Positions 1 to 64,000 of a DNA stretch of 64,000 nucleotides are shown here, one piece after another (the first letter of the stretch is position 1; each line of letters starts with the position of its first letter). A model generated the notes under the pieces. It was given only the letters and a program-made list of their open reading frames with translations. It had not been told where the DNA came from and did not search any database. The DNA is from an uncultured Bacteroidales bacterium (GTDB lineage Bacteria; Bacteroidota; Bacteroidia; Bacteroidales; Bacteroidaceae). A program made the translations under genes and the position numbers. The stretch is from assembly GCA_902788315.1 (NCBI GenBank), contig CADAJS010000005.1, positions 1 to 64,000 of the forward strand, given 5' to 3'.

Positions 1-297
1 TGGAGCGTTTTTGTGAGCAACAATGCAAGCTATAATAGCAAGGTGCTGGCTACAAAGCTGGCAGAGGCTGCTGGAGAGCTGGGCATTAAAGTTCGCAAGC
101 CAACGGCAAAGCAGGCATACTGGGTGCAGAACCTTGCCATGTGCAGAGACACCAACTGCCCAGCTGTGCTGACGGAGAACATGTTTATGGATAACAGAGA
201 GGACTGCAAGTGGCTGTTGAGTGAGGAGGGCAAGAATGCCATTACAGCTCTGCATGTTGCAGGTATATTGGAGTACATAAAGTATAAGGAGGGTTAA
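1..297 (+). CDS. N-acetylmuramoyl-L-alanine amidase, C-terminal part (5' cut by window edge)
   Basis: The reading frame is open from base 1 and ends at TAA 295-297; only about 98 residues are visible. They match the end of the Amidase_3 fold: a V-F-V-S-N-N-A-S strand, a run ending L-A-E-A-A-G, then C-P-A-V-L-T-E-N-M-F-M-D-N, whose glutamate corresponds to the second catalytic or zinc-binding region, and a final helix ending G-I-L-E-Y. Enzymes of this family cleave the amide bond between muramic acid and L-Ala in peptidoglycan; in prophages they act as endolysins. The GTG at 13 could be mistaken for a start, but the homologous strand begins before it, so the gene is truncated by the window. 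The next gene starts 3 nt after the stop. Confidence 0.8.
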   Translation, partial: WSVFVSNNASYNSKVLATKLAEAAGELGIKVRKPTAKQAYWVQNLAMCRDTNCPAVLTENMFMDNREDCKWLLSEEGKNAITALHVAGILEYIKYKEG

Positions 298-300
298 ATC

Positions 301-912
301 ATGAGTGACGATAAGAAAACAATTCTACTGCTACTGGCTGCGCTTATTGCAGGCTGTGTAATTTCATGCTGGTACATAGGCAAGCTGGGTAGAGAGTGCG
401 AGAGGCTGGGCAGTAACCAGCAGGCACTGCTAAAGGAGTGTGATACGCTGCGCACGGCAAACGGCAAAAGCATGGCAAGAGTGCTGGAGCTGGAGCTGAC
501 AGCCAGTGAGTTTGAGGAGCACTGCACGGAGCTGGAGAGGCAGGTGCATGAGCTGGGCATCAAGAATAAACGGCTGGAGCACCTTGTGCAGGCAGGGAGC
601 AGAACAGAGCTGCGCATTGATACCATCACCAAGGACAGCATAGTGTACCTGCAAGCAGATGGCAGGCAGGACACACTAAAGTGCTGGGAGTTTGATGATG
701 GGTGGGTGCAGGCAAGCGGCTGCATAAACAAGGCTGGCAGGTTACAGGCAGAGTTTACCAGCAATGACACTCTGCTGGTGTTGGCTCACAGAGTGCCAAA
801 GCGTTTCCTTTTCTTCCGCTTCGGCTGCAAATATATTGAGCTGGATTGCACTACGAGCAACCCACATACAAGGCTAACTACGGCAAAATACATAAAATTT
901 GTGAAAAAGTGA
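301..912 (+). CDS. Membrane-anchored coiled-coil prophage protein (DUF6549-like)
   Basis: This 203-residue protein has an N-terminal membrane segment (about residues 8-27). A long Glu/Leu/Lys-rich coiled coil follows (about 30-100), then a beta-rich region with D-T-I-T-K-D-S-I, a Cys/Trp segment and a conserved-looking tail containing H-R-V-P-K-R-F and N-P-H-T. From memory this pattern fits the DUF6549-type proteins next to amidases in Bacteroidetes prophages. Its topology suggests a spanin-like or other lysis accessory role, but that is inference. It lies 3 nt after the amidase stop, so the two are probably co-transcribed. The AGA/AGG-rich arginine codons support foreign origin. Confidence 0.65.
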   Translation: MSDDKKTILLLLAALIAGCVISCWYIGKLGRECERLGSNQQALLKECDTLRTANGKSMARVLELELTASEFEEHCTELERQVHELGIKNKRLEHLVQAGSRTELRIDTITKDSIVYLQADGRQDTLKCWEFDDGWVQASGCINKAGRLQAEFTSNDTLLVLAHRVPKRFLFFRFGCKYIELDCTTSNPHTRLTTAKYIKFVKK

Positions 913-992
913 TGCTACATGATGGAGATACGGAGAAAAATGCCTACCTTTGCACCAGCAACCGCTTAACAACCGACCAACTTTTTGCAGTT

Positions 993-1012
993 GTGGTTCA
1001 ATAGTGGTTCAA
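993..1012 (+). repeat. Pair of 9-bp direct repeats near attR
   Basis: GTGGTTCAA occurs at 993-1001 and again at 1004-1012, 11 bp apart, about one helical turn. Closely spaced short direct repeats inside the end of an integrated element are typical of integrase arm-type binding sites. This is suggestive only. The rest of 913-1073 has no supported gene. Confidence 0.3.
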
Positions 1013-1073
1013 AAGGCTGACATGGAAACCCGCTAACCACTCACAGAGAGCACGGAGCATCAAATAAGCCATC

Positions 1074-1120
1074 AGATTCCGGTTCTTCAGATTAGGGTTC
1101 GATTCCCTACGGGTGTACCA
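1074..1120 (+). pseudogene. 3' half of tRNA-Arg(CCG), probable attR
   Basis: The segment folds as the 3' part of a tRNA. It has the anticodon loop TTCCGGT with anticodon CCG (Arg), the 3' anticodon strand TCTTC, a four-base variable loop, a T arm TAGGG-TTCGATT-CCCTA, an acceptor strand CGGGTGT, discriminator A, and an encoded CCA. No D arm or 5' acceptor strand precedes it, and the two lowest anticodon-stem pairs fail (TC facing TC). It is therefore not a working gene. The simplest reading is an element that integrated at the anticodon loop or stem, re-created the intact tRNA at its far end and left this displaced fragment as attR. Confidence 0.8.
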
Positions 1121-1295
1121 CGAATGGCAAGATGAATTCATTCACTTTTTAAAATTCATTTTACTGGAAACCATCCTCACTTTGTGCGTTCGGAATAGCA
1201 TTCCCCGTACTCCATGAATGGACTTTTTTCTAATTTTATTTATTGCGAGGTACATTTTGTTAAGAATATACAATAGTTATTCCAACAAAAAGGAA

Positions 1296-1303
1296 TAAAT
1301 TTG
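1296..1303 (+). promoter_or_regulatory. Promoter -7 box for the AraC-type gene
   Basis: TAAATTTG matches the Bacteroidetes -7 consensus TAnnTTTG. It lies about 58 nt before the ATG at 1361. No good TTTG is present 19 bp upstream, so the promoter may need help. It also shows that the TTG at 1301 cannot be the start codon. Confidence 0.5.
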
Positions 1304-1360
1304 CAAAATATTCACGAACATCTGTATAAACCACATTTACAGACTAACCAATCAAGTGCT

Positions 1361-1765
1361 ATGAGCAAGTACACAACAATTGATGATCGACTTAAACAAG
1401 TTCAACTGAAAAAGGAAGACAAGGAACTGCTGCGCCATCTGGAGCAGATTGTATTAAAGAAGATGGGCGACGGAACGCCCAGCGTGACAATGGTGGCCGA
1501 TGGACTGCACATGCATCCCATGAAGCTGCAGCGCAAACTGAAGGGCAGCATTGGGCTTACGCCTGGCGAATATATCACGATCGTGCGGCTGAAATCCGCC
1601 TTGGGATATCTGGCCGACTACCCTCGCTACTCAATCACCCAGGTGGCACAGCTCTGTGGATATGCAGACAATTCACATTTCACTCACGTCTTTCAGCGTT
1701 GGTTCGACACGAGTCCTCAGGGCTATCTCGGCATTCGAGTGCCCATCGCCGCACGAAAGAAATAA
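1361..1765 (+). CDS. AraC-type helix-turn-helix regulator (DNA-binding domain only)
   Basis: This 134-residue protein is almost entirely an AraC/XylS DNA-binding domain. The first HTH falls around residues 45-65 (V-T-M-V-A-D-G-L-H-M). The second is the conserved signature around 95-125, including I-T-Q-V-A-Q-L-C-G-Y and S-H-F-T-H-V-F-Q-R-W-F. There is no ligand or receiver domain, so it either acts without a sensor part or is a remnant; in Bacteroidetes such domains usually end hybrid two-component proteins. The ATG at 1361 was chosen because the upstream TTG at 1301 lies inside the promoter. It is the first chromosomal gene after attR, has no co-directional neighbour, and its target is unknown. 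Confidence 0.8.
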   Translation: MSKYTTIDDRLKQVQLKKEDKELLRHLEQIVLKKMGDGTPSVTMVADGLHMHPMKLQRKLKGSIGLTPGEYITIVRLKSALGYLADYPRYSITQVAQLCGYADNSHFTHVFQRWFDTSPQGYLGIRVPIAARKK

Positions 1766-1910
1766 AGACGGCGCAAACCACCCTTATGTAAAAATAGGGG
1801 AAAGGCTCCTGTAGGTTTACGTTTCAGACACCCACCCAAAAGAGTGCTTTTTGGCCGCTTTTTCGGCGGATTTTATGGCACAAAGGAGGGCGTCATTAAG
1901 ATAAATGCCT

Positions 1911-2096
1911 GATTTACAAAGATTGAAAATTCGGCGTTTTTCTGCACCAAACAATCTCTCGTACGGAAATACGCGATTCTCGTCGAAACGAAGCGTGCTC
2001 CACCCGTCGGAGGAGCGTGTTCCTCCGACGTGCGGAGCACGTTGTTTCGACACTTGTTCGCCGCAGTTTGAGACTGCGTCAAAAATCATGTAAGGA
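1911..2096 (+). repeat. Intergenic structured repeat element, copy 1
   Basis: This fills most of the 357-base gap between the convergent AraC-type and acyl-CoA synthetase genes. It begins GATTTACAA, carries the family motif GATTCTC at 1975-1981 and ends AAAAATCATGTAAGGA. The centre is a nested palindrome at 1982-2051: GTCGAAAC/GTTTCGAC, CGTGCTCC/GGAGCACG, and CGTCGGAGGA/TCCTCCGACG around loop GCGTGT. Related copies are at 16929, 30473 (reverse) and 51345 (reverse, partial). It lies downstream of the AraC-type stop codon in that gene's orientation. Between 1766 and 1910 I see no gene and only a weak GCCG/CGGC hairpin. Confidence 0.75.
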
Positions 2097-2122
2097 TTTA
2101 TAACTAATAGCCGACACACGTG

Positions 2123-3799
2123 TCAGACATCGACATTCATGTAGAGATAGCGCTTGATACTCTTCTTGGGCGTCTTCTCGAACTCCTCGTCCATGATGCG
2201 AATGCCGGCGAGTTGTGCATAGCTGGGTATCGTGGGGTTCAGGTCCTTTCGATTCTGTTCCATGATGGCTGCCACGTCGTCGGGCTGGAGTCGCAGCTGC
2301 TTCACCTGCTCGGGGTCGGGATATACCAGGGCATAGAGTTTCTCGTTCTTCTGTATGACCACACACTCGCTGACGAGTGCCATGCCACTCAGCTTGTCTT
2401 CGATCTCCTCGGGATAGATGTTCTGCCCATTGGCACCCAGGAGCATATTCTTGCAGCGGCCTTTGATGAAGACATTGCCGTCGCGGTCGATCACGCCCAG
2501 GTCGCCAGTGTGGTACCAGCCATCACGGTCGATGGTTTTGGCCGTAGCCTCCTCGTTCTTGTAATAGCCGAGCATGACGTTCAGACCGCGTGTCAGGATC
2601 TCGCCGGGCACATGCTGCGGGTCGCTGCTGTCAATCTTGAGTTCCATGTTCACCACACACTTTCCACAGCTGCCCACCTTTACGTCTTTCCAGTCGTTAT
2701 AGCAGATGATGGGGGCACACTCGGTGGTACCATAGCCCACGGTGTAGCGGAAGCCTATCTCGTGGAGCAATGATTCCACCTCCTGATTGAGTGCGGCTCC
2801 GCCGATAATCAGTTCGTAGAAGTTCCCGCCCAAAGCATTCGTCAGCGCATCGCATATTTTCTGTTTGATACGCTGTCCCACCACTGGCAGGCGCATCATC
2901 ACTCGAATCTTGGGGTCCTGAATCTTGGGCAGGACCGACTTGCGAACAATCTTTTCTATAATCAGCGGCACAACGACGATGAGACAAGGCTTCACCTCGG
3001 CCAGTGCCTTAATGAGCACCGTGGGGGAGGCCACCTTGGTCAGAAAATTCACATGCACACCCTTGATAAACTCGAAGATGAACTCATAGGCCATTCCATA
3101 CATGTGGGCCATGGGGAGCATGGATATTACGCTCATCCCTGGTTTGAGATCGTTGCCCAGGACATGCTCGGCAAAGTCAGAATTCGACCATAGGGCACGG
3201 TAGGGAATCATCACACCTTTGCTGTTGCTCGTAGTGCCGCTGGTGTAGTTGATGATTGCCAGTTCCTCGGGCTTATCCTCATGGTAGTGGACATGCTCTG
3301 CACGGAAGTTGAGCGGGTATTTCTCGCCGAAGAGCCGGTTGAGGTTTTCGCGTGCGAACGTCAACTTTTCGTTTCGGCTCACCTCCAGGTGATGATCGGT
3401 CAGGGAGATGACTCCCTCCAGACGGGGCATCTTCCCGGCATCGAGTTTCTTCCACACGGTTTCGCCTACAAAGAGCAGTTTTGCATCGCTGTGGTTCACA
3501 ATGTCGTGAATCTGCTCGGGGTGGAACTCGTGCAAAATAGGCACCGCCACCGCTCCATACGTAATAATGCTAAAGAAGGCAGCGCCCCATCTACACTGAT
3601 TTTTTCCACATATTGCAATCTTGTCTCCCGGTTTTATCCCGCTATGCTCAAAGAGGATATGCATCTTTTCAATGATGCGTGCCACGTCCTTGTACTGCAA
3701 GGTCAGTATGCCATAATCCGAAAGCGAGTTGAGGTTCCAATATTCCTTGATGCTATGCTCAATTATGCGATTGAAAGAACTTACCTTTGTTGTATCCAT
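2123..3799 (-). CDS. Long-chain fatty acid-CoA ligase family (AMP-dependent synthetase)
   Basis: This 558-residue acyl-adenylate enzyme activates a carboxylic acid, probably a fatty acid, with ATP and CoA. The family signatures appear in order: P-loop Y-T-S-G-T-T-S-N-S-K-G (about residue 183), Y-G-T-T-E-C-A-P, G-W-Y-H-T-G-D-L-G, I-K-G-R-C-K-N, and the C-terminal T-P-K-K-S-I-K-R containing the adenylation lysine. The start at 3799 (M-D-T-T-K-V) lies just downstream of a consensus promoter; an in-frame extension to 3964 would run through that promoter. Long-chain substrate choice is inferred from family resemblance, not from a visible pocket residue. It is convergent with the AraC-type gene. 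Confidence 0.88.
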   Translation of the reverse strand: MDTTKVSSFNRIIEHSIKEYWNLNSLSDYGILTLQYKDVARIIEKMHILFEHSGIKPGDKIAICGKNQCRWGAAFFSIITYGAVAVPILHEFHPEQIHDIVNHSDAKLLFVGETVWKKLDAGKMPRLEGVISLTDHHLEVSRNEKLTFARENLNRLFGEKYPLNFRAEHVHYHEDKPEELAIINYTSGTTSNSKGVMIPYRALWSNSDFAEHVLGNDLKPGMSVISMLPMAHMYGMAYEFIFEFIKGVHVNFLTKVASPTVLIKALAEVKPCLIVVVPLIIEKIVRKSVLPKIQDPKIRVMMRLPVVGQRIKQKICDALTNALGGNFYELIIGGAALNQEVESLLHEIGFRYTVGYGTTECAPIICYNDWKDVKVGSCGKCVVNMELKIDSSDPQHVPGEILTRGLNVMLGYYKNEEATAKTIDRDGWYHTGDLGVIDRDGNVFIKGRCKNMLLGANGQNIYPEEIEDKLSGMALVSECVVIQKNEKLYALVYPDPEQVKQLRLQPDDVAAIMEQNRKDLNPTIPSYAQLAGIRIMDEEFEKTPKKSIKRYLYMNVDV

Positions 3800-3823
3800 T
3801 TGCACATTTTTTGAAATTTTGTG

Positions 3824-3854
3824 CAAAATTACATTATTTTCCTCAGATATCAAA
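3824..3854 (-). promoter_or_regulatory. Promoter of the acyl-CoA synthetase gene
   Basis: On the minus strand TTTG (3851-3854) is followed after 19 bp by TAATTTTG (3824-3831), an exact Bacteroidetes TTTG-N19-TAnnTTTG promoter. The start codon is 25 nt downstream. Confidence 0.75.
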
Positions 3855-3908
3855 GTATATATCAGAAAAATTGCACATTTTTTCGAAAAATGAGTAAAAT
3901 CGGACGAA

Positions 3909-4580
3909 TCAATATCCTCGATGACCAAAGATTCGGCTTCCGATACGCACCAATGTGCTTCCATGCTGCACGGCGATGGGGAAATCGTCGCTCATCCCCC
4001 ACGAGCATTCTCTGAACGAGGCATCAAGAGAGAAGAAATCCTCCTTTACCTTATTATATATCGCGTGCGCGCGTGAGAATTCCCGGGCAATCTGTGTTTC
4101 GTCGTCCACATTGCTGGCCATGCACATGAGGCCACATATCTGTACATGCTCCATCGAGCGCCACTCGCCGCCATGCATATAATCCAGCAGTTCGTCGGGG
4201 AGAAAGCCGTACTTGGTCTCCTCCTGTGCGATGTGCAGCTGCAGGAGACAGGGAATGCGCCGAGAGAAGCGAGCACCCTGGCGGTCAATCTCGTGCAGGA
4301 GGTGAGGCGAATCGACGGAGTGAATCAGGCTGATGTAGGGGGCGATGTATTTCACCTTGTTCGTCTGCAGATGGCCGATGAAGTGCCATTCAATGTCGTC
4401 GGGCAGCAGGGGACGTTTCTCCTGCAGTTCCTGTACATGACTCTCGCCGAAGATGCGCTGACCGCAGCGGTAGGCTTCTTCTATCATCTCAGCAGGATGA
4501 TACTTGCTCACAGCCACCAGACGAGTACCGTCGGGCAGCTGTGAGTGTATCTCCTGTAAGGCTTGTGCTATCTGACTCAT
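3909..4580 (-). CDS. YggS/PLPBP-family pyridoxal-phosphate homeostasis protein
   Basis: This 223-residue protein has the single-domain alanine-racemase-like barrel that binds PLP and keeps vitamin B6 and amino-acid pools balanced; the family has no established enzyme activity. The PLP lysine is K26 in L-V-A-V-S-K-Y-H-P. Other hallmarks are W-H-F-I-G-H-L-Q-T-N-K, the C-terminal S-W-G-M-S-D-D-F, and R-I-G-S-R-I-F-G binding the phosphate. G-E-S-H-V-Q-E replaces the more usual G-E-N-Y. It ends the leftward gene run that starts near 11211. Its stop overlaps the promoter region of the acyl-CoA synthetase gene. Confidence 0.9.
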   Translation of the reverse strand: MSQIAQALQEIHSQLPDGTRLVAVSKYHPAEMIEEAYRCGQRIFGESHVQELQEKRPLLPDDIEWHFIGHLQTNKVKYIAPYISLIHSVDSPHLLHEIDRQGARFSRRIPCLLQLHIAQEETKYGFLPDELLDYMHGGEWRSMEHVQICGLMCMASNVDDETQIAREFSRAHAIYNKVKEDFFSLDASFRECSWGMSDDFPIAVQHGSTLVRIGSRIFGHRGY

Positions 4581-4642
4581 TGTATTATGTTGTTTTTGAG
4601 TAGTGCGGATTGTAAGGGAGTAAGCCGTGAACAGCGCGGCGA

Positions 4643-5098
4643 TTATGCTTCCTCGCCCTCGGCGACCTTATAGCGGAAGACATCCATAATCTTTGTCTCG
4701 GCCACAGAGACAATCACATAGTCGCCCAATGTGCCTGCCATTCCCTTGTCAAGGTTCTTCACCGCATCGCGCAGGTCGATGGCCTGCACCATCATCGTCT
4801 GTGCGGCACGCTTCTCCTTGCCAGTCTTCTCGTCAATGGTGACAAAGGCCACCTTGGCCTTAAACCAGCGGTCGGCCAGTGAGTCGTCACTCTCAAAGAG
4901 TTCGGAAATCTTGGCCCGCTTGATGTCTGTAACCATGTATTCGCCACTGACGAAAGGCTCTATCTCGGCAATAAAACGCTTCTCAGCCTCCGTGAAGCTG
5001 AAGGCGTCCACCAGGTAAGTCTCCATTGTTCTCTTGATGATACCATCCTCGAGCGTCTTGTCATAACGCACTTTACATTCAAACCATTCTGTGAGCAT
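4643..5098 (-). CDS. DUF4494 family protein
   Basis: This 151-residue soluble protein begins M-L-T-E-W-F-E-C-K-V-R-Y, the characteristic opening of the Bacteroidetes DUF4494 family. That is followed by E-T-Y-L-V-D-A-F-S-F-T-E-A-E and a Lys-rich middle. No signal peptide, membrane segment or catalytic motif is visible, and the biochemical role is unknown. It starts 5 nt after the ygiQ-type stop, so the two are co-transcribed. The 62 nt to the yggS-type gene contains no clear terminator or promoter. Confidence 0.75.
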   Translation of the reverse strand: MLTEWFECKVRYDKTLEDGIIKRTMETYLVDAFSFTEAEKRFIAEIEPFVSGEYMVTDIKRAKISELFESDDSLADRWFKAKVAFVTIDEKTGKEKRAAQTMMVQAIDLRDAVKNLDKGMAGTLGDYVIVSVAETKIMDVFRYKVAEGEEA

Positions 5099-5103
5099 AA
5101 TGT

Positions 5104-7008
5104 TTATCTGTGTTTAAAAAGTTGTGTAATCAAGTCCATACGTCCCATACTGCGCAGGCGGGCTTCGATACGCCGTCGCTCATCAGGCTTGTACCAGAAG
5201 AAGTACATGCGCTGGCACTGTTTCTCGGCAGGCGTCTTTGCAGAGAAAATACGTTCACCCGTGTAGGGATGATAGCCCGTGGCCCAGCATGTGGTGGCGA
5301 GCGTCATTGGGGTGGGCGTGAAGTCCTGCACCTGTTCGAGATGGAAATCCATCTGCTTGGTGAGTACTGCCAGTTCGGCCATGTCTGCCTCGCGGCATCC
5401 GGGATGGCTGCTGATGAAGTAGGGGATAAGCTGTTGCCGAAGGTGATGCTTGCGGCAGATGTTGTCGAAAAGAGCCTTGAAGCGGCCGAAGAGCCGGAAG
5501 GAGGGCTTGCGCATGATATTGAGCACCTCGGAACTGGTGTGTTCGGGGGCCACCTTCAGTCGTCCGCTCACGTGATGTAGGATAAGTTCCTCGGCATATT
5601 CACGCGAGGCGGATTCGAGTGTGTCATCTCGCTGGGGGTGCAGTATGAGGTCGTAGCGCACACCGCTGCCGATAAAACTCTTCTTCACGCCGGGCATCGC
5701 ATCCACCGCACGATATATGTCCGTCAGGGGGCGATGATCCACACTGAGGTTGGGACACACCTGTGGATGGATGCACGAAGGACGGACACAGGCGGCACAG
5801 GCTTTCGGATTTCGCCCGCCCATGCGATACATGTTTGCACTGGGACCACCCAGGTCGCTGATATAACCTTTGAAGTCGGGCATGTGTGTGATCTGCTCCA
5901 CCTCGCGCAAGATGCTCTCGCGACTGCGACTTACCACGAACTTACCCTGATGGGCACTGATGGTGCAGAAGGCACATCCACCGAAACAACCACGATGCAG
6001 ACATACGCTGTGGCGTATCATCTCGTAGGCGGGAATGCGCTTGCCGTCATATTTGGGATGTGGAAGCCTGGTGTAGGGGAGGTCAAAGCTGTGATCTAGT
6101 TCCTGCTCCGTCATCGGGGGATAGGGCGGATACACGACTACCCACTTGCCCTGCGTTTCTTGAAGGAGACGATGGGCATGCAGACTGTTACTCTCTTCCT
6201 CGACATGGCGGAAGTTCATGGCGTGAAGGCGAAGGTCGTTCAGACATTCGTCGTAGCTATGCAGTACAATGTCATCTTCGCGTATTCCCTGAGGTATCTC
6301 CTCTCGATTGTACAGCGCCACGGTCTGCGGCACAGGATTCTTCATCGCTACATATCGGCGGAAGGTGTCCGTGGTGATGCATGCCTCGCCATTCTCGTCG
6401 TAGAAGAGCCCACCGTCATAATCCTCAATGGCTTGCTGCATGCGGCGGCAGACTTCCAGCGTGGACTGCTCGCCCATGCCATAAGTGATGAGGTCGGCTC
6501 CGGAGAGAGCGAGAATGCTGGGCATGAAGCGCTCCTTCCAATAGTCGTAGTGCATCAGCCGTCGCATGCTGGCTTCGATACCGCCAAGTACCACCGGGAC
6601 ATCGGGGTAGAGTTTCTTCAGTATCTGGGTGTATATAATGGTGGGGTATTCGGGGCGCAGGTCGTGGCGTCCGTCGGGGCTGTATGCATCCTCGCTCCTC
6701 AGTCGCCGGGCAGCGGTATATTTGTTTACCATCGAGTCCATACACCCCGGTGCGATACCAAACCATAGGCGCGGCCGCCCCAACTTACGGAAGTCACGAT
6801 GGTCGCCGTGCCAGTCGGGTTGAGGCACGATGCACACCCGCAGACCCTCGGCCTCCAGTATTCGACCGATTACTGCGGCTCCAAAGCTGGGATGGTCCAC
6901 ATAGGCATCAGCGCTGAAGAGTATCACATCGGCACGGTCCCATCCACGCAAGTCCATCTCCTTGCGTGTGGTAGGAAGCCAGTCGGACAAGTGCCTCCTC
7001 TCGTTCAT
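5104..7008 (-). CDS. ygiQ: YgiQ family radical SAM protein
   Basis: This 634-residue cytosolic protein has the cysteine motif C-F-G-G-C-A-F-C (about residues 343-350), a CxxxCxxC that ligates the [4Fe-4S] cluster used to cleave S-adenosylmethionine. The N-terminal part has the YgiQ-specific opening with W-L-P-T-T-R-K-E-M and D-V-I-L-F-S-A-D-A-Y-V-D-H-P. A second set of cysteines (C-A-A-C-V-R-P-S-C) follows the core, and the C-terminal tail is DUF3362-like. The substrate is unknown for the whole family. It lies 3 nt after the small gene at 7012 and 5 nt before the DUF4494 gene, forming a tight leftward cluster. Confidence 0.88.
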   Translation of the reverse strand: MNERRHLSDWLPTTRKEMDLRGWDRADVILFSADAYVDHPSFGAAVIGRILEAEGLRVCIVPQPDWHGDHRDFRKLGRPRLWFGIAPGCMDSMVNKYTAARRLRSEDAYSPDGRHDLRPEYPTIIYTQILKKLYPDVPVVLGGIEASMRRLMHYDYWKERFMPSILALSGADLITYGMGEQSTLEVCRRMQQAIEDYDGGLFYDENGEACITTDTFRRYVAMKNPVPQTVALYNREEIPQGIREDDIVLHSYDECLNDLRLHAMNFRHVEEESNSLHAHRLLQETQGKWVVVYPPYPPMTEQELDHSFDLPYTRLPHPKYDGKRIPAYEMIRHSVCLHRGCFGGCAFCTISAHQGKFVVSRSRESILREVEQITHMPDFKGYISDLGGPSANMYRMGGRNPKACAACVRPSCIHPQVCPNLSVDHRPLTDIYRAVDAMPGVKKSFIGSGVRYDLILHPQRDDTLESASREYAEELILHHVSGRLKVAPEHTSSEVLNIMRKPSFRLFGRFKALFDNICRKHHLRQQLIPYFISSHPGCREADMAELAVLTKQMDFHLEQVQDFTPTPMTLATTCWATGYHPYTGERIFSAKTPAEKQCQRMYFFWYKPDERRRIEARLRSMGRMDLITQLFKHR

Positions 7009-7011
7009 TAC

Positions 7012-7347
7012 CTATGCCTCGCTTTCGGGTTCCAATTCCCCTTTCAGTGCATCCAGTTTCTCCTTCTCCCAGTCGATGTACAGGAGGATGAGTTGGTGCA
7101 GACCGAAAGCCTTCATGTTCGGGTGGAACAAGACGTCCTGACAAAGTTTTATCAGACGAGAATCGCCGTTCGTATTGTCGAGCAGCGAACGAATGTTCAG
7201 GCGGAGCTTGTCCAATACGGATTCATCGACAAGGCCATTACTGTCCAACAATTCACTGAACAGGGCAAAGTCTTCGATTGTGGCAAGGTGCGTCTCTTCG
7301 ATTTGCAGGGTTCGCGAACCCTTCATATTACATAAAATCTGGTACAT
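7012..7347 (-). CDS. Small conserved-looking protein of unknown function upstream of ygiQ
   Basis: This encodes an acidic, mostly helical protein of up to 111 residues with no signal peptide, no membrane segment and no recognised motif. The ATG at 7347 gives M-Y-Q-I-L-C-N; an alternative ATG at 7326 gives M-K-G-S-R-T-L and may be the true start. The stop is 3 nt before the ygiQ-type start, so translation is probably coupled. It follows the 998-aa secreted protein gene by 37 nt without a recognisable promoter. I do not recognise the family; the tight spacing is the main evidence that it is a real gene. Confidence 0.6.
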   Translation of the reverse strand: MYQILCNMKGSRTLQIEETHLATIEDFALFSELLDSNGLVDESVLDKLRLNIRSLLDNTNGDSRLIKLCQDVLFHPNMKAFGLHQLILLYIDWEKEKLDALKGELEPESEA

Positions 7348-7384
7348 AGTCTATTGTGGTATGGAATGTTTCTTAATATCTTAT

Positions 7385-10381
7385 TCATTGTCCAAGCAGG
7401 AAACGGATGGAGGCGGAAAAAATGCCCCGACGCGTTTCTGCATCCTTAATACACTCCAACGGGAAACCGAAGGAGATGGCGTGATAGTCTGCTCCCTCAT
7501 AGGCCACCGCTGCCGAAGTGTTTATTCCTCCGTAGAGCATTGCCGAGAATGCGCCCTCAGTAGCCTGCAGCATATCAGCCTGGCGTATCCAGTAGTTGTC
7601 CTCGTTGGGCTGGTTATGGAACTCGCCCGTTACGTTCATACCCTGAATCTGACAGAGACTGTCGGTGGGAATGGAGCCTTGATATTGGTATTTGAACAGT
7701 TGGCTTGTGAACTGTCGCTCCGTCTCGGCCTGCATGTCGCTACCCACGAAGGCACCGCTCAGCAAGAGATTTCCGCCACGCTGAGCGAACTGAATCAACG
7801 TCTTGCACATCTCCGGTGTGAACGTCTTATACGACCTTAGGCTGTAGCCATCGTTCTTCTGTGCGCCCATAATAATATCAAGCATCCGATAGTTGTCGAG
7901 CGAAAGGCGGTTCAGGGCACCACGGCTGCAGCTGCTGATGGTATAGATACCACCCGCCAAGATGTCTTCTGCATGCCGACTGGTGTAATCGTGTGTATTG
8001 CCAGCCAGAATCATGCCTTCCAGTTCGCTGCCACTATAGCCGGTTCCGTTGGGACCTTCCTTCCCATATCCCGTTTTCTCAAAGAACAGTTGATAGCCAC
8101 AGTAGCCCGGCATGCGATTGTCCACCACACCCGGCTCCGTGCTCATGTCGAAACCATTTTGTTCTTCATTGTCAATGGGAAGCGGGCCAGCCACTCGCTG
8201 GAATCCGTCCACGAGCATGAGTCGGGCAGTCTCGGCTCCGCCATAATAGGCACATACTTCGTCGCTGAGCAGGCTGCTTCCGCCTGCGTTAGCTGCAGCC
8301 ACGCGGAAATGATAGAGCGTGCCGGGCTGAATGTCTATGTGGTATTCCGTCTGCGAAGCATCAATGAGCGTGCCGTTGTCATATCCACGTCCTTGCGGGC
8401 GCGCGTATATAATATAATGTGTTGGGGTGGCACTTGCCGATGTAACATCTTCCTGTGGCTGCCAGCTCAGGGTGACCGAGCCTCCGTCGTTTGAAACCTC
8501 GGCCGCAAGATTACATACCGGCAAGGGCTGTACGACAGTACCCGTGATGCCGTGAACCGTCGAGATATATTGCAATACGCCCTTATATATGGCACGCGCC
8601 AGAAGGAACTTGAAATAGGGATCGTGGCCGAGGCAAAGGTCGGCCCAGTTCTGATGGCTCAGCGTCTCAAGAATCATGCACGGAATCTGCGGTTCGCGCG
8701 ACTCGCCATAGTTACGGTCATACATTGCCCGCCGGTTCCATGTACCCACATGCCGCCTCAAGTCGGCACAGACGTTGGTCATCACGATGTCTGCCAGGTC
8801 GCGACACGTAAGTCGGCTAAGTCCGGCCGCCGTCACGCCATCGTAGAATCCGGTGGTATAGATACCCAGGGTGCCGATGAGGGTGCTGTCCTTTCTCAGT
8901 CCGGCATCGCTGTGTACGCCCAGGCTCAACTCGAGGGGAACGGACAATCCGCTGTCCACAGGCACATAAGTCTCGTCGGCCGGATAGTAACAGCTCCCTC
9001 GGGCCAGGAAGTTCTCCATCTTAGCTCGAGTATTGATGTCGTCACCATAGTCATCCATGCTTTCCTTTACAGAATAGACCTTATAAGGCATTCCGGCCCA
9101 CTGGGCATAATAGCGCGCACACTCAAGGAAGCGAGGCAAGCGGCTTCCCGACTTCTGGTCGGGTGTCTTCTCATCATAGCGTAGCACGTTGCCCATTCCT
9201 CCGCCGAAACGCACGGCATCAGCTGTGACCACACCGTTTCCTTCGCTCACATTGAAGAGGGTTACTGCATTGTCAGCACTCGTGCCTGCTCCGAAATGGA
9301 ATGTGCCGAGGTAAACCCATGTGCCGCTACCCATCGTCTGGTTCACCCGAAAATCGGTGGCGACTCCTTCATGCATGACACGATACAATGCATCGTCCAC
9401 ACTGTTCTCCAGAGTCTTGTAGGAGACATATACGGCATAGTCACCTTCTTGCTGGATAAGTGGCGTCCACGTCACGGTGCTCGCATTGTCGGGATTTTGG
9501 GTGGCGGTCACCTTGCGGCATGTGCCATCCTTGAACGGGTTTTGCTTCTCTATATAATAAGGTCGCACGTAGGCAAATCCAGTGTCGGCATCATGCCAAT
9601 GATGTTTACCCTCCGTTTCCTGATACAGCCCACCGATGGTCGGTTGGTCGTTGTCCACGATTATCTCCTGCTTCTGCCAGTTGCGTTCGCGGGGAGTGAA
9701 CACCACAGCTCCGGCATTTTCGAGCATCGGAATGAGGTAGGGGAGTACAATCGTTTGCGTGAAGAGGTCCTCGGCCGTACAATAGAGTCGTGGCCGTTGC
9801 CATTGCCATTCCCCTTTTTTCTGGCTGAAGTATTTGCCATGACTGGCCCACAGGCACAGGTGCCGTCCCTGCAAGGCCGACGTGATGCTGTTCGGACGGC
9901 TAAGGCAGGAGACCCACGGCTTCCCCTGAGCCTGTACAAAAGGGTACACGCGATTCTCAGGCCGAGTGTTCATCAACGTGAGCGGGAGTAGCTGGTCGAT
10001 GGGCGTGCCGTTGGCATAGATTGTGAGGGTATATGTGTTATAGGGTGACGGAAGCTGTTCGGCCGTGCTACGGTAAATACGCTGTATTGTCTCGGGTGTG
10101 AAGGGCTGTCCCAGGAAGGGCTCGCTCAGATAGACGTGCATGTGTTTCTCCTCACGGTTGATGATAATGTCCTCCACCTTGGCCTTCTCCCGTGTGCTGT
10201 ATGCATCGTTGGTGTAATTGGCAAAAAATGCGGTAAGGCTTTTCTTCATGGTTGCAGCGTTCTGGGCATCAGCGCCCACGCTGGGAAATAGGGCAAGCCC
10301 CGCTACGCACCATATCACACAGCGTAGCACACATCCCTTCACGATGCGGCAAATATGCAAGAATTCACAATACAATCTCAT
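7385..10381 (-). CDS. Secreted amidase-like protein with golvesin-type and fibronectin type III domains
   Basis: This 998-residue protein has an export signal (hydrophobic stretch about residues 17-36 ending G-A-D-A-Q). Next comes a region with an N-terminal peptidoglycan-amidase-like part split by a beta domain (about 270-400, containing G-D-Y-A-V-Y-V-S-Y and G-N-G-V-V-T-A-D-A-V-R-F-G), which resembles golvesin C-terminal-like modules. An Amidase_3-like part with L-G-V-H-S-D-A-G and M-I-L-E-T-L-S-H-Q follows (about 485-610), then an FN3 domain (about 625-715). Similar Bacteroidetes proteins are often labelled xanthan lyase, a poorly supported name. I infer a cell-envelope hydrolase; the substrate is unproven. 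It is in a leftward run with the acyltransferase gene 18 nt upstream. Confidence 0.7.
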   Translation of the reverse strand: MRLYCEFLHICRIVKGCVLRCVIWCVAGLALFPSVGADAQNAATMKKSLTAFFANYTNDAYSTREKAKVEDIIINREEKHMHVYLSEPFLGQPFTPETIQRIYRSTAEQLPSPYNTYTLTIYANGTPIDQLLPLTLMNTRPENRVYPFVQAQGKPWVSCLSRPNSITSALQGRHLCLWASHGKYFSQKKGEWQWQRPRLYCTAEDLFTQTIVLPYLIPMLENAGAVVFTPRERNWQKQEIIVDNDQPTIGGLYQETEGKHHWHDADTGFAYVRPYYIEKQNPFKDGTCRKVTATQNPDNASTVTWTPLIQQEGDYAVYVSYKTLENSVDDALYRVMHEGVATDFRVNQTMGSGTWVYLGTFHFGAGTSADNAVTLFNVSEGNGVVTADAVRFGGGMGNVLRYDEKTPDQKSGSRLPRFLECARYYAQWAGMPYKVYSVKESMDDYGDDINTRAKMENFLARGSCYYPADETYVPVDSGLSVPLELSLGVHSDAGLRKDSTLIGTLGIYTTGFYDGVTAAGLSRLTCRDLADIVMTNVCADLRRHVGTWNRRAMYDRNYGESREPQIPCMILETLSHQNWADLCLGHDPYFKFLLARAIYKGVLQYISTVHGITGTVVQPLPVCNLAAEVSNDGGSVTLSWQPQEDVTSASATPTHYIIYARPQGRGYDNGTLIDASQTEYHIDIQPGTLYHFRVAAANAGGSSLLSDEVCAYYGGAETARLMLVDGFQRVAGPLPIDNEEQNGFDMSTEPGVVDNRMPGYCGYQLFFEKTGYGKEGPNGTGYSGSELEGMILAGNTHDYTSRHAEDILAGGIYTISSCSRGALNRLSLDNYRMLDIIMGAQKNDGYSLRSYKTFTPEMCKTLIQFAQRGGNLLLSGAFVGSDMQAETERQFTSQLFKYQYQGSIPTDSLCQIQGMNVTGEFHNQPNEDNYWIRQADMLQATEGAFSAMLYGGINTSAAVAYEGADYHAISFGFPLECIKDAETRRGIFSASIRFLLGQ

Positions 10382-10399
10382 TTTCCAACATGCTTTCCG

Positions 10400-10948
10400 T
10401 CACACTGCGAAGCGTTCCGGATATTTCCCCTTGAATTGGCAGAAGTACTTCTTTATCTTAGCCATGTCTGCCTCATAGTCGCCCGTCGGAATAAACGTCT
10501 CGTAGCAGGCAATGAGCTTTCTCTCGTAGTCGAGCCCATAAAGCAGTATGGGCAGGTCAGCCTTCAGCGCGATATAGTAGAAACCGCGTTTCCATTCAGT
10601 CGTGGCTTTGCGTGTTCCCTCGGGAGTGATGCAGAGACGGAATTCATCCATTTCCATGGCCTTACGTGCAATCTGGTCGGTCAGCCCTTCGTGTTTCGAA
10701 CGGTTAATGGGAATACCCCCCATACGGCGCAGCAATATCCCGAGGGGCCAAAAGAACCACTCGCGTTTCATCATAAAGTTGATGGGCGTGTTGATGCTCC
10801 GGCTATAGAGCTGTCCGATCAGGAAGTCCACGTTGCTCGTGTGAGGAGCCAATGCAGCGATAAACTTTGGGGGCAATGGTACACGGACATCTACCGTGAA
10901 GCCCATCCATTTCTGGAGGATGAACCGACTCAAACGACCACCTATCAT
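10400..10948 (-). CDS. 1-acyl-sn-glycerol-3-phosphate acyltransferase family protein
   Basis: This short PlsC-type acyltransferase (182 residues) has the catalytic HX4D box H-T-S-N-V-D (H36, D41) and the substrate-binding E-G-T-R box around residue 110. The family transfers acyl chains to lysophosphatidate or related lipids at the inner face of the membrane. It lacks an N-terminal membrane helix, like many Bacteroidetes homologues. Its start overlaps the end of the preceding small gene by 4 nt (ATGA), indicating translational coupling. The exact acceptor lipid cannot be read from sequence. Confidence 0.82.
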   Translation of the reverse strand: MIGGRLSRFILQKWMGFTVDVRVPLPPKFIAALAPHTSNVDFLIGQLYSRSINTPINFMMKREWFFWPLGILLRRMGGIPINRSKHEGLTDQIARKAMEMDEFRLCITPEGTRKATTEWKRGFYYIALKADLPILLYGLDYERKLIACYETFIPTGDYEADMAKIKKYFCQFKGKYPERFAV

Positions 10949-11211
10949 GCCAGTTCTTTTATCTGTGCCACAATCTCCTCGGTGCGGGAGGCGATGTCAT
11001 CCTTCATTTTTTTGAAGAAGAGTTTTGTGCTTCCCGGTTCCACATGCGACAGGCGCATGAGCATCTCGTTCTGCATCTGAAGGATGCTGCCCACCACATT
11101 CTCTACGTCCTCCACATGCGTGTTCTTATTGTACGATACTGCAGCCAGACACTCGGCCAGAAGTTCTCCGCTCAGATAGTTAATGGATTTCTTAAGTTCT
11201 CTACGTTTCAT
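10945..11211 (-). CDS. Small helical protein of unknown function, coupled to the acyltransferase
   Basis: This encodes 88 residues beginning M-K-R-R-E-L-K-K, predicted all-helical from its heptad-like Leu/Glu/Lys pattern and ending I-V-A-Q-I-K-E-L-A. No cofactor or catalytic motif is visible. An in-frame TTG at 11244 would extend it, but that codon lies inside the -7 box, so the ATG at 11211 is the start. The stop overlaps the acyltransferase start by 4 nt. It is the first gene of the leftward run. I do not recognise the family. Confidence 0.65.
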   Translation of the reverse strand: MKRRELKKSINYLSGELLAECLAAVSYNKNTHVEDVENVVGSILQMQNEMLMRLSHVEPGSTKLFFKKMKDDIASRTEEIVAQIKELA

Positions 11212-11241
11212 GACTGATATGTTTAAGTCGTAATACTTGGA

Positions 11242-11249
11242 CAAAGGTA
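11242..11249 (-). promoter_or_regulatory. Promoter -7 box for the leftward run starting at 11211
   Basis: On the minus strand TACCTTTG matches TAnnTTTG and lies 31 nt before the ATG at 11211. It is divergent from the pfp promoter about 80 bp away. Confidence 0.6.
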
Positions 11250-11326
11250 CGATTATTAATTGAAGTGCGCAAGCGTTATCCCAATATTTATTTTGAATAA
11301 CCCTTTTCCGTGTCGCAGGAATTTCG

Positions 11327-11334
11327 TACCTTTG
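11327..11334 (+). promoter_or_regulatory. Promoter -7 box of pfp
   Basis: TACCTTTG lies 52 nt before the ATG at 11386 and is followed by a short A/T-rich leader. It is an exact TAnnTTTG match; the -33 box is T-rich but not exact. Confidence 0.6.
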
Positions 11335-11385
11335 CCCAGAATTTCGGAAATAAGTCCAAACATTTTAAGTAAAACATATCAAACT

Positions 11386-13023
11386 ATGGAAAAGAGCGCA
11401 TTGCAAATTGCTCGTGCAGCCTACCAGCCCAAGTTGCCCAAGGCACTTCTGGGACCGGTGAAGGCGGTGGAAGGTGCAGCCACACAGAGTGTGGACAATC
11501 AGGAAGAAATCAAGGCTATGTTCCCGAACACTTACGGGATGCCCGTTATCCGTTTCGAGGCCGGCGAGGCCGCAGTCTGCGACACATTCAATGTAGGCAT
11601 CATCCTCTCGGGCGGTCAGGCCCCCGGCGGACATAACGTTATCAGCGGACTCTACGACGGCGTCAAGAGTCTGAACCCGGCATCCAAGCTCTATGGTTTC
11701 CTCATGGGCCCCGGCGGCCTGGTGGACCACAAGTATGTGGAGTTCACGGATGACTTTATCAATGAATACCGCAACACCGGCGGCTTCGACATCATTGGTT
11801 CGGGACGCACGAAGCTGGAGGAGGTAGATCAGTTTGAGAGTGGCATCAAGATTCTGCGCCAGCTTGGAATCAAGGCCCTGGTAATCATCGGCGGTGACGA
11901 TTCGAACACCAACGCCTGCGTGCTTGCCGAATATTATGCTGCCAAGCAGTATGGTGTGCAGGTAATCGGGTGCCCCAAGACCATCGACGGCGACCTGAAG
12001 AATGAGCAGATCGAGACAAGCTTTGGCTTCGATACGGCATGCAAGACCTATAGCGAACTGATTGGCAACATCCAGCGCGACTGCAACTCGGCACGCAAGT
12101 ACTGGCACTTCATCAAGTTGATGGGCCGGTCAGCCAGCCATATCGCCCTGGAGTGTGCACTGCAGACACAGCCCAACGTATGCCTGATTTCTGAGGAAGT
12201 GGAGAAGAAGGAGATGTCGCTGGACGATGTGGTGACGTACATTGCCCAGATTGTGGCAGATCGCGCTGCCGAGGGCAACAACTTTGGTACAGTGCTGATT
12301 CCCGAGGGACTCATCGAGTTCATCCCCGCTATCAAGAAACTGATTGCCGAGCTCAACGACGTGCTTGCCAAGCCTGAAGCTCAGGTGCTGTCGACTGCCG
12401 ACGAGCAGATAGCTTATGTCAAGTCGCACATCTCTGCTGCCAACCTGGCTGTCTTCAATTCCCTTCCTGCCGACGTCGCTGCGCAGCTGGCTCTCGACCG
12501 CGACCCGCACGGAAACGTACAGGTGTCTCTCATCGAGACAGAAAAGCTGCTCAGCCGCATGGTTGCTGCCAAGCTGAAGGCATGGAAGAAAGAGGGCAAG
12601 TATAATGGCAAGTTCTCGGCACAGCATCACTTCTTCGGATACGAAGGCCGTTGCGCCGCTCCGTCGAACTACGATGCCGACTATTGCTACAGCCTGGGTT
12701 ATAACGCCAGCCGCCTGATTGCCAGCGGAAAGACCGGCTACATGTCGATTATCCAGAACACGACGGCTCCTGCCGCTGAATGGATTGCCGGTGGTGTGCC
12801 CATCACGATGATGATGAACATGGAGCGCCGCAATGGCAAGATGAAGCCCGTGATTCGCAAGGCTCTCGTCGAACTGGACGGCGCACCCTTCAAGTTCTTC
12901 GCTGCACACCGCGACGAGTGGGCACGAAAGACGATGTATATCTATCCCGGCCCCATCCAGTACTGGGGACCGAGCGAAGTATGCGACCAGTGTACGAAGA
13001 CACTGGCTTTGGAGAAGAAATAA
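11386..13023 (+). CDS. pfp: PPi-dependent 6-phosphofructokinase
   Basis: This 545-residue enzyme phosphorylates fructose 6-phosphate with pyrophosphate, a reversible glycolytic step in the cytosol. Visible motifs are the nucleotide/PPi loop G-G-Q-A-P-G-G-H-N (about residue 68), G-G-D-D-S-N-T-N, and P-K-T-I-D-G-D-L (about 198-205), whose lysine and aspartate are typical of PPi- rather than ATP-using forms. [11 protein letters not shown] follows. The length fits the long, plant-beta-subunit-like class common in Bacteroidales. The start M-E-K-S-A-L-Q was chosen because the upstream in-frame extension crosses the promoter. It has its own promoter and a strong terminator, so it is a single-gene unit. 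Confidence 0.92.
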
Positions 13024-13034
13024 ATCTCACTATC

Positions 13035-13081
13035 TTGGGGCGGGGACCGAACATCTGATTCGGCGCCCGCCCCCTTCTTTT
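13035..13081 (+). terminator. Rho-independent terminator after pfp
   Basis: GGGGCGGG...CCGAA pairs with TTCGG...CGCCCGCCCC around a short loop, followed by TTCTTTTA. It starts about 12 nt after the pfp stop. Confidence 0.8.
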
Positions 13082-13089
13082 ACCATCAC

Positions 13090-14046
13090 ATGGGAGCAAG
13101 GAACAGCGGCAAGCGAGGCGCTGATGAGACGCACAAGCGTTCCGCAGCCACACCCGCAAAACAGAGCCTTTCACGCTCTGCAACTCAGTCTTTGTCCTCA
13201 TTCAAACCGACGAAACGCGGTGGGGGAGCAGCCCCCAAGAAAAGCCGGCGACGCACCAAAAACACAAAACGTTCCATGAACTCCGACTTTTGGTTCATCC
13301 TTTGTGGCGCAAGTCTGTTTCTGATTGTCGCAGCATGCATTGTCTATTATTTCTTCATCGGGCCATATAGCTTCCGCCTTCGTTCATTCCGTGGCGAGCC
13401 CACCTATCCCGAGGGTTACAACATCCGCGGCATTGACATCAGCCACTATCAGGGTGAGATACAATGGGATGTATTGAGGAATGCAAGTATCAACAACGAC
13501 CCTATACGCTTTGTCTTCATCAAGGCCACCGAGGGCGTTTCGCTGATGGACGACAATTTCAACGAGAATTTCTATCAAGCCCGTCAGAACGACTTCGTGC
13601 GCGGTGTATACCATTTCTTCACGCCCGATTGCAGTGCCGAGCGACAGGCGCGGTTCTTCCTGCACCAAGTGCATCTCGAGCCAGGCGACCTGCCTCCCGT
13701 GCTTGATGTCGAGAAGAAAGGCTCGCTCTCGGGCAAAGAACTGCGTACAGCTGTGAAACGCTGGCTCGACATCGTCGAGAAGGCCTATGGCGTGAAACCC
13801 ATCATCTATACGGGTTACAAGTTCCGCACCTCCTATCTGAACGACTCCATTTTCCAGGACTATCCCTACTGGATAGCCCATTACTATGTAGACCGTCTTC
13901 GCTACAAGGGGCCGTGGGCCTTCTGGCAGCACACCGACCGCGGCGAGGTGGACGGCATTAAGGGAGATGTCGATGTGAATATATTCAATGGGAATCTGCA
14001 AGAGCTTCACGACCTAACTCTAAAGGAACCTTCCGGAGAGGAGTGA
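13090..14046 (+). CDS. Membrane-anchored GH25 lysozyme-type muramidase
   Basis: This 318-residue protein has a very basic, low-complexity N terminus (residues 1-62, Lys/Arg/Ser), one membrane helix (about 66-88) and a GH25 domain (about 108-305). The domain opens with G-I-D-I-S-H-Y-Q-G, carries V-F-I-K-A-T-E-G, the catalytic-site D-V-E-K, and W-A-F-W-Q-H-T near the end. GH25 enzymes cleave the MurNAc-GlcNAc bond of peptidoglycan. The N-in topology would place the enzyme in the periplasm. The start is only 9 nt after the pfp terminator's T-tract, so expression needs read-through or a promoter that I cannot see. Confidence 0.88.
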   Translation: MGARNSGKRGADETHKRSAATPAKQSLSRSATQSLSSFKPTKRGGGAAPKKSRRRTKNTKRSMNSDFWFILCGASLFLIVAACIVYYFFIGPYSFRLRSFRGEPTYPEGYNIRGIDISHYQGEIQWDVLRNASINNDPIRFVFIKATEGVSLMDDNFNENFYQARQNDFVRGVYHFFTPDCSAERQARFFLHQVHLEPGDLPPVLDVEKKGSLSGKELRTAVKRWLDIVEKAYGVKPIIYTGYKFRTSYLNDSIFQDYPYWIAHYYVDRLRYKGPWAFWQHTDRGEVDGIKGDVDVNIFNGNLQELHDLTLKEPSGEE

Positions 14047-14113
14047 CCCCTACCTGTAAGCCTCGCTCTTTACTTCACTCAATAATGTAGAACATACAAG
14101 ATTACAATACAAT

Positions 14114-15724
14114 ATGAAATATTACGCCGTCCTGTTCCTGTCAATTTGTTGCCTACCGCTTGTGGCTCAGGAGAGTCTCGAAGACAGCCCTCGTCTGTCC
14201 TGCACCAGCATTATGGTAGGTCGTCTGGCAAGCACCGATGGTTCGGTGATTACGAGCCACACGTGCGACTCATGGTATCGTACCTGGATGCAGTGGGTGC
14301 CGGCTGCCGACTATCCCCGCGACACCACCATGGCCATTTACGATGGCCGTCTACATACGGAAAATCCGCTGAGCATGCAGGGAGTCACCGTAAAGGGAAC
14401 CATTCCGCAGGTGAGTCACACGTATCGATTCCTCGACACGGCCTATCCCTGCCTAAACGAGAAGCGTCTGGGCATCGGCGAAACCACCATCTCGGGACGT
14501 AAAGAACTGCGCAACAAGGCCGGTCTCTTCATGATAGAGGAGCTGCAACGCGTTGTGTTGCAGCGTTGTACGTCGGCCCGTGACGCAATCCGACTCATGG
14601 GTCAGCTCATCGAGAAGTATGGTTATGCCGACGGTGGGGAAGCGCTCACCATTGCCGATACTGCAGAGGTCTGGCTCTTTGAAGTTTTCGGTGAAGGACC
14701 GAAACATGTGGGCGGCGTATGGGCTGCACAGCGTATTCCCGACGACGAAGTGGCCGTCAGCGCCAATGTCTGTCGCATAGGACGGATAGACACCTCAGAC
14801 ACAGACCATTTCATGGCTTCGAAGAACGTATTCTCCGTGGCGCGTAAACTCAAGTTATGGGACGGGAAGGAGGATTTCAGCTTCTGGAAAGCTTATAGCG
14901 GCGGAAACTATACGGATGAGCAGAAGAATTACAGCTTACGCGAATGGTTCATTTACAACTCGTTGGCACCGTCGCTGGGACTGACGATGGACCAGGACGA
15001 ACTTCCTGTCAGCGTTCGCCCAGACCATAAGGTGTCGGCCGAGGACGTCTGCCATCTGCTGGGCAGCTACTACGAAGGCACGCAATACGACTACACGCAG
15101 CACCTGAAGGTGCCTAATACGAAGAAAATCGCCGTGGGCGACAGTGTGCCGGAAATGATTGTCTCTCCAGTTGCCAATCCGTGGATGCGTAGCGATGAAC
15201 AGGCGCTCTTTGCCGCCAAGGGCGACAGTACATTCAGCACCTGGATCCGCTACATCGGAGTGCCACAATGTGCCTATAGCACAGTGATTCAGCTATTCCC
15301 GAACTCCGACGACGACCTGGGCGGCGTGGTGTGGATGTGCTTAGACAATCCTGGCGAGAGTCCCAGATTTCCTATTTATTCCGGTTCCACACGGCTACCC
15401 AAGATGAGCGAGATTTGTGGCAACCACACATACCGCGAAGACTGTGCCTTGTGGCATTTCCGTCGCACGAACAAACTGGCTACAGTGCGCTGGGGAACAT
15501 GTCGCACGACACTGGAACCCGCGCGCGAACATTATTTAAATAAGGGTATGCGCGAGAGAGCTTACGTGGCCGAGAATGTCAATCGCATACGACAGCAGCA
15601 ATCGGAAGACGATGACGTAAGTCAATACCTGAACGATTACACGGCCGACTTCCTGGGATCTGCCATATTCCGGTGGGACGAACTGTATCGCACATACTGG
15701 CGTCAGTTCTGGTCGGGCTTCTGA
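14114..15724 (+). CDS. C69 family secreted dipeptidase
   Basis: This 536-residue Ntn-hydrolase has a signal peptide (residues 1-18, ending P-L-V-A-Q). The nucleophile is Cys30 in S-C-T-S-I-M-V-G, followed by a conserved D-G-S-V-I-T-S-H segment. Cleavage just before the cysteine is needed for activity in this family; here a short propeptide E-S-L-E-D-S-P-R-L-S lies between the signal and the cysteine. The family hydrolyses dipeptides. It stands 67 nt after the GH25 gene with no strong terminator between, so the two may be co-transcribed. Confidence 0.88.
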   Translation: MKYYAVLFLSICCLPLVAQESLEDSPRLSCTSIMVGRLASTDGSVITSHTCDSWYRTWMQWVPAADYPRDTTMAIYDGRLHTENPLSMQGVTVKGTIPQVSHTYRFLDTAYPCLNEKRLGIGETTISGRKELRNKAGLFMIEELQRVVLQRCTSARDAIRLMGQLIEKYGYADGGEALTIADTAEVWLFEVFGEGPKHVGGVWAAQRIPDDEVAVSANVCRIGRIDTSDTDHFMASKNVFSVARKLKLWDGKEDFSFWKAYSGGNYTDEQKNYSLREWFIYNSLAPSLGLTMDQDELPVSVRPDHKVSAEDVCHLLGSYYEGTQYDYTQHLKVPNTKKIAVGDSVPEMIVSPVANPWMRSDEQALFAAKGDSTFSTWIRYIGVPQCAYSTVIQLFPNSDDDLGGVVWMCLDNPGESPRFPIYSGSTRLPKMSEICGNHTYREDCALWHFRRTNKLATVRWGTCRTTLEPAREHYLNKGMRERAYVAENVNRIRQQQSEDDDVSQYLNDYTADFLGSAIFRWDELYRTYWRQFWSGF

Positions 15725-15766
15725 CGATGACGAGAGAAGAGCTGACTAAACATAATGCTGATTAGT

Positions 15767-15774
15767 TAAATTTG
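15767..15774 (+). promoter_or_regulatory. Promoter -7 box of the rluA-type gene
   Basis: TAAATTTG matches TAnnTTTG, 36 nt before the ATG at 15811. It overlaps an in-frame TTG at 15772, ruling that codon out as the start. Confidence 0.5.
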
Positions 15775-15810
15775 GAGCTGCAACATGCTTCACAGACAAG
15801 TATAACATGT

Positions 15811-16770
15811 ATGAAACGTATGAGCGGAGCCGAATATGCGGCCAAGAAATACATTGAATTGCCTGTTCGATACGAATCGACCATCATGGAGTTTCTCATG
15901 AAGGAAATGGCTGGCGTGAGCCGCAATCGCGTGAAGGATTTGCTACGCGGACATGCTGTCAGCGTGGATCGCAAGCTGACGACACTCTACAACGCACCCG
16001 TAAAGCCAGGCGAAACGGTGCGCGTGAACCGTCACAAACGCGGCACCGAGCTGCAGAGCCGGTTCGTAAAGATCGTGTATGAGGACAAGGACATCATCGT
16101 CATCGAGAAAAGCGAAGGCATCCTGAGCATGGCGTCATCGCCCGGACAGTTCTGCGTGAAGACCATCCTGGACGAATACTTCCGCAAGCGTCACTTTGCA
16201 TGCACCGCCCATGTGGTTCATCGGCTCGACCGCGAAACCAGCGGACTGATGCTGTACGCCAAGACAATGGAGGCCGAGCAGATTCTGGAACACAATTGGC
16301 ACGACCTGGTGTTTGACCGCAGATACGTGGCCGTATTGTGCGGCGAGATGGAACGCGAAGGTGGAACCGTTCATTCGTGGCTGAAAGATAACAAGGCTTT
16401 TGTCACATACAGCAGCCCGACGGACAATGGCGGAAAAGAGGCTGTCACACATTACCATACGTTGCAGTGCAGCAAGGATTTCAGTCTTGTGGAGATGAAG
16501 TTGGAGACGGGACGCAAGAACCAGATTCGCGTCCACATGAAGGACTTGGGACATCCAGTGGCCGGCGACAGCAAGTATGGCAATGGACGCAACCCTATAG
16601 GCCGCCTCGCCCTGCATGCCTATCGACTATTCTTCTTCCATCCCATTACGGGACTTCGCATGGAGTTCGAGACTCCCCTGCCTCCTGCCTTCCTCCACGT
16701 TTTCAATCGGAATGAAGCATATAACATTGATTCTCAGACATCTGATGACAGCGAGGAATATAATGCCTAA
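15811..16770 (+). CDS. RluA family pseudouridine synthase
   Basis: This 319-residue enzyme converts uridine to pseudouridine in RNA. An S4-like RNA-binding segment (about residues 20-75, with S-R-N-R-V-K-D-L-L) precedes the catalytic domain. Its signature H-R-L-D-R-E-T-S-G (about 137-145) contains the catalytic aspartate. Other conserved parts are I-V-I-E-K, R-K-N-Q-I-R-V-H and L-A-L-H-A. Which rRNA or tRNA position it modifies cannot be told from sequence. A second ATG 9 nt downstream (M-S-G-A-E-Y) is a possible alternative start. Confidence 0.88.
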   Translation: MKRMSGAEYAAKKYIELPVRYESTIMEFLMKEMAGVSRNRVKDLLRGHAVSVDRKLTTLYNAPVKPGETVRVNRHKRGTELQSRFVKIVYEDKDIIVIEKSEGILSMASSPGQFCVKTILDEYFRKRHFACTAHVVHRLDRETSGLMLYAKTMEAEQILEHNWHDLVFDRRYVAVLCGEMEREGGTVHSWLKDNKAFVTYSSPTDNGGKEAVTHYHTLQCSKDFSLVEMKLETGRKNQIRVHMKDLGHPVAGDSKYGNGRNPIGRLALHAYRLFFFHPITGLRMEFETPLPPAFLHVFNRNEAYNIDSQTSDDSEEYNA

Positions 16771-16928
16771 TGTTGCGACATGTGTTTCTTGACGCGACAA
16801 TACATGTAAACATTTTTAACCAAGAGGGGAGTTGCCAGCCTCGAAGGGTCACCCCCAAAAAAGCCAAAAACGGCCCATTTTTGAGGGAAAAACAGGGGAT
16901 GAGACTATGGCGTACAATGTAATCGACT

Positions 16929-17124
16929 GATATACAAGATGCCAAAATTTTCATTTTTTTCACCGACTCGAATCTAGCTCCGAAATATTCGATTCTCACG
17001 TGTTATTTCCTCTGACGAGGCGTGTTCCATCGGTCGACGGAACACGTTCCTCAGGCAGATGAGGCATACTCCGCAGACCTCTGCAACACGTATGTTCGGA
17101 TCCGGCGAAAAATTGTGTAAGAAA
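16929..17124 (+). repeat. Intergenic structured repeat element, copy 2
   Basis: It begins GATATACAAGAT, has GATTCTCACG at 16991-17000 and ends AAAAATTGTGTAAGAAA, matching copy 1 at both ends and at the motif. The hairpin at 17017-17052 is GAGG-CGTGTTCC...GGAACACG-TT-CCTC. Compared with copy 1, CGTGCTCC/GGAGCACG has become CGTGTTCC/GGAACACG: both sides of one pair changed. It lies downstream of the rluA-type stop in that gene's orientation. The flanks of this 516-base gap hold no supported gene. Confidence 0.75.
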
Positions 17125-17252
17125 ATAGGATGTTTTTGCACTACTCTCACTATTCCTCATGAGAGTTCATACCCCATTTGGATTACCAGATAAAAAACAG
17201 ATCTGAACGAAGAAAAAACACTATCCCCATCGATATTCTCCAATATTTTATT

Positions 17253-17260
17253 TAAATTTG
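17253..17260 (+). promoter_or_regulatory. Promoter -7 box of the gene at 17287
   Basis: TAAATTTG, an exact TAnnTTTG, lies 27 nt before the ATG. Confidence 0.55.
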
Positions 17261-17286
17261 CAGTGGAAACATAGAGATCGGAAGAT

Positions 17287-18567
17287 ATGAAACGCCCACT
17301 ACTCTCCCCTGCTTTGCATCGCATTGGGCTTTGCCTTTTGCTTTCTGTTATGCCGCTTCTGCTTGCTGCACAGAAGAAACTCAGTGGCAGCGTGGTGGAT
17401 GCCGTGACGGGCGAACGGCTCTCCTTCGTAATGTTTTACTTGGCTTCCGGTCGCGGCACGCTGTCCAACTTTGACGGCGATTTCATGCTGGAAATCATGC
17501 CCGAAGACAGCGTCACCATCACACACGTGGGCTACGAGAAGATACGCATGAAGGCCGACCTGCTGCCGCGAATCGTCCGTTTGAAGCCGATGACTACACA
17601 GATGGCGGAAGTCGTGGTGCGCCCCATTGACAGTGACGCCATTCTGAAAAAGGTGATCGAACGCCTCAAAAAGGAGCATAAGGACAACTCGGACAAGATG
17701 AGCAATTATTTCATGCGCACAGCCTACTGGGACGATCGTGGCAAGGAGCTGGTGGAAGCCTTTGCCGATGCTTTTAGTGCCGTAAACGTGAGCCAGTTGA
17801 GCATCAATTCGGGCATCAAGAGTGTGGAAACAGCAGACAGCACGAATCGGAAAGAAATCATATCGACCAACGTGCACAAGATTCTGGAGGCAGGCCCCAT
17901 GACCTTCGATTCCAGATTCTGGGAAATCAAGGTGGTACCGCTGAACGACTTTAAGAAAGTGCGGAAACTGTATGACGCCACGGCCGTCCGCATGGACGAC
18001 GAGTCGGGCGAGTCGCTCTATCGCATCAATATGAAATTCTGCGGAGTATGGCCCGATGAAGCGGATGAAAAGAAAAAGGAGAACAAACATCTGACGAGAG
18101 CTGAACTGAACGCCATATACAGGCAGCGGCAGAGAAATCGTCCTCCCCTGCTTGAAGGCACACTCTACATTCGGCAGAGCGACTATGCGCTGATGCGCTT
18201 TGACGGACAGATGATGGGGCAGTTCATGAAGGCGCACAACGTGCGTGACACACTGCATCTCGACATACACATCCAATATGCACATGATCGCGGTTTCACC
18301 GAGGTCTCGCACATTGCTGCAGAGGGACGTCACCCCTGGATGCGTTTCCGCTCCCTGCTGTTCAACCTGCATGACAAGGTGGACATACATCAGGGCACCG
18401 TCGTGAGGGGCAATCTGCTGAATGCCATTCAGGAGGCTGGCTACGACAGCGAACTGTGGAAGAAGTATGACATCGTACGCCGCACGAAGGAGGAAGAAGA
18501 GATTGCCTTCGGGAAGGCGCAGGACTCCCCTACTCCCGACGAAGAATCGGACTCGCAGAAACAATAG
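17287..18567 (+). CDS. Exported protein with carboxypeptidase regulatory-like domain
   Basis: This 426-residue protein has a signal peptide (about residues 1-28, ending L-L-L-A-A-Q). A CarboxypepD_reg-like beta sandwich follows (about 31-105, containing G-S-V-V-D-A-V-T-G-E-R-L and S-N-F-D-G-D-F). Then comes a 300-residue region of unknown fold that resembles the DUF5686-like outer-membrane-associated proteins but lacks the C-terminal barrel. The tail is acidic and polar. It is not a TonB receptor, because plug and barrel are absent. It has its own promoter; mscS begins 60 nt later. The function is unknown. Confidence 0.65.
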   Translation: MKRPLLSPALHRIGLCLLLSVMPLLLAAQKKLSGSVVDAVTGERLSFVMFYLASGRGTLSNFDGDFMLEIMPEDSVTITHVGYEKIRMKADLLPRIVRLKPMTTQMAEVVVRPIDSDAILKKVIERLKKEHKDNSDKMSNYFMRTAYWDDRGKELVEAFADAFSAVNVSQLSINSGIKSVETADSTNRKEIISTNVHKILEAGPMTFDSRFWEIKVVPLNDFKKVRKLYDATAVRMDDESGESLYRINMKFCGVWPDEADEKKKENKHLTRAELNAIYRQRQRNRPPLLEGTLYIRQSDYALMRFDGQMMGQFMKAHNVRDTLHLDIHIQYAHDRGFTEVSHIAAEGRHPWMRFRSLLFNLHDKVDIHQGTVVRGNLLNAIQEAGYDSELWKKYDIVRRTKEEEEIAFGKAQDSPTPDEESDSQKQ

Positions 18568-18626
18568 CTTACTATACCAACAAATAACAACATTTTAATT
18601 CACAACAACATTAAACATTCAAACTT

Positions 18627-19496
18627 ATGATTATCTACCAAGCAGAAACTTTAGAGGCGGCCAACGAAGTGGTTAAGGCCGTTGAGAAAGGCGAAGTGAG
18701 CCAGCTGGTATCGCAACTCATCGACCTGTCAGTTCAGGCTGGCAAGAGCATCCTGGTGGCCATACTGATCCTCGTGGTCGGACGATTCATTGTCAAGCTG
18801 ATCAACAAGCTGGTCGGCCAGATGCTCGACCGCCGGAAGGTGGACCCCACCATCGCCTCCTTCACCAAGAGCTTCGTGAACGTATTGTTGATGGTGTTGC
18901 TCATCATCACGGTAGTGAGTGCCCTGGGTGTGAACACAACCTCGTTTGCTGCTCTGCTGGCATCGGCCGGTGTGGCAGTCGGCATGGCCTTAAGCGGCAA
19001 CCTACAGAACCTGGCAGGCGGACTCCTGCTGCTCTTCTTCAAGCCCTACAAGGTGGGCGACTACATTTCGGCACAGGGTGTCGAGGGTGTGGTGAAGGCC
19101 ATCCAGATCTTCCACACCGTCCTGACCACCGTCGATAACAAGGAAATTTTTGTGCCAAACGGCGCACTGAGCAGCGGTACGGTAGTGAACTTCAGCCGTA
19201 ACGACCTTCGCCGTGTGGATCAAGTGGTCACGGTGGAATACGGTACCGACGTCAATGCCGTGCGTGAGGCTGTGATGGACATCGCCAACGCCGACAGCCG
19301 CATTCTCAAGGATCCGGCTCCCTTTGTGGAACTTGGTGCACTGGCCGACAGCAGCGTGAACTTCACCGTACGCCTGTGGGTGAAGACCGCCGACTACTGG
19401 GGCGTATGGTTCGACATGAACCGCAAGGTGTATGAGGAGTTCAACAAACGCGGCATCGGATTCCCGTTCCCGCAGATTCAGGTACACCAGAGCTAA
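18627..19496 (+). CDS. Small-conductance mechanosensitive channel (MscS family)
   Basis: This 289-residue inner-membrane channel has three predicted helices (about residues 30-55, 78-100, 108-135). The pore helix is rich in Gly and Ala (A-G-V-A-V-G-M-A-L-S-G-N-L-Q-N), typical of MscS TM3. The following F-F-K-P-Y-K-V-G-D-Y-I is the conserved entry to the cytoplasmic beta domain, with V-P-N-G-A and N-F-S-R further on. It opens under membrane tension to release solutes on osmotic downshock. The length matches the compact E. coli MscS type. An atypical N terminus (M-I-I-Y-Q-A-E-T) precedes TM1. Confidence 0.9.
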   Translation: MIIYQAETLEAANEVVKAVEKGEVSQLVSQLIDLSVQAGKSILVAILILVVGRFIVKLINKLVGQMLDRRKVDPTIASFTKSFVNVLLMVLLIITVVSALGVNTTSFAALLASAGVAVGMALSGNLQNLAGGLLLLFFKPYKVGDYISAQGVEGVVKAIQIFHTVLTTVDNKEIFVPNGALSSGTVVNFSRNDLRRVDQVVTVEYGTDVNAVREAVMDIANADSRILKDPAPFVELGALADSSVNFTVRLWVKTADYWGVWFDMNRKVYEEFNKRGIGFPFPQIQVHQS

Positions 19497-19568
19497 TCAT
19501 ACTACTATATTATATAGTGGACCAGATATTCCACACGTATTCTGTGGAATCATAAATCGAGCAGGAGG

Positions 19569-19600
19569 TGAACATCAGTCAGAGGTGTTCATCTCTTTTC
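19569..19600 (+). terminator. Probable terminator of the mscS-type gene
   Basis: TGAACA (19569-19574) pairs with TGTTCA (19586-19591), followed by TCTCTTTT. An additional hairpin ATTCCACA/TGTGGAAT lies upstream near 19528-19550. Confidence 0.5.
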
Positions 19601-19630
19601 GTTATGTTCATGCCGAGCATACAACGAAAT

Positions 19631-19658
19631 GTGCCCCACCCGAAAAGGGGTAGGGCAC
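19631..19658 (-). terminator. Probable terminator of the leftward metY-type gene
   Basis: GTGCCC...ACCC, loop, GGGT...GGGCAC forms a strong hairpin. Read on the minus strand it follows the stop at 19721 and is followed by ATTTCGTT. It separates the convergent mscS-type and metY-type genes. Confidence 0.6.
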
Positions 19659-19720
19659 GAAAAAGTCACAAAGGGAATGCGAAACATGCTGCTGTACTTC
19701 GCTTCCTTGGGTGACACAGG

Positions 19721-21004
19721 TCAGTCAAGCGCGGCGAAGGCTTGGCTGAGGTCGTCTATGATATCATCAATATGTTCCACGCCAATGGAGAGGCGAATGG
19801 TGGTGGGTGTGATGTGCTGCTCGGCCAGTTCCTGGGGCGAGAGCTGCGAGTGCGTGGTGGTGTAGGGATGGATGACCAGCGACTTCACATCGGCCACGTT
19901 GGCCAGAAGGGAGAATATCTTCAGATGGTCGATGAAGCGCCATGCATCCTCCTGCGTTCCTTTTATCTCAAAAGTGAAGATGCTTCCGCCGCCCTGTGGA
20001 AAATAGTGTTCATAGAGGGAGTGATCGCGATGGGATTCCAGAGCGGGGTGGTTCACACGGGAAACACGTGGGTGACTGGCCAGGAAGTCCACCACACGCA
20101 GGGCATTCTGGACGTGACGCTCAATGCGCAGGGGAAGGCTCTCCACGCCCTGAAGCAGAATCCAGGCGTTAAAGGGGCTGATGGCTGCGCCCGTGTCACG
20201 CAAAAGGACGGCTCGAATGCGAGTGACAAATGCTGCTGCCCCGGCCACATCGGCAAATACAGCACCATGGTACGAGGGGTCTGGCTTGGCTATCGTGGGG
20301 AACTTGTCGGCATTGGCCTTGAAATCAAAGCGACCGCCATCGACAATCACGCCTCCCAGGCTGCTGCCATGTCCGCCAATGAACTTGGTGGCAGAGTGTA
20401 CCACCACGTCGGCACCATGCTCAATGGGACGAATCAGAATGGGGGCAAAAGTGTTGTCCACAATGAAGAGTATCTGATGACGATGGGCCACACGAGCAAC
20501 GGCATCGAGGTTAAGCACATCGGAATTCGGATTGCCAAACGTCTCGGCAAAGATAACTTTCGTATTGGGACGGATGGCATTCTCTAACGCCTCCAAGTCG
20601 TTCACATCCACGATGGTGTAATCTACGCCCTGCGTGGAGAGGGTGTGCGTAATGAGGTTGAAACTGCCGCCGTAGAGATTATCGGCAGCCACCAGATGGT
20701 CGCCATTCTGAAGTACATTCTGCAAGGCATAGGTAATAGCAGCAGCTCCGCTGGCCACTGCAAGTCCTGCCACACCTCCCTCCAAAGCAGCCACGCGCTC
20801 CTCCAGCACGCCCTGGGTACTGTTGGTCAGTCGGCCATAGATGTTACCCGGATCACGAAGCCCAAAGCGGTCGGCCGCATGCTGGCTGTTGCGGAAAACA
20901 TAGGAGGTAGTTTGATAGATGGGCACTGCACGGGAGTCAGATGCTGGGTCGGGAGTCTCTTGGCCGACATGGAGGGCCAGTGTTTCAAGATGAAGCTTTT
21001 TCAT
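19721..21004 (-). CDS. metY: O-acetylhomoserine aminocarboxypropyltransferase / cysteine synthase family
   Basis: This 427-residue PLP enzyme of the Cys/Met metabolism family makes homocysteine from O-acetylhomoserine and sulfide. The PLP lysine lies in [13 protein letters not shown] (about residue 207). The substrate region Y-G-R-L-T-N-S-T-Q and V-A-S-G-A-A-A-I near the N terminus, and the insertion pattern, favour MetY over MetB or MetC. Its own promoter and terminator make it monocistronic. A MetB-like use of O-succinylhomoserine cannot be excluded from sequence alone. Confidence 0.85.
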
Positions 21005-21040
21005 AATTCAATTATTTATGGTTAATGTTGATCTGCACTG

Positions 21041-21048
21041 CAAAGGTA
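21041..21048 (-). promoter_or_regulatory. Promoter -7 box of metY
   Basis: On the minus strand TACCTTTG lies 37 nt before the ATG. A TTTG sits 21 bp upstream of it (21070-21073), slightly longer than the usual 19. No SAM riboswitch features are visible. Confidence 0.6.
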
Positions 21049-21168
21049 CGACAGCGCAGGTGCTTCATCCAAATATTTCGCAAAACTTAGAAAAAGATTC
21101 TTCGAGGATAAGCTCACTCCGCAAGAAAATTCTCCGGATATCCCGTCGTATAGCGCTTCGCGAGAAGA

Positions 21169-22599
21169 TTATTCTTTGTGCCGATAGATGCAGAAGCCGG
21201 TGGCAGCCATAAGAATGGTCATCAACGGGCTCAGGTAGCAGAAGAAACAGTAGGGAGCATAGAGAAATGTAGATACGCCGAGCACTCGACTCTGCGTCAT
21301 ACCACAGGTGTTCCATGGGATTAGGACACTGGTCACCGTAGCGCTGTCCTCCACGGTACGGCTCTCAAGGCGAGGCTCATATCCGCCCTCTTGATAGAGA
21401 CGTTGGAACATATTACAGCTGAGCACAATGCTCAGGAACTGGTCTGCACAGACGACATTAAGAAAGATGCCAGTGAGCGCAGTGCCCGCCACCAGCGATA
21501 CTGTGCCGCGAACGAAGCGGAGCACATGCTGTACAATGCTCTCTACCATACCAGTCGCCGTCATTGCAGCACCAAAGACAGTGGCACAAATGATGAGCCA
21601 CACGGTGTCCATCATACCTGCCATTCCGTTGGTGGAGACAAGGCTGTCAAGCGTGGACGAGCCAGTGTGCAGATGAGTGCTGCCATAGACGGCTATCAGC
21701 GTGGCACGGAAACGGCATTCGAGCATCGTGGCACCTTCGGGTGATATCTCGTCAAGCAGATGCCCTTGCACAAGCAAGCCCATCGCAGCACCCAGTAGGA
21801 TGGAAAAGAAGATAACCGCCGTTGAGGGTAAGCGAAGCAGGATCATCGTCAGAGTGCAGAGGGGAACAAGCAAGAGCCAGGGTGAGATTTGGAAAGTGGC
21901 AGCCAACGCTTCCTGCACGTCGATTACCTGTGCCATGTCAGCAGCTTCCATGCCAATGCCCTTAACACCGAAGATCAGAAGCGTGAGGAGGAAGGTGGGT
22001 ACGGTGGTGTACATCATGTAACGTATGTGCGTGAAGAGCGGCGTACCCGCCACACTGCTGGCCAGCACAGTGGTATCGCTCAGAGGGGACACCTTGTCAC
22101 CAAAGTAGGCACCGCTGATAATGGCACCGGCCGACCATCCCGTAGGCATTCCCAACGCCATTCCTACGCCCATCAGAGCCACGCCAATGGTGGCAATGGT
22201 GGTCCACGAGGAACCTATCACCACACTGACAATGGCGCTGATAATACAGGCTGACACTAAAAACCAACGAGGACTGAGCAATTCCAGACCATAATATATA
22301 AAGGTAGGCACGATGCCTCCCACCATCCAGGAACCGGCCAGACCGCCAATAAGCAACAGGATGAGCATCGCCACGGCGATGTCCCCCACCCTGCTGCGTA
22401 CGACATCCTCAAAGTCGTCCCATGTCAGCTGACGTTTCCACAAGCCCAGCGAGACACACAGCGCCGTGGCTGTGAGTAATGCTATCTGACTGGCTCCGGA
22501 CAGCGTCTCGTCGCCAAAGACTGCCACCACACAAGCAATGAGTGCCACCAGAAAAACCAGTGGCACACATGCTATCCAGAGTGGGGGAAGTCGCTTCAT
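21169..22599 (-). CDS. nhaC: NhaC family Na+/H+ antiporter
   Basis: This 476-residue inner-membrane protein has about 11-12 hydrophobic helices throughout. The NhaC signature G-A-Y-F-G-D-K-V-S-P-L-S-D-T-T appears around residue 166. The paired V-G-S-S-W-T-T-I and the C-terminal T-S-V-L-I-P-W-N-T-C are also family-typical. It exchanges cytoplasmic Na+ for H+. The gene starts 16 nt after the POT transporter stop, so the two form one leftward transcript, perhaps linking proton-coupled peptide uptake with ion balance. Substrate preference, for instance malate/lactate exchange as in some NhaC relatives, is not decided by sequence. Confidence 0.87.
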   Translation of the reverse strand: MKRLPPLWIACVPLVFLVALIACVVAVFGDETLSGASQIALLTATALCVSLGLWKRQLTWDDFEDVVRSRVGDIAVAMLILLLIGGLAGSWMVGGIVPTFIYYGLELLSPRWFLVSACIISAIVSVVIGSSWTTIATIGVALMGVGMALGMPTGWSAGAIISGAYFGDKVSPLSDTTVLASSVAGTPLFTHIRYMMYTTVPTFLLTLLIFGVKGIGMEAADMAQVIDVQEALAATFQISPWLLLVPLCTLTMILLRLPSTAVIFFSILLGAAMGLLVQGHLLDEISPEGATMLECRFRATLIAVYGSTHLHTGSSTLDSLVSTNGMAGMMDTVWLIICATVFGAAMTATGMVESIVQHVLRFVRGTVSLVAGTALTGIFLNVVCADQFLSIVLSCNMFQRLYQEGGYEPRLESRTVEDSATVTSVLIPWNTCGMTQSRVLGVSTFLYAPYCFFCYLSPLMTILMAATGFCIYRHKE

Positions 22600-22615
22600 T
22601 GTCAGAAGTGGAACT

Positions 22616-24193
22616 TTAAGCGACCTTGTTCAGCTTCTTGATAATCGAGAAGATGAAGATGGCGGCAAGCAGGCAGATTGCCATCAGTGTGCCCCAGACG
22701 ATTGTGAGGTCCATGCCCCACATGTGTCCAGGAATGCTGACAAGCTTATTGCCGATTGCCGTTGCAACGAACCACCCGCCCATCATCATGCCTTTGTACT
22801 TCACAGGTGACACCTTCGTTACGAACGAGATGCCAATCGGACTCAGCAGCAGTTCGGCAAAGGTAAGGATGAGGTAGGTTCTGACTAACAGCGAAGGACC
22901 CACATTTGCCTGATGAACATGGTTTACGGGATCAGCAGCAGGAAGTCCTACAGAATCCAGGGTAAGCCACAGATAAGCACAGGCAGCCACAAGCATACCC
23001 AATCCAATCTTGACGGGAGCCTTTGGTTCTTTACCCTTGCTTGCCAGCCAACCGAACAGGGCAACGCTGACGGGCGTCAGGATGACAACGAAGCAGGGGT
23101 TGAAATGCTGGAAGATGGGAGCCGAGATTGATGTCTCGACACCTGCAGCAGGTACCATATTATAAAGGAAAAATGCGCCGGCAACTATCATTATTGCTGC
23201 AAGGATGCGAGGCAATCCCTTTGACTGGAAGATGCCGAACAGGCCATAAACGATGAAGATGAGCGCCAGGAGGTTGCGCACATCGAACATCATGCTCTCG
23301 ATGCCTGTAGAGGTCTGAGCAGTATATTCATCTGCAAACCATGTAAGCGTGAGGCCATTCTGATGGAATGCCATCCAGAAGAAGATTACGACGGCAAAGA
23401 CGAGGCAGAGGCAAACGATGCGCTCCTTGGTGTCGTTCTCGACAGCAACTTCTGCATCCGTTGTATTCGCAGCCTTGTCGGCTTTCTTTGTCGTGCCAAT
23501 TACATGTGCAAACGTTCGCTTGCCCAGATAATAGATAAGGATGGATGCAATCACACTCACGCAAGCAACGGCAAAGGCAAAATGATAGGAGTCAGCCTTG
23601 CTGTAACCGAGCGACGTCTGTGCCCAGTTCATGATGGTAATGGCAGCCGTAGGTGCAAACAGTGCACCGATATTGATGGCCATGTAGAAGAGCGAGAAAC
23701 CGCTGTCGCGCTTATCGGCAAACTCGGGTGCATTATATAGGTCGCCCACCATGACTTGCAGATTGCCCTTGAAGAGACCTGTTCCCAGAGAAACGAGCAA
23801 AAGTCCGGCACCCATGGCGATAACAGCCGGAGTCTCCTTCCCCAAAGGCACAGAAAGGATGAGGTAACCGATGAACATCACCATGATACCCATGACGACC
23901 ATCTTGCTGTAACCATACTTGTCGGCAAGCATACCGCCAAACAAAGGCAGCAGATACACGACGAACAGGAAATTGGAAAACGTCTCGCTGGCCCAACCGG
24001 AGTCGAAACCGAAGTTGTCGTGCAAGAAAAGCACGAAGACGGCCAGCATCGTGTAGTAGCCGAAGCGCTCGCCCGTATTGGCAAGAGCTAATGTCCAAAG
24101 ACCTTTAGGCTGTCCCTTGTAAGATAGCAACAGGAAGCAAAACCAGATTACAAACAGTCCCACAATAATGGGAGTAGATAACGTTTCGAACAT
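22616..24193 (-). CDS. POT/PTR family proton-dependent oligopeptide transporter
   Basis: This 525-residue major-facilitator protein takes up di- and tripeptides with protons. The ExxER-type motif is present as G-E-R-F-G-Y-Y (about residue 42). The second signature follows as F-F-Y-M-A-I-N-I-G-A-L and a POT-like half-barrel break with a Lys/Asp-rich linker around residues 230-250. About 14 helices are predicted, two more than the MFS core, as usual in the bacterial subgroup. It starts from the divergent promoter region shared with sulP and is followed by the nhaC-type gene. Confidence 0.9.
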   Translation of the reverse strand: MFETLSTPIIVGLFVIWFCFLLLSYKGQPKGLWTLALANTGERFGYYTMLAVFVLFLHDNFGFDSGWASETFSNFLFVVYLLPLFGGMLADKYGYSKMVVMGIMVMFIGYLILSVPLGKETPAVIAMGAGLLLVSLGTGLFKGNLQVMVGDLYNAPEFADKRDSGFSLFYMAINIGALFAPTAAITIMNWAQTSLGYSKADSYHFAFAVACVSVIASILIYYLGKRTFAHVIGTTKKADKAANTTDAEVAVENDTKERIVCLCLVFAVVIFFWMAFHQNGLTLTWFADEYTAQTSTGIESMMFDVRNLLALIFIVYGLFGIFQSKGLPRILAAIMIVAGAFFLYNMVPAAGVETSISAPIFQHFNPCFVVILTPVSVALFGWLASKGKEPKAPVKIGLGMLVAACAYLWLTLDSVGLPAADPVNHVHQANVGPSLLVRTYLILTFAELLLSPIGISFVTKVSPVKYKGMMMGGWFVATAIGNKLVSIPGHMWGMDLTIVWGTLMAICLLAAIFIFSIIKKLNKVA

Positions 24194-24225
24194 AGTTTAT
24201 TTGATTTAAGTTAATATTTTGACCA

Positions 24226-24256
24226 CAAAGTTATAAAAAAATGTTCAATGTTCAAT
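24226..24256 (-). promoter_or_regulatory. Promoter of the POT transporter gene
   Basis: On the minus strand TAACTTTG (24226-24233) is preceded after 19 bp by ATTG (24253-24256). That -33-like box lies inside the period-7 repeat, so the repeat supplies part of this promoter. Confidence 0.6.
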
Positions 24257-24268
24257 GTGCTATGTTCA
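24241..24268. repeat. Period-7 tandem array A (four units) between divergent genes
   Basis: The units are ATGTTCA, ATGTTCA, ATGTGCT, ATGTTCA. The array lies between the POT gene and sulP, upstream of the -7-like TACTTTCG at 24277-24284. It could be misread as the coding start of sulP because ATG recurs in it. Confidence 0.8.
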
Positions 24269-24303
24269 ATTTGTTGTACTTTCGCAGTTCAAAAAGAAAA
24301 AAC

Positions 24304-26049
24304 ATGAAAGGATTGACTCCAAGAATCATCAGTTGTGTGAAGGACTACAGCCGTGAGACGTTCATGAAGGACCTCATGGCGGGCATCATCGTTGGCATTG
24401 TGGCTTTGCCTCTTGCCATTGCTTTTGGAATTGCCTCGGGCGTGACACCCGAGAAAGGCATCATTACTGCCATCGTGGCAGGCTTCCTCATCTCTCTGTT
24501 TGGAGGAACGAAGGTTCAGATTGGAGGTCCTACTGGTGCCTTCATCGTCATCATCTACGGAATCGTCAACAATCCCGAGTATGGCCTGCAAGGCTTGCTC
24601 ATTGCCACGATTCTGGCTGGCGTGATACTCGTTGCCCTTGGTGCTTTCCGCCTGGGCGTCATCATCAAGTTCATCCCCTACCCTATTATTATAGGTTTCA
24701 CGGCAGGTATCGCGCTGACCATCTTCACGACGCAGATCAGCGACATTCTCGGCTTGACGCAAACCGCAGTCACCACTACAGGCGAAGTCATACGCATTCC
24801 CTTGCAGACGCCGGGCGACTTCGTGGGCAAATGGATATGCTATGGCAAGAACATCGGCACGTTCAACCTCTGGAACTTCATCGTTGCCATCGGCTCCCTG
24901 CTGGTCATCATCTTCTCTCCCAAGGCGTTGAAGAAAGTGCCGGGCTTGGGCAAGATTCCGGGTTCGTTGTGGGGTATCCTGATTGGCACCATTGCCGTCT
25001 TCATTATGAAGCAGCAAGGCATCGAGGGTATCGACACCATCGGCGATCGTTTCCACATTCAGGCGCAGCTGCCTTCGATGGTGGTTCCGAGCATCACTTT
25101 TGACCTCATCAAAAGGCTCATGCCGGTGGCTTTCACGATTGCCATTCTTGGAGCCATTGAGAGTCTGCTTTCCGCTACGGTTGCCGATGGTGTGATCAGC
25201 GACAAGCACGACTCGAACATGGAGCTCGTTGCTCAGGGTATTGCCAATATGGTGACGCCACTCTTCGGAGGCATTCCTGCCACGGGAGCTATCGCGCGGA
25301 CCATGACGAACATCAACAATGGCGGTAAGACCCCGGTTGCCGGCATCATTCATGCGGTCGTGCTGCTGCTCATCCTGCTTCTTCTCATGCCATACGCCGA
25401 GTTCATCCCGATGGCTTCGCTGGCTGCCGTACTGGTCATCGTGGCCTACAATATGAGCGGATGGCGCACGATTCGTGGCTTGCTCAAGAACCCGAAAAGC
25501 GATGTCATCGTGCTCTGGGTGACCTTCTTCCTGACCGTTGTCTTCGACCTGACCATTGCAATTGAAGTCGGGCTCATCCTTGCCTGCGCACTCTTTATGA
25601 AGCGCATCATGGAGACCACTGAAATCTCGGTCATCCGGGACGAAATAGACCTGGGCGACGCATCGGACATGGCTGTCAATGAGGAGCATCTGGTCATCCC
25701 CGAGGGCTGTGCCGTCTATGAAATTAACGGCCCATACTTCTTTGGCATTGCCAATAAATTTGACGAGTTGATGACCAACATCGGACGTCATCGTCCGCGC
25801 GTCAGAATTATACGTATGCGCAAGGTCCCCTTCATAGATTCTACAGGCATTCACAACCTGCAGCACCTCATTGAGATGAATCACGAGGACGGCATTCATG
25901 TGATTCTCTCTGGCGTGTCGCCCAAGGTGCACAGTCAGCTGCAGCGTGCCGGATTCTACTCTCTCATGGATCAGGATCACATCTGTCCTCACATCGACGT
26001 AGCGCTACAGAAAGCTCGGGAGTTTCTCGGCACTGGAAGTGTTAAATAA
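24304..26049 (+). CDS. SulP family anion permease with STAS domain
   Basis: This 581-residue transporter has a 12-14-helix SulP core (about residues 18-430) and a C-terminal STAS domain (about 455-575, with P-F-I-D-S-T-G-I). The core opens with D-L-M-A-G-I-I-V-G-I-V-A-L-P-L, the usual SulP first-helix sequence. Family members carry sulfate, bicarbonate or other anions; the substrate here is unresolved. The start M-K-G-L-T-P-R follows a -7-like TACTTTCG by 20 nt; an upstream in-frame ATG at 24241 lies in the heptamer array and is rejected. A TonB receptor gene follows from its own promoter. Confidence 0.88.
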   Translation: MKGLTPRIISCVKDYSRETFMKDLMAGIIVGIVALPLAIAFGIASGVTPEKGIITAIVAGFLISLFGGTKVQIGGPTGAFIVIIYGIVNNPEYGLQGLLIATILAGVILVALGAFRLGVIIKFIPYPIIIGFTAGIALTIFTTQISDILGLTQTAVTTTGEVIRIPLQTPGDFVGKWICYGKNIGTFNLWNFIVAIGSLLVIIFSPKALKKVPGLGKIPGSLWGILIGTIAVFIMKQQGIEGIDTIGDRFHIQAQLPSMVVPSITFDLIKRLMPVAFTIAILGAIESLLSATVADGVISDKHDSNMELVAQGIANMVTPLFGGIPATGAIARTMTNINNGGKTPVAGIIHAVVLLLILLLLMPYAEFIPMASLAAVLVIVAYNMSGWRTIRGLLKNPKSDVIVLWVTFFLTVVFDLTIAIEVGLILACALFMKRIMETTEISVIRDEIDLGDASDMAVNEEHLVIPEGCAVYEINGPYFFGIANKFDELMTNIGRHRPRVRIIRMRKVPFIDSTGIHNLQHLIEMNHEDGIHVILSGVSPKVHSQLQRAGFYSLMDQDHICPHIDVALQKAREFLGTGSVK

Positions 26050-26105
26050 GACCAAAGGCAAGACAATTGCGCACGACGAATCAGTCATATTTCAGAGGAA
26101 TTCTG

Positions 26106-26113
26106 TATCTTTG
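26106..26113 (+). promoter_or_regulatory. Promoter -7 box of the TonB receptor/HMA pair
   Basis: TATCTTTG matches TAnnTTTG, 45 nt before the chosen ATG at 26158. Confidence 0.6.
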
Positions 26114-26157
26114 CACGCCGAAAGACAATGATGATACAGAATTACCGAAGAAGAGAT

Positions 26158-28182
26158 ATGATGAAGAAAAGTTTTCTGCCCATATTTTTATATGCCTTTT
26201 GCTTGCAGGCAGTAGCTCAGGATGTGAATACGCTCTCCACCGACACGCTGACGGAGCAGGATCTCGGGACGCTGAGCGTTACGGCCCGTCGTGCCGGCAC
26301 GTCGCGCATGGCCGGTGCTGAGAATGGCATAAAGATAAACCGCGAGGAACTGTTTCGCGCAGCATGCTGCAACCTGGGAGAAAGCTTCACCACCAACCCT
26401 TCGGTGGACGTAAACTATACCGACGCCGCCACGGGCGCACGCCAGATACGCCTGCTGGGCCTTAGTGGCACCTACGTGCAGATGCTCACGGAGAATATGC
26501 CTGCCTTCCGTGGAGCTGCAGCCCCGTTCGCACTAGGGTATGTACCTGGCACGTGGATGCAGGGTATCCAGGTATCTAAGGGAGCCTCCAGCGTACGCAA
26601 CGGCTTCGAATCCATTACCGGACAAATAGACATCGAATATCTGAAGCCCGAAGCCGACGAGGGAGCCACCATCAACGTCTATGGCAACAGCCTGAGCCGC
26701 ATGGAGGCCAATGCCGAGGGCAACTGGCATCTAACCCCGGCACTCAGTTCCGAGCTGCTGGCACACTATGAAAACGAGTTTGCCCACCACGACCGAAACC
26801 ACGACGGCTTCCTCGACCAGCCGGAAGTGGAGCAGCTAAACCTACAGAACCGCTGGCAGGCACGCAAGGGCAACTATATCTTCCACGGCGGCCTGGCTTT
26901 CCTGCACGAGAACCGCACGGGAGGGCAGAAGCACTCGGCTGCCACTGCCCCACTGCCCCGCTACCGCATCGGCATCGAGACCGATCGCTACGAGGCTTAC
27001 ATGAAACATGCCTACATCCTGGATGCCGAACACGGGTCGAACATTGCAATGATTGTCAATGCTGCGTTCCATGACATGGATGCCGGCTATGGGCTCAGGA
27101 CTTATCGCACCGACCAGACGAATCTCTACGGGCAGCTCCTCTATGAGACGAACATCAAGCACCATCACAACCTCGCTGCCGGGCTGAACCTGTTCCACGA
27201 CCGCATGAACCAGCGCTACCGGATGGTGCACGATTCCTCCCTGCCCTTGACAAAGGACAACGAGCGGGAGACCACAGGCGGAGCCTACGCACAATACACC
27301 TACACGCCCGACAGTCGATTCACCTTTATGGCAGGGTTACGTGCCGACCGCAGCAGCCTCTACGGCACCTTCGTCACTCCGCGACTGCATCTGAGATATG
27401 CACCCGCAGACCTTGTCACCTTTCGCCTCTCTGCCGGACGCGGAGTGCGCTCGCCCCATGCGCTGGCCGAGAACCACAATCTGCTCTCCAGCGGACGCAC
27501 ACTCCTGATTGGCCCTATGCATCAGGAATCGGCATGGAACACAGGCCTTAGCACCGCCTTCTACATCCCCACGGGCAACAAGACACTGAAGATGAATGTC
27601 GAATATTACTACACCACCTTCAGCCGACAGTTGCTCATCGACTATGACTCCGCTCCCACCATGCTGAGTCTTTACTGTTCCGACGGCCGATCCTATTCCC
27701 ATACGTTTCAGGTGGATGCCACCTATCCACTTTTCGAGGGCTTCGAGCTGACTGCAGCCTATCGACTGAACGACGTTCATGCCACCTACGACCGGTTGCG
27801 TCGCAAACCACTCACCAGCCGTTATAAGGCACTACTCACGGCCAGCTACAAGACACCGCTCGGGCTTTGGCAAGCAGACGTGACGTGCCAACTCAATGGC
27901 TCCGGACGCATGCCAGTAAGCTACATACGCCCCGACGGGACCCCCTCGTGGAACAAGACCTATCCCACCTATGCCTGGCTCAGCGCACAGGTGACGCGAT
28001 GGTTCCGACACTGCTCGCTCTATGTTGGCGGGGAGAATCTCTGCGACTATCGGCAGAAGAATTCCATCATCGATGCCGACATGCCGTGGAGCCAGACCTT
28101 CGACCCCACCATGGTATGGGCGCCGCTGCATGGCATCACCGTTTATGCCGGCATACGCGTCAATCTGGGAAACAGACAATAA
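26158..28182 (+). CDS. TonB-dependent outer-membrane receptor, probably for a metal
   Basis: This receptor of about 674 residues has a signal peptide (M-M-K-K-S-F-L-P to A-V-A-Q) and a TonB-box-like T-L-S-V-T-A. The plug follows (about 45-150, with Q-I-R-L-L-G-L-S-G and Q-V-S-K-G-A-S-S-V-R-N-G), then a 22-strand-type barrel ending in a short amphipathic strand. It lacks the CarboxypepD_reg domain of SusC-type proteins. The plug motif I-E-Y-L-K-P and a His-rich barrel, together with the HMA gene 28 nt downstream, point to copper or another transition metal, which is inference. ATGs at 26128 and 26161 are alternative starts; 26158 gives the best signal peptide. Confidence 0.82.
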   Translation: MMKKSFLPIFLYAFCLQAVAQDVNTLSTDTLTEQDLGTLSVTARRAGTSRMAGAENGIKINREELFRAACCNLGESFTTNPSVDVNYTDAATGARQIRLLGLSGTYVQMLTENMPAFRGAAAPFALGYVPGTWMQGIQVSKGASSVRNGFESITGQIDIEYLKPEADEGATINVYGNSLSRMEANAEGNWHLTPALSSELLAHYENEFAHHDRNHDGFLDQPEVEQLNLQNRWQARKGNYIFHGGLAFLHENRTGGQKHSAATAPLPRYRIGIETDRYEAYMKHAYILDAEHGSNIAMIVNAAFHDMDAGYGLRTYRTDQTNLYGQLLYETNIKHHHNLAAGLNLFHDRMNQRYRMVHDSSLPLTKDNERETTGGAYAQYTYTPDSRFTFMAGLRADRSSLYGTFVTPRLHLRYAPADLVTFRLSAGRGVRSPHALAENHNLLSSGRTLLIGPMHQESAWNTGLSTAFYIPTGNKTLKMNVEYYYTTFSRQLLIDYDSAPTMLSLYCSDGRSYSHTFQVDATYPLFEGFELTAAYRLNDVHATYDRLRRKPLTSRYKALLTASYKTPLGLWQADVTCQLNGSGRMPVSYIRPDGTPSWNKTYPTYAWLSAQVTRWFRHCSLYVGGENLCDYRQKNSIIDADMPWSQTFDPTMVWAPLHGITVYAGIRVNLGNRQ

Positions 28183-28210
28183 CACCATCGGGAAAAAAAT
28201 ATAGAACAAT

Positions 28211-28531
28211 ATGAAAAAGATCCTTATCACTCTCTGCGTTACCGCTTGCACCGCTTTTGCCACAGCAAAAGATATCAAGACCCTCACGCTGACCACCAAC
28301 CCGCAGATGCACTGTGCCAACTGCGAAACGAGAATCAAGAATCAGCTGCGTTTCGAGAAAGGAGTCAAGCGCATCGAAACAAACGTGGAAAAGCAGACGG
28401 TACAGATTCTGTATGATGCCGATCGCACCGGTAGTGAGCAACTCATAAAGAGTCTTGGCAAGATTGGCTATAAAGCGACGCCGGTGAAAGACGCCGCCAA
28501 GGCAAGCAACGCTGAGAATAAGAGCAAGTAA
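28211..28531 (+). CDS. Exported heavy-metal-associated (HMA) domain protein
   Basis: This 106-residue protein has a signal peptide (about residues 1-19, ending F-A-T-A-K) and one HMA ferredoxin-like fold. The metal loop is M-H-C-A-N-C with Cys35 and Cys38, as in soft-metal chaperones for Cu(I). The tail is Lys/Ala-rich. Being exported, it probably works in the periplasm, handing metal to or from the TonB receptor encoded immediately upstream. The 28-nt spacing and shared promoter support one operon. It could alternatively be a metal sink for detoxification. Confidence 0.85.
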   Translation: MKKILITLCVTACTAFATAKDIKTLTLTTNPQMHCANCETRIKNQLRFEKGVKRIETNVEKQTVQILYDADRTGSEQLIKSLGKIGYKATPVKDAAKASNAENKSK

Positions 28532-28559
28532 CTCAGGATTCCGAAATATCGACGCACAC

Positions 28560-28579
28560 CCCAAGGGCAATGCCTTGGG
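28560..28579. terminator. Hairpin between convergent HMA and kinase genes
   Basis: CCCAAGG (28560-28566) pairs with CCTTGGG (28573-28579). It lies between convergent stops; no T-tract follows, so it is only a possible terminator. Confidence 0.4.
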
Positions 28580-28660
28580 CTGATTGACGATGCCCCTTCA
28601 GGCTGCATGTATTATAGGGGGTATTACTCACGAAATACGAGTTCGTAAGCTTCCTTCACC

Positions 28661-29608
28661 TCACCCTTTGGCCTCGCCCACGATAGCTCCGCGAAGCGTG
28701 AAGCTAAAGCTGAGGCCATGTCCACCCGGAGAGACTGCGGCGTGGATGCTTCCACCATGCAGCATCACTGCATTCTTGACGATAGCCAGCCCCAGTCCTG
28801 TCCCGCCAGTCTCACGGCTGCGCCCCTTGTCCACCCGATAGAAACGCTCAAAAATGCGTGGCAGATGTTCTGCCGCCACACCCACGCCATCGTCGCTGAA
28901 ACAGAAGTACCACATAGGGCCCTGGCGTTGCGCAGTGAGCGTCAGAGTGGTATCGGTGCCGGCATAGTTAATGGCATTATCCAGCAGATTGCCAAAGATG
29001 CTGTACAGGAGCTGAGGGTTGCCCATGAGGCATACCGAATCGGGCATTTGATTGATGAACGTCATACCGCGACCCTCCATGCGAGGCATTGCCTCACGGA
29101 CAATCTCGGAGACCAATTCTGAAAGATTTACCTCCTGCATCGCCACCTGTTCTGGAGCTGAGTCCATACGGTTCAGTGTGGAGATGTCCTGTAACAGGGC
29201 CGAGAGGCGCCGTGCCTGTTCGTGGGTTCGATGAACAAACTGCTGTCGCATGGCCTCAGGAAGGTCTGGATTGTCCATGAGTGTCTCGGCATAGCCCATG
29301 ATGCTGGCCACGGGTGTCTTGAGTTCATGGGCAATGTTCTGAGTGAGTTCCCTTCGCATAGCCGACTGCCGCAGTGCCTGCTCGCGATCGATACGCCGGT
29401 CCATGCGCTTCGAATAACGATGAAGCAGGAAACCCAGCAGCATCATCACCACCATGGAGAACAACAGCAGATGCCAGTCGCTCTCATCTGTAAGCGGCTG
29501 GATGACATGACGGTCGTAGTCCTCAAAGAGAATGAAGAAGGAGGCATAGACCACGAAGACCGCCATCACGCTGAGGAACATCTTGTTCCCCTCGGTAAAA
29601 CGTTTCAT
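28661..29608 (-). CDS. Membrane sensor histidine kinase
   Basis: This 315-residue kinase has two membrane helices (about residues 10-28 and 46-62) with a short periplasmic loop. A HisKA domain with His94 in I-A-H-E-L-K-T-P follows. The HATPase domain shows N-L-L-D-N-A-I-N-Y (N box), D-D-G-V-G-V, and G-G-T-G-L-G-L-A-I-V. It autophosphorylates and signals to the response regulator encoded just upstream; the genes overlap by 4 nt. The loop is too short for a classical ligand domain, so it may sense a membrane or partner signal. Resemblance to PhoR and nearness to a Na/Pi transporter are noted below. Confidence 0.9.
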   Translation of the reverse strand: MKRFTEGNKMFLSVMAVFVVYASFFILFEDYDRHVIQPLTDESDWHLLLFSMVVMMLLGFLLHRYSKRMDRRIDREQALRQSAMRRELTQNIAHELKTPVASIMGYAETLMDNPDLPEAMRQQFVHRTHEQARRLSALLQDISTLNRMDSAPEQVAMQEVNLSELVSEIVREAMPRMEGRGMTFINQMPDSVCLMGNPQLLYSIFGNLLDNAINYAGTDTTLTLTAQRQGPMWYFCFSDDGVGVAAEHLPRIFERFYRVDKGRSRETGGTGLGLAIVKNAVMLHGGSIHAAVSPGGHGLSFSFTLRGAIVGEAKG

Positions 29609-30279
29609 GAGAAAATGTAACCATATCCGTGGCGTGAGGTGAGGCGCGAAGCCAGTCGGCCGATCTTCTTACGCAGGCGGGCCACGTTTACGTCCACGGT
29701 GCGTTCGGTCACTACGACATCATTGGGCCAGATGTGCTCGATAAGTTGCCTACGTGAGAACACCTGTCCACGATTTGTCAGAAAGAAATACAGCATTTCG
29801 AGCTCCGTACGAGTGGTCTGAAGCAGCATGCCATCCAGCATCACTGTCTTGTCCTTCATATCGACAACCAGACCATCACAACTGATTGCGCTCTCGTCCA
29901 CGGCATCCGAGGAGGACGTCCGCCCCAGAACCGCCTTGACGCGCGCAACCACTTCGCGCACGGAGAAAGGCTTCGACACATAGTCGTCGGCTCCTGCATG
30001 AAAGCCTTGCAGCACATCGTCCTCACTGTCACGGGCCGTCAGAAAAATGATGGGGATGTCACGCGTGAGCGCGTCGGCACGCAACAGGCGAGCCATCTCG
30101 AAGCCCGACATTCCAGGCATCATCACGTCGAGAAGCACCAGATTAAAATCCTTCAGCGGGATTGAAAGTGCTTCCTCGGAACTGTGTACCGTCACTGCCT
30201 CGAAGCCTGCCGCAGAAAGATTGAAGCGAAGTATCTCACAGATATCCGGTTCATCGTCAACTATCAGTATCTTTTTCAT
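29605..30279 (-). CDS. OmpR/PhoB-type response regulator
   Basis: This 224-residue protein consists of a receiver domain (about 1-118) with acidic pair D8-D9, phospho-acceptor D51 in L-V-L-L-D-V-M-M-P-G, and a conserved lysine in Y-V-S-K-P-F. A winged-helix DNA-binding domain follows (about 128-222, with R-T-E-L-E-M-L and V-D-V-N-V-A-R-L-R-K-K-I-G). It overlaps the kinase gene by 4 nt and has a consensus promoter. The target genes are unknown; phosphate control is a possibility only. Confidence 0.92.
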   Translation of the reverse strand: MKKILIVDDEPDICEILRFNLSAAGFEAVTVHSSEEALSIPLKDFNLVLLDVMMPGMSGFEMARLLRADALTRDIPIIFLTARDSEDDVLQGFHAGADDYVSKPFSVREVVARVKAVLGRTSSSDAVDESAISCDGLVVDMKDKTVMLDGMLLQTTRTELEMLYFFLTNRGQVFSRRQLIEHIWPNDVVVTERTVDVNVARLRKKIGRLASRLTSRHGYGYIFS

Positions 30280-30299
30280 TCAAGTGGATTTAGATGGTG

Positions 30300-30330
30300 C
30301 AAAGTTACAAATAAGCGAGCGCATGACAAA
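30300..30330 (-). promoter_or_regulatory. Promoter of the two-component operon
   Basis: On the minus strand TTTG (30327-30330), 19 bp, TAACTTTG (30300-30307): an exact consensus, 20 nt before the start codon. The surrounding sequence resembles the duplicated promoter segment at 41355-41603. Confidence 0.75.
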
Positions 30331-30472
30331 AGGAAAAGGACTTTTTTTCTATATGTTATACCGAGCGAGAGCTATTTTCTATTGTCGTGCAAACCTCCTT
30401 TCGCTCGCCTTTGCCACATGGCCTGTTCGAGAACTTCTTGGACCGAATTAACCTCTTCGAGCCTACTCACAA

Positions 30473-30676
30473 CATTTTTTCTTGACAAATTGCTTCGTAC
30501 AGATTGAAGCGAAACACCACACTGGTTTCCACAACATGCCTCATAGCCCAACGCGACGTGCCGCGCAGGGTTGTGAGGCGTGCTTCTCCGAACGATAAAA
30601 GACACGAGAATCGCATAATCGCGAGCATAGGGTCGGTCGAATGGGAAAACACGAATTATTGCGGATGCTGATATTC
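30473..30676 (-). repeat. Intergenic structured repeat element, copy 3 (reverse)
   Basis: On the minus strand it has GATTCTCGTG (complement of 30603-30612) and ends AATTTGTCAAGAAAA, like copies 1 and 2. Its hairpin at 30536-30581 is CATGCCTCA pairing with TGAGGCGTG (one G-T wobble), then CCC/GGG and CGCG/CGCG inside. It lies downstream of the Na/Pi cotransporter gene in the same orientation. The rest of the 503-base gap holds a terminator and a promoter and no gene. Confidence 0.65.
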
Positions 30677-30723
30677 AGCATGTTGAGTAACAACCTCCTT
30701 CAATCCGATGCCATTTTTGCCTC

Positions 30724-30750
30724 AAAAAGGGGCATTTCCCGCCCCTTTTT
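30724..30750 (-). terminator. Terminator downstream of the Na/Pi cotransporter gene
   Basis: AAAAAGGGGC and GCCCCTTTTT form a perfect 10-bp stem around a 7-base loop; on either strand it ends in five T's. It lies 33 nt beyond the leftward stop at 30783. Confidence 0.8.
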
Positions 30751-30782
30751 GATACATGTCGAAAGACAGCAAACGAGCCGTA

Positions 30783-32492
30783 CTATTCCGAAATATCAAC
30801 ATTAGGCAAACGTCCGCAACGCATCTCCACCACGTTTACCACATAGTCCACCATGCGCTCACACTCGCAAACGAGGTCGATAAACAGTGTGCCGATGGCA
30901 AAGCCATAGTGACGCTCGTTCACGGCATGTATGTTTTCGTTCTTCATCTTCATGCGCAGCGAGTTCACATGCTCCTCTGTCTTAGCCAACTGAATTACGT
31001 CTTTACCCGAGAACTTTTCGTCCAGCACACGGTTCATCAACTCGAGTGCTTCCCCACTAGCCTTCATAATTTCGAGCAGTCCTTTCTGTTGTTCCTCCGT
31101 AAAAGGCTGCCCAGCCTCTGACCGGCGCATCAGTATGTGCCCCATCTTCAGGCAGGCATCGCCGATGCTTTCCAATTCGCCTATCTGTGCCAGCATCTGA
31201 CGTAGGTGAGCCTTCGACTCGTCGCTCAGATGCTCCTGACCCGTCTGGTCCAGGAACTGAGCAATCTCGCTCTCCATGCTGTCGGCTATTTCCTCATACT
31301 TGTCTATGCGTTCGAATGTCTTTTTACGCTCGTCCTCTGCGTCCTCGTTTTCCAACTGCACCACCATCTCGAACATCCGCTGCATGCGATGACCAAAGTG
31401 GGCCGTCTCGAACTGTGCCTGCAGAAGTGCCATCTCGGGCGTGCTGATGGGGCCTCGCTGGATATATTGCAGACGCATGGGCTTCTCTTCTTCGTCCGAT
31501 TTGTCGCGTATCACGAAATGGCAAAGACGCTCTATCTGAGGTACAAACCAAATGAGGGCAGAAGTATTGAGGAGATTGAATGAAGTGTGGAACGCGGCCA
31601 GTACATAGGCCAGGCGATCCGTCTCGAGTTCGCTGCTCGACGGATCGACACCAAGTAGCGAGCAGAGGGTGTCAACAAAGGGATAGAAGACAATCAACAT
31701 CCACGTCACGCCAAAGGTATTAAAGAACAAATGGGCAAAGGCGGCACGCCGTGCCTGTACAGAACTGGAGAGAGCCGCCAGGTTGGCCGTCAGTGTGGTT
31801 CCGATATTCTCGCCCAACACGAGAGCGATGCCCTGATACAGCGGGAGCACGCCGCTCGTACACAGCACCATCGTGAGAGCCATCAGCGCAGCCGACGACT
31901 GCACCATGCAGGTGAGCACCGTACCGATGCCGAGGAAGAGCAGCAACGTCCAGTAGCTGCCCGTGTCGAATGAGCCGAAGAACTGGATGAGGGCATCGTT
32001 GTGGGCCAGATCCATCTCTTTGCCTGTAGCCGAAAGAGTGCCCAGAGAGAAGAATATCAAACCCGCTCCAAAGAGGAAATACGAGAGGCTCTCCTGCCGA
32101 CGGCTATAAAGGCAATAGATGGCAACCACAAACATGGGCCACACAATATTACTCATGCTGAACGTCGTACCGGCCGACATGATCCAGGCAGTGAGCGTCG
32201 TTCCGATGTTTGCCCCCATAATCACAGAAATGGCCTGCGTCAGGGACAGCAGGCCTGCGTTTACGAAGGAGACGGTCATCACTGTAGTGGCAGCACTCGA
32301 CTGTACAGCTACTGTTACACCAAGACCCGTCAGCACACCCGTAAGTCGATTACGTGTCATGGCGCGGAGCGAATGACGAAGTTTGGGCCCAGCCATCTTC
32401 TGCAACGCATCGCTCATCGTTTTCATCCCATAAACCAGCAGTGCCAGAGCTCCAAACACTTTGGTAATCGCAATCCAGTAAGTTTCGTTCAT
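30783..32492 (-). CDS. Na/phosphate cotransporter family protein with PhoU-like domain
   Basis: This 569-residue protein has two inverted Na/Pi-cotransport repeats, each with a Q-S-S motif: V-Q-S-S-A-A-T-T-V around residue 64 and V-Q-S-S-A-A-L-M-A around residue 198. Eight or so membrane helices fill residues 1-330. A cytoplasmic PhoU-like helical domain follows (about 355-560). The family couples phosphate movement to sodium; direction and kinetics vary. The PhoU-like part suggests regulation by phosphate status. It has its own promoter and terminator and lies upstream of a two-component operon on the same strand. Confidence 0.88.
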   Translation of the reverse strand: MNETYWIAITKVFGALALLVYGMKTMSDALQKMAGPKLRHSLRAMTRNRLTGVLTGLGVTVAVQSSAATTVMTVSFVNAGLLSLTQAISVIMGANIGTTLTAWIMSAGTTFSMSNIVWPMFVVAIYCLYSRRQESLSYFLFGAGLIFFSLGTLSATGKEMDLAHNDALIQFFGSFDTGSYWTLLLFLGIGTVLTCMVQSSAALMALTMVLCTSGVLPLYQGIALVLGENIGTTLTANLAALSSSVQARRAAFAHLFFNTFGVTWMLIVFYPFVDTLCSLLGVDPSSSELETDRLAYVLAAFHTSFNLLNTSALIWFVPQIERLCHFVIRDKSDEEEKPMRLQYIQRGPISTPEMALLQAQFETAHFGHRMQRMFEMVVQLENEDAEDERKKTFERIDKYEEIADSMESEIAQFLDQTGQEHLSDESKAHLRQMLAQIGELESIGDACLKMGHILMRRSEAGQPFTEEQQKGLLEIMKASGEALELMNRVLDEKFSGKDVIQLAKTEEHVNSLRMKMKNENIHAVNERHYGFAIGTLFIDLVCECERMVDYVVNVVEMRCGRLPNVDISE

Positions 32493-32518
32493 TATATATT
32501 CATTTGCATTTTACGCTA

Positions 32519-32526
32519 CAAAGGTA
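32519..32526 (-). promoter_or_regulatory. Promoter -7 box of the Na/Pi cotransporter gene
   Basis: On the minus strand TACCTTTG lies 27 nt before the ATG; no clear -33 box. The 242-base gap up to 32734 holds no other feature I can support. Confidence 0.55.
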
Positions 32527-32734
32527 CAGACATTGTGCGACCTGCCCGCCATAGAAATGTTACAAAAGAGTTACAAAATGATGAAGATTGTACTATGGAC
32601 GTTCAGAATGTAAAACATTAATGTCAATATTTAAGCCCATCCAGCGATGAAGACAACCATTCATTTCCTGAAGCATCTCAGGACGGGCTTGGGCAACTTT
32701 CAGAGGTAAACCGAGCACTCCGAGAGCCTTTCCT

Positions 32735-35074
32735 TCACCTTCCCAGTGCCTGGCGGCGCTGCATGGCTTCAAGATAATAATAGTCGGCATAGTTGAGCGG
32801 CACGTCCACCTCGCTGCCTGCCGGACGGTGGCCTACGCTATGCAGCAGAAGGAAACCGTGGTGAGTACCCTCCGGGGCACGATAGGCGCGATAGAGGCTC
32901 TCGGTGACCTTGTCGGCATAGGCCAGATAGCGGGCGGCATGCTCGTCGTCCACATAGCGACTAAGCTCGTAGAGCGCGGAGGCACAGATGGCCGAAGCCG
33001 AGGCGTCGCGTTCGGTCTGAGCCGTGTACTGGGGCAGTTTCATATCCCAATACGGAATCCCGTCCTCGGGAAGATGGGACCAGGAGAGCCATAGGTCGGC
33101 AATGTCAATGGCCTGTTTGAGGAAGCGCGCCTCGCGGGTGAAGCGGTAGCACATGGTAAATCCATAGAGCCCCCATGCCTGGCCGCGCGCCCAGAAGGAG
33201 TCGTCGGAATTGCCCTGCGCCGTGTTGCGCTTGCGCACTTGTCCCGTCTCTGGGTCGTAGTCGATAACGTGGAACGAACTATGGTCGGGACGGAAGTGGT
33301 TGCGCATTGTGGTCGTAGCATGGCTCAGGCAGATATTCCAGAAAGTGGAATCGCCCGTGAGTTGTGTGGCACGGAAGAGCATCTCGAGGTTCATCATGTT
33401 GTCAATGATGACGGGGAAGAGCCACTTGTCTCGATTGTGGTCCCAGGAGCGTATGCAGCCCACGGTGGGATTGAAGCGTGTGATGAGCGAACGAGCGCTC
33501 TGCAGCATGACGTCGCGCATGGATTCCTCGCCCGTTATCTCAAAGCCCTTGCCGAAGCTGTTGTTCATCATGAAGCCCAAGTCGTGAGTGCCGCGATTCC
33601 ACTTGGCATCCTCGATGAGCCACGTCTGGCTGACTGCCTCCTCGCGCCAGGCACGGTCATGGGTGTATTGGTACATCATCCACAGGCTCCCCGGCACAAA
33701 GCCCGAACACCAGTCGTTGGGATTCACCAGCGAGAGACGTCCCTCTTTGTCTTCGGTGCGGGCAATCACCTTCTGCCCGGCGCGGTTATCCTTGGCACGG
33801 CGTGCCTCGCGCGATTCCTTTGAAAGGAGCTCCAGCTGATGGGCTGCCGAGACATAAGCATGGTCGGTGAGGCTGGCGTCGTACCACAGGAGGTGGAAAC
33901 GGTTGCCCAGATCCAGATTACGGTGTTGGCGGTAAAGCGCCTCATAGGAGGAAGGCGCTGCATGCATGTAGTGTCCGTAGCGATAGAGCAGGCGTGCCAG
34001 GTCCTGCTGCTTCTCGCCCCATCCGTGGATTTGCTTATAGGGCCACTCCTCCACCGACTTGCCCATATAGGGAGACAGGAAATTAAGCGCCTGATAGAGA
34101 CTTCGTCCGTCGGTACTCACATAGTCTTCGAGATTGATGCCCACGCGGTGGGCCAGCATGCAGAGGTCGGCAAAGAAGTTTAGGTTGTAGATGCTGTAAT
34201 GGAACGAGAGAGTGCGTCGCAACTCCTGCGGCTGAGAGCCGTCGGGGGCTATCTGCGTGTCGATGCGTCGCTGCGGCACCTCTGAAATCACCTCGCGGGC
34301 TTTCTCCATATCACCCACATAGAGCGAAAAGGCAGCGAGCATCACGTCACAGCACACTCCGTGGTTGTTTCCTCCGGCACGTTCCATTCGTCCCTGCTCA
34401 CTCTCCTGCATCCATCGTAGCAGCCGGCTCACCCACGCACGCATCTCCTTACAGTCGCGGCGAGTGAGAGCTGAAGCCTGTCCGTGCTCCAAGAGCAGCA
34501 GAGCGTCCAGCATGCCCACAATCGAATAGGCATCCAGCACACCGTAGCTGCGACCGCGGTTGCCGTTGTGTCCCCTGGCCACCTGCGCATAATTCAGGTT
34601 CGGGTTCATGCGGGTGGCCTTGTCAAGGAAAAAGACACGCAAAAGCTCCACTGCACGCTGGGCATAGGCTTCGTTGCCGCTCAGGTACCATACCAGGGAG
34701 AGCGTCTCAATACGGTTGCAGGTGGTGCCCAGGGGGATGCGGTCATACCCGTTCAGCTCGGGGTTCGACTCGCCGTCGCGGTTCACATAGGGCAATCCGT
34801 CGGGCTTCGAGGGGTCGGGCCAGTAGTAACGGGCCAGGCTCATATAGTCGTGCTTGTCGCCGCTCTCAGGCACGGCCTGCTTGTCCATCACCGAGAGCGG
34901 ACGAGACTGAAGGCATGCGTCGGCCTGCTGTAGCAGATGAGCGAAGGCTGCTGCATAATATGGTTCGTGGATGGATTCCTTCACGCGGGCCAGGTGGGCA
35001 GAGTCCCACACATTCTGCCCCTGCATGGCAAGGGCGCAGACGGCAAGAAAAGTAATAAAAGCAATACGTCTCAT
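32735..35074 (-). CDS. Fusion of an alginate-lyase-type PL domain and a GH88 unsaturated glucuronyl hydrolase
   Basis: This 779-residue secreted protein (signal peptide 1-19, ending A-M-Q-G-Q) joins two enzymes. The N-terminal half (about 25-390) is an alginate_lyase-type alpha toroid with Y-W-P-D-P-S-K-P-D-G-L-P-Y and the catalytic-type N-N-H-G around residue 235. The C-terminal half (about 415-775) is GH88-like, with H-D-L-G-F (Asp near 497), I-I-D-N-M-M-N-L (Asp near 556) and F-W-A-R-G-Q-A-W-G. The two aspartates fit the Asp88/Asp149 pair of known unsaturated glucuronyl hydrolases. A lyase leaves an unsaturated uronate that GH88 removes, so both steps could occur in one chain. No SusC/SusD genes flank it. 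Confidence 0.8.
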   Translation of the reverse strand: MRRIAFITFLAVCALAMQGQNVWDSAHLARVKESIHEPYYAAAFAHLLQQADACLQSRPLSVMDKQAVPESGDKHDYMSLARYYWPDPSKPDGLPYVNRDGESNPELNGYDRIPLGTTCNRIETLSLVWYLSGNEAYAQRAVELLRVFFLDKATRMNPNLNYAQVARGHNGNRGRSYGVLDAYSIVGMLDALLLLEHGQASALTRRDCKEMRAWVSRLLRWMQESEQGRMERAGGNNHGVCCDVMLAAFSLYVGDMEKAREVISEVPQRRIDTQIAPDGSQPQELRRTLSFHYSIYNLNFFADLCMLAHRVGINLEDYVSTDGRSLYQALNFLSPYMGKSVEEWPYKQIHGWGEKQQDLARLLYRYGHYMHAAPSSYEALYRQHRNLDLGNRFHLLWYDASLTDHAYVSAAHQLELLSKESREARRAKDNRAGQKVIARTEDKEGRLSLVNPNDWCSGFVPGSLWMMYQYTHDRAWREEAVSQTWLIEDAKWNRGTHDLGFMMNNSFGKGFEITGEESMRDVMLQSARSLITRFNPTVGCIRSWDHNRDKWLFPVIIDNMMNLEMLFRATQLTGDSTFWNICLSHATTTMRNHFRPDHSSFHVIDYDPETGQVRKRNTAQGNSDDSFWARGQAWGLYGFTMCYRFTREARFLKQAIDIADLWLSWSHLPEDGIPYWDMKLPQYTAQTERDASASAICASALYELSRYVDDEHAARYLAYADKVTESLYRAYRAPEGTHHGFLLLHSVGHRPAGSEVDVPLNYADYYYLEAMQRRQALGR

Positions 35075-35098
35075 GTAGAATAAAAGCTAATTTCACAA

Positions 35099-35106
35099 CA
35101 AAGATA
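35099..35106 (-). promoter_or_regulatory. Promoter -7 box of the PL-GH88 gene
   Basis: On the minus strand TATCTTTG lies 25 nt before the ATG at 35074, divergent from the thioredoxin promoter. Confidence 0.6.
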
Positions 35107-35150
35107 CGAGTTTTTATGTGAAGCATGGGGCTACGTAGGAGTTTTTTTCA

Positions 35151-35158
35151 TAATTTTG
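35151..35158 (+). promoter_or_regulatory. Promoter -7 box of the thioredoxin-like gene
   Basis: TAATTTTG matches TAnnTTTG, 40 nt before the ATG at 35198. Confidence 0.55.
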
Positions 35159-35197
35159 CAGGACAAAACGCAGAAGAAAGCATAAGACAAACCAAAT

Positions 35198-36292
35198 ATG
35201 AGAAAAATTCAACTAATTGCCCTGTGGCTCGTCGCCCTGACAGCCCAAGCACAGGTAAATTACAAAGTAAACGTGGAGAACGCGCCGAAGAGCCAGACTC
35301 TCTACCTCGTGACGGCATTGCGCGGCAACGTCCTTGACAGCCTCACCACCGACACTCAGGGCAGAGGCACCCTCGAGGGACAGGCTGACGAGGGATACGT
35401 CGTGGCACTGACGGCAGACAAGGAACACATCACACCCCATGCTACATTCCTGCTCGACGGCCAGGACATTGCATTCATATGGGACGAGGGGCAGCCTCGA
35501 CTGCAGACAGCCTCAAGCACCAACAAAAGCTATCTGCAGATGCAGCAGGCCATGTCACGCATGAAGCAGAGCGAACAACAGATACTAATGGAGTACAGTG
35601 CCCAGCGCCTAAAGTATCAGGGACGCATGCCCGACTCCACTTACACCCGCCTTATCGGCCTCTATGAGTCGAACAACCAAAAACTGCGAAGCATGCTGCA
35701 GGCTGCCGTCCAGATGAACCGCAACAACCTGATTCCCGTCTATCTCATCCGCACGAACACAACGCTCTACGACACAGACTTCCTAAGCCAGTACGTGGCA
35801 AACTATCCCCTGGCAAAGCATGAGGACATGAAACCCATCCTGACACTTCTCGAGGGCGAGTCATACAAAATCAAGGGCACACGCTTCGCCGACATCTCCA
35901 TGAAGAACCTGGCCGGAGAGACAGTACGCCTGAGCGACTGGGTGGGTCGCGGACAGTACGTGCTCGTAGATTTCTGGGCGTCATGGTGCGGACCCTGCCG
36001 CCAGGAGATGCCCCATGTGAAGGAAGCCTATGCAACGTATCATCCCCGGGGATTTGAAATCGTCGGCATATCGCTCGACAACAAGCAGGAGGCCTGGCAG
36101 AAGGCCGTGGCCGATCTGGGCATCACCTGGCCTCAGATGAGCGACCTCAAGGGATGGCAGTGCGAGGCAGCAAAACTGTACAACATACGCAGCATACCAG
36201 CCACTATTCTCTTCGACCCTGAAGGGAAGGTCGTGGCCACCGACCTGCGCGGAGATGCGCTGGCCAGAAAACTGGAGAAACTAATCAAATAG
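35198..36292 (+). CDS. Exported TlpA-like thiol-disulfide oxidoreductase with DUF4369-like N domain
   Basis: This 364-residue protein has a signal peptide (residues 1-17, ending A-Q-A-Q). A beta-rich N-terminal domain like DUF4369 follows (about 20-120), then a helical linker and an AhpC/TlpA thioredoxin fold (about 232-364). The active site is W-A-S-W-C-G-P-C (Cys near 263 and 266), and the cis-proline appears in S-I-P-A-T. It likely reduces or exchanges disulfides in the periplasm. The DUF4369-TlpA combination is typical of Bacteroidetes; the partner is unknown. A period-7 array follows its stop. Confidence 0.87.
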   Translation: MRKIQLIALWLVALTAQAQVNYKVNVENAPKSQTLYLVTALRGNVLDSLTTDTQGRGTLEGQADEGYVVALTADKEHITPHATFLLDGQDIAFIWDEGQPRLQTASSTNKSYLQMQQAMSRMKQSEQQILMEYSAQRLKYQGRMPDSTYTRLIGLYESNNQKLRSMLQAAVQMNRNNLIPVYLIRTNTTLYDTDFLSQYVANYPLAKHEDMKPILTLLEGESYKIKGTRFADISMKNLAGETVRLSDWVGRGQYVLVDFWASWCGPCRQEMPHVKEAYATYHPRGFEIVGISLDNKQEAWQKAVADLGITWPQMSDLKGWQCEAAKLYNIRSIPATILFDPEGKVVATDLRGDALARKLEKLIK

Positions 36293-36300
36293 AAAAGAAT

Positions 36301-36356
36301 TCATAATTCATAGTTCATAATTCATAATTCATAATTCATAATTCATAATTCATAAC
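36301..36356 (+). repeat. Period-7 tandem array B (eight units)
   Basis: There are eight consecutive heptamers of TCATAA[T/C], with one TCATAGT. The array fills the 73-base gap between the thioredoxin stop and the flavodiiron start, ending 9 nt before the ATG, where a ribosome binding site would be. Confidence 0.9.
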
Positions 36357-36365
36357 AGAACGACG

Positions 36366-37529
36366 ATGAAACCAGAACTGACAAAAGACATTCGCTACAT
36401 CGGAGTAGATGACCTCGACATAGATCTCTTTGAGGGACAGTACAAAGTGCCCGAGGGCATGAGTTATAACAGCTATCTCATCCTGGACGAGAAGGTGGCC
36501 ATCATGGACACTGCCGACCGACGCAAGGGCGACGAGTGGCACCGGAATCTGACCGAAGCACTCGCCGGACGCACACCAGACTATCTCGTGGTGCACCACA
36601 TGGAACCCGACCACGCCTCGCTCATCGCACGTGTGGCCGAGGAGTTCCCTGCCCTGCAAATTGTACTCAGCGCACAGGCACAGAAGATGCTGTCCCAGTT
36701 CTTCGAGCATACAGACTTCACGGGACGCACCCTCGTGGTCCGGGAAGGCGACACTCTCCCCTTAGGCCGTCACACACTCACGTTCATTGCTGCCCCCATG
36801 GTACACTGGCCTGAGGTCATGATGTCATACGAATCGCAGGAGAAGATACTCTTCGCGGCCGACGGTTTCGGCAAGTTCGGTGCCCTCTGCCATGAGACAG
36901 ACGACTGGGCATGCGAGGCACGTCGCTACTACTTTAATATATGTGGCAAATATGGCATCCAGGTACAGAATGTGCTCAAGAAAGCCTCTATGCTGGACAT
37001 CCGCACCATCTGCCCACTCCACGGCCCCGTGCTCAGTGGAGACCTCACCCCCTACCTCAAGCTCTACGACACATGGAGCCGATATGAGCCTGAAAGCGAA
37101 GGCGTCCTGGTGGCCTATGCCAGCATTCACGGCGGCACGGCAGCCGTAGCCCAAAAGCTCGCAGAGATGCTCCGACAGGCAAGAGCACAGAAAGTGGCCC
37201 TCTGCGATCTCTCACGAGACGACCAAGCCGAAGCTGTCGAGGATGCATTCCGATATCCCTGCATGGTGGTGTGTGCCAGCAGCTACGATGCCGGAGTGTT
37301 CCCACCCATGCACGACTTCCTCTATCATCTGCAGATAAAGAACTACCAGAACCGCCGTGTAGCCATCGTAGAAAACGGCTCATGGGCTCCCACGGCAGGC
37401 AAGGTGATGCGCTCAATGCTCGAAGCCATGAAGGATATCGAGATAGTGGAACCCATTGTCACCATCCGCAGTCGCATGAAAGAGAATGATCTCCCCGCAC
37501 TGAAGGCACTGGCAGAAGGAGTTTTATAG
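36366..37529 (+). CDS. Flavodiiron protein (FprA-type A-type flavoprotein)
   Basis: This 387-residue protein has a metallo-beta-lactamase-fold diiron domain (about 1-245) and a flavodoxin domain (about 250-387). The iron ligands are visible: H-H-M-E-P-D-H (about residues 77-83), M-V-H-W-P-E, F-A-A-D-G-F-G, and C-P-L-H-G-P-V. The FMN loop is V-A-Y-A-S-I-H-G-G-T. Such proteins reduce O2 to water or NO to N2O in anaerobes and microaerobes, using electrons from rubredoxin or similar. It lacks a C-terminal rubredoxin domain. Period-7 arrays B and C bracket it; its own TAG stop lies in the first, imperfect unit of array C. Confidence 0.92.
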   Translation: MKPELTKDIRYIGVDDLDIDLFEGQYKVPEGMSYNSYLILDEKVAIMDTADRRKGDEWHRNLTEALAGRTPDYLVVHHMEPDHASLIARVAEEFPALQIVLSAQAQKMLSQFFEHTDFTGRTLVVREGDTLPLGRHTLTFIAAPMVHWPEVMMSYESQEKILFAADGFGKFGALCHETDDWACEARRYYFNICGKYGIQVQNVLKKASMLDIRTICPLHGPVLSGDLTPYLKLYDTWSRYEPESEGVLVAYASIHGGTAAVAQKLAEMLRQARAQKVALCDLSRDDQAEAVEDAFRYPCMVVCASSYDAGVFPPMHDFLYHLQIKNYQNRRVAIVENGSWAPTAGKVMRSMLEAMKDIEIVEPIVTIRSRMKENDLPALKALAEGVL

Positions 37530-37531
37530 TC

Positions 37532-37629
37532 CATAGTGCATAGTGCATAGTGCATAGTCCATAGTGCATAGTGCATAGTTCATAGTCCATAGTCCATAGT
37601 GCATAGTCCATAGTGCATAGTTCATAGTT
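37532..37629 (+). repeat. Period-7 tandem array C (fourteen units)
   Basis: There are fourteen consecutive heptamers CATAGT[G/C/T] from the flavodiiron stop codon to 8 nt before the TTG start of tldD. The third position class varies (G, C, T) while the core CATAGT is invariant. The array replaces the usual leader of tldD. Confidence 0.9.
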
Positions 37630-37637
37630 AAGAGTTA

Positions 37638-39086
37638 TTGGCGCAGAGTTATTTTCCCTTTCAGCCCGAAGACCTGCAGCGCGTGCTATCTGCGGCGCTC
37701 AGCCGTGGAGGCGACTATGCCGACATATTTCTGGAAGATACTGTCATACGCAGCATCGAGTTGCAGGACGGCATGGTAAGTCAGGCTCTGCAGACGGTGC
37801 TTTACGGCGCAGGCATTCGTGTGCTTCGTGAGGAGCAGACGGGCTATGCCTATACGATGGACCTCACGATGCCCGCCATGCTGCGTGCCGCCCAGTATGC
37901 CGCCAGCATCGGACAATATGGAGACCATTCGGCACTGCCCTTGTCTGTCCAGGCATCTCGGGGTACTTCTACTGCGCCCACTCGCCAGGAGTGCCTGTCT
38001 CTCCCCGTACCGGAAGTCATGCTTCCACAACAGGTGCGCGACACCCTGATGCACATCGACCAGGCTGCACACGAGCAAGACCCACGCATCGTCCGCGTCA
38101 AGGCTTCGCTCAATCAGCGCACACAGCACCTGCACTTCATCAACAGCCAGGGAGAACAGTTCTTCGACGAGCGAAGCGGCAGAGCCGAGCGCACCGACGT
38201 ACGTCCCCGCACCACGCTCTTTGTCCACATCGTCATGGAACAAGACGGACAGACACAGATGGGATTCGCCAGTCGCATGATGCAGATGGGAGCCGAGATG
38301 ATTACACACGAAACTATTCAGACGGTAATCTCCGAGGCAGTCAGTCGTGCCGCCTTCCTCTTCGGTGCCAGTCGCATCGAAGGGGGCGAGACGCCTGTGG
38401 TAATGGCTGCCGGAGCCAGCGGAATCCTGCTGCACGAAGCTATAGGACACGCTTTTGAAGCAGACTTCATCCGCCAGGGTACCAGCATCTTTGCCGGACG
38501 CCTGGGACAGGAGATATGTGCCACAGACATCACCATCATCGACGACGGCACGCAGACGGGCGATGCAGGCTATCTTGCCTGGGACGACGAGGGAACCACG
38601 GGACAGCGTACGGTGCTCGTGAGCGACGGCAAACTACAGAATTACATGCACGACCGTATCAGCGCACGTTACTTTAACGTTCCACCCACAGGCAACGGCC
38701 GTCGCCAGAGTTTCCGCCATCCACCACAGCCACGCATGCGCAGCACCTACATGCTGCCCGGACAAACCTCGCCCGAGGACATCATACGCAGCGTGCGACG
38801 CGGCATCTATGCCCAGGTGTTCACCAACGGGCAGGTGCAAATCGGGGCTGGAGACTTTACCTTCTACATGAAACAGGGGTACCTGATCGAGAACGGACGT
38901 CTCACACGCCCTCTGCGGGACATGAACATCATCGGCAACGGACCGAAGGCATTGCGCGACATCAGCCTCGTGGGCAACGATCTTCTGATGGACCATAGTG
39001 CCAGCATGTGCGGCAAGGGTGGGCAGAGCGTCCCCGTGAGCCAGGGGTTACCTACGGTACTGATTAACAAACTGACAGTAGGATGA
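37638..39086 (+). CDS. tldD: TldD family metalloprotease
   Basis: This 482-residue protein carries the TldD HExxxH zinc motif H-E-A-I-G-H (about residues 266-271) inside A-G-A-S-G-I-L-L-H-E, followed by G-D-A-G-Y-L-A-W-D-D-E-G-T. TldD and TldE form a heterodimeric protease that trims unfolded or modified peptides, for example during maturation of microcins or peptidoglycan-linked factors. The start appears to be TTG at 37638 because an in-frame TAA lies 9 nt upstream; the next ATG would lose over 40 residues. It follows array C and overlaps tldE by 4 nt. Confidence 0.88.
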   Translation: MAQSYFPFQPEDLQRVLSAALSRGGDYADIFLEDTVIRSIELQDGMVSQALQTVLYGAGIRVLREEQTGYAYTMDLTMPAMLRAAQYAASIGQYGDHSALPLSVQASRGTSTAPTRQECLSLPVPEVMLPQQVRDTLMHIDQAAHEQDPRIVRVKASLNQRTQHLHFINSQGEQFFDERSGRAERTDVRPRTTLFVHIVMEQDGQTQMGFASRMMQMGAEMITHETIQTVISEAVSRAAFLFGASRIEGGETPVVMAAGASGILLHEAIGHAFEADFIRQGTSIFAGRLGQEICATDITIIDDGTQTGDAGYLAWDDEGTTGQRTVLVSDGKLQNYMHDRISARYFNVPPTGNGRRQSFRHPPQPRMRSTYMLPGQTSPEDIIRSVRRGIYAQVFTNGQVQIGAGDFTFYMKQGYLIENGRLTRPLRDMNIIGNGPKALRDISLVGNDLLMDHSASMCGKGGQSVPVSQGLPTVLINKLTVG

Positions 39087-40390
39087 ACCGAGAGACCGCA
39101 CATATAGCCATGGATATGCTTCGGGACGAAGGATGTCACGACATGCGAGTCACCCTCATGCACAATCATGAGGATACGATTCAGATGCGTGGATCTGCAC
39201 TGGAACGCCTGCAGTATGCTACTGCCACTTCGCTGGCACTCAACCTCTTTATCGACGGACGCGAGGGTTTCTTCTATACCAACGATCTACGTGCCGAGTC
39301 GCTTCGTCAGTTTATCCACGACGCCGTACAGACCACACGCCTGCTGGAGCCAGACCCCTCGCGCACCCTTGCCGATCCTTCGCGCTACTATCATGGAGAC
39401 GGACCGGAGCTAAACAACTGCGACACAACTCTGCCCGACATTGCGCCCGACGAGAAGATACGCTTGGTCAGGGAGACCAACCAATGGCTCGAGCATCGGG
39501 ACTGCCGCATCATCAGCGCAGAGACGCATTACACCGACCGCCTGCACACGGCATATTATCTGATAAGTAACGGATTTGAGGGATATGAACAATCCAGCCA
39601 TTGCACGTTGAGCACTATTGTCACCGTCGATGGCGGAAAGGGGCAACATTTGATGGACGGATGGGGCGAGACACGTATCCGCTTCCAAGATATGCCACGA
39701 AGCGGCGTCGCCCCCGTAGCTCTGCATCGTGCCCTGCGCAAGATAGGTCAGCGCCCCACGACAAGCGGGCGCTACACTATGATTCTGGAATCCCCCGTGG
39801 CTGGCAACATTCTCATGCCGCTGCTCTCTGCCATGAGCGGACAGGCACTTCAGCAGCGAACCTCTTTCCTGGCCGGACGGTTGGGACAGGCCATCGGCTC
39901 TCCCCTGCTTCATCTCGTCGATGACCCACTCATCCCTGGCACGCGTGGTGCATGCCTCTTCGACTACGACGGAGTAGCCACACAGCGACGCATGCTTTTC
40001 GACCAAGGCCGTCTGGCCACCTTTTTCATCGACACGCCCTGTGGACACAAACTGGGCATGCAGCCCACCACACAGGGCACCCATCATCTGATATTCCAGC
40101 CTGGCGAACTCTCCCTTTCGCAACTGATGAGACAGTATCCCGAAGCCATTCTTGTCACGGACTTCAACGGAGGGAACTGTGACCCCACGACAGGAAACTT
40201 CTCGTATGGAATCGAGGGTTTCTTGCTCCACGAGGGAGAAATAGCGCAACCTCTGAGTGGCATGAATATCACGGGAAATATGCTCGCGCTGTGGCAGAAT
40301 CTGGTGGGCAAGGCCAACGACGCCGACCCGTGGGAGACGGAACTAATACCCAGCCTGGCATTCGACGACGTTTCTTTCGGAGGATGCTGA
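39083..40390 (+). CDS. tldE: TldE/PmbA family protein
   Basis: This 435-residue partner of TldD has the shared fold but lacks the HExxxH motif, as TldE subunits do. Conserved parts include G-R-Y-T-M-I-L-E-S-P-V-A-G and D-F-N-G-G-N-C-D-P-T-T-G-N-F-S-Y-G-I-E-G near the end. The ATGA overlap with tldD points to coupled, equal translation. The gene ends 1 nt before the convergent exonuclease-family stop. The physiological peptide substrate is not known here. Confidence 0.87.
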   Translation: MNRETAHIAMDMLRDEGCHDMRVTLMHNHEDTIQMRGSALERLQYATATSLALNLFIDGREGFFYTNDLRAESLRQFIHDAVQTTRLLEPDPSRTLADPSRYYHGDGPELNNCDTTLPDIAPDEKIRLVRETNQWLEHRDCRIISAETHYTDRLHTAYYLISNGFEGYEQSSHCTLSTIVTVDGGKGQHLMDGWGETRIRFQDMPRSGVAPVALHRALRKIGQRPTTSGRYTMILESPVAGNILMPLLSAMSGQALQQRTSFLAGRLGQAIGSPLLHLVDDPLIPGTRGACLFDYDGVATQRRMLFDQGRLATFFIDTPCGHKLGMQPTTQGTHHLIFQPGELSLSQLMRQYPEAILVTDFNGGNCDPTTGNFSYGIEGFLLHEGEIAQPLSGMNITGNMLALWQNLVGKANDADPWETELIPSLAFDDVSFGGC

Positions 40391-40391
40391 C

Positions 40392-41285
40392 TCAGCGCTT
40401 CAGCAACTTCCGCTCCCCCTTGATGTAGAGTCCCGGTGCAGTGCCCGCGGTGCGGCGTCCCATTAAGTCATACATCACCTCATCCTCGGATGCCGATGCC
40501 TCGGGAGCCCCGATGCCATCGTCAAGCACTTTCACCAGAGCTGTAACAAGCACAGGTCGATGGTCCGAAGCTGCGGGTTCTGCCACCACCCTGCTGCCCG
40601 TGCGAATCACAGATCGGCCCATCGTGGCAATATAATCAATGCAGGATGTTGGCTTGTCGGCAGGGAAAGAATAACTCTCCGTGCCCGTTGTCTTATTCAG
40701 GATGACAAACGACTTCTTCAGCTGTGTAATGAGTTTGCTTTCGGGCTTGTCATTCCAGTCGCCACAGATGATGAAGGGCTTATCCCAACGGGCTGCCTCC
40801 TCCAAGATGATTTCTACCGAAGCCAGGCGATTAGACTCCACGAGATCCAGATGCGTGCAGGCAAACACATAGTCTTCAAACTCACAGACAAGCAGCGTAC
40901 GCTTCTCCTGACCGGGCAGCGGAGTATTTCTCACGCTGAGGGGTTTCTCCTTGCTCAAGATGGCCACGCCATACGCGCCCCCACTTAGGGGAATGGCACG
41001 TCCAAAGGTGCCATACATGCCACACTTCTCTGCCAGATACTGCGTCTGGTTCACCTTGTTTGAGCGTGGAACAATGTTATCCACCTCCTGAAGGCCCACC
41101 ACGTCAGGCGTGGTTTTATTGATGACTTCTGCCGTGCGGTCCAGGTCCACCACATTATCCATACCAGCCCCGTGGCGGATGTTATATGAGAGAATCGTTT
41201 GACGTTCATAGCTCTGTGCCATCGAGATTGAGCTCCAGCCGAGGCCTAAACATGCGAGCAATAGGAATATAAACCGTGCCTTCAT
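40392..41285 (-). CDS. Secreted endonuclease/exonuclease/phosphatase family protein with T9SS-like tail
   Basis: This 297-residue protein has a signal peptide (residues 1-24, ending I-S-M-A-Q) and a DNase I-like EEP fold. The visible metal/catalytic segments are L-S-Y-N-I-R-H-G, V-G-L-Q-E-V-D-N, H-L-D-L-V-E-S, I-I-C-G-D-W-N-D and A-S-D-H-R-P-V. The last 20-odd residues (Y-D-L-M-G-R-R ... P-G-L-Y-I-K-G-E-R-K-L-L-K-R) resemble type IX secretion C-terminal signals of Prevotella and Porphyromonas. It is probably exported as a nuclease or phosphodiesterase/phosphatase; the substrate is undetermined. It has unusual duplicated promoters. Confidence 0.82.
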   Translation of the reverse strand: MKARFIFLLLACLGLGWSSISMAQSYERQTILSYNIRHGAGMDNVVDLDRTAEVINKTTPDVVGLQEVDNIVPRSNKVNQTQYLAEKCGMYGTFGRAIPLSGGAYGVAILSKEKPLSVRNTPLPGQEKRTLLVCEFEDYVFACTHLDLVESNRLASVEIILEEAARWDKPFIICGDWNDKPESKLITQLKKSFVILNKTTGTESYSFPADKPTSCIDYIATMGRSVIRTGSRVVAEPAASDHRPVLVTALVKVLDDGIGAPEASASEDEVMYDLMGRRTAGTAPGLYIKGERKLLKR

Positions 41286-41358
41286 TGTTGCTTATAGTTT
41301 AATGTTTAATTCACAAGTATCGTCCACTCCCATCCCTGTTTCCTTCGGTATGGTTCTG

Positions 41359-41389
41359 CAAAGTTACGAATAAGTGAGAGAAGAGCAAA
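41359..41389 (-). promoter_or_regulatory. Proximal promoter of the EEP-family gene
   Basis: TTTG (41386-41389), 19 bp, TAACTTTG (41359-41366) on the minus strand; exact consensus, 74 nt before the start codon. Confidence 0.75.
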
Positions 41390-41446
41390 ACAAAAGACGA
41401 AGTTTTTGACTTGCTTTTCCGAACGAAAGTAACGTCGACCGTAGGT

Positions 41447-41477
41447 CAAAGTTACGAATAAGTGAGAGAAGAGCAAA
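41447..41477 (-). promoter_or_regulatory. Distal duplicated promoter of the EEP-family gene
   Basis: The same spacing and boxes as the proximal promoter, 88 bp upstream: TTTG at 41474-41477 and TAACTTTG at 41447-41454 (minus strand). Confidence 0.7.
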
Positions 41478-41658
41478 ACAAAAGACGAAGTTTTTGACTT
41501 GCTCTTCTTCCACACCTGCCTTTGGCAGGCAGAAGCGTCCCAAAGGGCCGAGCGCCGAACGAAAGTAACATCGGCCAAAAGGCCAAAGTAACGAATAAGT
41601 GAGGTTTAATTGTATCTCTGTATCTGATTCTTAGCAACATCATACATATCGCAAGGAA

Positions 41659-41746
41659 AGATTTCGACTTCAGACGGCCCGGGCCGTCCGGTTAGACGCC
41701 TCGGGCCGTCCGAATAGACGCCCCAGGCCATCCAACCGTCCGCCCC
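41659..41746. repeat. Period-22 array 1, with a 16-bp palindrome
   Basis: Units of 22 bp beginning GGGCCGTCCG start at 41681 and 41703, with a diverged unit at 41725 and a partial one at 41659. GACGGCCCGGGCCGTC (41673-41688) is a perfect palindrome. No open frame spans the array. Confidence 0.75.
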
Positions 41747-41778
41747 GAGGCGTTTTCCTTATCCAGCCGACTCCGTCT

Positions 41779-41866
41779 CCCTCCTGACCCGATTCCTCAT
41801 CCCTCCTGACCCGATTCCTCATCCCTTCTGACCCGAGTCCTCATCCCTTCTGACCCGAGTCCACGT
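41779..41866. repeat. Period-22 array 2 (four units)
   Basis: Four abutting 22-bp units of the form CCC[T]CTGACCCGA-T/G-TCC, at 41779, 41801, 41823 and 41845. Units 1-2 are identical; 3-4 share two changes; the last diverges at its end. With array 1 it occupies the middle of the 841-base gap 41286-42126, which otherwise holds promoters and no gene. Confidence 0.85.
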
Positions 41867-42044
41867 TCGATCGCTCGACTCTACCGCATTGCTTTTAGTG
41901 CAAAGAACACCTAATTTCTAATCCCACTACCCCATCCTCACATAACGACCCTCCAGAGCTCAATTTCCAATTCTTCGACACGTGAGGCACTACATTTTTT
42001 GAGTATAGTGTCGTACAACACTTCACAAAAAAAGAGTTATTCCC

Positions 42045-42075
42045 TTTGCCGTTCCGTGTGAAAGTTGTAACTTTG
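42045..42075 (+). promoter_or_regulatory. Promoter of the lipoprotein/TonB/SBP operon
   Basis: TTTG (42045-42048), 19 bp, TAACTTTG (42068-42075): exact consensus, 51 nt before the first ATG. No cobalamin-box GCCACTG is visible between the promoter and the gene. Confidence 0.8.
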
Positions 42076-42126
42076 CACAGCCGAACAAGGAACCATTAAA
42101 TTAACCAACATCAAAAAAAAAGACAC

Positions 42127-42879
42127 ATGAAACAGACAAAGTTTATGGCTCTCCTGCTCTTTGCAGGAATGACGCTCGTGGCCTGCGATGATGACGAGAA
42201 CGAAATCGAGCCCAGCGAACAGCAGAATACAATGACGCTCACTTTTGAGGGCAGTTCATGGAATTCGCTGATTGACAATCCTCAATACTACGGCCCGCTG
42301 CTCTATGGCGAGAATGCCAAGGACTATGCCTGGACCGATGCCACCACACAGCTGCATGGCGGGATGACCAACGCCTGGGGTGGCCAGTACGGATTCTCCG
42401 AGGGCGGCATTGCCATCAGCAATTACATTGATGCCGACGTGAATTCCCAGCGAAGCTATGATTGTCAGCTGGCTGTACCCGTGAGCAATGGGAGCAAGAA
42501 TTTTGCCGTCGTATATTGCGATGCCAACCTGACCTTTGCCGATGGCGTAGCACGCCAGATTGAGTCGATGGACATGATAGGCACCACCTATTTGATTAGC
42601 GTAGCCAAGAATGGTAATGACTATGCCAAGGCGCTGAAAGACAAGGGTGACTATGTGAACCTGATTATCACAGGCTACAACGGCGAGACGGTGACGGGAA
42701 CATCCACTGTAACGCTGGCTCTGCAGGGTGGCTCACTCGACAAGTGGTACACTCATTCCCTGAAGGGACTGGGGAAAGTGACACGCCTCCACTTCACAAT
42801 GGACGGAAGCGACAAGAGTTTTGGTTACATGAACACACCCACCTACTTTGCTTTCGACAACGTGGTGGTGAAGAAGTGA
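42127..42879 (+). CDS. DUF4465 lipoprotein, first gene of the uptake operon
   Basis: This 250-residue lipoprotein has lipobox L-V-A-C (Cys20) followed by an acidic D-D-D-E-N-E stretch, which resembles surface-export signals of Bacteroidetes lipoproteins. The body has a DUF4465-type jelly-roll pattern: L-T-F-E-G-S-S-W-N, W-G-G-Q-Y-G-F-S-E-G-G and F-A-F-D-N-V-V-V at the end. Members occur in cobamide-uptake loci of gut Bacteroidetes, where the biochemical role is uncertain. Genes follow in tight order (27 nt, 34 nt, 2 nt, overlap), so all five are likely one transcript. Confidence 0.82.
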   Translation: MKQTKFMALLLFAGMTLVACDDDENEIEPSEQQNTMTLTFEGSSWNSLIDNPQYYGPLLYGENAKDYAWTDATTQLHGGMTNAWGGQYGFSEGGIAISNYIDADVNSQRSYDCQLAVPVSNGSKNFAVVYCDANLTFADGVARQIESMDMIGTTYLISVAKNGNDYAKALKDKGDYVNLIITGYNGETVTGTSTVTLALQGGSLDKWYTHSLKGLGKVTRLHFTMDGSDKSFGYMNTPTYFAFDNVVVKK

Positions 42880-42906
42880 CAAACAAACATCGGACCACAA
42901 AAAGCA

Positions 42907-44037
42907 ATGTACGCCTCGGCCCGTATGTCCAACCTTTGCATGCTGTCAGTTGCCCTTGTGCTGCTGGCAGCATGCAATCATTCCAGCCCCGGACTATCCG
43001 AGGAGGATTTCTCACACCAGGGGCGGGGCGTCTTCATTCTGTGTGAAGGAAACTTTCAGGCCGGAAACAGCACGCTCTCGTATTACGACCCTTCCACACG
43101 CAAAGTTGAGAACGGCGTGTTCCAACGTGCCAACGACCGGAAGCTGGGCGACACGGGGCAGTCCATCACCATCGATCGTGGCACAGCATACATCGCCGTG
43201 GAAAACAGTGGCATCATCTGGGCCATCGACACCGAAACATTCCGCGTCAAGGGACAACTGACTGCAGGGCAGACGGAGCAACACATGATAAACCCACGCT
43301 ACGTGTACGTATCGAATGCCGAGAAGGCTTATGCAACCGATCTCTACGCCCCCTATATCACCATCTTCAACCCTACGACACTTGCTTATCGGGGCTACAT
43401 CTCCACGGCTCAGCCGCAAGCGTATGGATATTCCAACACAGAGCGTATCGTGCCCTACGGACAGACGCTCTTTGTCAATTGCTGGTGTTACAGCCGAAGC
43501 ATCCTGGTCATCGACACACAGCAGGAGGCAGTGACAGACAGCATCGTCCTGAGCAGCTGGCAACCCAAGGCAATGCTTTTGGACTGCCACAACAAGCTTT
43601 GGGTACTCACAGACGGCGGATACGGAACCGACGGCAGCACGTCATCCTTTAGTGACAACGTACCTCACCTCTATCGAATCGATGCTGCCACACGCCGCAT
43701 TGAATCAGACGAGCCACTGGACACGGACGAAGCCAGTGTGGAAATGGCCCTCAATCCACGGGGTGACACTCTCTACATTATCAACAACGACCTCTATCGC
43801 ATGGCTGTCACAGACGCACATCTCTCCGTGCGACCCTTCATCAAGGCACCCAAAGACAGCCAGGGACGACGCCACAAGCTTTATGGGCTTAACGTGAATC
43901 CCTATGACGGCGACATCTATCTGGCCGATGCCGTGGATTACAGCCAGGCAGGTGTGGTTTACCGATACTCGCGCGAAGGACAGCTCGTGGACCACTTCCG
44001 CGTGGGCATCAACCCCAGTTGCTTTGCCTTCAAGTAA
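42907..44037 (+). CDS. Surface lipoprotein beta-propeller (DUF5074/YncE-like, BtuG-type candidate)
   Basis: This 376-residue lipoprotein (lipobox L-A-A-C) consists of YncE/NHL-like repeats: G-V-F-I-L-C-E-G-N-F-Q-A-G-N-S-T-L, Y-D-P-S-T-R-K, I-D-T-Q-Q-E-A-V, and similar repeats down to N-P-Y-D-G-D-I-Y-L-A-D-A. In Bacteroides, such a DUF5074-type propeller encoded next to a BtuB receptor (BtuG) binds cobalamin tightly at the surface; the position here fits, but binding is inferred. The start at 42907 gives a signal peptide with an Arg; an ATG at 42925 would leave it uncharged. Confidence 0.72.
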   Translation: MYASARMSNLCMLSVALVLLAACNHSSPGLSEEDFSHQGRGVFILCEGNFQAGNSTLSYYDPSTRKVENGVFQRANDRKLGDTGQSITIDRGTAYIAVENSGIIWAIDTETFRVKGQLTAGQTEQHMINPRYVYVSNAEKAYATDLYAPYITIFNPTTLAYRGYISTAQPQAYGYSNTERIVPYGQTLFVNCWCYSRSILVIDTQQEAVTDSIVLSSWQPKAMLLDCHNKLWVLTDGGYGTDGSTSSFSDNVPHLYRIDAATRRIESDEPLDTDEASVEMALNPRGDTLYIINNDLYRMAVTDAHLSVRPFIKAPKDSQGRRHKLYGLNVNPYDGDIYLADAVDYSQAGVVYRYSREGQLVDHFRVGINPSCFAFK

Positions 44038-44071
44038 AAGCCCCTCTCCCCCTCTTCGGATTACAACCATC

Positions 44072-45607
44072 ATGAGTATGCATACACCTGAAATACGACT
44101 TTCCAGCCCTACCCGTTCTCTATGGAGGAAAATGGGGACTGGCGTCCTTCTCCTTCTTTTTTTCTCGCTCCTTTCATGCAGCGACGACAGCCCAAGCGGG
44201 CCACTGCCCGTTATCAGCTGGGCCATGTCGGGCGCACGATTCCGAGTATATACCGACGAGGTGCTGAGCCTGGTGCCCGATGTGGAGCACACTGACGAAA
44301 CCACCACCTATCTGTGGACAATGGACGGGAAGACCGTAGGCACCGACGATCACTTCGAATTCAGCAGCCCGACGGCAGGCGAATACTATGTGAAGTTCCG
44401 GGTGACAAACCGTTTCGGGCAGACAGACGATGAGGTGAAAATCACGGTGGTGCAGGCAGAGAAGAACACCATTCCCGAGCCGCCCAGCGACAGCACGCTA
44501 CGCTGCCTCTTTCCCTTCAGCGAGATCAACATCCCCATCGGGAGAGACATTGAGATACGACCCCACATCCTGGAGAATACCGAGGGATATAGCTGGCAGT
44601 GGCAGGTTAATGGAGTTGATGTAGATGGCTCGGGACAGACCGTGACGGGCAGCCCACGACTCATATTCCGAGCCACGGAACAGGGAACGACGAATGTCTG
44701 CCTCCTATTACGTAACGATACATCCGAGGTCAGACGAGAAGTCATCGTTCATCAATGTCCTCCTGCCGGAACATATCGACGCACCACTCCGAGCACACGG
44801 AGGATGGTAGATAAAGTCTTTGAATATCAGCCAGCACCAGGCCATCAAGTGAATGGTTACATCATTACGGGAAGAAGCTTCCCCGATGGCTGCACGCACG
44901 AACAAGCCTGCGATACCGTGCTCAGTCATTTCGAGCGCCAGTGGATGACAAGCCTGGGCGGATGGGGTGGCTATCTGGTGGCAGGCTTCGACCACAGCGT
45001 ACCGCGCAACGACACAAAGCCAGACCTCTGTATCAAGGGTAATCCGTACGACTACCAATCGGAACCTGGCATCATCTGGGTGAGCCAGGACGTGAATGGC
45101 GACGGATTACCCAACGACCTATGGTACGAACTGGCCGGCTCGGAATATGGCACCCGCAATCACACGACAGGCTATGCCATGACATACTATCGTCCGCAGC
45201 ATCCTCACATGGGAGTAGCATGGAAAGGAAGCGGCGGCGAGTCGGACTATATTCCGTACATGAGCTACTGGAATCCAGCCGATTATTATTGGCAGGACTG
45301 GCAGCGGGACAAGGAGACGCTGACATTCTTCGGCAGCATGCTTGAGAGTAACGTATCGTATAGCAACGGCGTTTCGTCGCTTCCGCCATACGCCTGGGGA
45401 TACGCCGACAATCTGGGCGAAGACTACATCGAGGGGACACGTGGCCGTATGGGATATTACAGTATAAGGCACGCGCGCACGTGGGACGGCCAGCCTGCCG
45501 AACTGGAATACATTGATTTCGTCAAGGTGCAGACAGCCATTACAGGCCATACGCCCAACCTGGGCGATGCGAGCACCGAGGTGTATGGCATCATGAGTAA
45601 CGAATAA
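44072..45607 (+). CDS. Surface lipoprotein with PKD/Ig-like domains
   Basis: This 511-residue lipoprotein (lipobox L-L-S-C; S-D-D-S after it) has two PKD-like beta domains (about residues 50-140 and 150-245, with T-Y-L-W-T-M-D-G-K and Y-S-W-Q-W-Q-V-N-G). A larger C-terminal domain (about 265-511) contains D-V-N-G-D-G-L-P-N-D-L-W-Y-E-L-A-G-S. Proteins of this type occupy the same position in cobamide loci of Bacteroidetes and may help bind the ligand at the surface. The start at 44072 lies 34 nt after the propeller stop; the frame extends 168 nt further upstream inside the previous gene, but those residues look like a shadow. Confidence 0.68.
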   Translation: MSMHTPEIRLSSPTRSLWRKMGTGVLLLLFFSLLSCSDDSPSGPLPVISWAMSGARFRVYTDEVLSLVPDVEHTDETTTYLWTMDGKTVGTDDHFEFSSPTAGEYYVKFRVTNRFGQTDDEVKITVVQAEKNTIPEPPSDSTLRCLFPFSEINIPIGRDIEIRPHILENTEGYSWQWQVNGVDVDGSGQTVTGSPRLIFRATEQGTTNVCLLLRNDTSEVRREVIVHQCPPAGTYRRTTPSTRRMVDKVFEYQPAPGHQVNGYIITGRSFPDGCTHEQACDTVLSHFERQWMTSLGGWGGYLVAGFDHSVPRNDTKPDLCIKGNPYDYQSEPGIIWVSQDVNGDGLPNDLWYELAGSEYGTRNHTTGYAMTYYRPQHPHMGVAWKGSGGESDYIPYMSYWNPADYYWQDWQRDKETLTFFGSMLESNVSYSNGVSSLPPYAWGYADNLGEDYIEGTRGRMGYYSIRHARTWDGQPAELEYIDFVKVQTAITGHTPNLGDASTEVYGIMSNE

Positions 45608-45609
45608 GG

Positions 45610-47667
45610 ATGAGGATCTGTGCCCGAAGTCTGCTCTGCCTCCTCGCAGCCCCTGCATTTCTGCATGCACGCGAGGCGGACGATGAGGCCATTCCGGAAC
45701 GCCGCGACACCCTGCGCACCGTGCAGGTTACGGCCACGCGCCGCTTGCGCGACACCGGACTGCAGATGACCCGGCTGGACACACTGGCGCTGCGCGAGAA
45801 TATCTCACTCTCCGTGGCCGACGTACTCACACAGCACAGCACACTCTTCATCAAGAGCTACGGACGTGCCACCGAGTCAACAGCCGAGTTCCGCGGCACA
45901 TCGCCCAGCCACACACAGGTGCTCTGGAACGGCATGCGCTTCAATTCTCCCATGCTGGGCACGATGGACTTCAGCCTTATCCCATCCTATTTTGTGGACG
46001 ATGCCACGCTCTACCATGGCGCATCCAGCCTGGCCGTGACGGATGGAGGCCTGGGCGGTGCCATAGAATTGCGCACACGCTCCTCGGCACAGGAAGGTCT
46101 TCGGGGGCAGTATGTACAAGGCATCGGATCCTACGAGACCTTCGACCAGTTTCTGCGTCTCTCCTATCAGAGCGGCAGGCACTGGAGCGCCAACACCCGA
46201 CTCTCGTATGGCACCAGCGAGAACGATTTCAGGTACACAAACTACGACAAGAAGGTGGACGAGCGCGACGCACAGGCTGGCATCGTCCGGAGCTATCACC
46301 CACGGGAACGTAACAGGAGCGGCTACTTCGACGACATAAATCTGATGCAGGACGTGGCATACAACGACCTGCACGGCAATCGTTGGGGGGCCACCGTATG
46401 GTGTACGACCTCGAAGCGCGGACTACCCTTCCTCAGTGTGGACTACAAGGACGACAGTGATTTCAAGAACGAACAGACGCTCACTGCCGTGCGGAGCGTT
46501 GCCACCTACGACCACACGGCCTCTCAGTGGAACATCGGCTTCAAGGCGGGCTATGCACATCAGAACCTGGGTTATGACTATCATACGACCAGAGCCGATG
46601 TGCAGACAGACATCACCCGCAGCCGCAGCTATGTGAACACCGTTTTTCTGCAAGCCACAGCCGACCTGCTCCCTGCCCCCGGCTGGATGCTGACGGCCAG
46701 CGCTGCTACCTATTACAATCACGTGCGCAGCTGGGACCGCAGTCCCTTCCACATCGGGGACAATTTCGACACCGGACGCTGGGAGGGCCATGCCACGGCA
46801 CAGTTGCGGTGGCGTCCGCGAGAGCGGTTCACGATGGCGGCCGTACTGCGCGAAGATATTTACCGTACCGACATGCAAGTGCCCATACCTGCATTGATGG
46901 CCGACTATCTCCTTGTCCGTCCCTGGCAACTTACCCTCAAGGCATCTGTCGCACGCAACCAACGCTATCCCTCGATGGACGACCTTTATTACAAGCCGGG
47001 TGGCAACCCTGACCTGAAGGCAGAGAAGGGCTTCACCTACGATGCAGGGCTTTCCTGGCACAGGCAAGTGGGAGGCTATGAGGTAGGCGGCAGCGTTACT
47101 GGATTCGACTCGTACATCAGCGACTGGATTCAGTGGACACCGAACACAAAAGGCTTCTGGGTACCCGAGAATGTGAAACGCGTGCATGCCTATGGAGTGG
47201 AGTCTTCGCTGAACGCCTCCACACCAGAGGTGCGTGGATGGAAGGCACAACTCACTGCCAACTATGCTTTCACGCCCAGCATTAACCGAGGTCGGCGTGT
47301 GAACAGCGACGATGCCTCCTACGGCAAACAGCTGTGTTATGTGCCGCGCCATTCGACCAATTTCACAGTCCGACTGACATGGCGACAATGGGAACTGACC
47401 TACCATTGGATTCACTATAGCGAACGCTTCACCACCACAAGCAACGAGACTCGCTACATCACGGGCCGGCTACTCCCCTATTACATGAACAATGTGGCCG
47501 TAGGACGACGGTTTCAGTGGCGCAATGTGCATGCCAGCCTGCGCCTGGCGGTGAACAATCTGTTCGACAACGAATACGTCACCGTACTGTCACGCCCGAT
47601 GCCGCCACGCAATTATGCCCTTTACCTCGAAATATCTCCCTTATGGAAAAAACACGCAAAGCACTGA
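45610..47667 (+). CDS. TonB-dependent receptor, BtuB-like
   Basis: This 685-residue outer-membrane receptor has a signal peptide (about 1-20), TonB-box-like T-V-Q-V-T-A-T, a plug (about 45-155, with T-A-E-F-R-G-T-S and H-G-A-S-S-L-A-V-T-D-G-G-L-G-G-A) and a barrel ending Y-A-L-Y-L-E-I-S-P-L-W. There is no CarboxypepD_reg domain. It is size-matched to BtuB-type receptors and sits between the PKD lipoprotein and a substrate-binding protein, so cobamide transport is the best guess; iron-siderophore transport is the main alternative. It starts 2 nt after the previous stop and overlaps the next gene by 25 nt. Confidence 0.8.
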   Translation: MRICARSLLCLLAAPAFLHAREADDEAIPERRDTLRTVQVTATRRLRDTGLQMTRLDTLALRENISLSVADVLTQHSTLFIKSYGRATESTAEFRGTSPSHTQVLWNGMRFNSPMLGTMDFSLIPSYFVDDATLYHGASSLAVTDGGLGGAIELRTRSSAQEGLRGQYVQGIGSYETFDQFLRLSYQSGRHWSANTRLSYGTSENDFRYTNYDKKVDERDAQAGIVRSYHPRERNRSGYFDDINLMQDVAYNDLHGNRWGATVWCTTSKRGLPFLSVDYKDDSDFKNEQTLTAVRSVATYDHTASQWNIGFKAGYAHQNLGYDYHTTRADVQTDITRSRSYVNTVFLQATADLLPAPGWMLTASAATYYNHVRSWDRSPFHIGDNFDTGRWEGHATAQLRWRPRERFTMAAVLREDIYRTDMQVPIPALMADYLLVRPWQLTLKASVARNQRYPSMDDLYYKPGGNPDLKAEKGFTYDAGLSWHRQVGGYEVGGSVTGFDSYISDWIQWTPNTKGFWVPENVKRVHAYGVESSLNASTPEVRGWKAQLTANYAFTPSINRGRRVNSDDASYGKQLCYVPRHSTNFTVRLTWRQWELTYHWIHYSERFTTTSNETRYITGRLLPYYMNNVAVGRRFQWRNVHASLRLAVNNLFDNEYVTVLSRPMPPRNYALYLEISPLWKKHAKH

Positions 47668-48767
47668 TTCTATTCGTATCCCTGTGCCTGATAATGCTTA
47701 ATGTGGCCTGTGGCCCAGCGAGTGGCGTAGCCGGGAATAACGAGACTGCAGCCACTCGCTGCGATACCATCCCGCTGCGTTATGCTCATAATCTGACGAT
47801 GGTGCAGCACTCGGGCTATATCGAAGTGCTCATGCACAATCCCTGGGATAGCACGGCCGTACTGCATCGTTACGTCATGGGAGCGGCCGACTCGCTACCA
47901 GCACCGAGGGAGGGTGTCACGCGCATCGCGACACCGCTGCAACGGGCGGCCGTCTTCACGAGCGTACACTGTGCACTGATAGAGGAATTGGACTGCAAGG
48001 AGAGTGTAGGCGGGATATGCGAATTGGAATACATTCATCTGCCTTTTGTCCAGGAAGGTGTGCGGCAGGGGCGCATTGCCGATCTGGGCAACGGCATGCA
48101 GCCCGATGTGGAGCGCATCATTCAGCTGGCTCCCGATGCACTGATGCCCACACCCTTCGAACACAGCGGAGGCTACGGACGCATCGAACGGCTGGGCATC
48201 CCCATCATCGAGTGTGCCGACTATATGGAGCGCTCGGCATTGGCACGCGCCGAGTGGGTGCGCTTCTACGGACGGCTCTTTGGGCGTGCCGCAGAGGCCG
48301 ACAGCCTGTTTCGTCGCGTAGAGCATGACTATCTGGCACTGGCCTCACGCGCCAAGGCCGCACAGACGCATCCACGGATGATCTGCGAGGTGCCCCACAG
48401 CGGCTACTGGTTCCTGCCTGCGGGGCAAAGCACGATGGGGCAGCTTTATAAGGATGCGGGTGCCGACTATCTCTTTGCCGACCTTCAGGGTGCAGGCAGC
48501 ATTTCGCTCGGCATCGAACGAGTGCTGGAACGTGCGGTCACGGCAGATGTGTGGCTCATCAAGAATCATGGAGCACTCAGCCGGCAGCAGCTCACTACAG
48601 ACTACCCTGCCCTGCGACGCATCCCGGCACACATCTTCTTCTGCAACCTGGCCACGAGCAACTACTATGAGGAGACGCCCTTCCACCCCGAGCTGCTCCT
48701 CGAAAACCTCATCGCCCTACTCCACCCCGAGCTGGGGATAAAGGCAAGGAGAGAGTACTTCCGGTAG
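47643..48767 (+). CDS. ABC-type metal/cobamide substrate-binding lipoprotein, BtuF-like
   Basis: This 374-residue protein has a signal ending in lipobox N-V-A-C and two lobes joined by a long helix, typical of class III binding proteins. Motifs include R-I-A-T-P-L-Q-R-A-A-V-F-T-S, L-A-P-D-A-L-M-P-T-P, G-I-P-I-I-E-C-A-D-Y and the C-terminal N-L-A-T-S-N-Y-Y. It would deliver ligand from the BtuB-like receptor to an inner-membrane ABC permease; permease and ATPase genes are not adjacent here. The ATG at 47643 overlaps the receptor gene by 25 nt. Confidence 0.78.
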   Translation: MEKTRKALILFVSLCLIMLNVACGPASGVAGNNETAATRCDTIPLRYAHNLTMVQHSGYIEVLMHNPWDSTAVLHRYVMGAADSLPAPREGVTRIATPLQRAAVFTSVHCALIEELDCKESVGGICELEYIHLPFVQEGVRQGRIADLGNGMQPDVERIIQLAPDALMPTPFEHSGGYGRIERLGIPIIECADYMERSALARAEWVRFYGRLFGRAAEADSLFRRVEHDYLALASRAKAAQTHPRMICEVPHSGYWFLPAGQSTMGQLYKDAGADYLFADLQGAGSISLGIERVLERAVTADVWLIKNHGALSRQQLTTDYPALRRIPAHIFFCNLATSNYYEETPFHPELLLENLIALLHPELGIKARREYFR

Positions 48768-48785
48768 ATGAAAATAAAAAGAATA

Positions 48786-48817
48786 AGGTTCAGGGTGTTA
48801 AGTCTCACCCCGAACCT
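48786..48817. terminator. Bidirectional terminator between convergent operon and receptor
   Basis: AGGTTCAGGGTG (48786-48797) pairs with CACCCCGAACCT (48806-48817), one mismatch, between convergent stops at 48767 and 48845. Confidence 0.65.
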
Positions 48818-48844
48818 AATCTATCTACTCAAAATCAAATCTTC

Positions 48845-51250
48845 TTAGAAGTGCAGACGGACGTCAATGCCCACCTGGAGCGGTTTACCGTGCTGGCTGA
48901 AGCCGCGTCCCATGGACTCGAAGTAGAAGGCATTGTAATGCGTCTGCGTAAGATTGCGCCCCCAGAGCTCCAGTTGTGCCCAGCGTGTGTTGAGCACGGC
49001 ACGTGCCGAGAGCAAGTTATAGTAGTCCTGCACAGCATTGTTGTTCTCTGTCCAGTAGATCTTACCGGCCCCGGCATAGGTGGCACCCAGCTGCAGGCTG
49101 TGTATGCTCTCTCCCTGGAAGAAGAAGGTGTAGCCGGCATCGGCACTCACGGTGTGGCGAGGTGTGAAGGGTACAGCATTGCCACTGTAGTCCACGCCGC
49201 TGCCATCGTCGTAACGGCGAAACTCAGCATGTGCGTAGCCGTAGTTGGCCGAGAGCGAGACATGGCGGTTGGGCTCGGCACGCAACGACACTTCGGCTCC
49301 GTAGCTGCGGCTCTTGCCTGCGTTGACCATCATTCGGCCCAGTCCGTTCGTGGAGAAACGGGCAATCTGCTGGTCTCGAGTATCGATGAGGAAGAGAGAG
49401 GCATCGGCTTGGAAGCGATAATCGTCGGTGCTCAAATGTGTGCCCAGCTCATAGTTCCAGTTATACTCAGGCTTATACGTAGTCGTTTCTGACACATTGG
49501 GTGTAGCGATGCTGGGCATGTTGTCACGGATGCGTCCCATGACCATCGCAATATGCGCCTGGGGATCGAAGCCGGGGATGCTTGTACGGGCAAAGAGTTG
49601 CTGCAGATAGCTCTCGGTGCCGCTCTCGATGGCCCCCAGCATGCGTGCCTGCATCTCAGTCTGCAGCAGGTCGCTGAACATCTGCACATTGTAACCACCG
49701 CTTCGCGAGCCGCGGCTCACCGAAGCATATACGTTACTGGCCTGGCCAAAGTCGTATTTCAAGGCAGCCTTGGGCAGCAGGTGAAGATAGTCGTTGCTCA
49801 CATTCCCGTGCAGCGTCGGAGCGGCATTAACATCGGTGAGATGGATGCTGTTGCGCGGATTGGCGCTGTTCATGGCAAAGTCGAAATCCACGCTACCTGG
49901 TGCGTCGTAATCCATCGTGTTGCGTTCATAGTCCACACGTACTCCGAGGGAGAGCGAGAGGTTGCGTGCCAGCTCGATGCTCGATTGGTGGAAGAAGGCT
50001 GCGTTCAGCGAGGGAGTCTGGAACGTGCCACCCATGGCCAGTTCGCTGTTCTTGAGCGTCACCGACATGGGGCCCATGCCCTGAGCAGTAAGGTCTGGCA
50101 TCGAGCGGTTGATGGTCTGCGAGAGCCAGTTCACTCCGTCGCTCATGAAGCGGACGGGAGCCTCGGTGCGCAGCGCCTGATACGAGAAGTTAGCTCCCAG
50201 AATGCCGTTCCATCGATCTGTGATATTGCCTTTCAACGTCAGCTCTTCCTGAATGGTATTAATGCGCTGCTTCTGGGTCAGCGTATAGATATCATCGGGC
50301 AGGAAGTCCTGATCCATAAACATGCGGTCCTGCAGGTTCTGATAGGCAGTGATGCTATTGAACGTAAAACGATCCATCCGATATTCTGTGTTCACTGCGG
50401 CATTGACCATGCTGCGACGGTACGAACCCTCACGATTGTTGGCGATACTGCCAATCCACTGGCTGTATTGCTCGGCAGCGGGATTCAGCGCACCCTCATA
50501 ATAATAGGGATAGGCCCCTTCGTGGGAGTAGTCGAAACGTGCATTGGCATCGAACGTCAGACGGCGGTTAGCCTGCCAGATACCGCGCAACCGTGCGCCG
50601 CCGGCCTGCATGTCGTCCACCTTCTTGTCCAGCAAGCGGTTACGGAAAAAACCGTCGGAACCTTCGTAATATCCACCACCCGAGAAGGCGAAGTTCTCCA
50701 CGGGATGATGATAATGTGTGACACCGATTCGGCGATGGTTGTCCTTCGTGGCATAGCCCAGGTGAATGTCGGTGCCCTCATAGTTCATCGGCGAATGGGA
50801 GTACACCTTGACGAGACCGCCCAGGGTGTTCCGGCCATAGATGGTACCCTGCGGTCCGCGCAGCACGTCGATACGCTCGATGTCACCCAAGTCAAAGTCG
50901 AATCCCGACTTGTCGAGATAGGGAATGTCGTCCACGTACAGTCCCACAGCCGGTGTATTGATGCGGCTGCCCACACCGCGGATATACATGGCACTCGTCA
51001 GCCGCGAACCGTAGTCGGGCATGTAGAAGTTGGGCACCAGACAGCTCAGGTTCTTGATAGACATCACCTGGTGCAGACGCAGTGATTGTACGCCCAGCGT
51101 GCTAACCGACAACGGCTGACGCCGGTAGGGCGCATTCTCCTTCGTGGCCACCACCGTGAGCTCTTGCATGCGGATGGTGTCCTGTAACTCCTCGGCGCTG
51201 GCAAGGCCTGCTCCGATGCACAGACAGGTGATGATAATTGTTCGTTTCAT
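48845..51250 (-). CDS. TonB-dependent receptor with FecA/iron-type plug
   Basis: This 801-residue receptor has a signal peptide (about 1-19, ending L-A-S-A), TonB box M-Q-E-L-T-V-V-A-T, plug (about 45-160, with S-A-M-Y-I-R-G-V-G-S-R and I-D-V-L-R-G-P-Q-G-T-I-Y-G-R-N-T-L-G-G) and a barrel ending P-L-Q-V-G-I-D-V-R-L-H-F. The plug signature is typical of siderophore/iron or generic porin-like receptors, not of SusC, since no CarboxypepD_reg domain or SusD neighbour is present. The ligand is unknown. It has a consensus promoter and is convergent with the uptake operon. Confidence 0.82.
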   Translation of the reverse strand: MKRTIIITCLCIGAGLASAEELQDTIRMQELTVVATKENAPYRRQPLSVSTLGVQSLRLHQVMSIKNLSCLVPNFYMPDYGSRLTSAMYIRGVGSRINTPAVGLYVDDIPYLDKSGFDFDLGDIERIDVLRGPQGTIYGRNTLGGLVKVYSHSPMNYEGTDIHLGYATKDNHRRIGVTHYHHPVENFAFSGGGYYEGSDGFFRNRLLDKKVDDMQAGGARLRGIWQANRRLTFDANARFDYSHEGAYPYYYEGALNPAAEQYSQWIGSIANNREGSYRRSMVNAAVNTEYRMDRFTFNSITAYQNLQDRMFMDQDFLPDDIYTLTQKQRINTIQEELTLKGNITDRWNGILGANFSYQALRTEAPVRFMSDGVNWLSQTINRSMPDLTAQGMGPMSVTLKNSELAMGGTFQTPSLNAAFFHQSSIELARNLSLSLGVRVDYERNTMDYDAPGSVDFDFAMNSANPRNSIHLTDVNAAPTLHGNVSNDYLHLLPKAALKYDFGQASNVYASVSRGSRSGGYNVQMFSDLLQTEMQARMLGAIESGTESYLQQLFARTSIPGFDPQAHIAMVMGRIRDNMPSIATPNVSETTTYKPEYNWNYELGTHLSTDDYRFQADASLFLIDTRDQQIARFSTNGLGRMMVNAGKSRSYGAEVSLRAEPNRHVSLSANYGYAHAEFRRYDDGSGVDYSGNAVPFTPRHTVSADAGYTFFFQGESIHSLQLGATYAGAGKIYWTENNNAVQDYYNLLSARAVLNTRWAQLELWGRNLTQTHYNAFYFESMGRGFSQHGKPLQVGIDVRLHF

Positions 51251-51285
51251 CGCTCAATAATTTAGATTATTCTTCATTTCGGGTG

Positions 51286-51293
51286 CAAAGTTA
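51286..51293 (-). promoter_or_regulatory. Promoter -7 box of the TonB receptor gene
   Basis: On the minus strand TAACTTTG lies 36 nt before the ATG at 51250; an ATTG lies 20 bp further upstream. Confidence 0.65.
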
Positions 51294-51344
51294 CATCGAA
51301 ACTGCGTACCCCGCAATCCTCATTTGTGAGGATATAGTACATTC

Positions 51345-51425
51345 TCCGATCAAGGCGGCACGCCTCACAGCCCGACGCGGCACGCCTCATAGCTCGCACG
51401 ATTATGAAACGCGTGAGAATCCTTG
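51345..51425 (-). repeat. Intergenic structured repeat element, copy 4 (partial, reverse)
   Basis: On the minus strand it contains GATTCTCACG and, about 35 bp on, GAGGCGTGCCGC twice in direct orientation, separated by 13 bp. Its right arm closely matches copy 3. The symmetric arm and the conserved ends are lost. It lies downstream of cdd in the same orientation. Confidence 0.55.
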
Positions 51426-51533
51426 CTTCCACACCTTCATTAGCATGGTGTGACAACAGATGATCCGACGCCCATCTCCGCGCGCGCGTATATAATATAA
51501 TAGGTAGATGAAAGGATCTATAAGGCGAAACCT

Positions 51534-52013
51534 CTACTTCATACAATCGGCCACAAAATAGATCGGGAGGAGCGACTTGACGTTCTGGAGCACATGCACT
51601 CCCTTAGTACCATAAAGCAGCACGCGTATGTCCTGACCCAGACGGTCTTCCGTTTCGAGCATCACCTGGCGGCACGCACCACATGGCGTGATGGGGTCTT
51701 CGAGAAAATGCCCGCCCGTCTGTGCCGCAATGGCCAGCGCCAGCACCTTCTGGTCGGGATGCTGCGCCAGGGCGGCATAGAGCGTGGTACGCTCGGCACA
51801 CATGCCCGAGGGGAAAGCTGCGGCTTCCTGATTACTGCCCACGAAGATAGTACCGTCGGAGAGGCGGGCTGCGGCGCCCACGTGGAAATGGGAATAAGGT
51901 GCATAGCTGCTCTCCGTGACCCGACAGGCAGCCTCCACAAGCTCGCGATCCTCCACGGGAAGTTCTTCCATCTCGTACACCGCAATGCGGCTCGTCACCT
52001 CGTATTGTCTCAT
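51534..52013 (-). CDS. cdd: Cytidine deaminase
   Basis: This 159-residue enzyme converts cytidine and deoxycytidine to uridine forms in pyrimidine salvage. The zinc site is clear: Cys72-Ala-Glu74 (M-C-A-E-R-T-T) and P-C-G-A-C-R-Q with Cys111 and Cys114. S-H-F-H-V-G-A-A and N-Q-E-A-A-A-F-P-S-G bind the nucleoside. The length matches the homotetrameric type. The start M-R-Q-Y-E-V is preferred; an upstream extension crosses a promoter. It is divergent from the glucosaminidase gene. Confidence 0.92.
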   Translation of the reverse strand: MRQYEVTSRIAVYEMEELPVEDRELVEAACRVTESSYAPYSHFHVGAAARLSDGTIFVGSNQEAAAFPSGMCAERTTLYAALAQHPDQKVLALAIAAQTGGHFLEDPITPCGACRQVMLETEDRLGQDIRVLLYGTKGVHVLQNVKSLLPIYFVADCMK

Positions 52014-52044
52014 GTGTAGAACGATTAAGTGGTTAATTCCACGA

Positions 52045-52052
52045 CAAATGTA
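52045..52052 (-). promoter_or_regulatory. Promoter -7 box of cdd
   Basis: On the minus strand TACATTTG matches TAnnTTTG, 32 nt before the cdd ATG. Confidence 0.5.
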
Positions 52053-52084
52053 CATAAAGTTTTCCTAATTCCATAAATTATCAC

Positions 52085-52092
52085 TAACTTTG
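52085..52092 (+). promoter_or_regulatory. Promoter -7 box of the glucosaminidase/LysM gene
   Basis: TAACTTTG lies 19 nt before the ATG at 52111. The GTG at 52090 overlaps it and is not a start. A TTTC sits near the expected -33 position. Confidence 0.6.
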
Positions 52093-52110
52093 TGCGCCAA
52101 AATTCCACAC

Positions 52111-53028
52111 ATGACACGACTTAGAACCATTCTCACCGCTTTTCTGCTCTGCATGTCAGCCCTTTTGCTGCACGCGCAGAGAACAAACCAGGCTTACTGG
52201 ACCTACATCGACACCTACAAGAATCTGGCCATCGAGCAGATGCAGAAGTATCGAATCCCGGCCAGCATCACCCTGGCCCAGGGTCTGCTGGAAAGCGCTG
52301 CCGGCCGTAGCACACTGGCCACCGAGGCTAACAACCACTTTGGAATCAAATGTGGAGGCTCGTGGACGGGTCCATACGTCCTGCGCAACGATGACGCTCC
52401 GAACGAGCGGTTCCGCAAGTACAAATCGGCCCGCGAATCATTCGAAGACCACTCTAAGTTCTTGCAGGGACGCCGCTACCAGGGTCTCTTCCAGCTGAAG
52501 ATAACGGATTACAAGGGCTGGGCCCGCGGACTGAAAGCGGCCGGATATGCCACAAACCCGGTGTATGCAGAGAGCCTTATACGCATCATCGAGATGTACA
52601 ACCTGATGCAGTTTGACGATGCCAAGATACGCAGAGAGACATCAACCGCACTGAACCTGCCGAAGAGCAGCTTCTTCGACAAACATACCGTGCTTCGCAA
52701 CAACAAGAACTACTTCATCATCGTGGAGATTGGCGACAACATGGCCACCATCAGTCGCGAGACGGGAGTAAGCCTGCGCAAGCTATACAAGTACAATGAC
52801 CTGACACGCGACTACGTCCCCACACAGGGCGACATCATCTATCTGCAGAAGAAGCAAAAGCATGCCAGTCGCGAATATCGCCACTACCCCATCCATATCG
52901 TCGAGCACAACCAGAGCATGTTTGACATTGCACAGCTCTACGGCATCCGACTCAAATATCTATACAAGCTTAACAAGATAGACGCAGACTATGTACCGCA
53001 GGTGGGCGACATACTCAGGATACGATAA
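52111..53028 (+). CDS. Exported glucosaminidase-domain protein with two LysM repeats
   Basis: This 305-residue protein has a signal peptide (residues 1-22, ending L-L-L-H-A-Q), a glucosaminidase fold (about 30-180, with I-T-L-A-Q-G-L-L-E-S-A-A-G-R-S-T-L-A) and two LysM modules (about 195-245 and 258-304) that bind peptidoglycan. The catalytic glutamate is probably in the L-L-E-S-A motif. It probably cleaves the GlcNAc-MurNAc link in the wall, helping remodel or separate cells. The start follows the promoter by 18 nt. It is a single-gene unit, with an ABC-F gene 57 nt downstream. Confidence 0.9.
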   Translation: MTRLRTILTAFLLCMSALLLHAQRTNQAYWTYIDTYKNLAIEQMQKYRIPASITLAQGLLESAAGRSTLATEANNHFGIKCGGSWTGPYVLRNDDAPNERFRKYKSARESFEDHSKFLQGRRYQGLFQLKITDYKGWARGLKAAGYATNPVYAESLIRIIEMYNLMQFDDAKIRRETSTALNLPKSSFFDKHTVLRNNKNYFIIVEIGDNMATISRETGVSLRKLYKYNDLTRDYVPTQGDIIYLQKKQKHASREYRHYPIHIVEHNQSMFDIAQLYGIRLKYLYKLNKIDADYVPQVGDILRIR

Positions 53029-53075
53029 AGACGAGGATACAGAATAAAGACAGGAAGAAAAAAAGTTTAAGGTAA

Positions 53076-54704
<1,629 letters not shown>

Positions 54705-54745
54705 TTGGCATACTTTTTGTTGCCCTATGACAAAACAAAGAAAAC

Positions 54746-55336
54746 ATGACAGAAAAGATGAACGAGACAAACGAGGAAGAGCTGCTGAAGGAAGAAGAAC
54801 AGCAGACTCAAGACACGGAAAAGGCTCCTGAGACAGAAGCCCAAGCCGAAGACAAGGAGGAAACGCCCAAGGAATCGACCGTAGAGGAACAGCTCGAGAA
54901 GGCACGTGAGGAGATTTCCGAACTGAATGACAGCCTACTGCGCAAGATGGCAGAGTTCGACAACTATCGGAAGCGTACGCTCAAGGAGAAGACAGAACTC
55001 ATCCTAAACGGCGGCGAAAAGACTATCACTGCCATCCTGCCTGTGCTGGACGACATGGAACGCGCCATGAAGAATATGCAGACGGCCACGGACGTGGCTG
55101 CCGTACTCGAAGGCGTGGAGCTGATATATAAGAAGTTTATCAGCATCCTCGAACATCAAGGCGTCAAGGCTATCGATACGAAGGATGCCGACTTCAACGT
55201 TGATCTGCACGAAGCCATTGCACAGCTGCCAGCTCCCAACAGCGAGATGAAGGGCAAGATAATAGACTGCACGCTCACGGGATATACCATGAACGAAAAG
55301 GTAATACGTCACGCGCAGGTGGTCGTAGGAGTTTAA
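54746..55336 (+). CDS. grpE: GrpE nucleotide exchange factor
   Basis: This 196-residue co-chaperone releases ADP from DnaK. It has a long acidic N-terminal region (about 1-50, Glu-rich), a coiled coil (about 50-100) with the conserved [10 protein letters not shown], and the beta domain ending [11 protein letters not shown]. The spacing of 13 nt to dnaJ shows an operon. dnaK is not in this window. No CIRCE or other heat-shock operator is apparent upstream. Confidence 0.93.
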
Positions 55337-55349
55337 GGAGGATATCGAA

Positions 55350-56510
55350 ATGGAGAAGAGGGATTACTATGAAGTGCTGGGAGTGAGCAAAACTGCCAGC
55401 GACGCTGAAATAAAGAACGCATACAAGAAGATGGCCATCAAGTATCATCCGGACCGCAATCCGGGTGACAAAGAGGCCGAGGAGAAGTTCAAGGAGGCGG
55501 CAGAAGCATACGACGTGCTACGCGACCCCGAAAAGCGTCAACGCTACGACCAGTTTGGTCATGCCGGACTTAACGGTGCCGGAGGATTCGGCGGAGGCGG
55601 AGCCAGCATGAACATGGAGGACATCTTCAGCATGTTCGGCGACATCTTTGGCGGACATGGATTCGGAAGTGCCTTCGGATTTGGCGGAGGCGGAGGAGGC
55701 CGACAGCAGAAGTTCCAGGGTGCCGACCTGCGACTTCGTGTTCGGGTAACACTTAACGAAGTACTTACGGGCACCACCAAGAAATTCAAGGTCAAGAAGA
55801 AGGTACCCTGCCCGCACTGCAACGGCAGCGGAAGCGAAGACGGCAAGGTGGACACCTGCACACAGTGCAAGGGCACGGGATATGTGGTGCGCTCGGTGAG
55901 CACCATGCTTGGACGGATGCAGACGCAATCGACCTGTCCTTCATGCGGCGGAGTGGGTCATGTAATCAAGAACAAGTGCCACGAATGCGGCGGAGAAGGT
56001 GTCGTGAACGGCGAGGAGGTAATCGAGGTAAAGATACCCGCAGGCGTGATGGACGGCATGGTGCTGAACCTCGAAGGAAAGGGACATGCCGGAAAACAAA
56101 ACGGAATTCCAGGCGACATTCAGGTATTCATCGAAGTGGAACCACACCCCGAGCTGACTCGTGACAACAATAATCTGATATACAACCTGCTGCTTGACGT
56201 GCCTACAGCCGTGCTGGGCGGTACGGCCGAAGTGCCTACGCTGGAAGGCAAAGCGCGTATCAAGATAGAACCTGGCACACAGCCAGGCAAGGTAATGCGC
56301 CTGCGGGGCAAGGGACTACCCAGTGTGCAAGGCTACGGATATGGCTATGGCAACGGCGACCTCATCGTGAACATCGGTGTGTATATCCCCGAGAACGTCA
56401 ACAAAGACGAAAAGGAAGCATTCGAGAAAATGCGTACGAGCAATAACATGCAGCCCGGGAAGAAAGAGAAAGAGAACTTCTTCAATCGTTTCAAGAAGAT
56501 ATTTGACTAA
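55350..56510 (+). CDS. dnaJ: DnaJ chaperone (Hsp40)
   Basis: This 386-residue protein has a J domain (about 1-70, HPD at 33-35) that stimulates the DnaK ATPase and a Gly/Phe-rich linker (about 75-130). Four zinc-finger repeats follow ([32 protein letters not shown]), then C-terminal substrate-binding domains. It is full-length. It forms an operon with grpE and is followed by folC 20 nt later. The folding machine is completed by DnaK encoded elsewhere. Confidence 0.95.
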
Positions 56511-56530
56511 TCAGTCCAAAAAACATTCGT

Positions 56531-57829
56531 ATGAATTACACGGAAGCTATCAAATACCTGTACAACGCCGCCCCGCTATTCCAAAATATCGGGGCGGGCG
56601 CATATAAAGAGGGGCTGTCGAACACGCACTACATCGACCAGTACTACGGACATCCACATGCCTCGTACAAAACCATTCATGTCGCGGGCACAAACGGCAA
56701 GGGGTCCGTCAGCCATACGCTGGCAGCCATTCTGCAAGCCTCGGGATACAAGGTAGGGCTCTATACGAGTCCACATCTCATAGACTTCCGCGAACGGATT
56801 CGCGTCAACGGGGAGATGATTCCCGAGGAACGCGTTATCCGCTTTGTTGAAAAAGATTGCCCGATATTCGAGAGACTGTCCCCCTCCTTCTTCGAATTGG
56901 TCACAGGACTGGCCTTTAAATACTTTCAGGAGCAGCAAGTGGATGTTGCTGTAATCGAAGTAGGCCTTGGTGGACGACTTGACTGCACGAACATCATCAC
57001 TCCCGTACTCTCCGTTATCACCAACATCAGTTTCGACCACACCCAATTCCTCGGTTCAACTCTACCTGAGATTGCCGCTGAGAAAGCCGGCATTATCAAG
57101 GACGGCATTCCTACCATAGTAGGAGAGACGAACGGGCATAGTGACGTGCGCAATGTATTTGTACATAAAGCACTGGAATGCAACTCGTCAATAACATTTG
57201 CTGATGAGGAAGATGAAGTCATCACTGCACGTCACGAAAGAGGGCGATGGACGTATCTGACACGCCACTATGGCGAGTTCACAGGTCAGATGGAAGGCAA
57301 ATATCAGCTTCGCAACACGGCAACGATCCTTGCAGCGCTCGACGTACTAAAAGAAGTATTCCGCAAAATAAACATTAGTCACATTCGGGAAGGCTTTGCG
57401 TCATGTCAGGAACTAACTCACCTCTGCGGACGATGGCAGACACTGAGACGCGATCCCCTCGTCATCTGCGACGCCGGACATAATGTAGCAGGCATCGAAC
57501 AGGTGGTGGAGCAACTGGCCGAGACACCTCACGCCAACCTATATATAATAATAGGTATGGTGAGCGACAAAGATGTGGAAAGCGTATTACGCCTTCTGCC
57601 ACGTGACGCAAAATACATTTTCACACAGGCCTCGGTGAAACGTGCCTTGCCGGCCGAGACGCTGCGCATCCAAGCAGAGAATTTCGGATTGGATGGAACT
57701 GCCTGCCCCGATGTGCTCGCAGCATATAAAAAAGCACTCGAGATAGCACAAAGCAACGATTTAATCTTCATTGGAGGCAGCTGTTATGTCGTCGCTGACC
57801 TGCTCAAAGGACTATTTAATAAAATTTAG
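56531..57829 (+). CDS. folC: Bifunctional folylpolyglutamate / dihydrofolate synthase
   Basis: This 432-residue Mur-ligase-like enzyme adds glutamate to dihydropteroate and extends folate tails. The P-loop is A-G-T-N-G-K-G-S-V-S-H (about residues 55-65). It also has the folate-binding Y-T-S-P-H-L-I-D-F-R-E-R-I, I-E-V-G-L-G-G-R-L-D-C-T-N, and D-G-A-H-N-type D-A-G-H-N in the C-terminal domain. The length is typical. It follows dnaJ by 20 nt, perhaps as part of its transcript, and ends before the galM promoter. Confidence 0.92.
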   Translation: MNYTEAIKYLYNAAPLFQNIGAGAYKEGLSNTHYIDQYYGHPHASYKTIHVAGTNGKGSVSHTLAAILQASGYKVGLYTSPHLIDFRERIRVNGEMIPEERVIRFVEKDCPIFERLSPSFFELVTGLAFKYFQEQQVDVAVIEVGLGGRLDCTNIITPVLSVITNISFDHTQFLGSTLPEIAAEKAGIIKDGIPTIVGETNGHSDVRNVFVHKALECNSSITFADEEDEVITARHERGRWTYLTRHYGEFTGQMEGKYQLRNTATILAALDVLKEVFRKINISHIREGFASCQELTHLCGRWQTLRRDPLVICDAGHNVAGIEQVVEQLAETPHANLYIIIGMVSDKDVESVLRLLPRDAKYIFTQASVKRALPAETLRIQAENFGLDGTACPDVLAAYKKALEIAQSNDLIFIGGSCYVVADLLKGLFNKI

Positions 57830-57861
57830 TGCCTCAAAAAACATCTTTTTTCGCCGAATCG

Positions 57862-57892
57862 TTTGTCCTTTGCTAAAAATTTGTTAGATTTG
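57862..57892 (+). promoter_or_regulatory. Promoter of the galactose operon
   Basis: TTTG (57862-57865), 19 bp, TAGATTTG (57885-57892): exact consensus, 32 nt before galM. Confidence 0.8.
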
Positions 57893-57924
57893 CAGAAGAA
57901 ACCTGTACATTTTATAACAAAGAC

Positions 57925-59001
57925 ATGGACAAGACGCTAATTTCGGGCTTGAAAAGAGAGGATTTTCAAGCTACAATTCAAGGAAAGCAGACAGACCTCT
58001 TCACGCTGCGCAACAACGACGGCGTGGAAGTAAGCATAACGAACTACGGCGGAGCAATATCGGCCATCATGGTCCCCGACAAGGAGGGCGTGATGGCCAA
58101 TATTATTCAGGGGCATGACAACATCCAGAGCCTGATGAACAGCCCCGAACCATTCTTGAGCACACTCATCGGACGGTATGGCAACCGCATCTGCAAGGGG
58201 CGTTATTTCATGAATGGAAAGGAATACCACCTGGCCATCAACAATGGACCGAACCACCTGCACGGAGGTCCCACTGGTTTCCACGCCCGAGTCTGGGATG
58301 CAGAGCAAATCGATGATCAGTCGCTGGTGCTGCGCTACATCTCGGCCTATTATGAGGAAGGATTTCCCGGCGAACTGCACATGATTGTTAAATTCACCCT
58401 CACGGATGACAACGAGCTGTGCATCGAATATCGTGGTACGACAAACAAGAAGACGATTGTCAATATGACGAGCCACGGCTTTTTCTCTCTGGCTGGCATC
58501 GGCAACCCTACGCCCACAGCCATGAACAACATCTGCCAGATAAATGCAGACTTCTATATCCCCATCGATGAGAACTCCATTCCCACCGGAGAGATTCTGA
58601 AAGTAGAGGGCACGCCGTTCGATTTCCGAACACCTCATGTGGTTGGTGAACGCATTGATGCCGACGATATCCAGATTAAGCATGGTGCCGGCTATGACCA
58701 CTGCTTCGTGCTGAACAAACGCGAACCAGGCGAGCTAAGTTTTGCAGCCAAAGTGATCGAACCGGTTTCGGGGCGCACAATGGAAGTGTACACCACCGAG
58801 CCCGGCATACAATTCTACAGTGACAACTGGGCCGACGGATTTCCCGGAACGCATGGTGCCACATTCGGTCGCCGCAGTGCCCTTTGTTTCGAGGCACAAC
58901 ACTTCCCCGACAGTCCCAACCATCCGCACTTCCCCAGCGTCGTGCTGAAGACGGGCGAAGTATATCGACAGAAGACAATCTACAAGTTCGGGACCCTCTA
59001 A
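57925..59001 (+). CDS. galM: Aldose 1-epimerase (galactose mutarotase)
   Basis: This 358-residue cytosolic enzyme interconverts the anomers of galactose so that galactokinase can use the alpha form. It is a beta-sandwich with catalytic residues in T-S-H-G-F-F (His near 187) and C-F-E-A-Q-H-F-P-D-S-P-N (Glu near 318). Substrate contacts are in I-G-R-Y-G-N-R-I and N-H-L-H-G-G. There is no signal peptide. It heads a galM-transporter-galK unit driven by a consensus promoter. Galactose is the likely inducer, but no operator is evident. Confidence 0.93.
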   Translation: MDKTLISGLKREDFQATIQGKQTDLFTLRNNDGVEVSITNYGGAISAIMVPDKEGVMANIIQGHDNIQSLMNSPEPFLSTLIGRYGNRICKGRYFMNGKEYHLAINNGPNHLHGGPTGFHARVWDAEQIDDQSLVLRYISAYYEEGFPGELHMIVKFTLTDDNELCIEYRGTTNKKTIVNMTSHGFFSLAGIGNPTPTAMNNICQINADFYIPIDENSIPTGEILKVEGTPFDFRTPHVVGERIDADDIQIKHGAGYDHCFVLNKREPGELSFAAKVIEPVSGRTMEVYTTEPGIQFYSDNWADGFPGTHGATFGRRSALCFEAQHFPDSPNHPHFPSVVLKTGEVYRQKTIYKFGTL

Positions 59002-59068
59002 GTTCCCATTTCAAACGAGGAAACAATTCAATAACTTTATTTTATAACTCATTAAAACATTAACACTA

Positions 59069-60331
59069 ATGGCACAAAAAAAGAACAATGGAACCGTTGT
59101 GGCCATAATCGCCATGATGTTCCTCTTTGCAATGATTTCGTTCGTAACGAACATGGCTGCTCCCTTCGGCACCATCTGGAAAAACCAGTATGACTGGGCC
59201 GGCATGGTAGGTAATCTTATGAACTTTGCCGCCTACCTCTTTATGGGCATTCCCGCTGGAATGATGATTACAAAGATTGGTTACAAGAAGACAGCCTTGG
59301 TGGCTCTTGCCCTGGGTTTCATCGGTATTGCAGTACAGTATTGCTCCAGTTCGATGGATGCATCTGCAATAAGTGCTTATGTGGTTTATCTGCTGGGTGC
59401 GTTCATCTGCGGTTTCTGCGTGTGCATCCTGAATACGGTAGTGAATCCCATGCTCAACTTGCTGGGTGGCGGAGGAAACCGCGGTAACCAGCTCATTCAG
59501 ACGGGCGGCTCGCTCAACTCACTGGCAGCTACGCTGACCCCCATGCTGGCTGGCGCCATGATTGGTGAGATTACCAAGGAGACCTCGCTGAAGGATGTGT
59601 CCCCGCTGCTGTTAATTGCTTTGGCCATTTTTGCTGTTTCGTTCTGCATCATTTACTTCACGAAACTTGAAGAGCCCGAAACGGAGAAGACCAACGTAAT
59701 GGAAGGACTGAAGGGTGCCCTGAGTTACAGACATCTCGTTCTGGGCATCATTGCCATCTTCTTCTACGTAGGTCTTGAGGTGGGTATTCCCGGTCAGATT
59801 CTGTTCTACCTCGGCAACCCGGGCGGCGTTCTCGGCAACGTAGCAGTAGCTGGCGCCATTGCAGGTGTATACTGGTTCCTGATGCTCGTAGGCCGCTTCA
59901 CCAGCGCTTTCATCTCTGGCAAGGTATCCTCACGTACACAGCTCACCGTAACCACCGTGGTTGCCATCGCCCTTCTGCTCGTGGCTATCTTCATGCCCGA
60001 GTCGCAAACAATGAATCTCAAGATTGGTTTCTTTAATATTGACGCAATCATTCCCACCAAGGTCGTGTTCATCATCCTCTGTGGTCTTTGCACCAGTGTG
60101 ATGTGGGGAGTTATCTTCAACCTGGCTACCGAGGGACTTGGCAAGTACACAGCTTCGGCCAGCGGTCTTTTCATGACCATGGTTGTCGGTGGTGGTGTAA
60201 TGCCGCTCATTCAGGACCTGCTTGCAAACAAGATTGGCTCCATCCAGAGCTACTGGCTTATTGTGGCTATGCTGTGCTACCTGCTGTTCTATGCACTCAT
60301 TGGCAGCCGCGTAAGCAAGAAGGAAGCGTAA
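59069..60331 (+). CDS. Sugar MFS transporter (GlcP/FucP-like)
   Basis: This 420-residue inner-membrane permease has 12 predicted helices. Family hallmarks are F-V-T-N-M-A-A-P-F in the first helix region, G-I-P-A-G-M-M-I-T-K-I-G-Y-K-K, N-P-M-L-N-L-L-G and a C-terminal half with P-L-I-Q-D-L-L-A. The FucP/GlcP group carries glucose, galactose or fucose with protons; its place between galM and galK points to galactose. Spacing is 67 nt from galM and 67 nt to galK, with a hairpin before galK. Confidence 0.87.
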   Translation: MAQKKNNGTVVAIIAMMFLFAMISFVTNMAAPFGTIWKNQYDWAGMVGNLMNFAAYLFMGIPAGMMITKIGYKKTALVALALGFIGIAVQYCSSSMDASAISAYVVYLLGAFICGFCVCILNTVVNPMLNLLGGGGNRGNQLIQTGGSLNSLAATLTPMLAGAMIGEITKETSLKDVSPLLLIALAIFAVSFCIIYFTKLEEPETEKTNVMEGLKGALSYRHLVLGIIAIFFYVGLEVGIPGQILFYLGNPGGVLGNVAVAGAIAGVYWFLMLVGRFTSAFISGKVSSRTQLTVTTVVAIALLLVAIFMPESQTMNLKIGFFNIDAIIPTKVVFIILCGLCTSVMWGVIFNLATEGLGKYTASASGLFMTMVVGGGVMPLIQDLLANKIGSIQSYWLIVAMLCYLLFYALIGSRVSKKEA

Positions 60332-60346
60332 AATCATTTAACTGTG

Positions 60347-60370
60347 CCCCTCGCATTTAGGTGCGGGGGG
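60347..60370 (+). other. Intercistronic hairpin before galK
   Basis: CCCCTCGCA pairs with TGCGGGGGG (one G-T wobble) around TTTAGG. No T-tract follows, so it is more likely an mRNA-stability or attenuation structure than a full terminator. The galK start is 28 nt further on. Confidence 0.45.
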
Positions 60371-60398
60371 ACTCTAACTAATTAAAAGATCCATTATA

Positions 60399-61559
60399 AT
60401 GAAATTAACTGTAGAGGATGTTAGAAGTCGTTTCATCAAGCACTTCGATGGAACAACGGGTTCTGTTTATGCTTCGCCTGGCCGTATCAATCTCATCGGC
60501 GAGCACACAGACTATAACAACGGATTCGTATTCCCCGGTGCCGTGGAACAAGGCATCATTGCAGAAGTAAAGCCCAACGGTACTCGCAAGGTACGTGCAT
60601 ACAGCATCGACTTGAAGGATTACACCGAGTTCCTACTGGATGACGAACAAGGGCCGCGTGCTACATGGGCACGCTATATCTTCGGTGTCTGTCGAGAAAT
60701 GATGGCTCTGGGCGTGCCCGTCGAAGGCTTCAATACCGCTTTTGCAGGCGATGTACCCCTGGGAGCCGGAATGTCATCGTCAGCAGCTCTCGAGAGTACA
60801 TTTGCCTATGCTCTGAACGACCTCTGGGGGGACAACAAGATTGAAAAGATGGAATTGGCTCGCGTTGGACAGCGCACGGAGCACAAATATGTGGGCGTAA
60901 ACTGTGGCATCATGGACCAAGCCATCAGCGTGCTGGGCAAGAAGGGAGCACTGCTGCGTCTCGACTGCCGTAGCGGCGAATATGAATACTTCCCCTGGAA
61001 TCCGAAGGGCTATCAGCTTCTGCTCGTAAACAGCTGTGTGAAGCATCAGTTGGTGGGCAGCCCCTACAACGAGCGTCGCCTCTCCTGCGAAAAGGTGGCC
61101 TCCGTTATCGCTAAAAAGCACCCCGAGGTAGAATCGCTCCGTGATGCCAATTACGACATGCTCGAGGAGGTTAAGCCTGAGATTACGGACGAGGAATATC
61201 GTCGTGCACGCTATGTCATCGGCGAAGTGGCTCGCGTGCTTACAGTCTGCGACGCCCTGCAGAAGGACGATTACGAGACTGTAGGGCAGATGATGTACGA
61301 GACACATTATGGCCTGAGCAAGGAATATGAGGTGAGCTGCGAAGAACTGGATTTCCTGAACGACATCGCCAAGGAAGAAGGCGTCACAGGTTCGCGCATC
61401 ATGGGTGGCGGCTTTGGCGGTTGCACCATCAACCTGATTGCCGACGAATTGGTGGACAACTTCAAGAAGGTGGTTAAGGATAAGTTCAAGGCTCGCTATG
61501 GCAAGGAACCCATCCTTATTGATGTGGTTATTGGAGACGGTGCACGTAAATTGTGCTAA
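60399..61559 (+). CDS. galK: Galactokinase
   Basis: This 386-residue GHMP kinase phosphorylates alpha-galactose at C1. The galactose signature is G-R-I-N-L-I-G-E-H-T-D-Y-N-N-G-F-V-F-P (about residues 28-46), the ATP loop P-L-G-A-G-M-S-S-S-A-A-L-E (about 113-125), and the third motif G-G-G-F-G-G-C-T-I-N-L near the C terminus. The length is standard. It completes a galM-transporter-galK operon; galT and galE are not in this window. A strong terminator follows. Confidence 0.95.
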   Translation: MKLTVEDVRSRFIKHFDGTTGSVYASPGRINLIGEHTDYNNGFVFPGAVEQGIIAEVKPNGTRKVRAYSIDLKDYTEFLLDDEQGPRATWARYIFGVCREMMALGVPVEGFNTAFAGDVPLGAGMSSSAALESTFAYALNDLWGDNKIEKMELARVGQRTEHKYVGVNCGIMDQAISVLGKKGALLRLDCRSGEYEYFPWNPKGYQLLLVNSCVKHQLVGSPYNERRLSCEKVASVIAKKHPEVESLRDANYDMLEEVKPEITDEEYRRARYVIGEVARVLTVCDALQKDDYETVGQMMYETHYGLSKEYEVSCEELDFLNDIAKEEGVTGSRIMGGGFGGCTINLIADELVDNFKKVVKDKFKARYGKEPILIDVVIGDGARKLC

Positions 61560-61590
61560 TCATCATACCAATCGTTTAGTTTTGAACATT

Positions 61591-61625
61591 GAACACCCCT
61601 CTGGTACATTGCCGGAGGGGTGTTC
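61591..61625 (+). terminator. Terminator after galK
   Basis: GAACACCCCTCTGG pairs with CCGGAGGGGTGTTC, a 14-bp stem with one mismatch around a 7-base loop, followed by TTATATAA. It lies 31 nt after the stop. Confidence 0.75.
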
Positions 61626-61715
61626 TTATATAAGGGGCAGAGACAGAAAGTACGTTCATAAACGATTTCATGACTTACATTTTGTGTCACTTTTTAAATT
61701 ATTTCGCCAAATTAC

Positions 61716-61746
61716 TTTGAAAATAGCCACAGATGCTGTAACTTTG
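61716..61746 (+). promoter_or_regulatory. Promoter of the agmatine deiminase gene
   Basis: TTTG (61716-61719), 19 bp, TAACTTTG (61739-61746): exact consensus, 29 nt before the ATG at 61776. Confidence 0.8.
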
Positions 61747-61775
61747 CACGACAAAGAGAATGACTAAGATAGTAT

Positions 61776-62930
61776 ATGGCACTCCAATACCAATTGCGAC
61801 CGTCGGTTCCAGATGACATGACCAGGTTGCTGCGCTTCGAAAAAGCACATCTGCCAGAGACAATGGGTCTGCAAACAGTCCATTGGCCCGCAGAGTGGCA
61901 TCCGCAGGCGGGCGTGATGCTTACCTGGCCTCATGCAGCCACAGACTGGGCGCCGATGCTGAACGAGGTAACACGATGTTATCTGCGAATTGCTATGGAG
62001 ATAGCTCTCCGTGAACGCCTTCTCATCGTCACTCCTGAGCCCGAGGCCGTGGAATGTCTGCTGCATGAAAAATTGCCGTTACGAGCCGTGGAGAATATAA
62101 TCTTATTCCATATTCCTTCTAATGATACCTGGGCCCGAGACCACGGACCGCTCTGCTTGCTCACGGAGCAAGGCATTCGTCTCATGGACTTCTGCTTTAA
62201 CGGATGGGGAGAGAAATTTCCTGCCGATTTGGATAACGCTATCACGCGCACTCTCTGGGAGAAGGGCGCATTCCAAGGAGAATACGAGAACCATCTGGAC
62301 TTTGTACTCGAGGGTGGCAGCATCGAGACAGACGGTTGTGGAACACTACTCACCACCTCACACTGCCTATTGGCGCCCCACCGTAATCAGCCACTTTCAC
62401 AAGCCGATATAGAATTGCGCTTGCTCAGATATTTCCATGCAAATCGCGTATTATGGCTTGACTATGGAGCATTGGCGGGTGACGACACAGACTCACATAT
62501 CGACACGTTAGCTCGCTTTTGCTCACCAGAAACGATAGCCTACGTACAATGCACTGATTCAGACGACGAGCACTTCATTGAACTATCTCAAATGGAGAAG
62601 CAGTTGCAATCCTTCCGCACGATGCTCAATAAACCATATTGCCTTATTCCTCTGCCCATGCCTCGCGCATGCTTTGACACCGATGGCAACCGGCTTCCTG
62701 CCACATACGCGAATTTCCTAATCATCAATGGTGCAGTGCTGATGCCGACCTATGGCCAACCAGACATCGACCAGGCAGCACACCAACAACTACAAAAAGC
62801 CTTCCCTCGCTTCGAGATAGTGGACATCGACTGTCGCGTTTTAATTCAACAACACGGAAGCCTGCATTGTTGCACGATGCAATTCCCCAAAGGCGCGCTA
62901 AAAGGCATAACAAAACCAGAGATTCAATAA
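61776..62930 (+). CDS. Agmatine deiminase family protein
   Basis: This 384-residue guanidino-modifying enzyme hydrolyses agmatine to N-carbamoylputrescine and ammonia. The catalytic cysteine is in H-G-S-L-H-C-C-T-M-Q (near residue 366), with other site residues in N-D-T-W-A-R-D-H-G-P, E-G-G-S-I-E-T-D-G and D-S-H-I-D-T-L-A. The first 30 residues precede the conserved fold and the true start may be later. An N-carbamoylputrescine amidase-like gene lies 0.86 kb downstream, giving the two-step route to putrescine, interrupted by an SGNH-hydrolase gene. A peptidyl-arginine deiminase role is less likely, since there is no signal peptide. Confidence 0.87.
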   Translation: MALQYQLRPSVPDDMTRLLRFEKAHLPETMGLQTVHWPAEWHPQAGVMLTWPHAATDWAPMLNEVTRCYLRIAMEIALRERLLIVTPEPEAVECLLHEKLPLRAVENIILFHIPSNDTWARDHGPLCLLTEQGIRLMDFCFNGWGEKFPADLDNAITRTLWEKGAFQGEYENHLDFVLEGGSIETDGCGTLLTTSHCLLAPHRNQPLSQADIELRLLRYFHANRVLWLDYGALAGDDTDSHIDTLARFCSPETIAYVQCTDSDDEHFIELSQMEKQLQSFRTMLNKPYCLIPLPMPRACFDTDGNRLPATYANFLIINGAVLMPTYGQPDIDQAAHQQLQKAFPRFEIVDIDCRVLIQQHGSLHCCTMQFPKGALKGITKPEIQ

Positions 62931-62941
62931 AGCAACACAAT

Positions 62942-63742
62942 ATGAAAGTTATTAGAAAAGTAAAAAAGATGAAATGCATTACATTTAAAGCCACTTCCAG
63001 CCGAATGATGGGGATAATCGCAATGTTTATCCTGACATTTGCCTCTGGCGTCGTCATGGCACAGTCGGAACAGCGAGTGCTGTGTATCGGGAACTCGTTT
63101 ACCTATTACAATGACTCTCATCTGTGGCTTTGCGAAATAGCCAAGAGTGAGGGTCATGCACTTTCCGCCACGTCAGTGACCGTAGGCGGATATTCTCTAT
63201 GCCGCCATCTGATACATGACAAGACGCAGTCGGCCATTCTGGACGGAGTGTACGACTTTGTACTGCTACAGGATCAGAGCCAGACACCGGCCCGCTGTGC
63301 TGCGCTTGGGCGCAAGGGACGACCCATCGTTCAAGATGCACGCAATTTGGCCGAACGCATCCGCATATATTCGCCCAAGGCACGCATCTGGGTAGAACAG
63401 ACATGGGCCTATCCTCAAGGCAATTACGGCGGATTCGGGAGCATGGAGCGCTTCGACGAGCTGTTGCAGCGTGGTGCAAAAAAAATGGCACGCGGTGCAC
63501 ATGCCAAGGTTTCGCCCATAGGCACAGCCTTTGCCATCGTTCGTCGGGAACGCCCAGATATCGACCTCTACACGAAAGACGGTTCACACCCCTCACCCGC
63601 AGGTACTTATCTGAAGTGTTGTGTAAACTACCTAATGCTCTACTCTACTCCATTTTCGACTCAAACCGCTTCATGTGGCATCGATGCGACACAGGCATCC
63701 TATCTGCGAAGCGTGGCCGAGCGTGTAGTCTTGAAGAAATAG
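62942..63742 (+). CDS. Secreted SGNH/GDSL hydrolase-like protein (DUF4886-like)
   Basis: This 266-residue protein has a signal peptide preceded by an unusually basic stretch (hydrophobic part about residues 22-41, ending V-V-M-A-Q). The hydrolase fold follows: the nucleophile block is I-G-N-S-F-T-Y-Y-N-D (Ser near 53), the middle block L-L-Q-D-Q-S-Q, and the Asp/His block D-G-S-H-P-S-P-A-G-T-Y. Such enzymes deacylate or hydrolyse esters of glycans or lipids. The gene lies 11 nt after the agmatine deiminase stop and 44 nt before the amidase-like gene, so it is likely co-transcribed, but I see no metabolic link to polyamines. The start M-K-V-I-R-K-V-K-K is the best choice. Confidence 0.78.
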   Translation: MKVIRKVKKMKCITFKATSSRMMGIIAMFILTFASGVVMAQSEQRVLCIGNSFTYYNDSHLWLCEIAKSEGHALSATSVTVGGYSLCRHLIHDKTQSAILDGVYDFVLLQDQSQTPARCAALGRKGRPIVQDARNLAERIRIYSPKARIWVEQTWAYPQGNYGGFGSMERFDELLQRGAKKMARGAHAKVSPIGTAFAIVRRERPDIDLYTKDGSHPSPAGTYLKCCVNYLMLYSTPFSTQTASCGIDATQASYLRSVAERVVLKK

Positions 63743-63786
63743 AATTATAATGGCAAAATGCAATGCCAATTGTACCGTAATCTTAT

Positions 63787-64000
63787 ATGAAGATAGGAAT
63801 CATACAGCAAACGTGCACAGTCGACATGGCTCAGAATCGAGCAAAACTCGCTCGTAACATTGCCGATGTGGCCCAGCGTGGCGCTCAACTCGTTGTGCTG
63901 CAGGAACTGCATAACAGTCTCTATTTTTGCCAAGTGGAGGACACTGAGAATTTCTCGCTTGCTGAACCCATTCCCGGACCCAGCACTGAGTTCTTTGGGC
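63787..64000 (+). CDS. Carbon-nitrogen hydrolase, probable N-carbamoylputrescine amidase (3' cut by window edge)
   Basis: Seventy-one residues are visible: M-K-I-G-I-I-Q-Q-T-C, then A-Q-L-V-V-L-Q-E-L-H-N (catalytic Glu near 40) and Y-F-C-Q-V-E-D, with P-I-P-G-P-S-T at the edge. This is the start of a nitrilase-fold amidase; the sequence Q-E-L-H-N and position after agmatine deiminase suggest the N-carbamoylputrescine amidase that releases putrescine, CO2 and ammonia. The catalytic Lys and Cys are beyond the window. The ATG at 63787 is unambiguous. Confidence 0.8.
   Translation, partial: MKIGIIQQTCTVDMAQNRAKLARNIADVAQRGAQLVVLQELHNSLYFCQVEDTENFSLAEPIPGPSTEFFG

Follow-up and report, generated by a model that had tools for sequence, protein, structure and literature searches.

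A PL38-type lyase fused to a GH88 hydrolase in Bacteroidales, a candidate bifunctional enzyme for glucuronate glycans

Lyases of family PL38 leave a delta-4,5-unsaturated uronate on the chain that they cut, and GH88 hydrolases remove such residues, a coupling established for both families. A lyase and an unsaturated-uronate hydrolase thus form a standard pair, which is usually made up of two proteins. In the DNA analysed here (a stretch of 64,000 nucleotides, called the window, from an uncultured rumen-type Bacteroidales bacterium) both appear to be encoded by one gene. This raises the question of whether the fusion is genuine, whether both of its halves are likely to work, and on which glycan. 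An earlier note on this DNA had pointed out that the product of the lyase would be the substrate of the hydrolase, which is biochemically sound for these two families.

Two domains in one exported protein

The fusion gene (32735-35074, minus strand, as are all of its features below) is a single unbroken open reading frame of 779 codons with an ATG start. Pfam and PDB searches gave PL38-type and GH88 matches to the two halves, while no NCBIfam family matched the protein. Approximately the first 20 residues (35015-35074) were read by eye as a signal peptide (MRRIAFITFLAVCALAMQGQ) lacking a lipobox; the N-termini of homologues are similar, and AlphaFold gave low pLDDT to residues 13-18 of this region. 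Judged from such a signal peptide, the protein is probably periplasmic rather than secreted outright, as the earlier note had it.

The lyase domain comprises residues 21-400 (33875-35014). Pfam Alginate_lyase matched residues 61-344 (E 6.6e-78), and the best PDB sequence match was 3nfv (E 3.4e-106, residues 21-397). In a Foldseek search with the AlphaFold model, 3nfv and 3nnb, both structures of B. ovatus BACOVA_01668, were the closest solved lyase domains (TMt 0.97, rmsd 1.2 for 3nnb, 44% identity). The alginate lyase BoPL38 of Bacteroides ovatus CP926 (8bdq and the 9fh/9fi series) was homologous both in sequence (8bdq, E 1e-55, residues 51-367) and in fold (TMt up to 0.90, 30% identity), and the lyase half indeed adopts the (alpha/alpha) barrel of PL38 in the model. 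BACOVA_01668 and BoPL38 are, however, single-domain proteins, the latter encoded in an alginate PUL, whereas the window protein continues into GH88.

The residues reported to abstract H5 in BoPL38 are Tyr298 and His243 (PMC13169297). His243 aligned with His238 of the N236-N237-H238 stretch (34361-34369), which lies in an N-N-H-G motif at residues 236-239, and Tyr298 aligned with Tyr293 (34196-34198). We further mapped Y91, D108, Q173, N242 and H297 of BoPL38, positions at which mutants are listed in the PDB. Together with the catalytic pair, all seven mapped positions (Y91, D108, Q173, N242, H243, H297 and Y298) were identical in the window protein, where they are Y83, D100, Q164, N237, H238, H292 and Y293.

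The GH88 unsaturated glucuronyl hydrolase domain comprises residues 438-779 (32738-33763). The Pfam match to Glyco_hydro_88 (residues 442-737, E 1.4e-7) exceeded the curated cut-off, and the best PDB match was 3wiw, a heparin-specific unsaturated glucuronyl hydrolase (E 5.6e-86, residues 438-774), which was also the closest solved GH88 by fold (TMt 0.92, 39% identity); unlike the window domain, the 3wiw enzyme stands alone, with no lyase attached. The Bacillus hydrolase UGL (1vd5) was matched as well (TMt 0.87). Asp498 in the motif THDLGF (33581-33583) corresponded in the alignment to the Asp of the 1vd5 motif HDIGF, a residue that is Asn in the 2ahf and 2fv0 (D88N) chains, and the second catalytic-type aspartate, Asp558 in IIDNMMN (33401-33403), also aligned with the corresponding 1vd5 motif.

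Between the two domains lies a helical segment, residues 401-437 (33764-33874), whose sequence varies among homologues; the model places helices at 402-425 and 428-432 with a block-mean pLDDT above 90. Overall, AlphaFold, run on a 36-sequence alignment, predicted two confident barrels (mean pLDDT 92.3), and the high pTM of 0.90 suggests that they are held in a fixed arrangement. The alignments thus bear out the earlier note in its view that the N-N-H-G motif and both GH88 aspartates are intact.

A recurrent fusion

The only point in favour of an artefact of assembly or gene calling, by which two adjacent genes were merged, is that the DNA comes from a draft genome in 58 contigs. A scan of GTDB species genomes gave 79 loci, about 54 of them with an essentially full-length match of 46-74% identity and the architecture of the window protein, in Bacteroides, Prevotella, Alistipes, Palleniella, Muribaculaceae, Tannerella and others. 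Domain order and linker region are the same throughout these approximately 54 records, among which are isolate genomes of Bacteroides fluxus, B. cutis, B. muris and Palleniella intestinalis. Since dozens of independently assembled genomes carry the fusion, chance and mis-assembly are excluded, and we give an artefact practically no credence. (A mechanical count gave 59 fusion reading frames, duplicates included, and the simple ORF caller masked some others behind longer antisense frames, as in locus L042.) When 392 genomes were drawn evenly from the order, on the other hand, only four, the source genome among them, had a full-length match at E <= 1e-150. The fusion is thus widespread but patchy, and the initial impression that it is not a common architecture holds for its scatter across the order but not for its recurrence. 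We found no description of a PL38-GH88 protein in the literature, which is weak evidence because most subscription papers lay outside the search. The pairing is apparently an undescribed but conserved architecture of two known enzyme families.

In a quick FastTree tree of GH88 sequences, all fusions of this order of domains grouped in a single clade (support 1.0) that also encloses four single-domain members, which indicates one old fusion event. The PL tree, built in the same way, was consistent with this, but its basal fusion node was weak (0.29), so that a single origin is well supported on the GH88 side only. A fusion in the reversed order, GH88 followed by PL38, is found in genome G078 (L034:7923-10298), from another family of the order, and is of independent origin. 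In one candidate, G074, the open-frame length suggested a fusion, but it was rejected because lyase and GH88 occupy two distinct reading frames there (412 and 393 aa); a plasmid-borne copy was also rejected, because plasmids gave no match.

Are both halves kept for their activity? Of 51 fusion proteins, that of the window among them, 50 keep the catalytic His and Tyr of the lyase and all 51 the equivalents of Asp498 and Asp558, which argues that selection acts on both halves. The sole exception, from Bacteroides ndongoniae (L086), has lost the lyase catalytic residues and kept the GH88 aspartates. Furthermore, at the orthologous locus of a genus-mate (L038:6640-7861) the entire PL half is gone; a signal-peptide-like start is joined to GH88 and the GH88 part is frameshifted, which points to decay of the gene or to a fault in the assembly. 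The gene appears to be disappearing from that genus-mate and may therefore be dispensable in this lineage. These two cases would fit a protein in which the GH88 half alone works, the PL38 half being a glycan-binding or structural module, or decaying; the Alginate_lyase module of RiPL8, for which no function could be detected (PMC13027841), offers a precedent. We nevertheless consider this quite unlikely for the window protein, given that all of its mapped BoPL38 active-site residues are present, that all but one of the homologues keep the catalytic pair, and that the lyase fold was predicted with confidence and is so close to that of 3nnb.

Other arrangements of these domains were seen in the same group of bacteria. 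Two genus-mates encode single-domain PL38-like proteins of 364-372 aa among glycosyltransferase-like genes (L133:3723-4817 and L136:4019-5137), possibly linked to surface polysaccharide synthesis, and in genus-mate G006 a protein of 1006 aa (L134:4-3024) begins like a lipoprotein and combines a PL38-type domain with heparinase II/III domains. The source genome has a second GH88 on its contig C8 (L002:334-2991), fused to DUF2264 (PF10022) in a protein of 885 aa; the adjoining gene has a core of glycosyl-hydrolase type and matches CBM6. Several genus-mates have reading frames of similar size (780-846 aa) that match GH88; domain content was checked in the source genome only.

Genomic surroundings

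On either side of the fusion, the window has genes for a two-component system, a Na/Pi cotransporter, a thioredoxin-type protein and a flavoprotein-like product, as well as TldD/PmbA genes. Genus-mates (L032, L078, L038/L097 and, apparently, L042) share the succession of fusion, thioredoxin-type and flavoprotein-like genes, and in several of these loci TldD/PmbA genes come next. Among the larger window genes scanned, no SusC/SusD pair or other glycan enzyme stands beside the fusion, and the TonB receptors found lie several kb away and lack a SusD match. A run of DUF5074, PKD-domain and TonB-dependent receptor genes occupies 42907-47667 of the window.

Relatives differ. SusC, SusD or a GH2 gene neighbours the fusion at 48 of 55 loci, the individual counts being GH2 41, SusC 27, SusD 21, GH3 19, SDR 10, GH5 10, UxuA 8 and GH30 8 (SusC and SusD were labelled by reading the sequence, with a scan for the L086 SusD only). 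That the protein would work without a SusCD locus, as first proposed, is therefore true of the window and its near relatives but not of the family; the missing locus is a trait of this lineage's copy, which is a solitary branch outside any such cluster. Its occurrence in dozens of gut relatives, mostly within sugar-uptake clusters, makes the fusion real and sensible, though not unique.

In B. fluxus a GH2 gene stands on either side of the fusion, and both are nearly identical to solved GH2 enzymes of the Bacteroides type: the adjacent upstream one matched 6d50 and 5uj6 over its full length (1769 and 1727 bits), and the downstream one matched 6d1p (1544 bits). We take 5uj6, 6d50 and 6d1p to be B. 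uniformis beta-glucuronidases, although the PDB names them no more precisely than GH2 family protein or beta-galactosidase, and we assume that 5uj6 is the loop-2 enzyme of that species. The B. uniformis loop-2 enzyme cleaved 90% of an unsulfated heparan 9-mer and 8% of a sulfated one (PMC6712278). A close copy of the GH2 partner of the fusion is absent from the source genome (best 31%).

Genes for the use of uronates were found as well. In genus-mate G033 (L032) the fusion is closely followed downstream by a UxaC-UxuA-SDR-ExuT group. The source genome has this group elsewhere, on contig C1, where ExuT- and SDR-like genes adjoin UxuA; Eda is also on C1 and KduI is on C4, where we read the adjoining SDR as KduD.

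Proposed reaction and substrate

We propose, with a probability of about 0.7, that the protein is a bifunctional, exported and most likely periplasmic PL38 and GH88 enzyme, whose likely substrate is a glycan that contains glucuronate and is unsulfated, or oligosaccharides of it, and not necessarily alginate. The PL38 half would cleave the chain at a 4-linked uronic acid by beta-elimination, His238 and Tyr293 being the acid/base pair. The new non-reducing end would then carry a delta-4,5-unsaturated uronate, which the GH88 half would hydrate and remove by means of Asp498 and Asp558. The freed unsaturated uronate could then enter the KduI/KduD/Eda route, and any saturated glucuronate the ExuT-SDR-UxuA-UxaC route, both encoded elsewhere in the genome. 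What the analysis shows is an intact gene, the identity of its two domains, the conservation of their catalytic residues, the predicted fold, and the recurrence and surroundings of the fusion, whereas the two activities, the compartment, the substrate and any benefit of channelling are inferred. A like two-step logic, in which an unsaturated uronate is made and then removed, is known from Akkermansia muciniphila Amuc_0778 (PL38) and Amuc_0863 (PMC11790493), which are, however, two separate proteins, the second of them a GH105 instead of a GH88.

The substrates reported for PL38 include alginate, beta-1,4-glucuronan, hyaluronan and also chondroitin sulfate (PMC13027841), which makes alginate one candidate among several. 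PL38-type is therefore a better label than alginate-lyase-type, the term used at the outset. A true alginate degrader, in which PL38 cuts alginate and GH88 takes the unsaturated uronate off its oligomers, seems very unlikely to us. BoPL38 and Aly38A are alginate lyases, and the window protein keeps, as His292, the BoPL38 His297 that is Gly in most fusion homologues and in BACOVA_01668. However, the fusion gene is the sole PF05426 gene of its genome, and the neighbours across the family are beta-glucuronidase-group GH2, GH3 and UxuA genes, not other alginate-lyase genes. Moreover, 3nfv, the closest PL structure, was named an alginate lyase by its depositors, and we found no paper with an assay of BACOVA_01668 in the literature searched.

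The protein might instead scavenge glycosaminoglycans, namely hyaluronan or chondroitin sulfate. RiPL38 degrades both (PMC13027841), and Amuc_0778 with the GH105 acts on glycosaminoglycans other than heparan sulfate (PMC11790493). The B. ndongoniae locus (L086:6373-15171) has its dead-lyase fusion, with a GH88 half that looks intact, between two sulfatases and adjoining a heparinase II/III and a GH30-type gene. Yet a sulfatase motif, sought with a simple pattern that can miss some, was near only 3 of the 55 fusion loci, and by PDB search and Foldseek the GH88 half is nearer to the heparin-specific 3wiw than to the chondroitin-type Streptococcus enzymes, so we regard this alternative as unlikely.

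The neighbours in other species and the heparin-type GH88 favour, with modest confidence, an unsulfated, 4-linked glucuronate glycan over alginate specifically as the substrate of the proposed bifunctional enzyme. A glucuronate-bearing beta-glucan would fit too, as GH3, GH5 and GH30 genes are neighbours in some species. Only tentatively, we can picture the fusion as a one-protein machine for an unsulfated glucuronate glycan, whose two barrels, rigidly joined, would transfer the unsaturated end of the chain between their sites, and which in the genus of the window would have left its PUL to become a stand-alone scavenger of oligosaccharides.

The substrate specificity of PL38 is still being worked out, and a fusion conserved in many gut Bacteroidales marks out a candidate glucuronate-glycan enzyme that is well defined and testable. 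Because in B. fluxus it lies beside near-identical relatives of solved gut GH2 enzymes of the beta-glucuronidase group, the identity of its substrate could help to explain the natural role of those glucuronidases.
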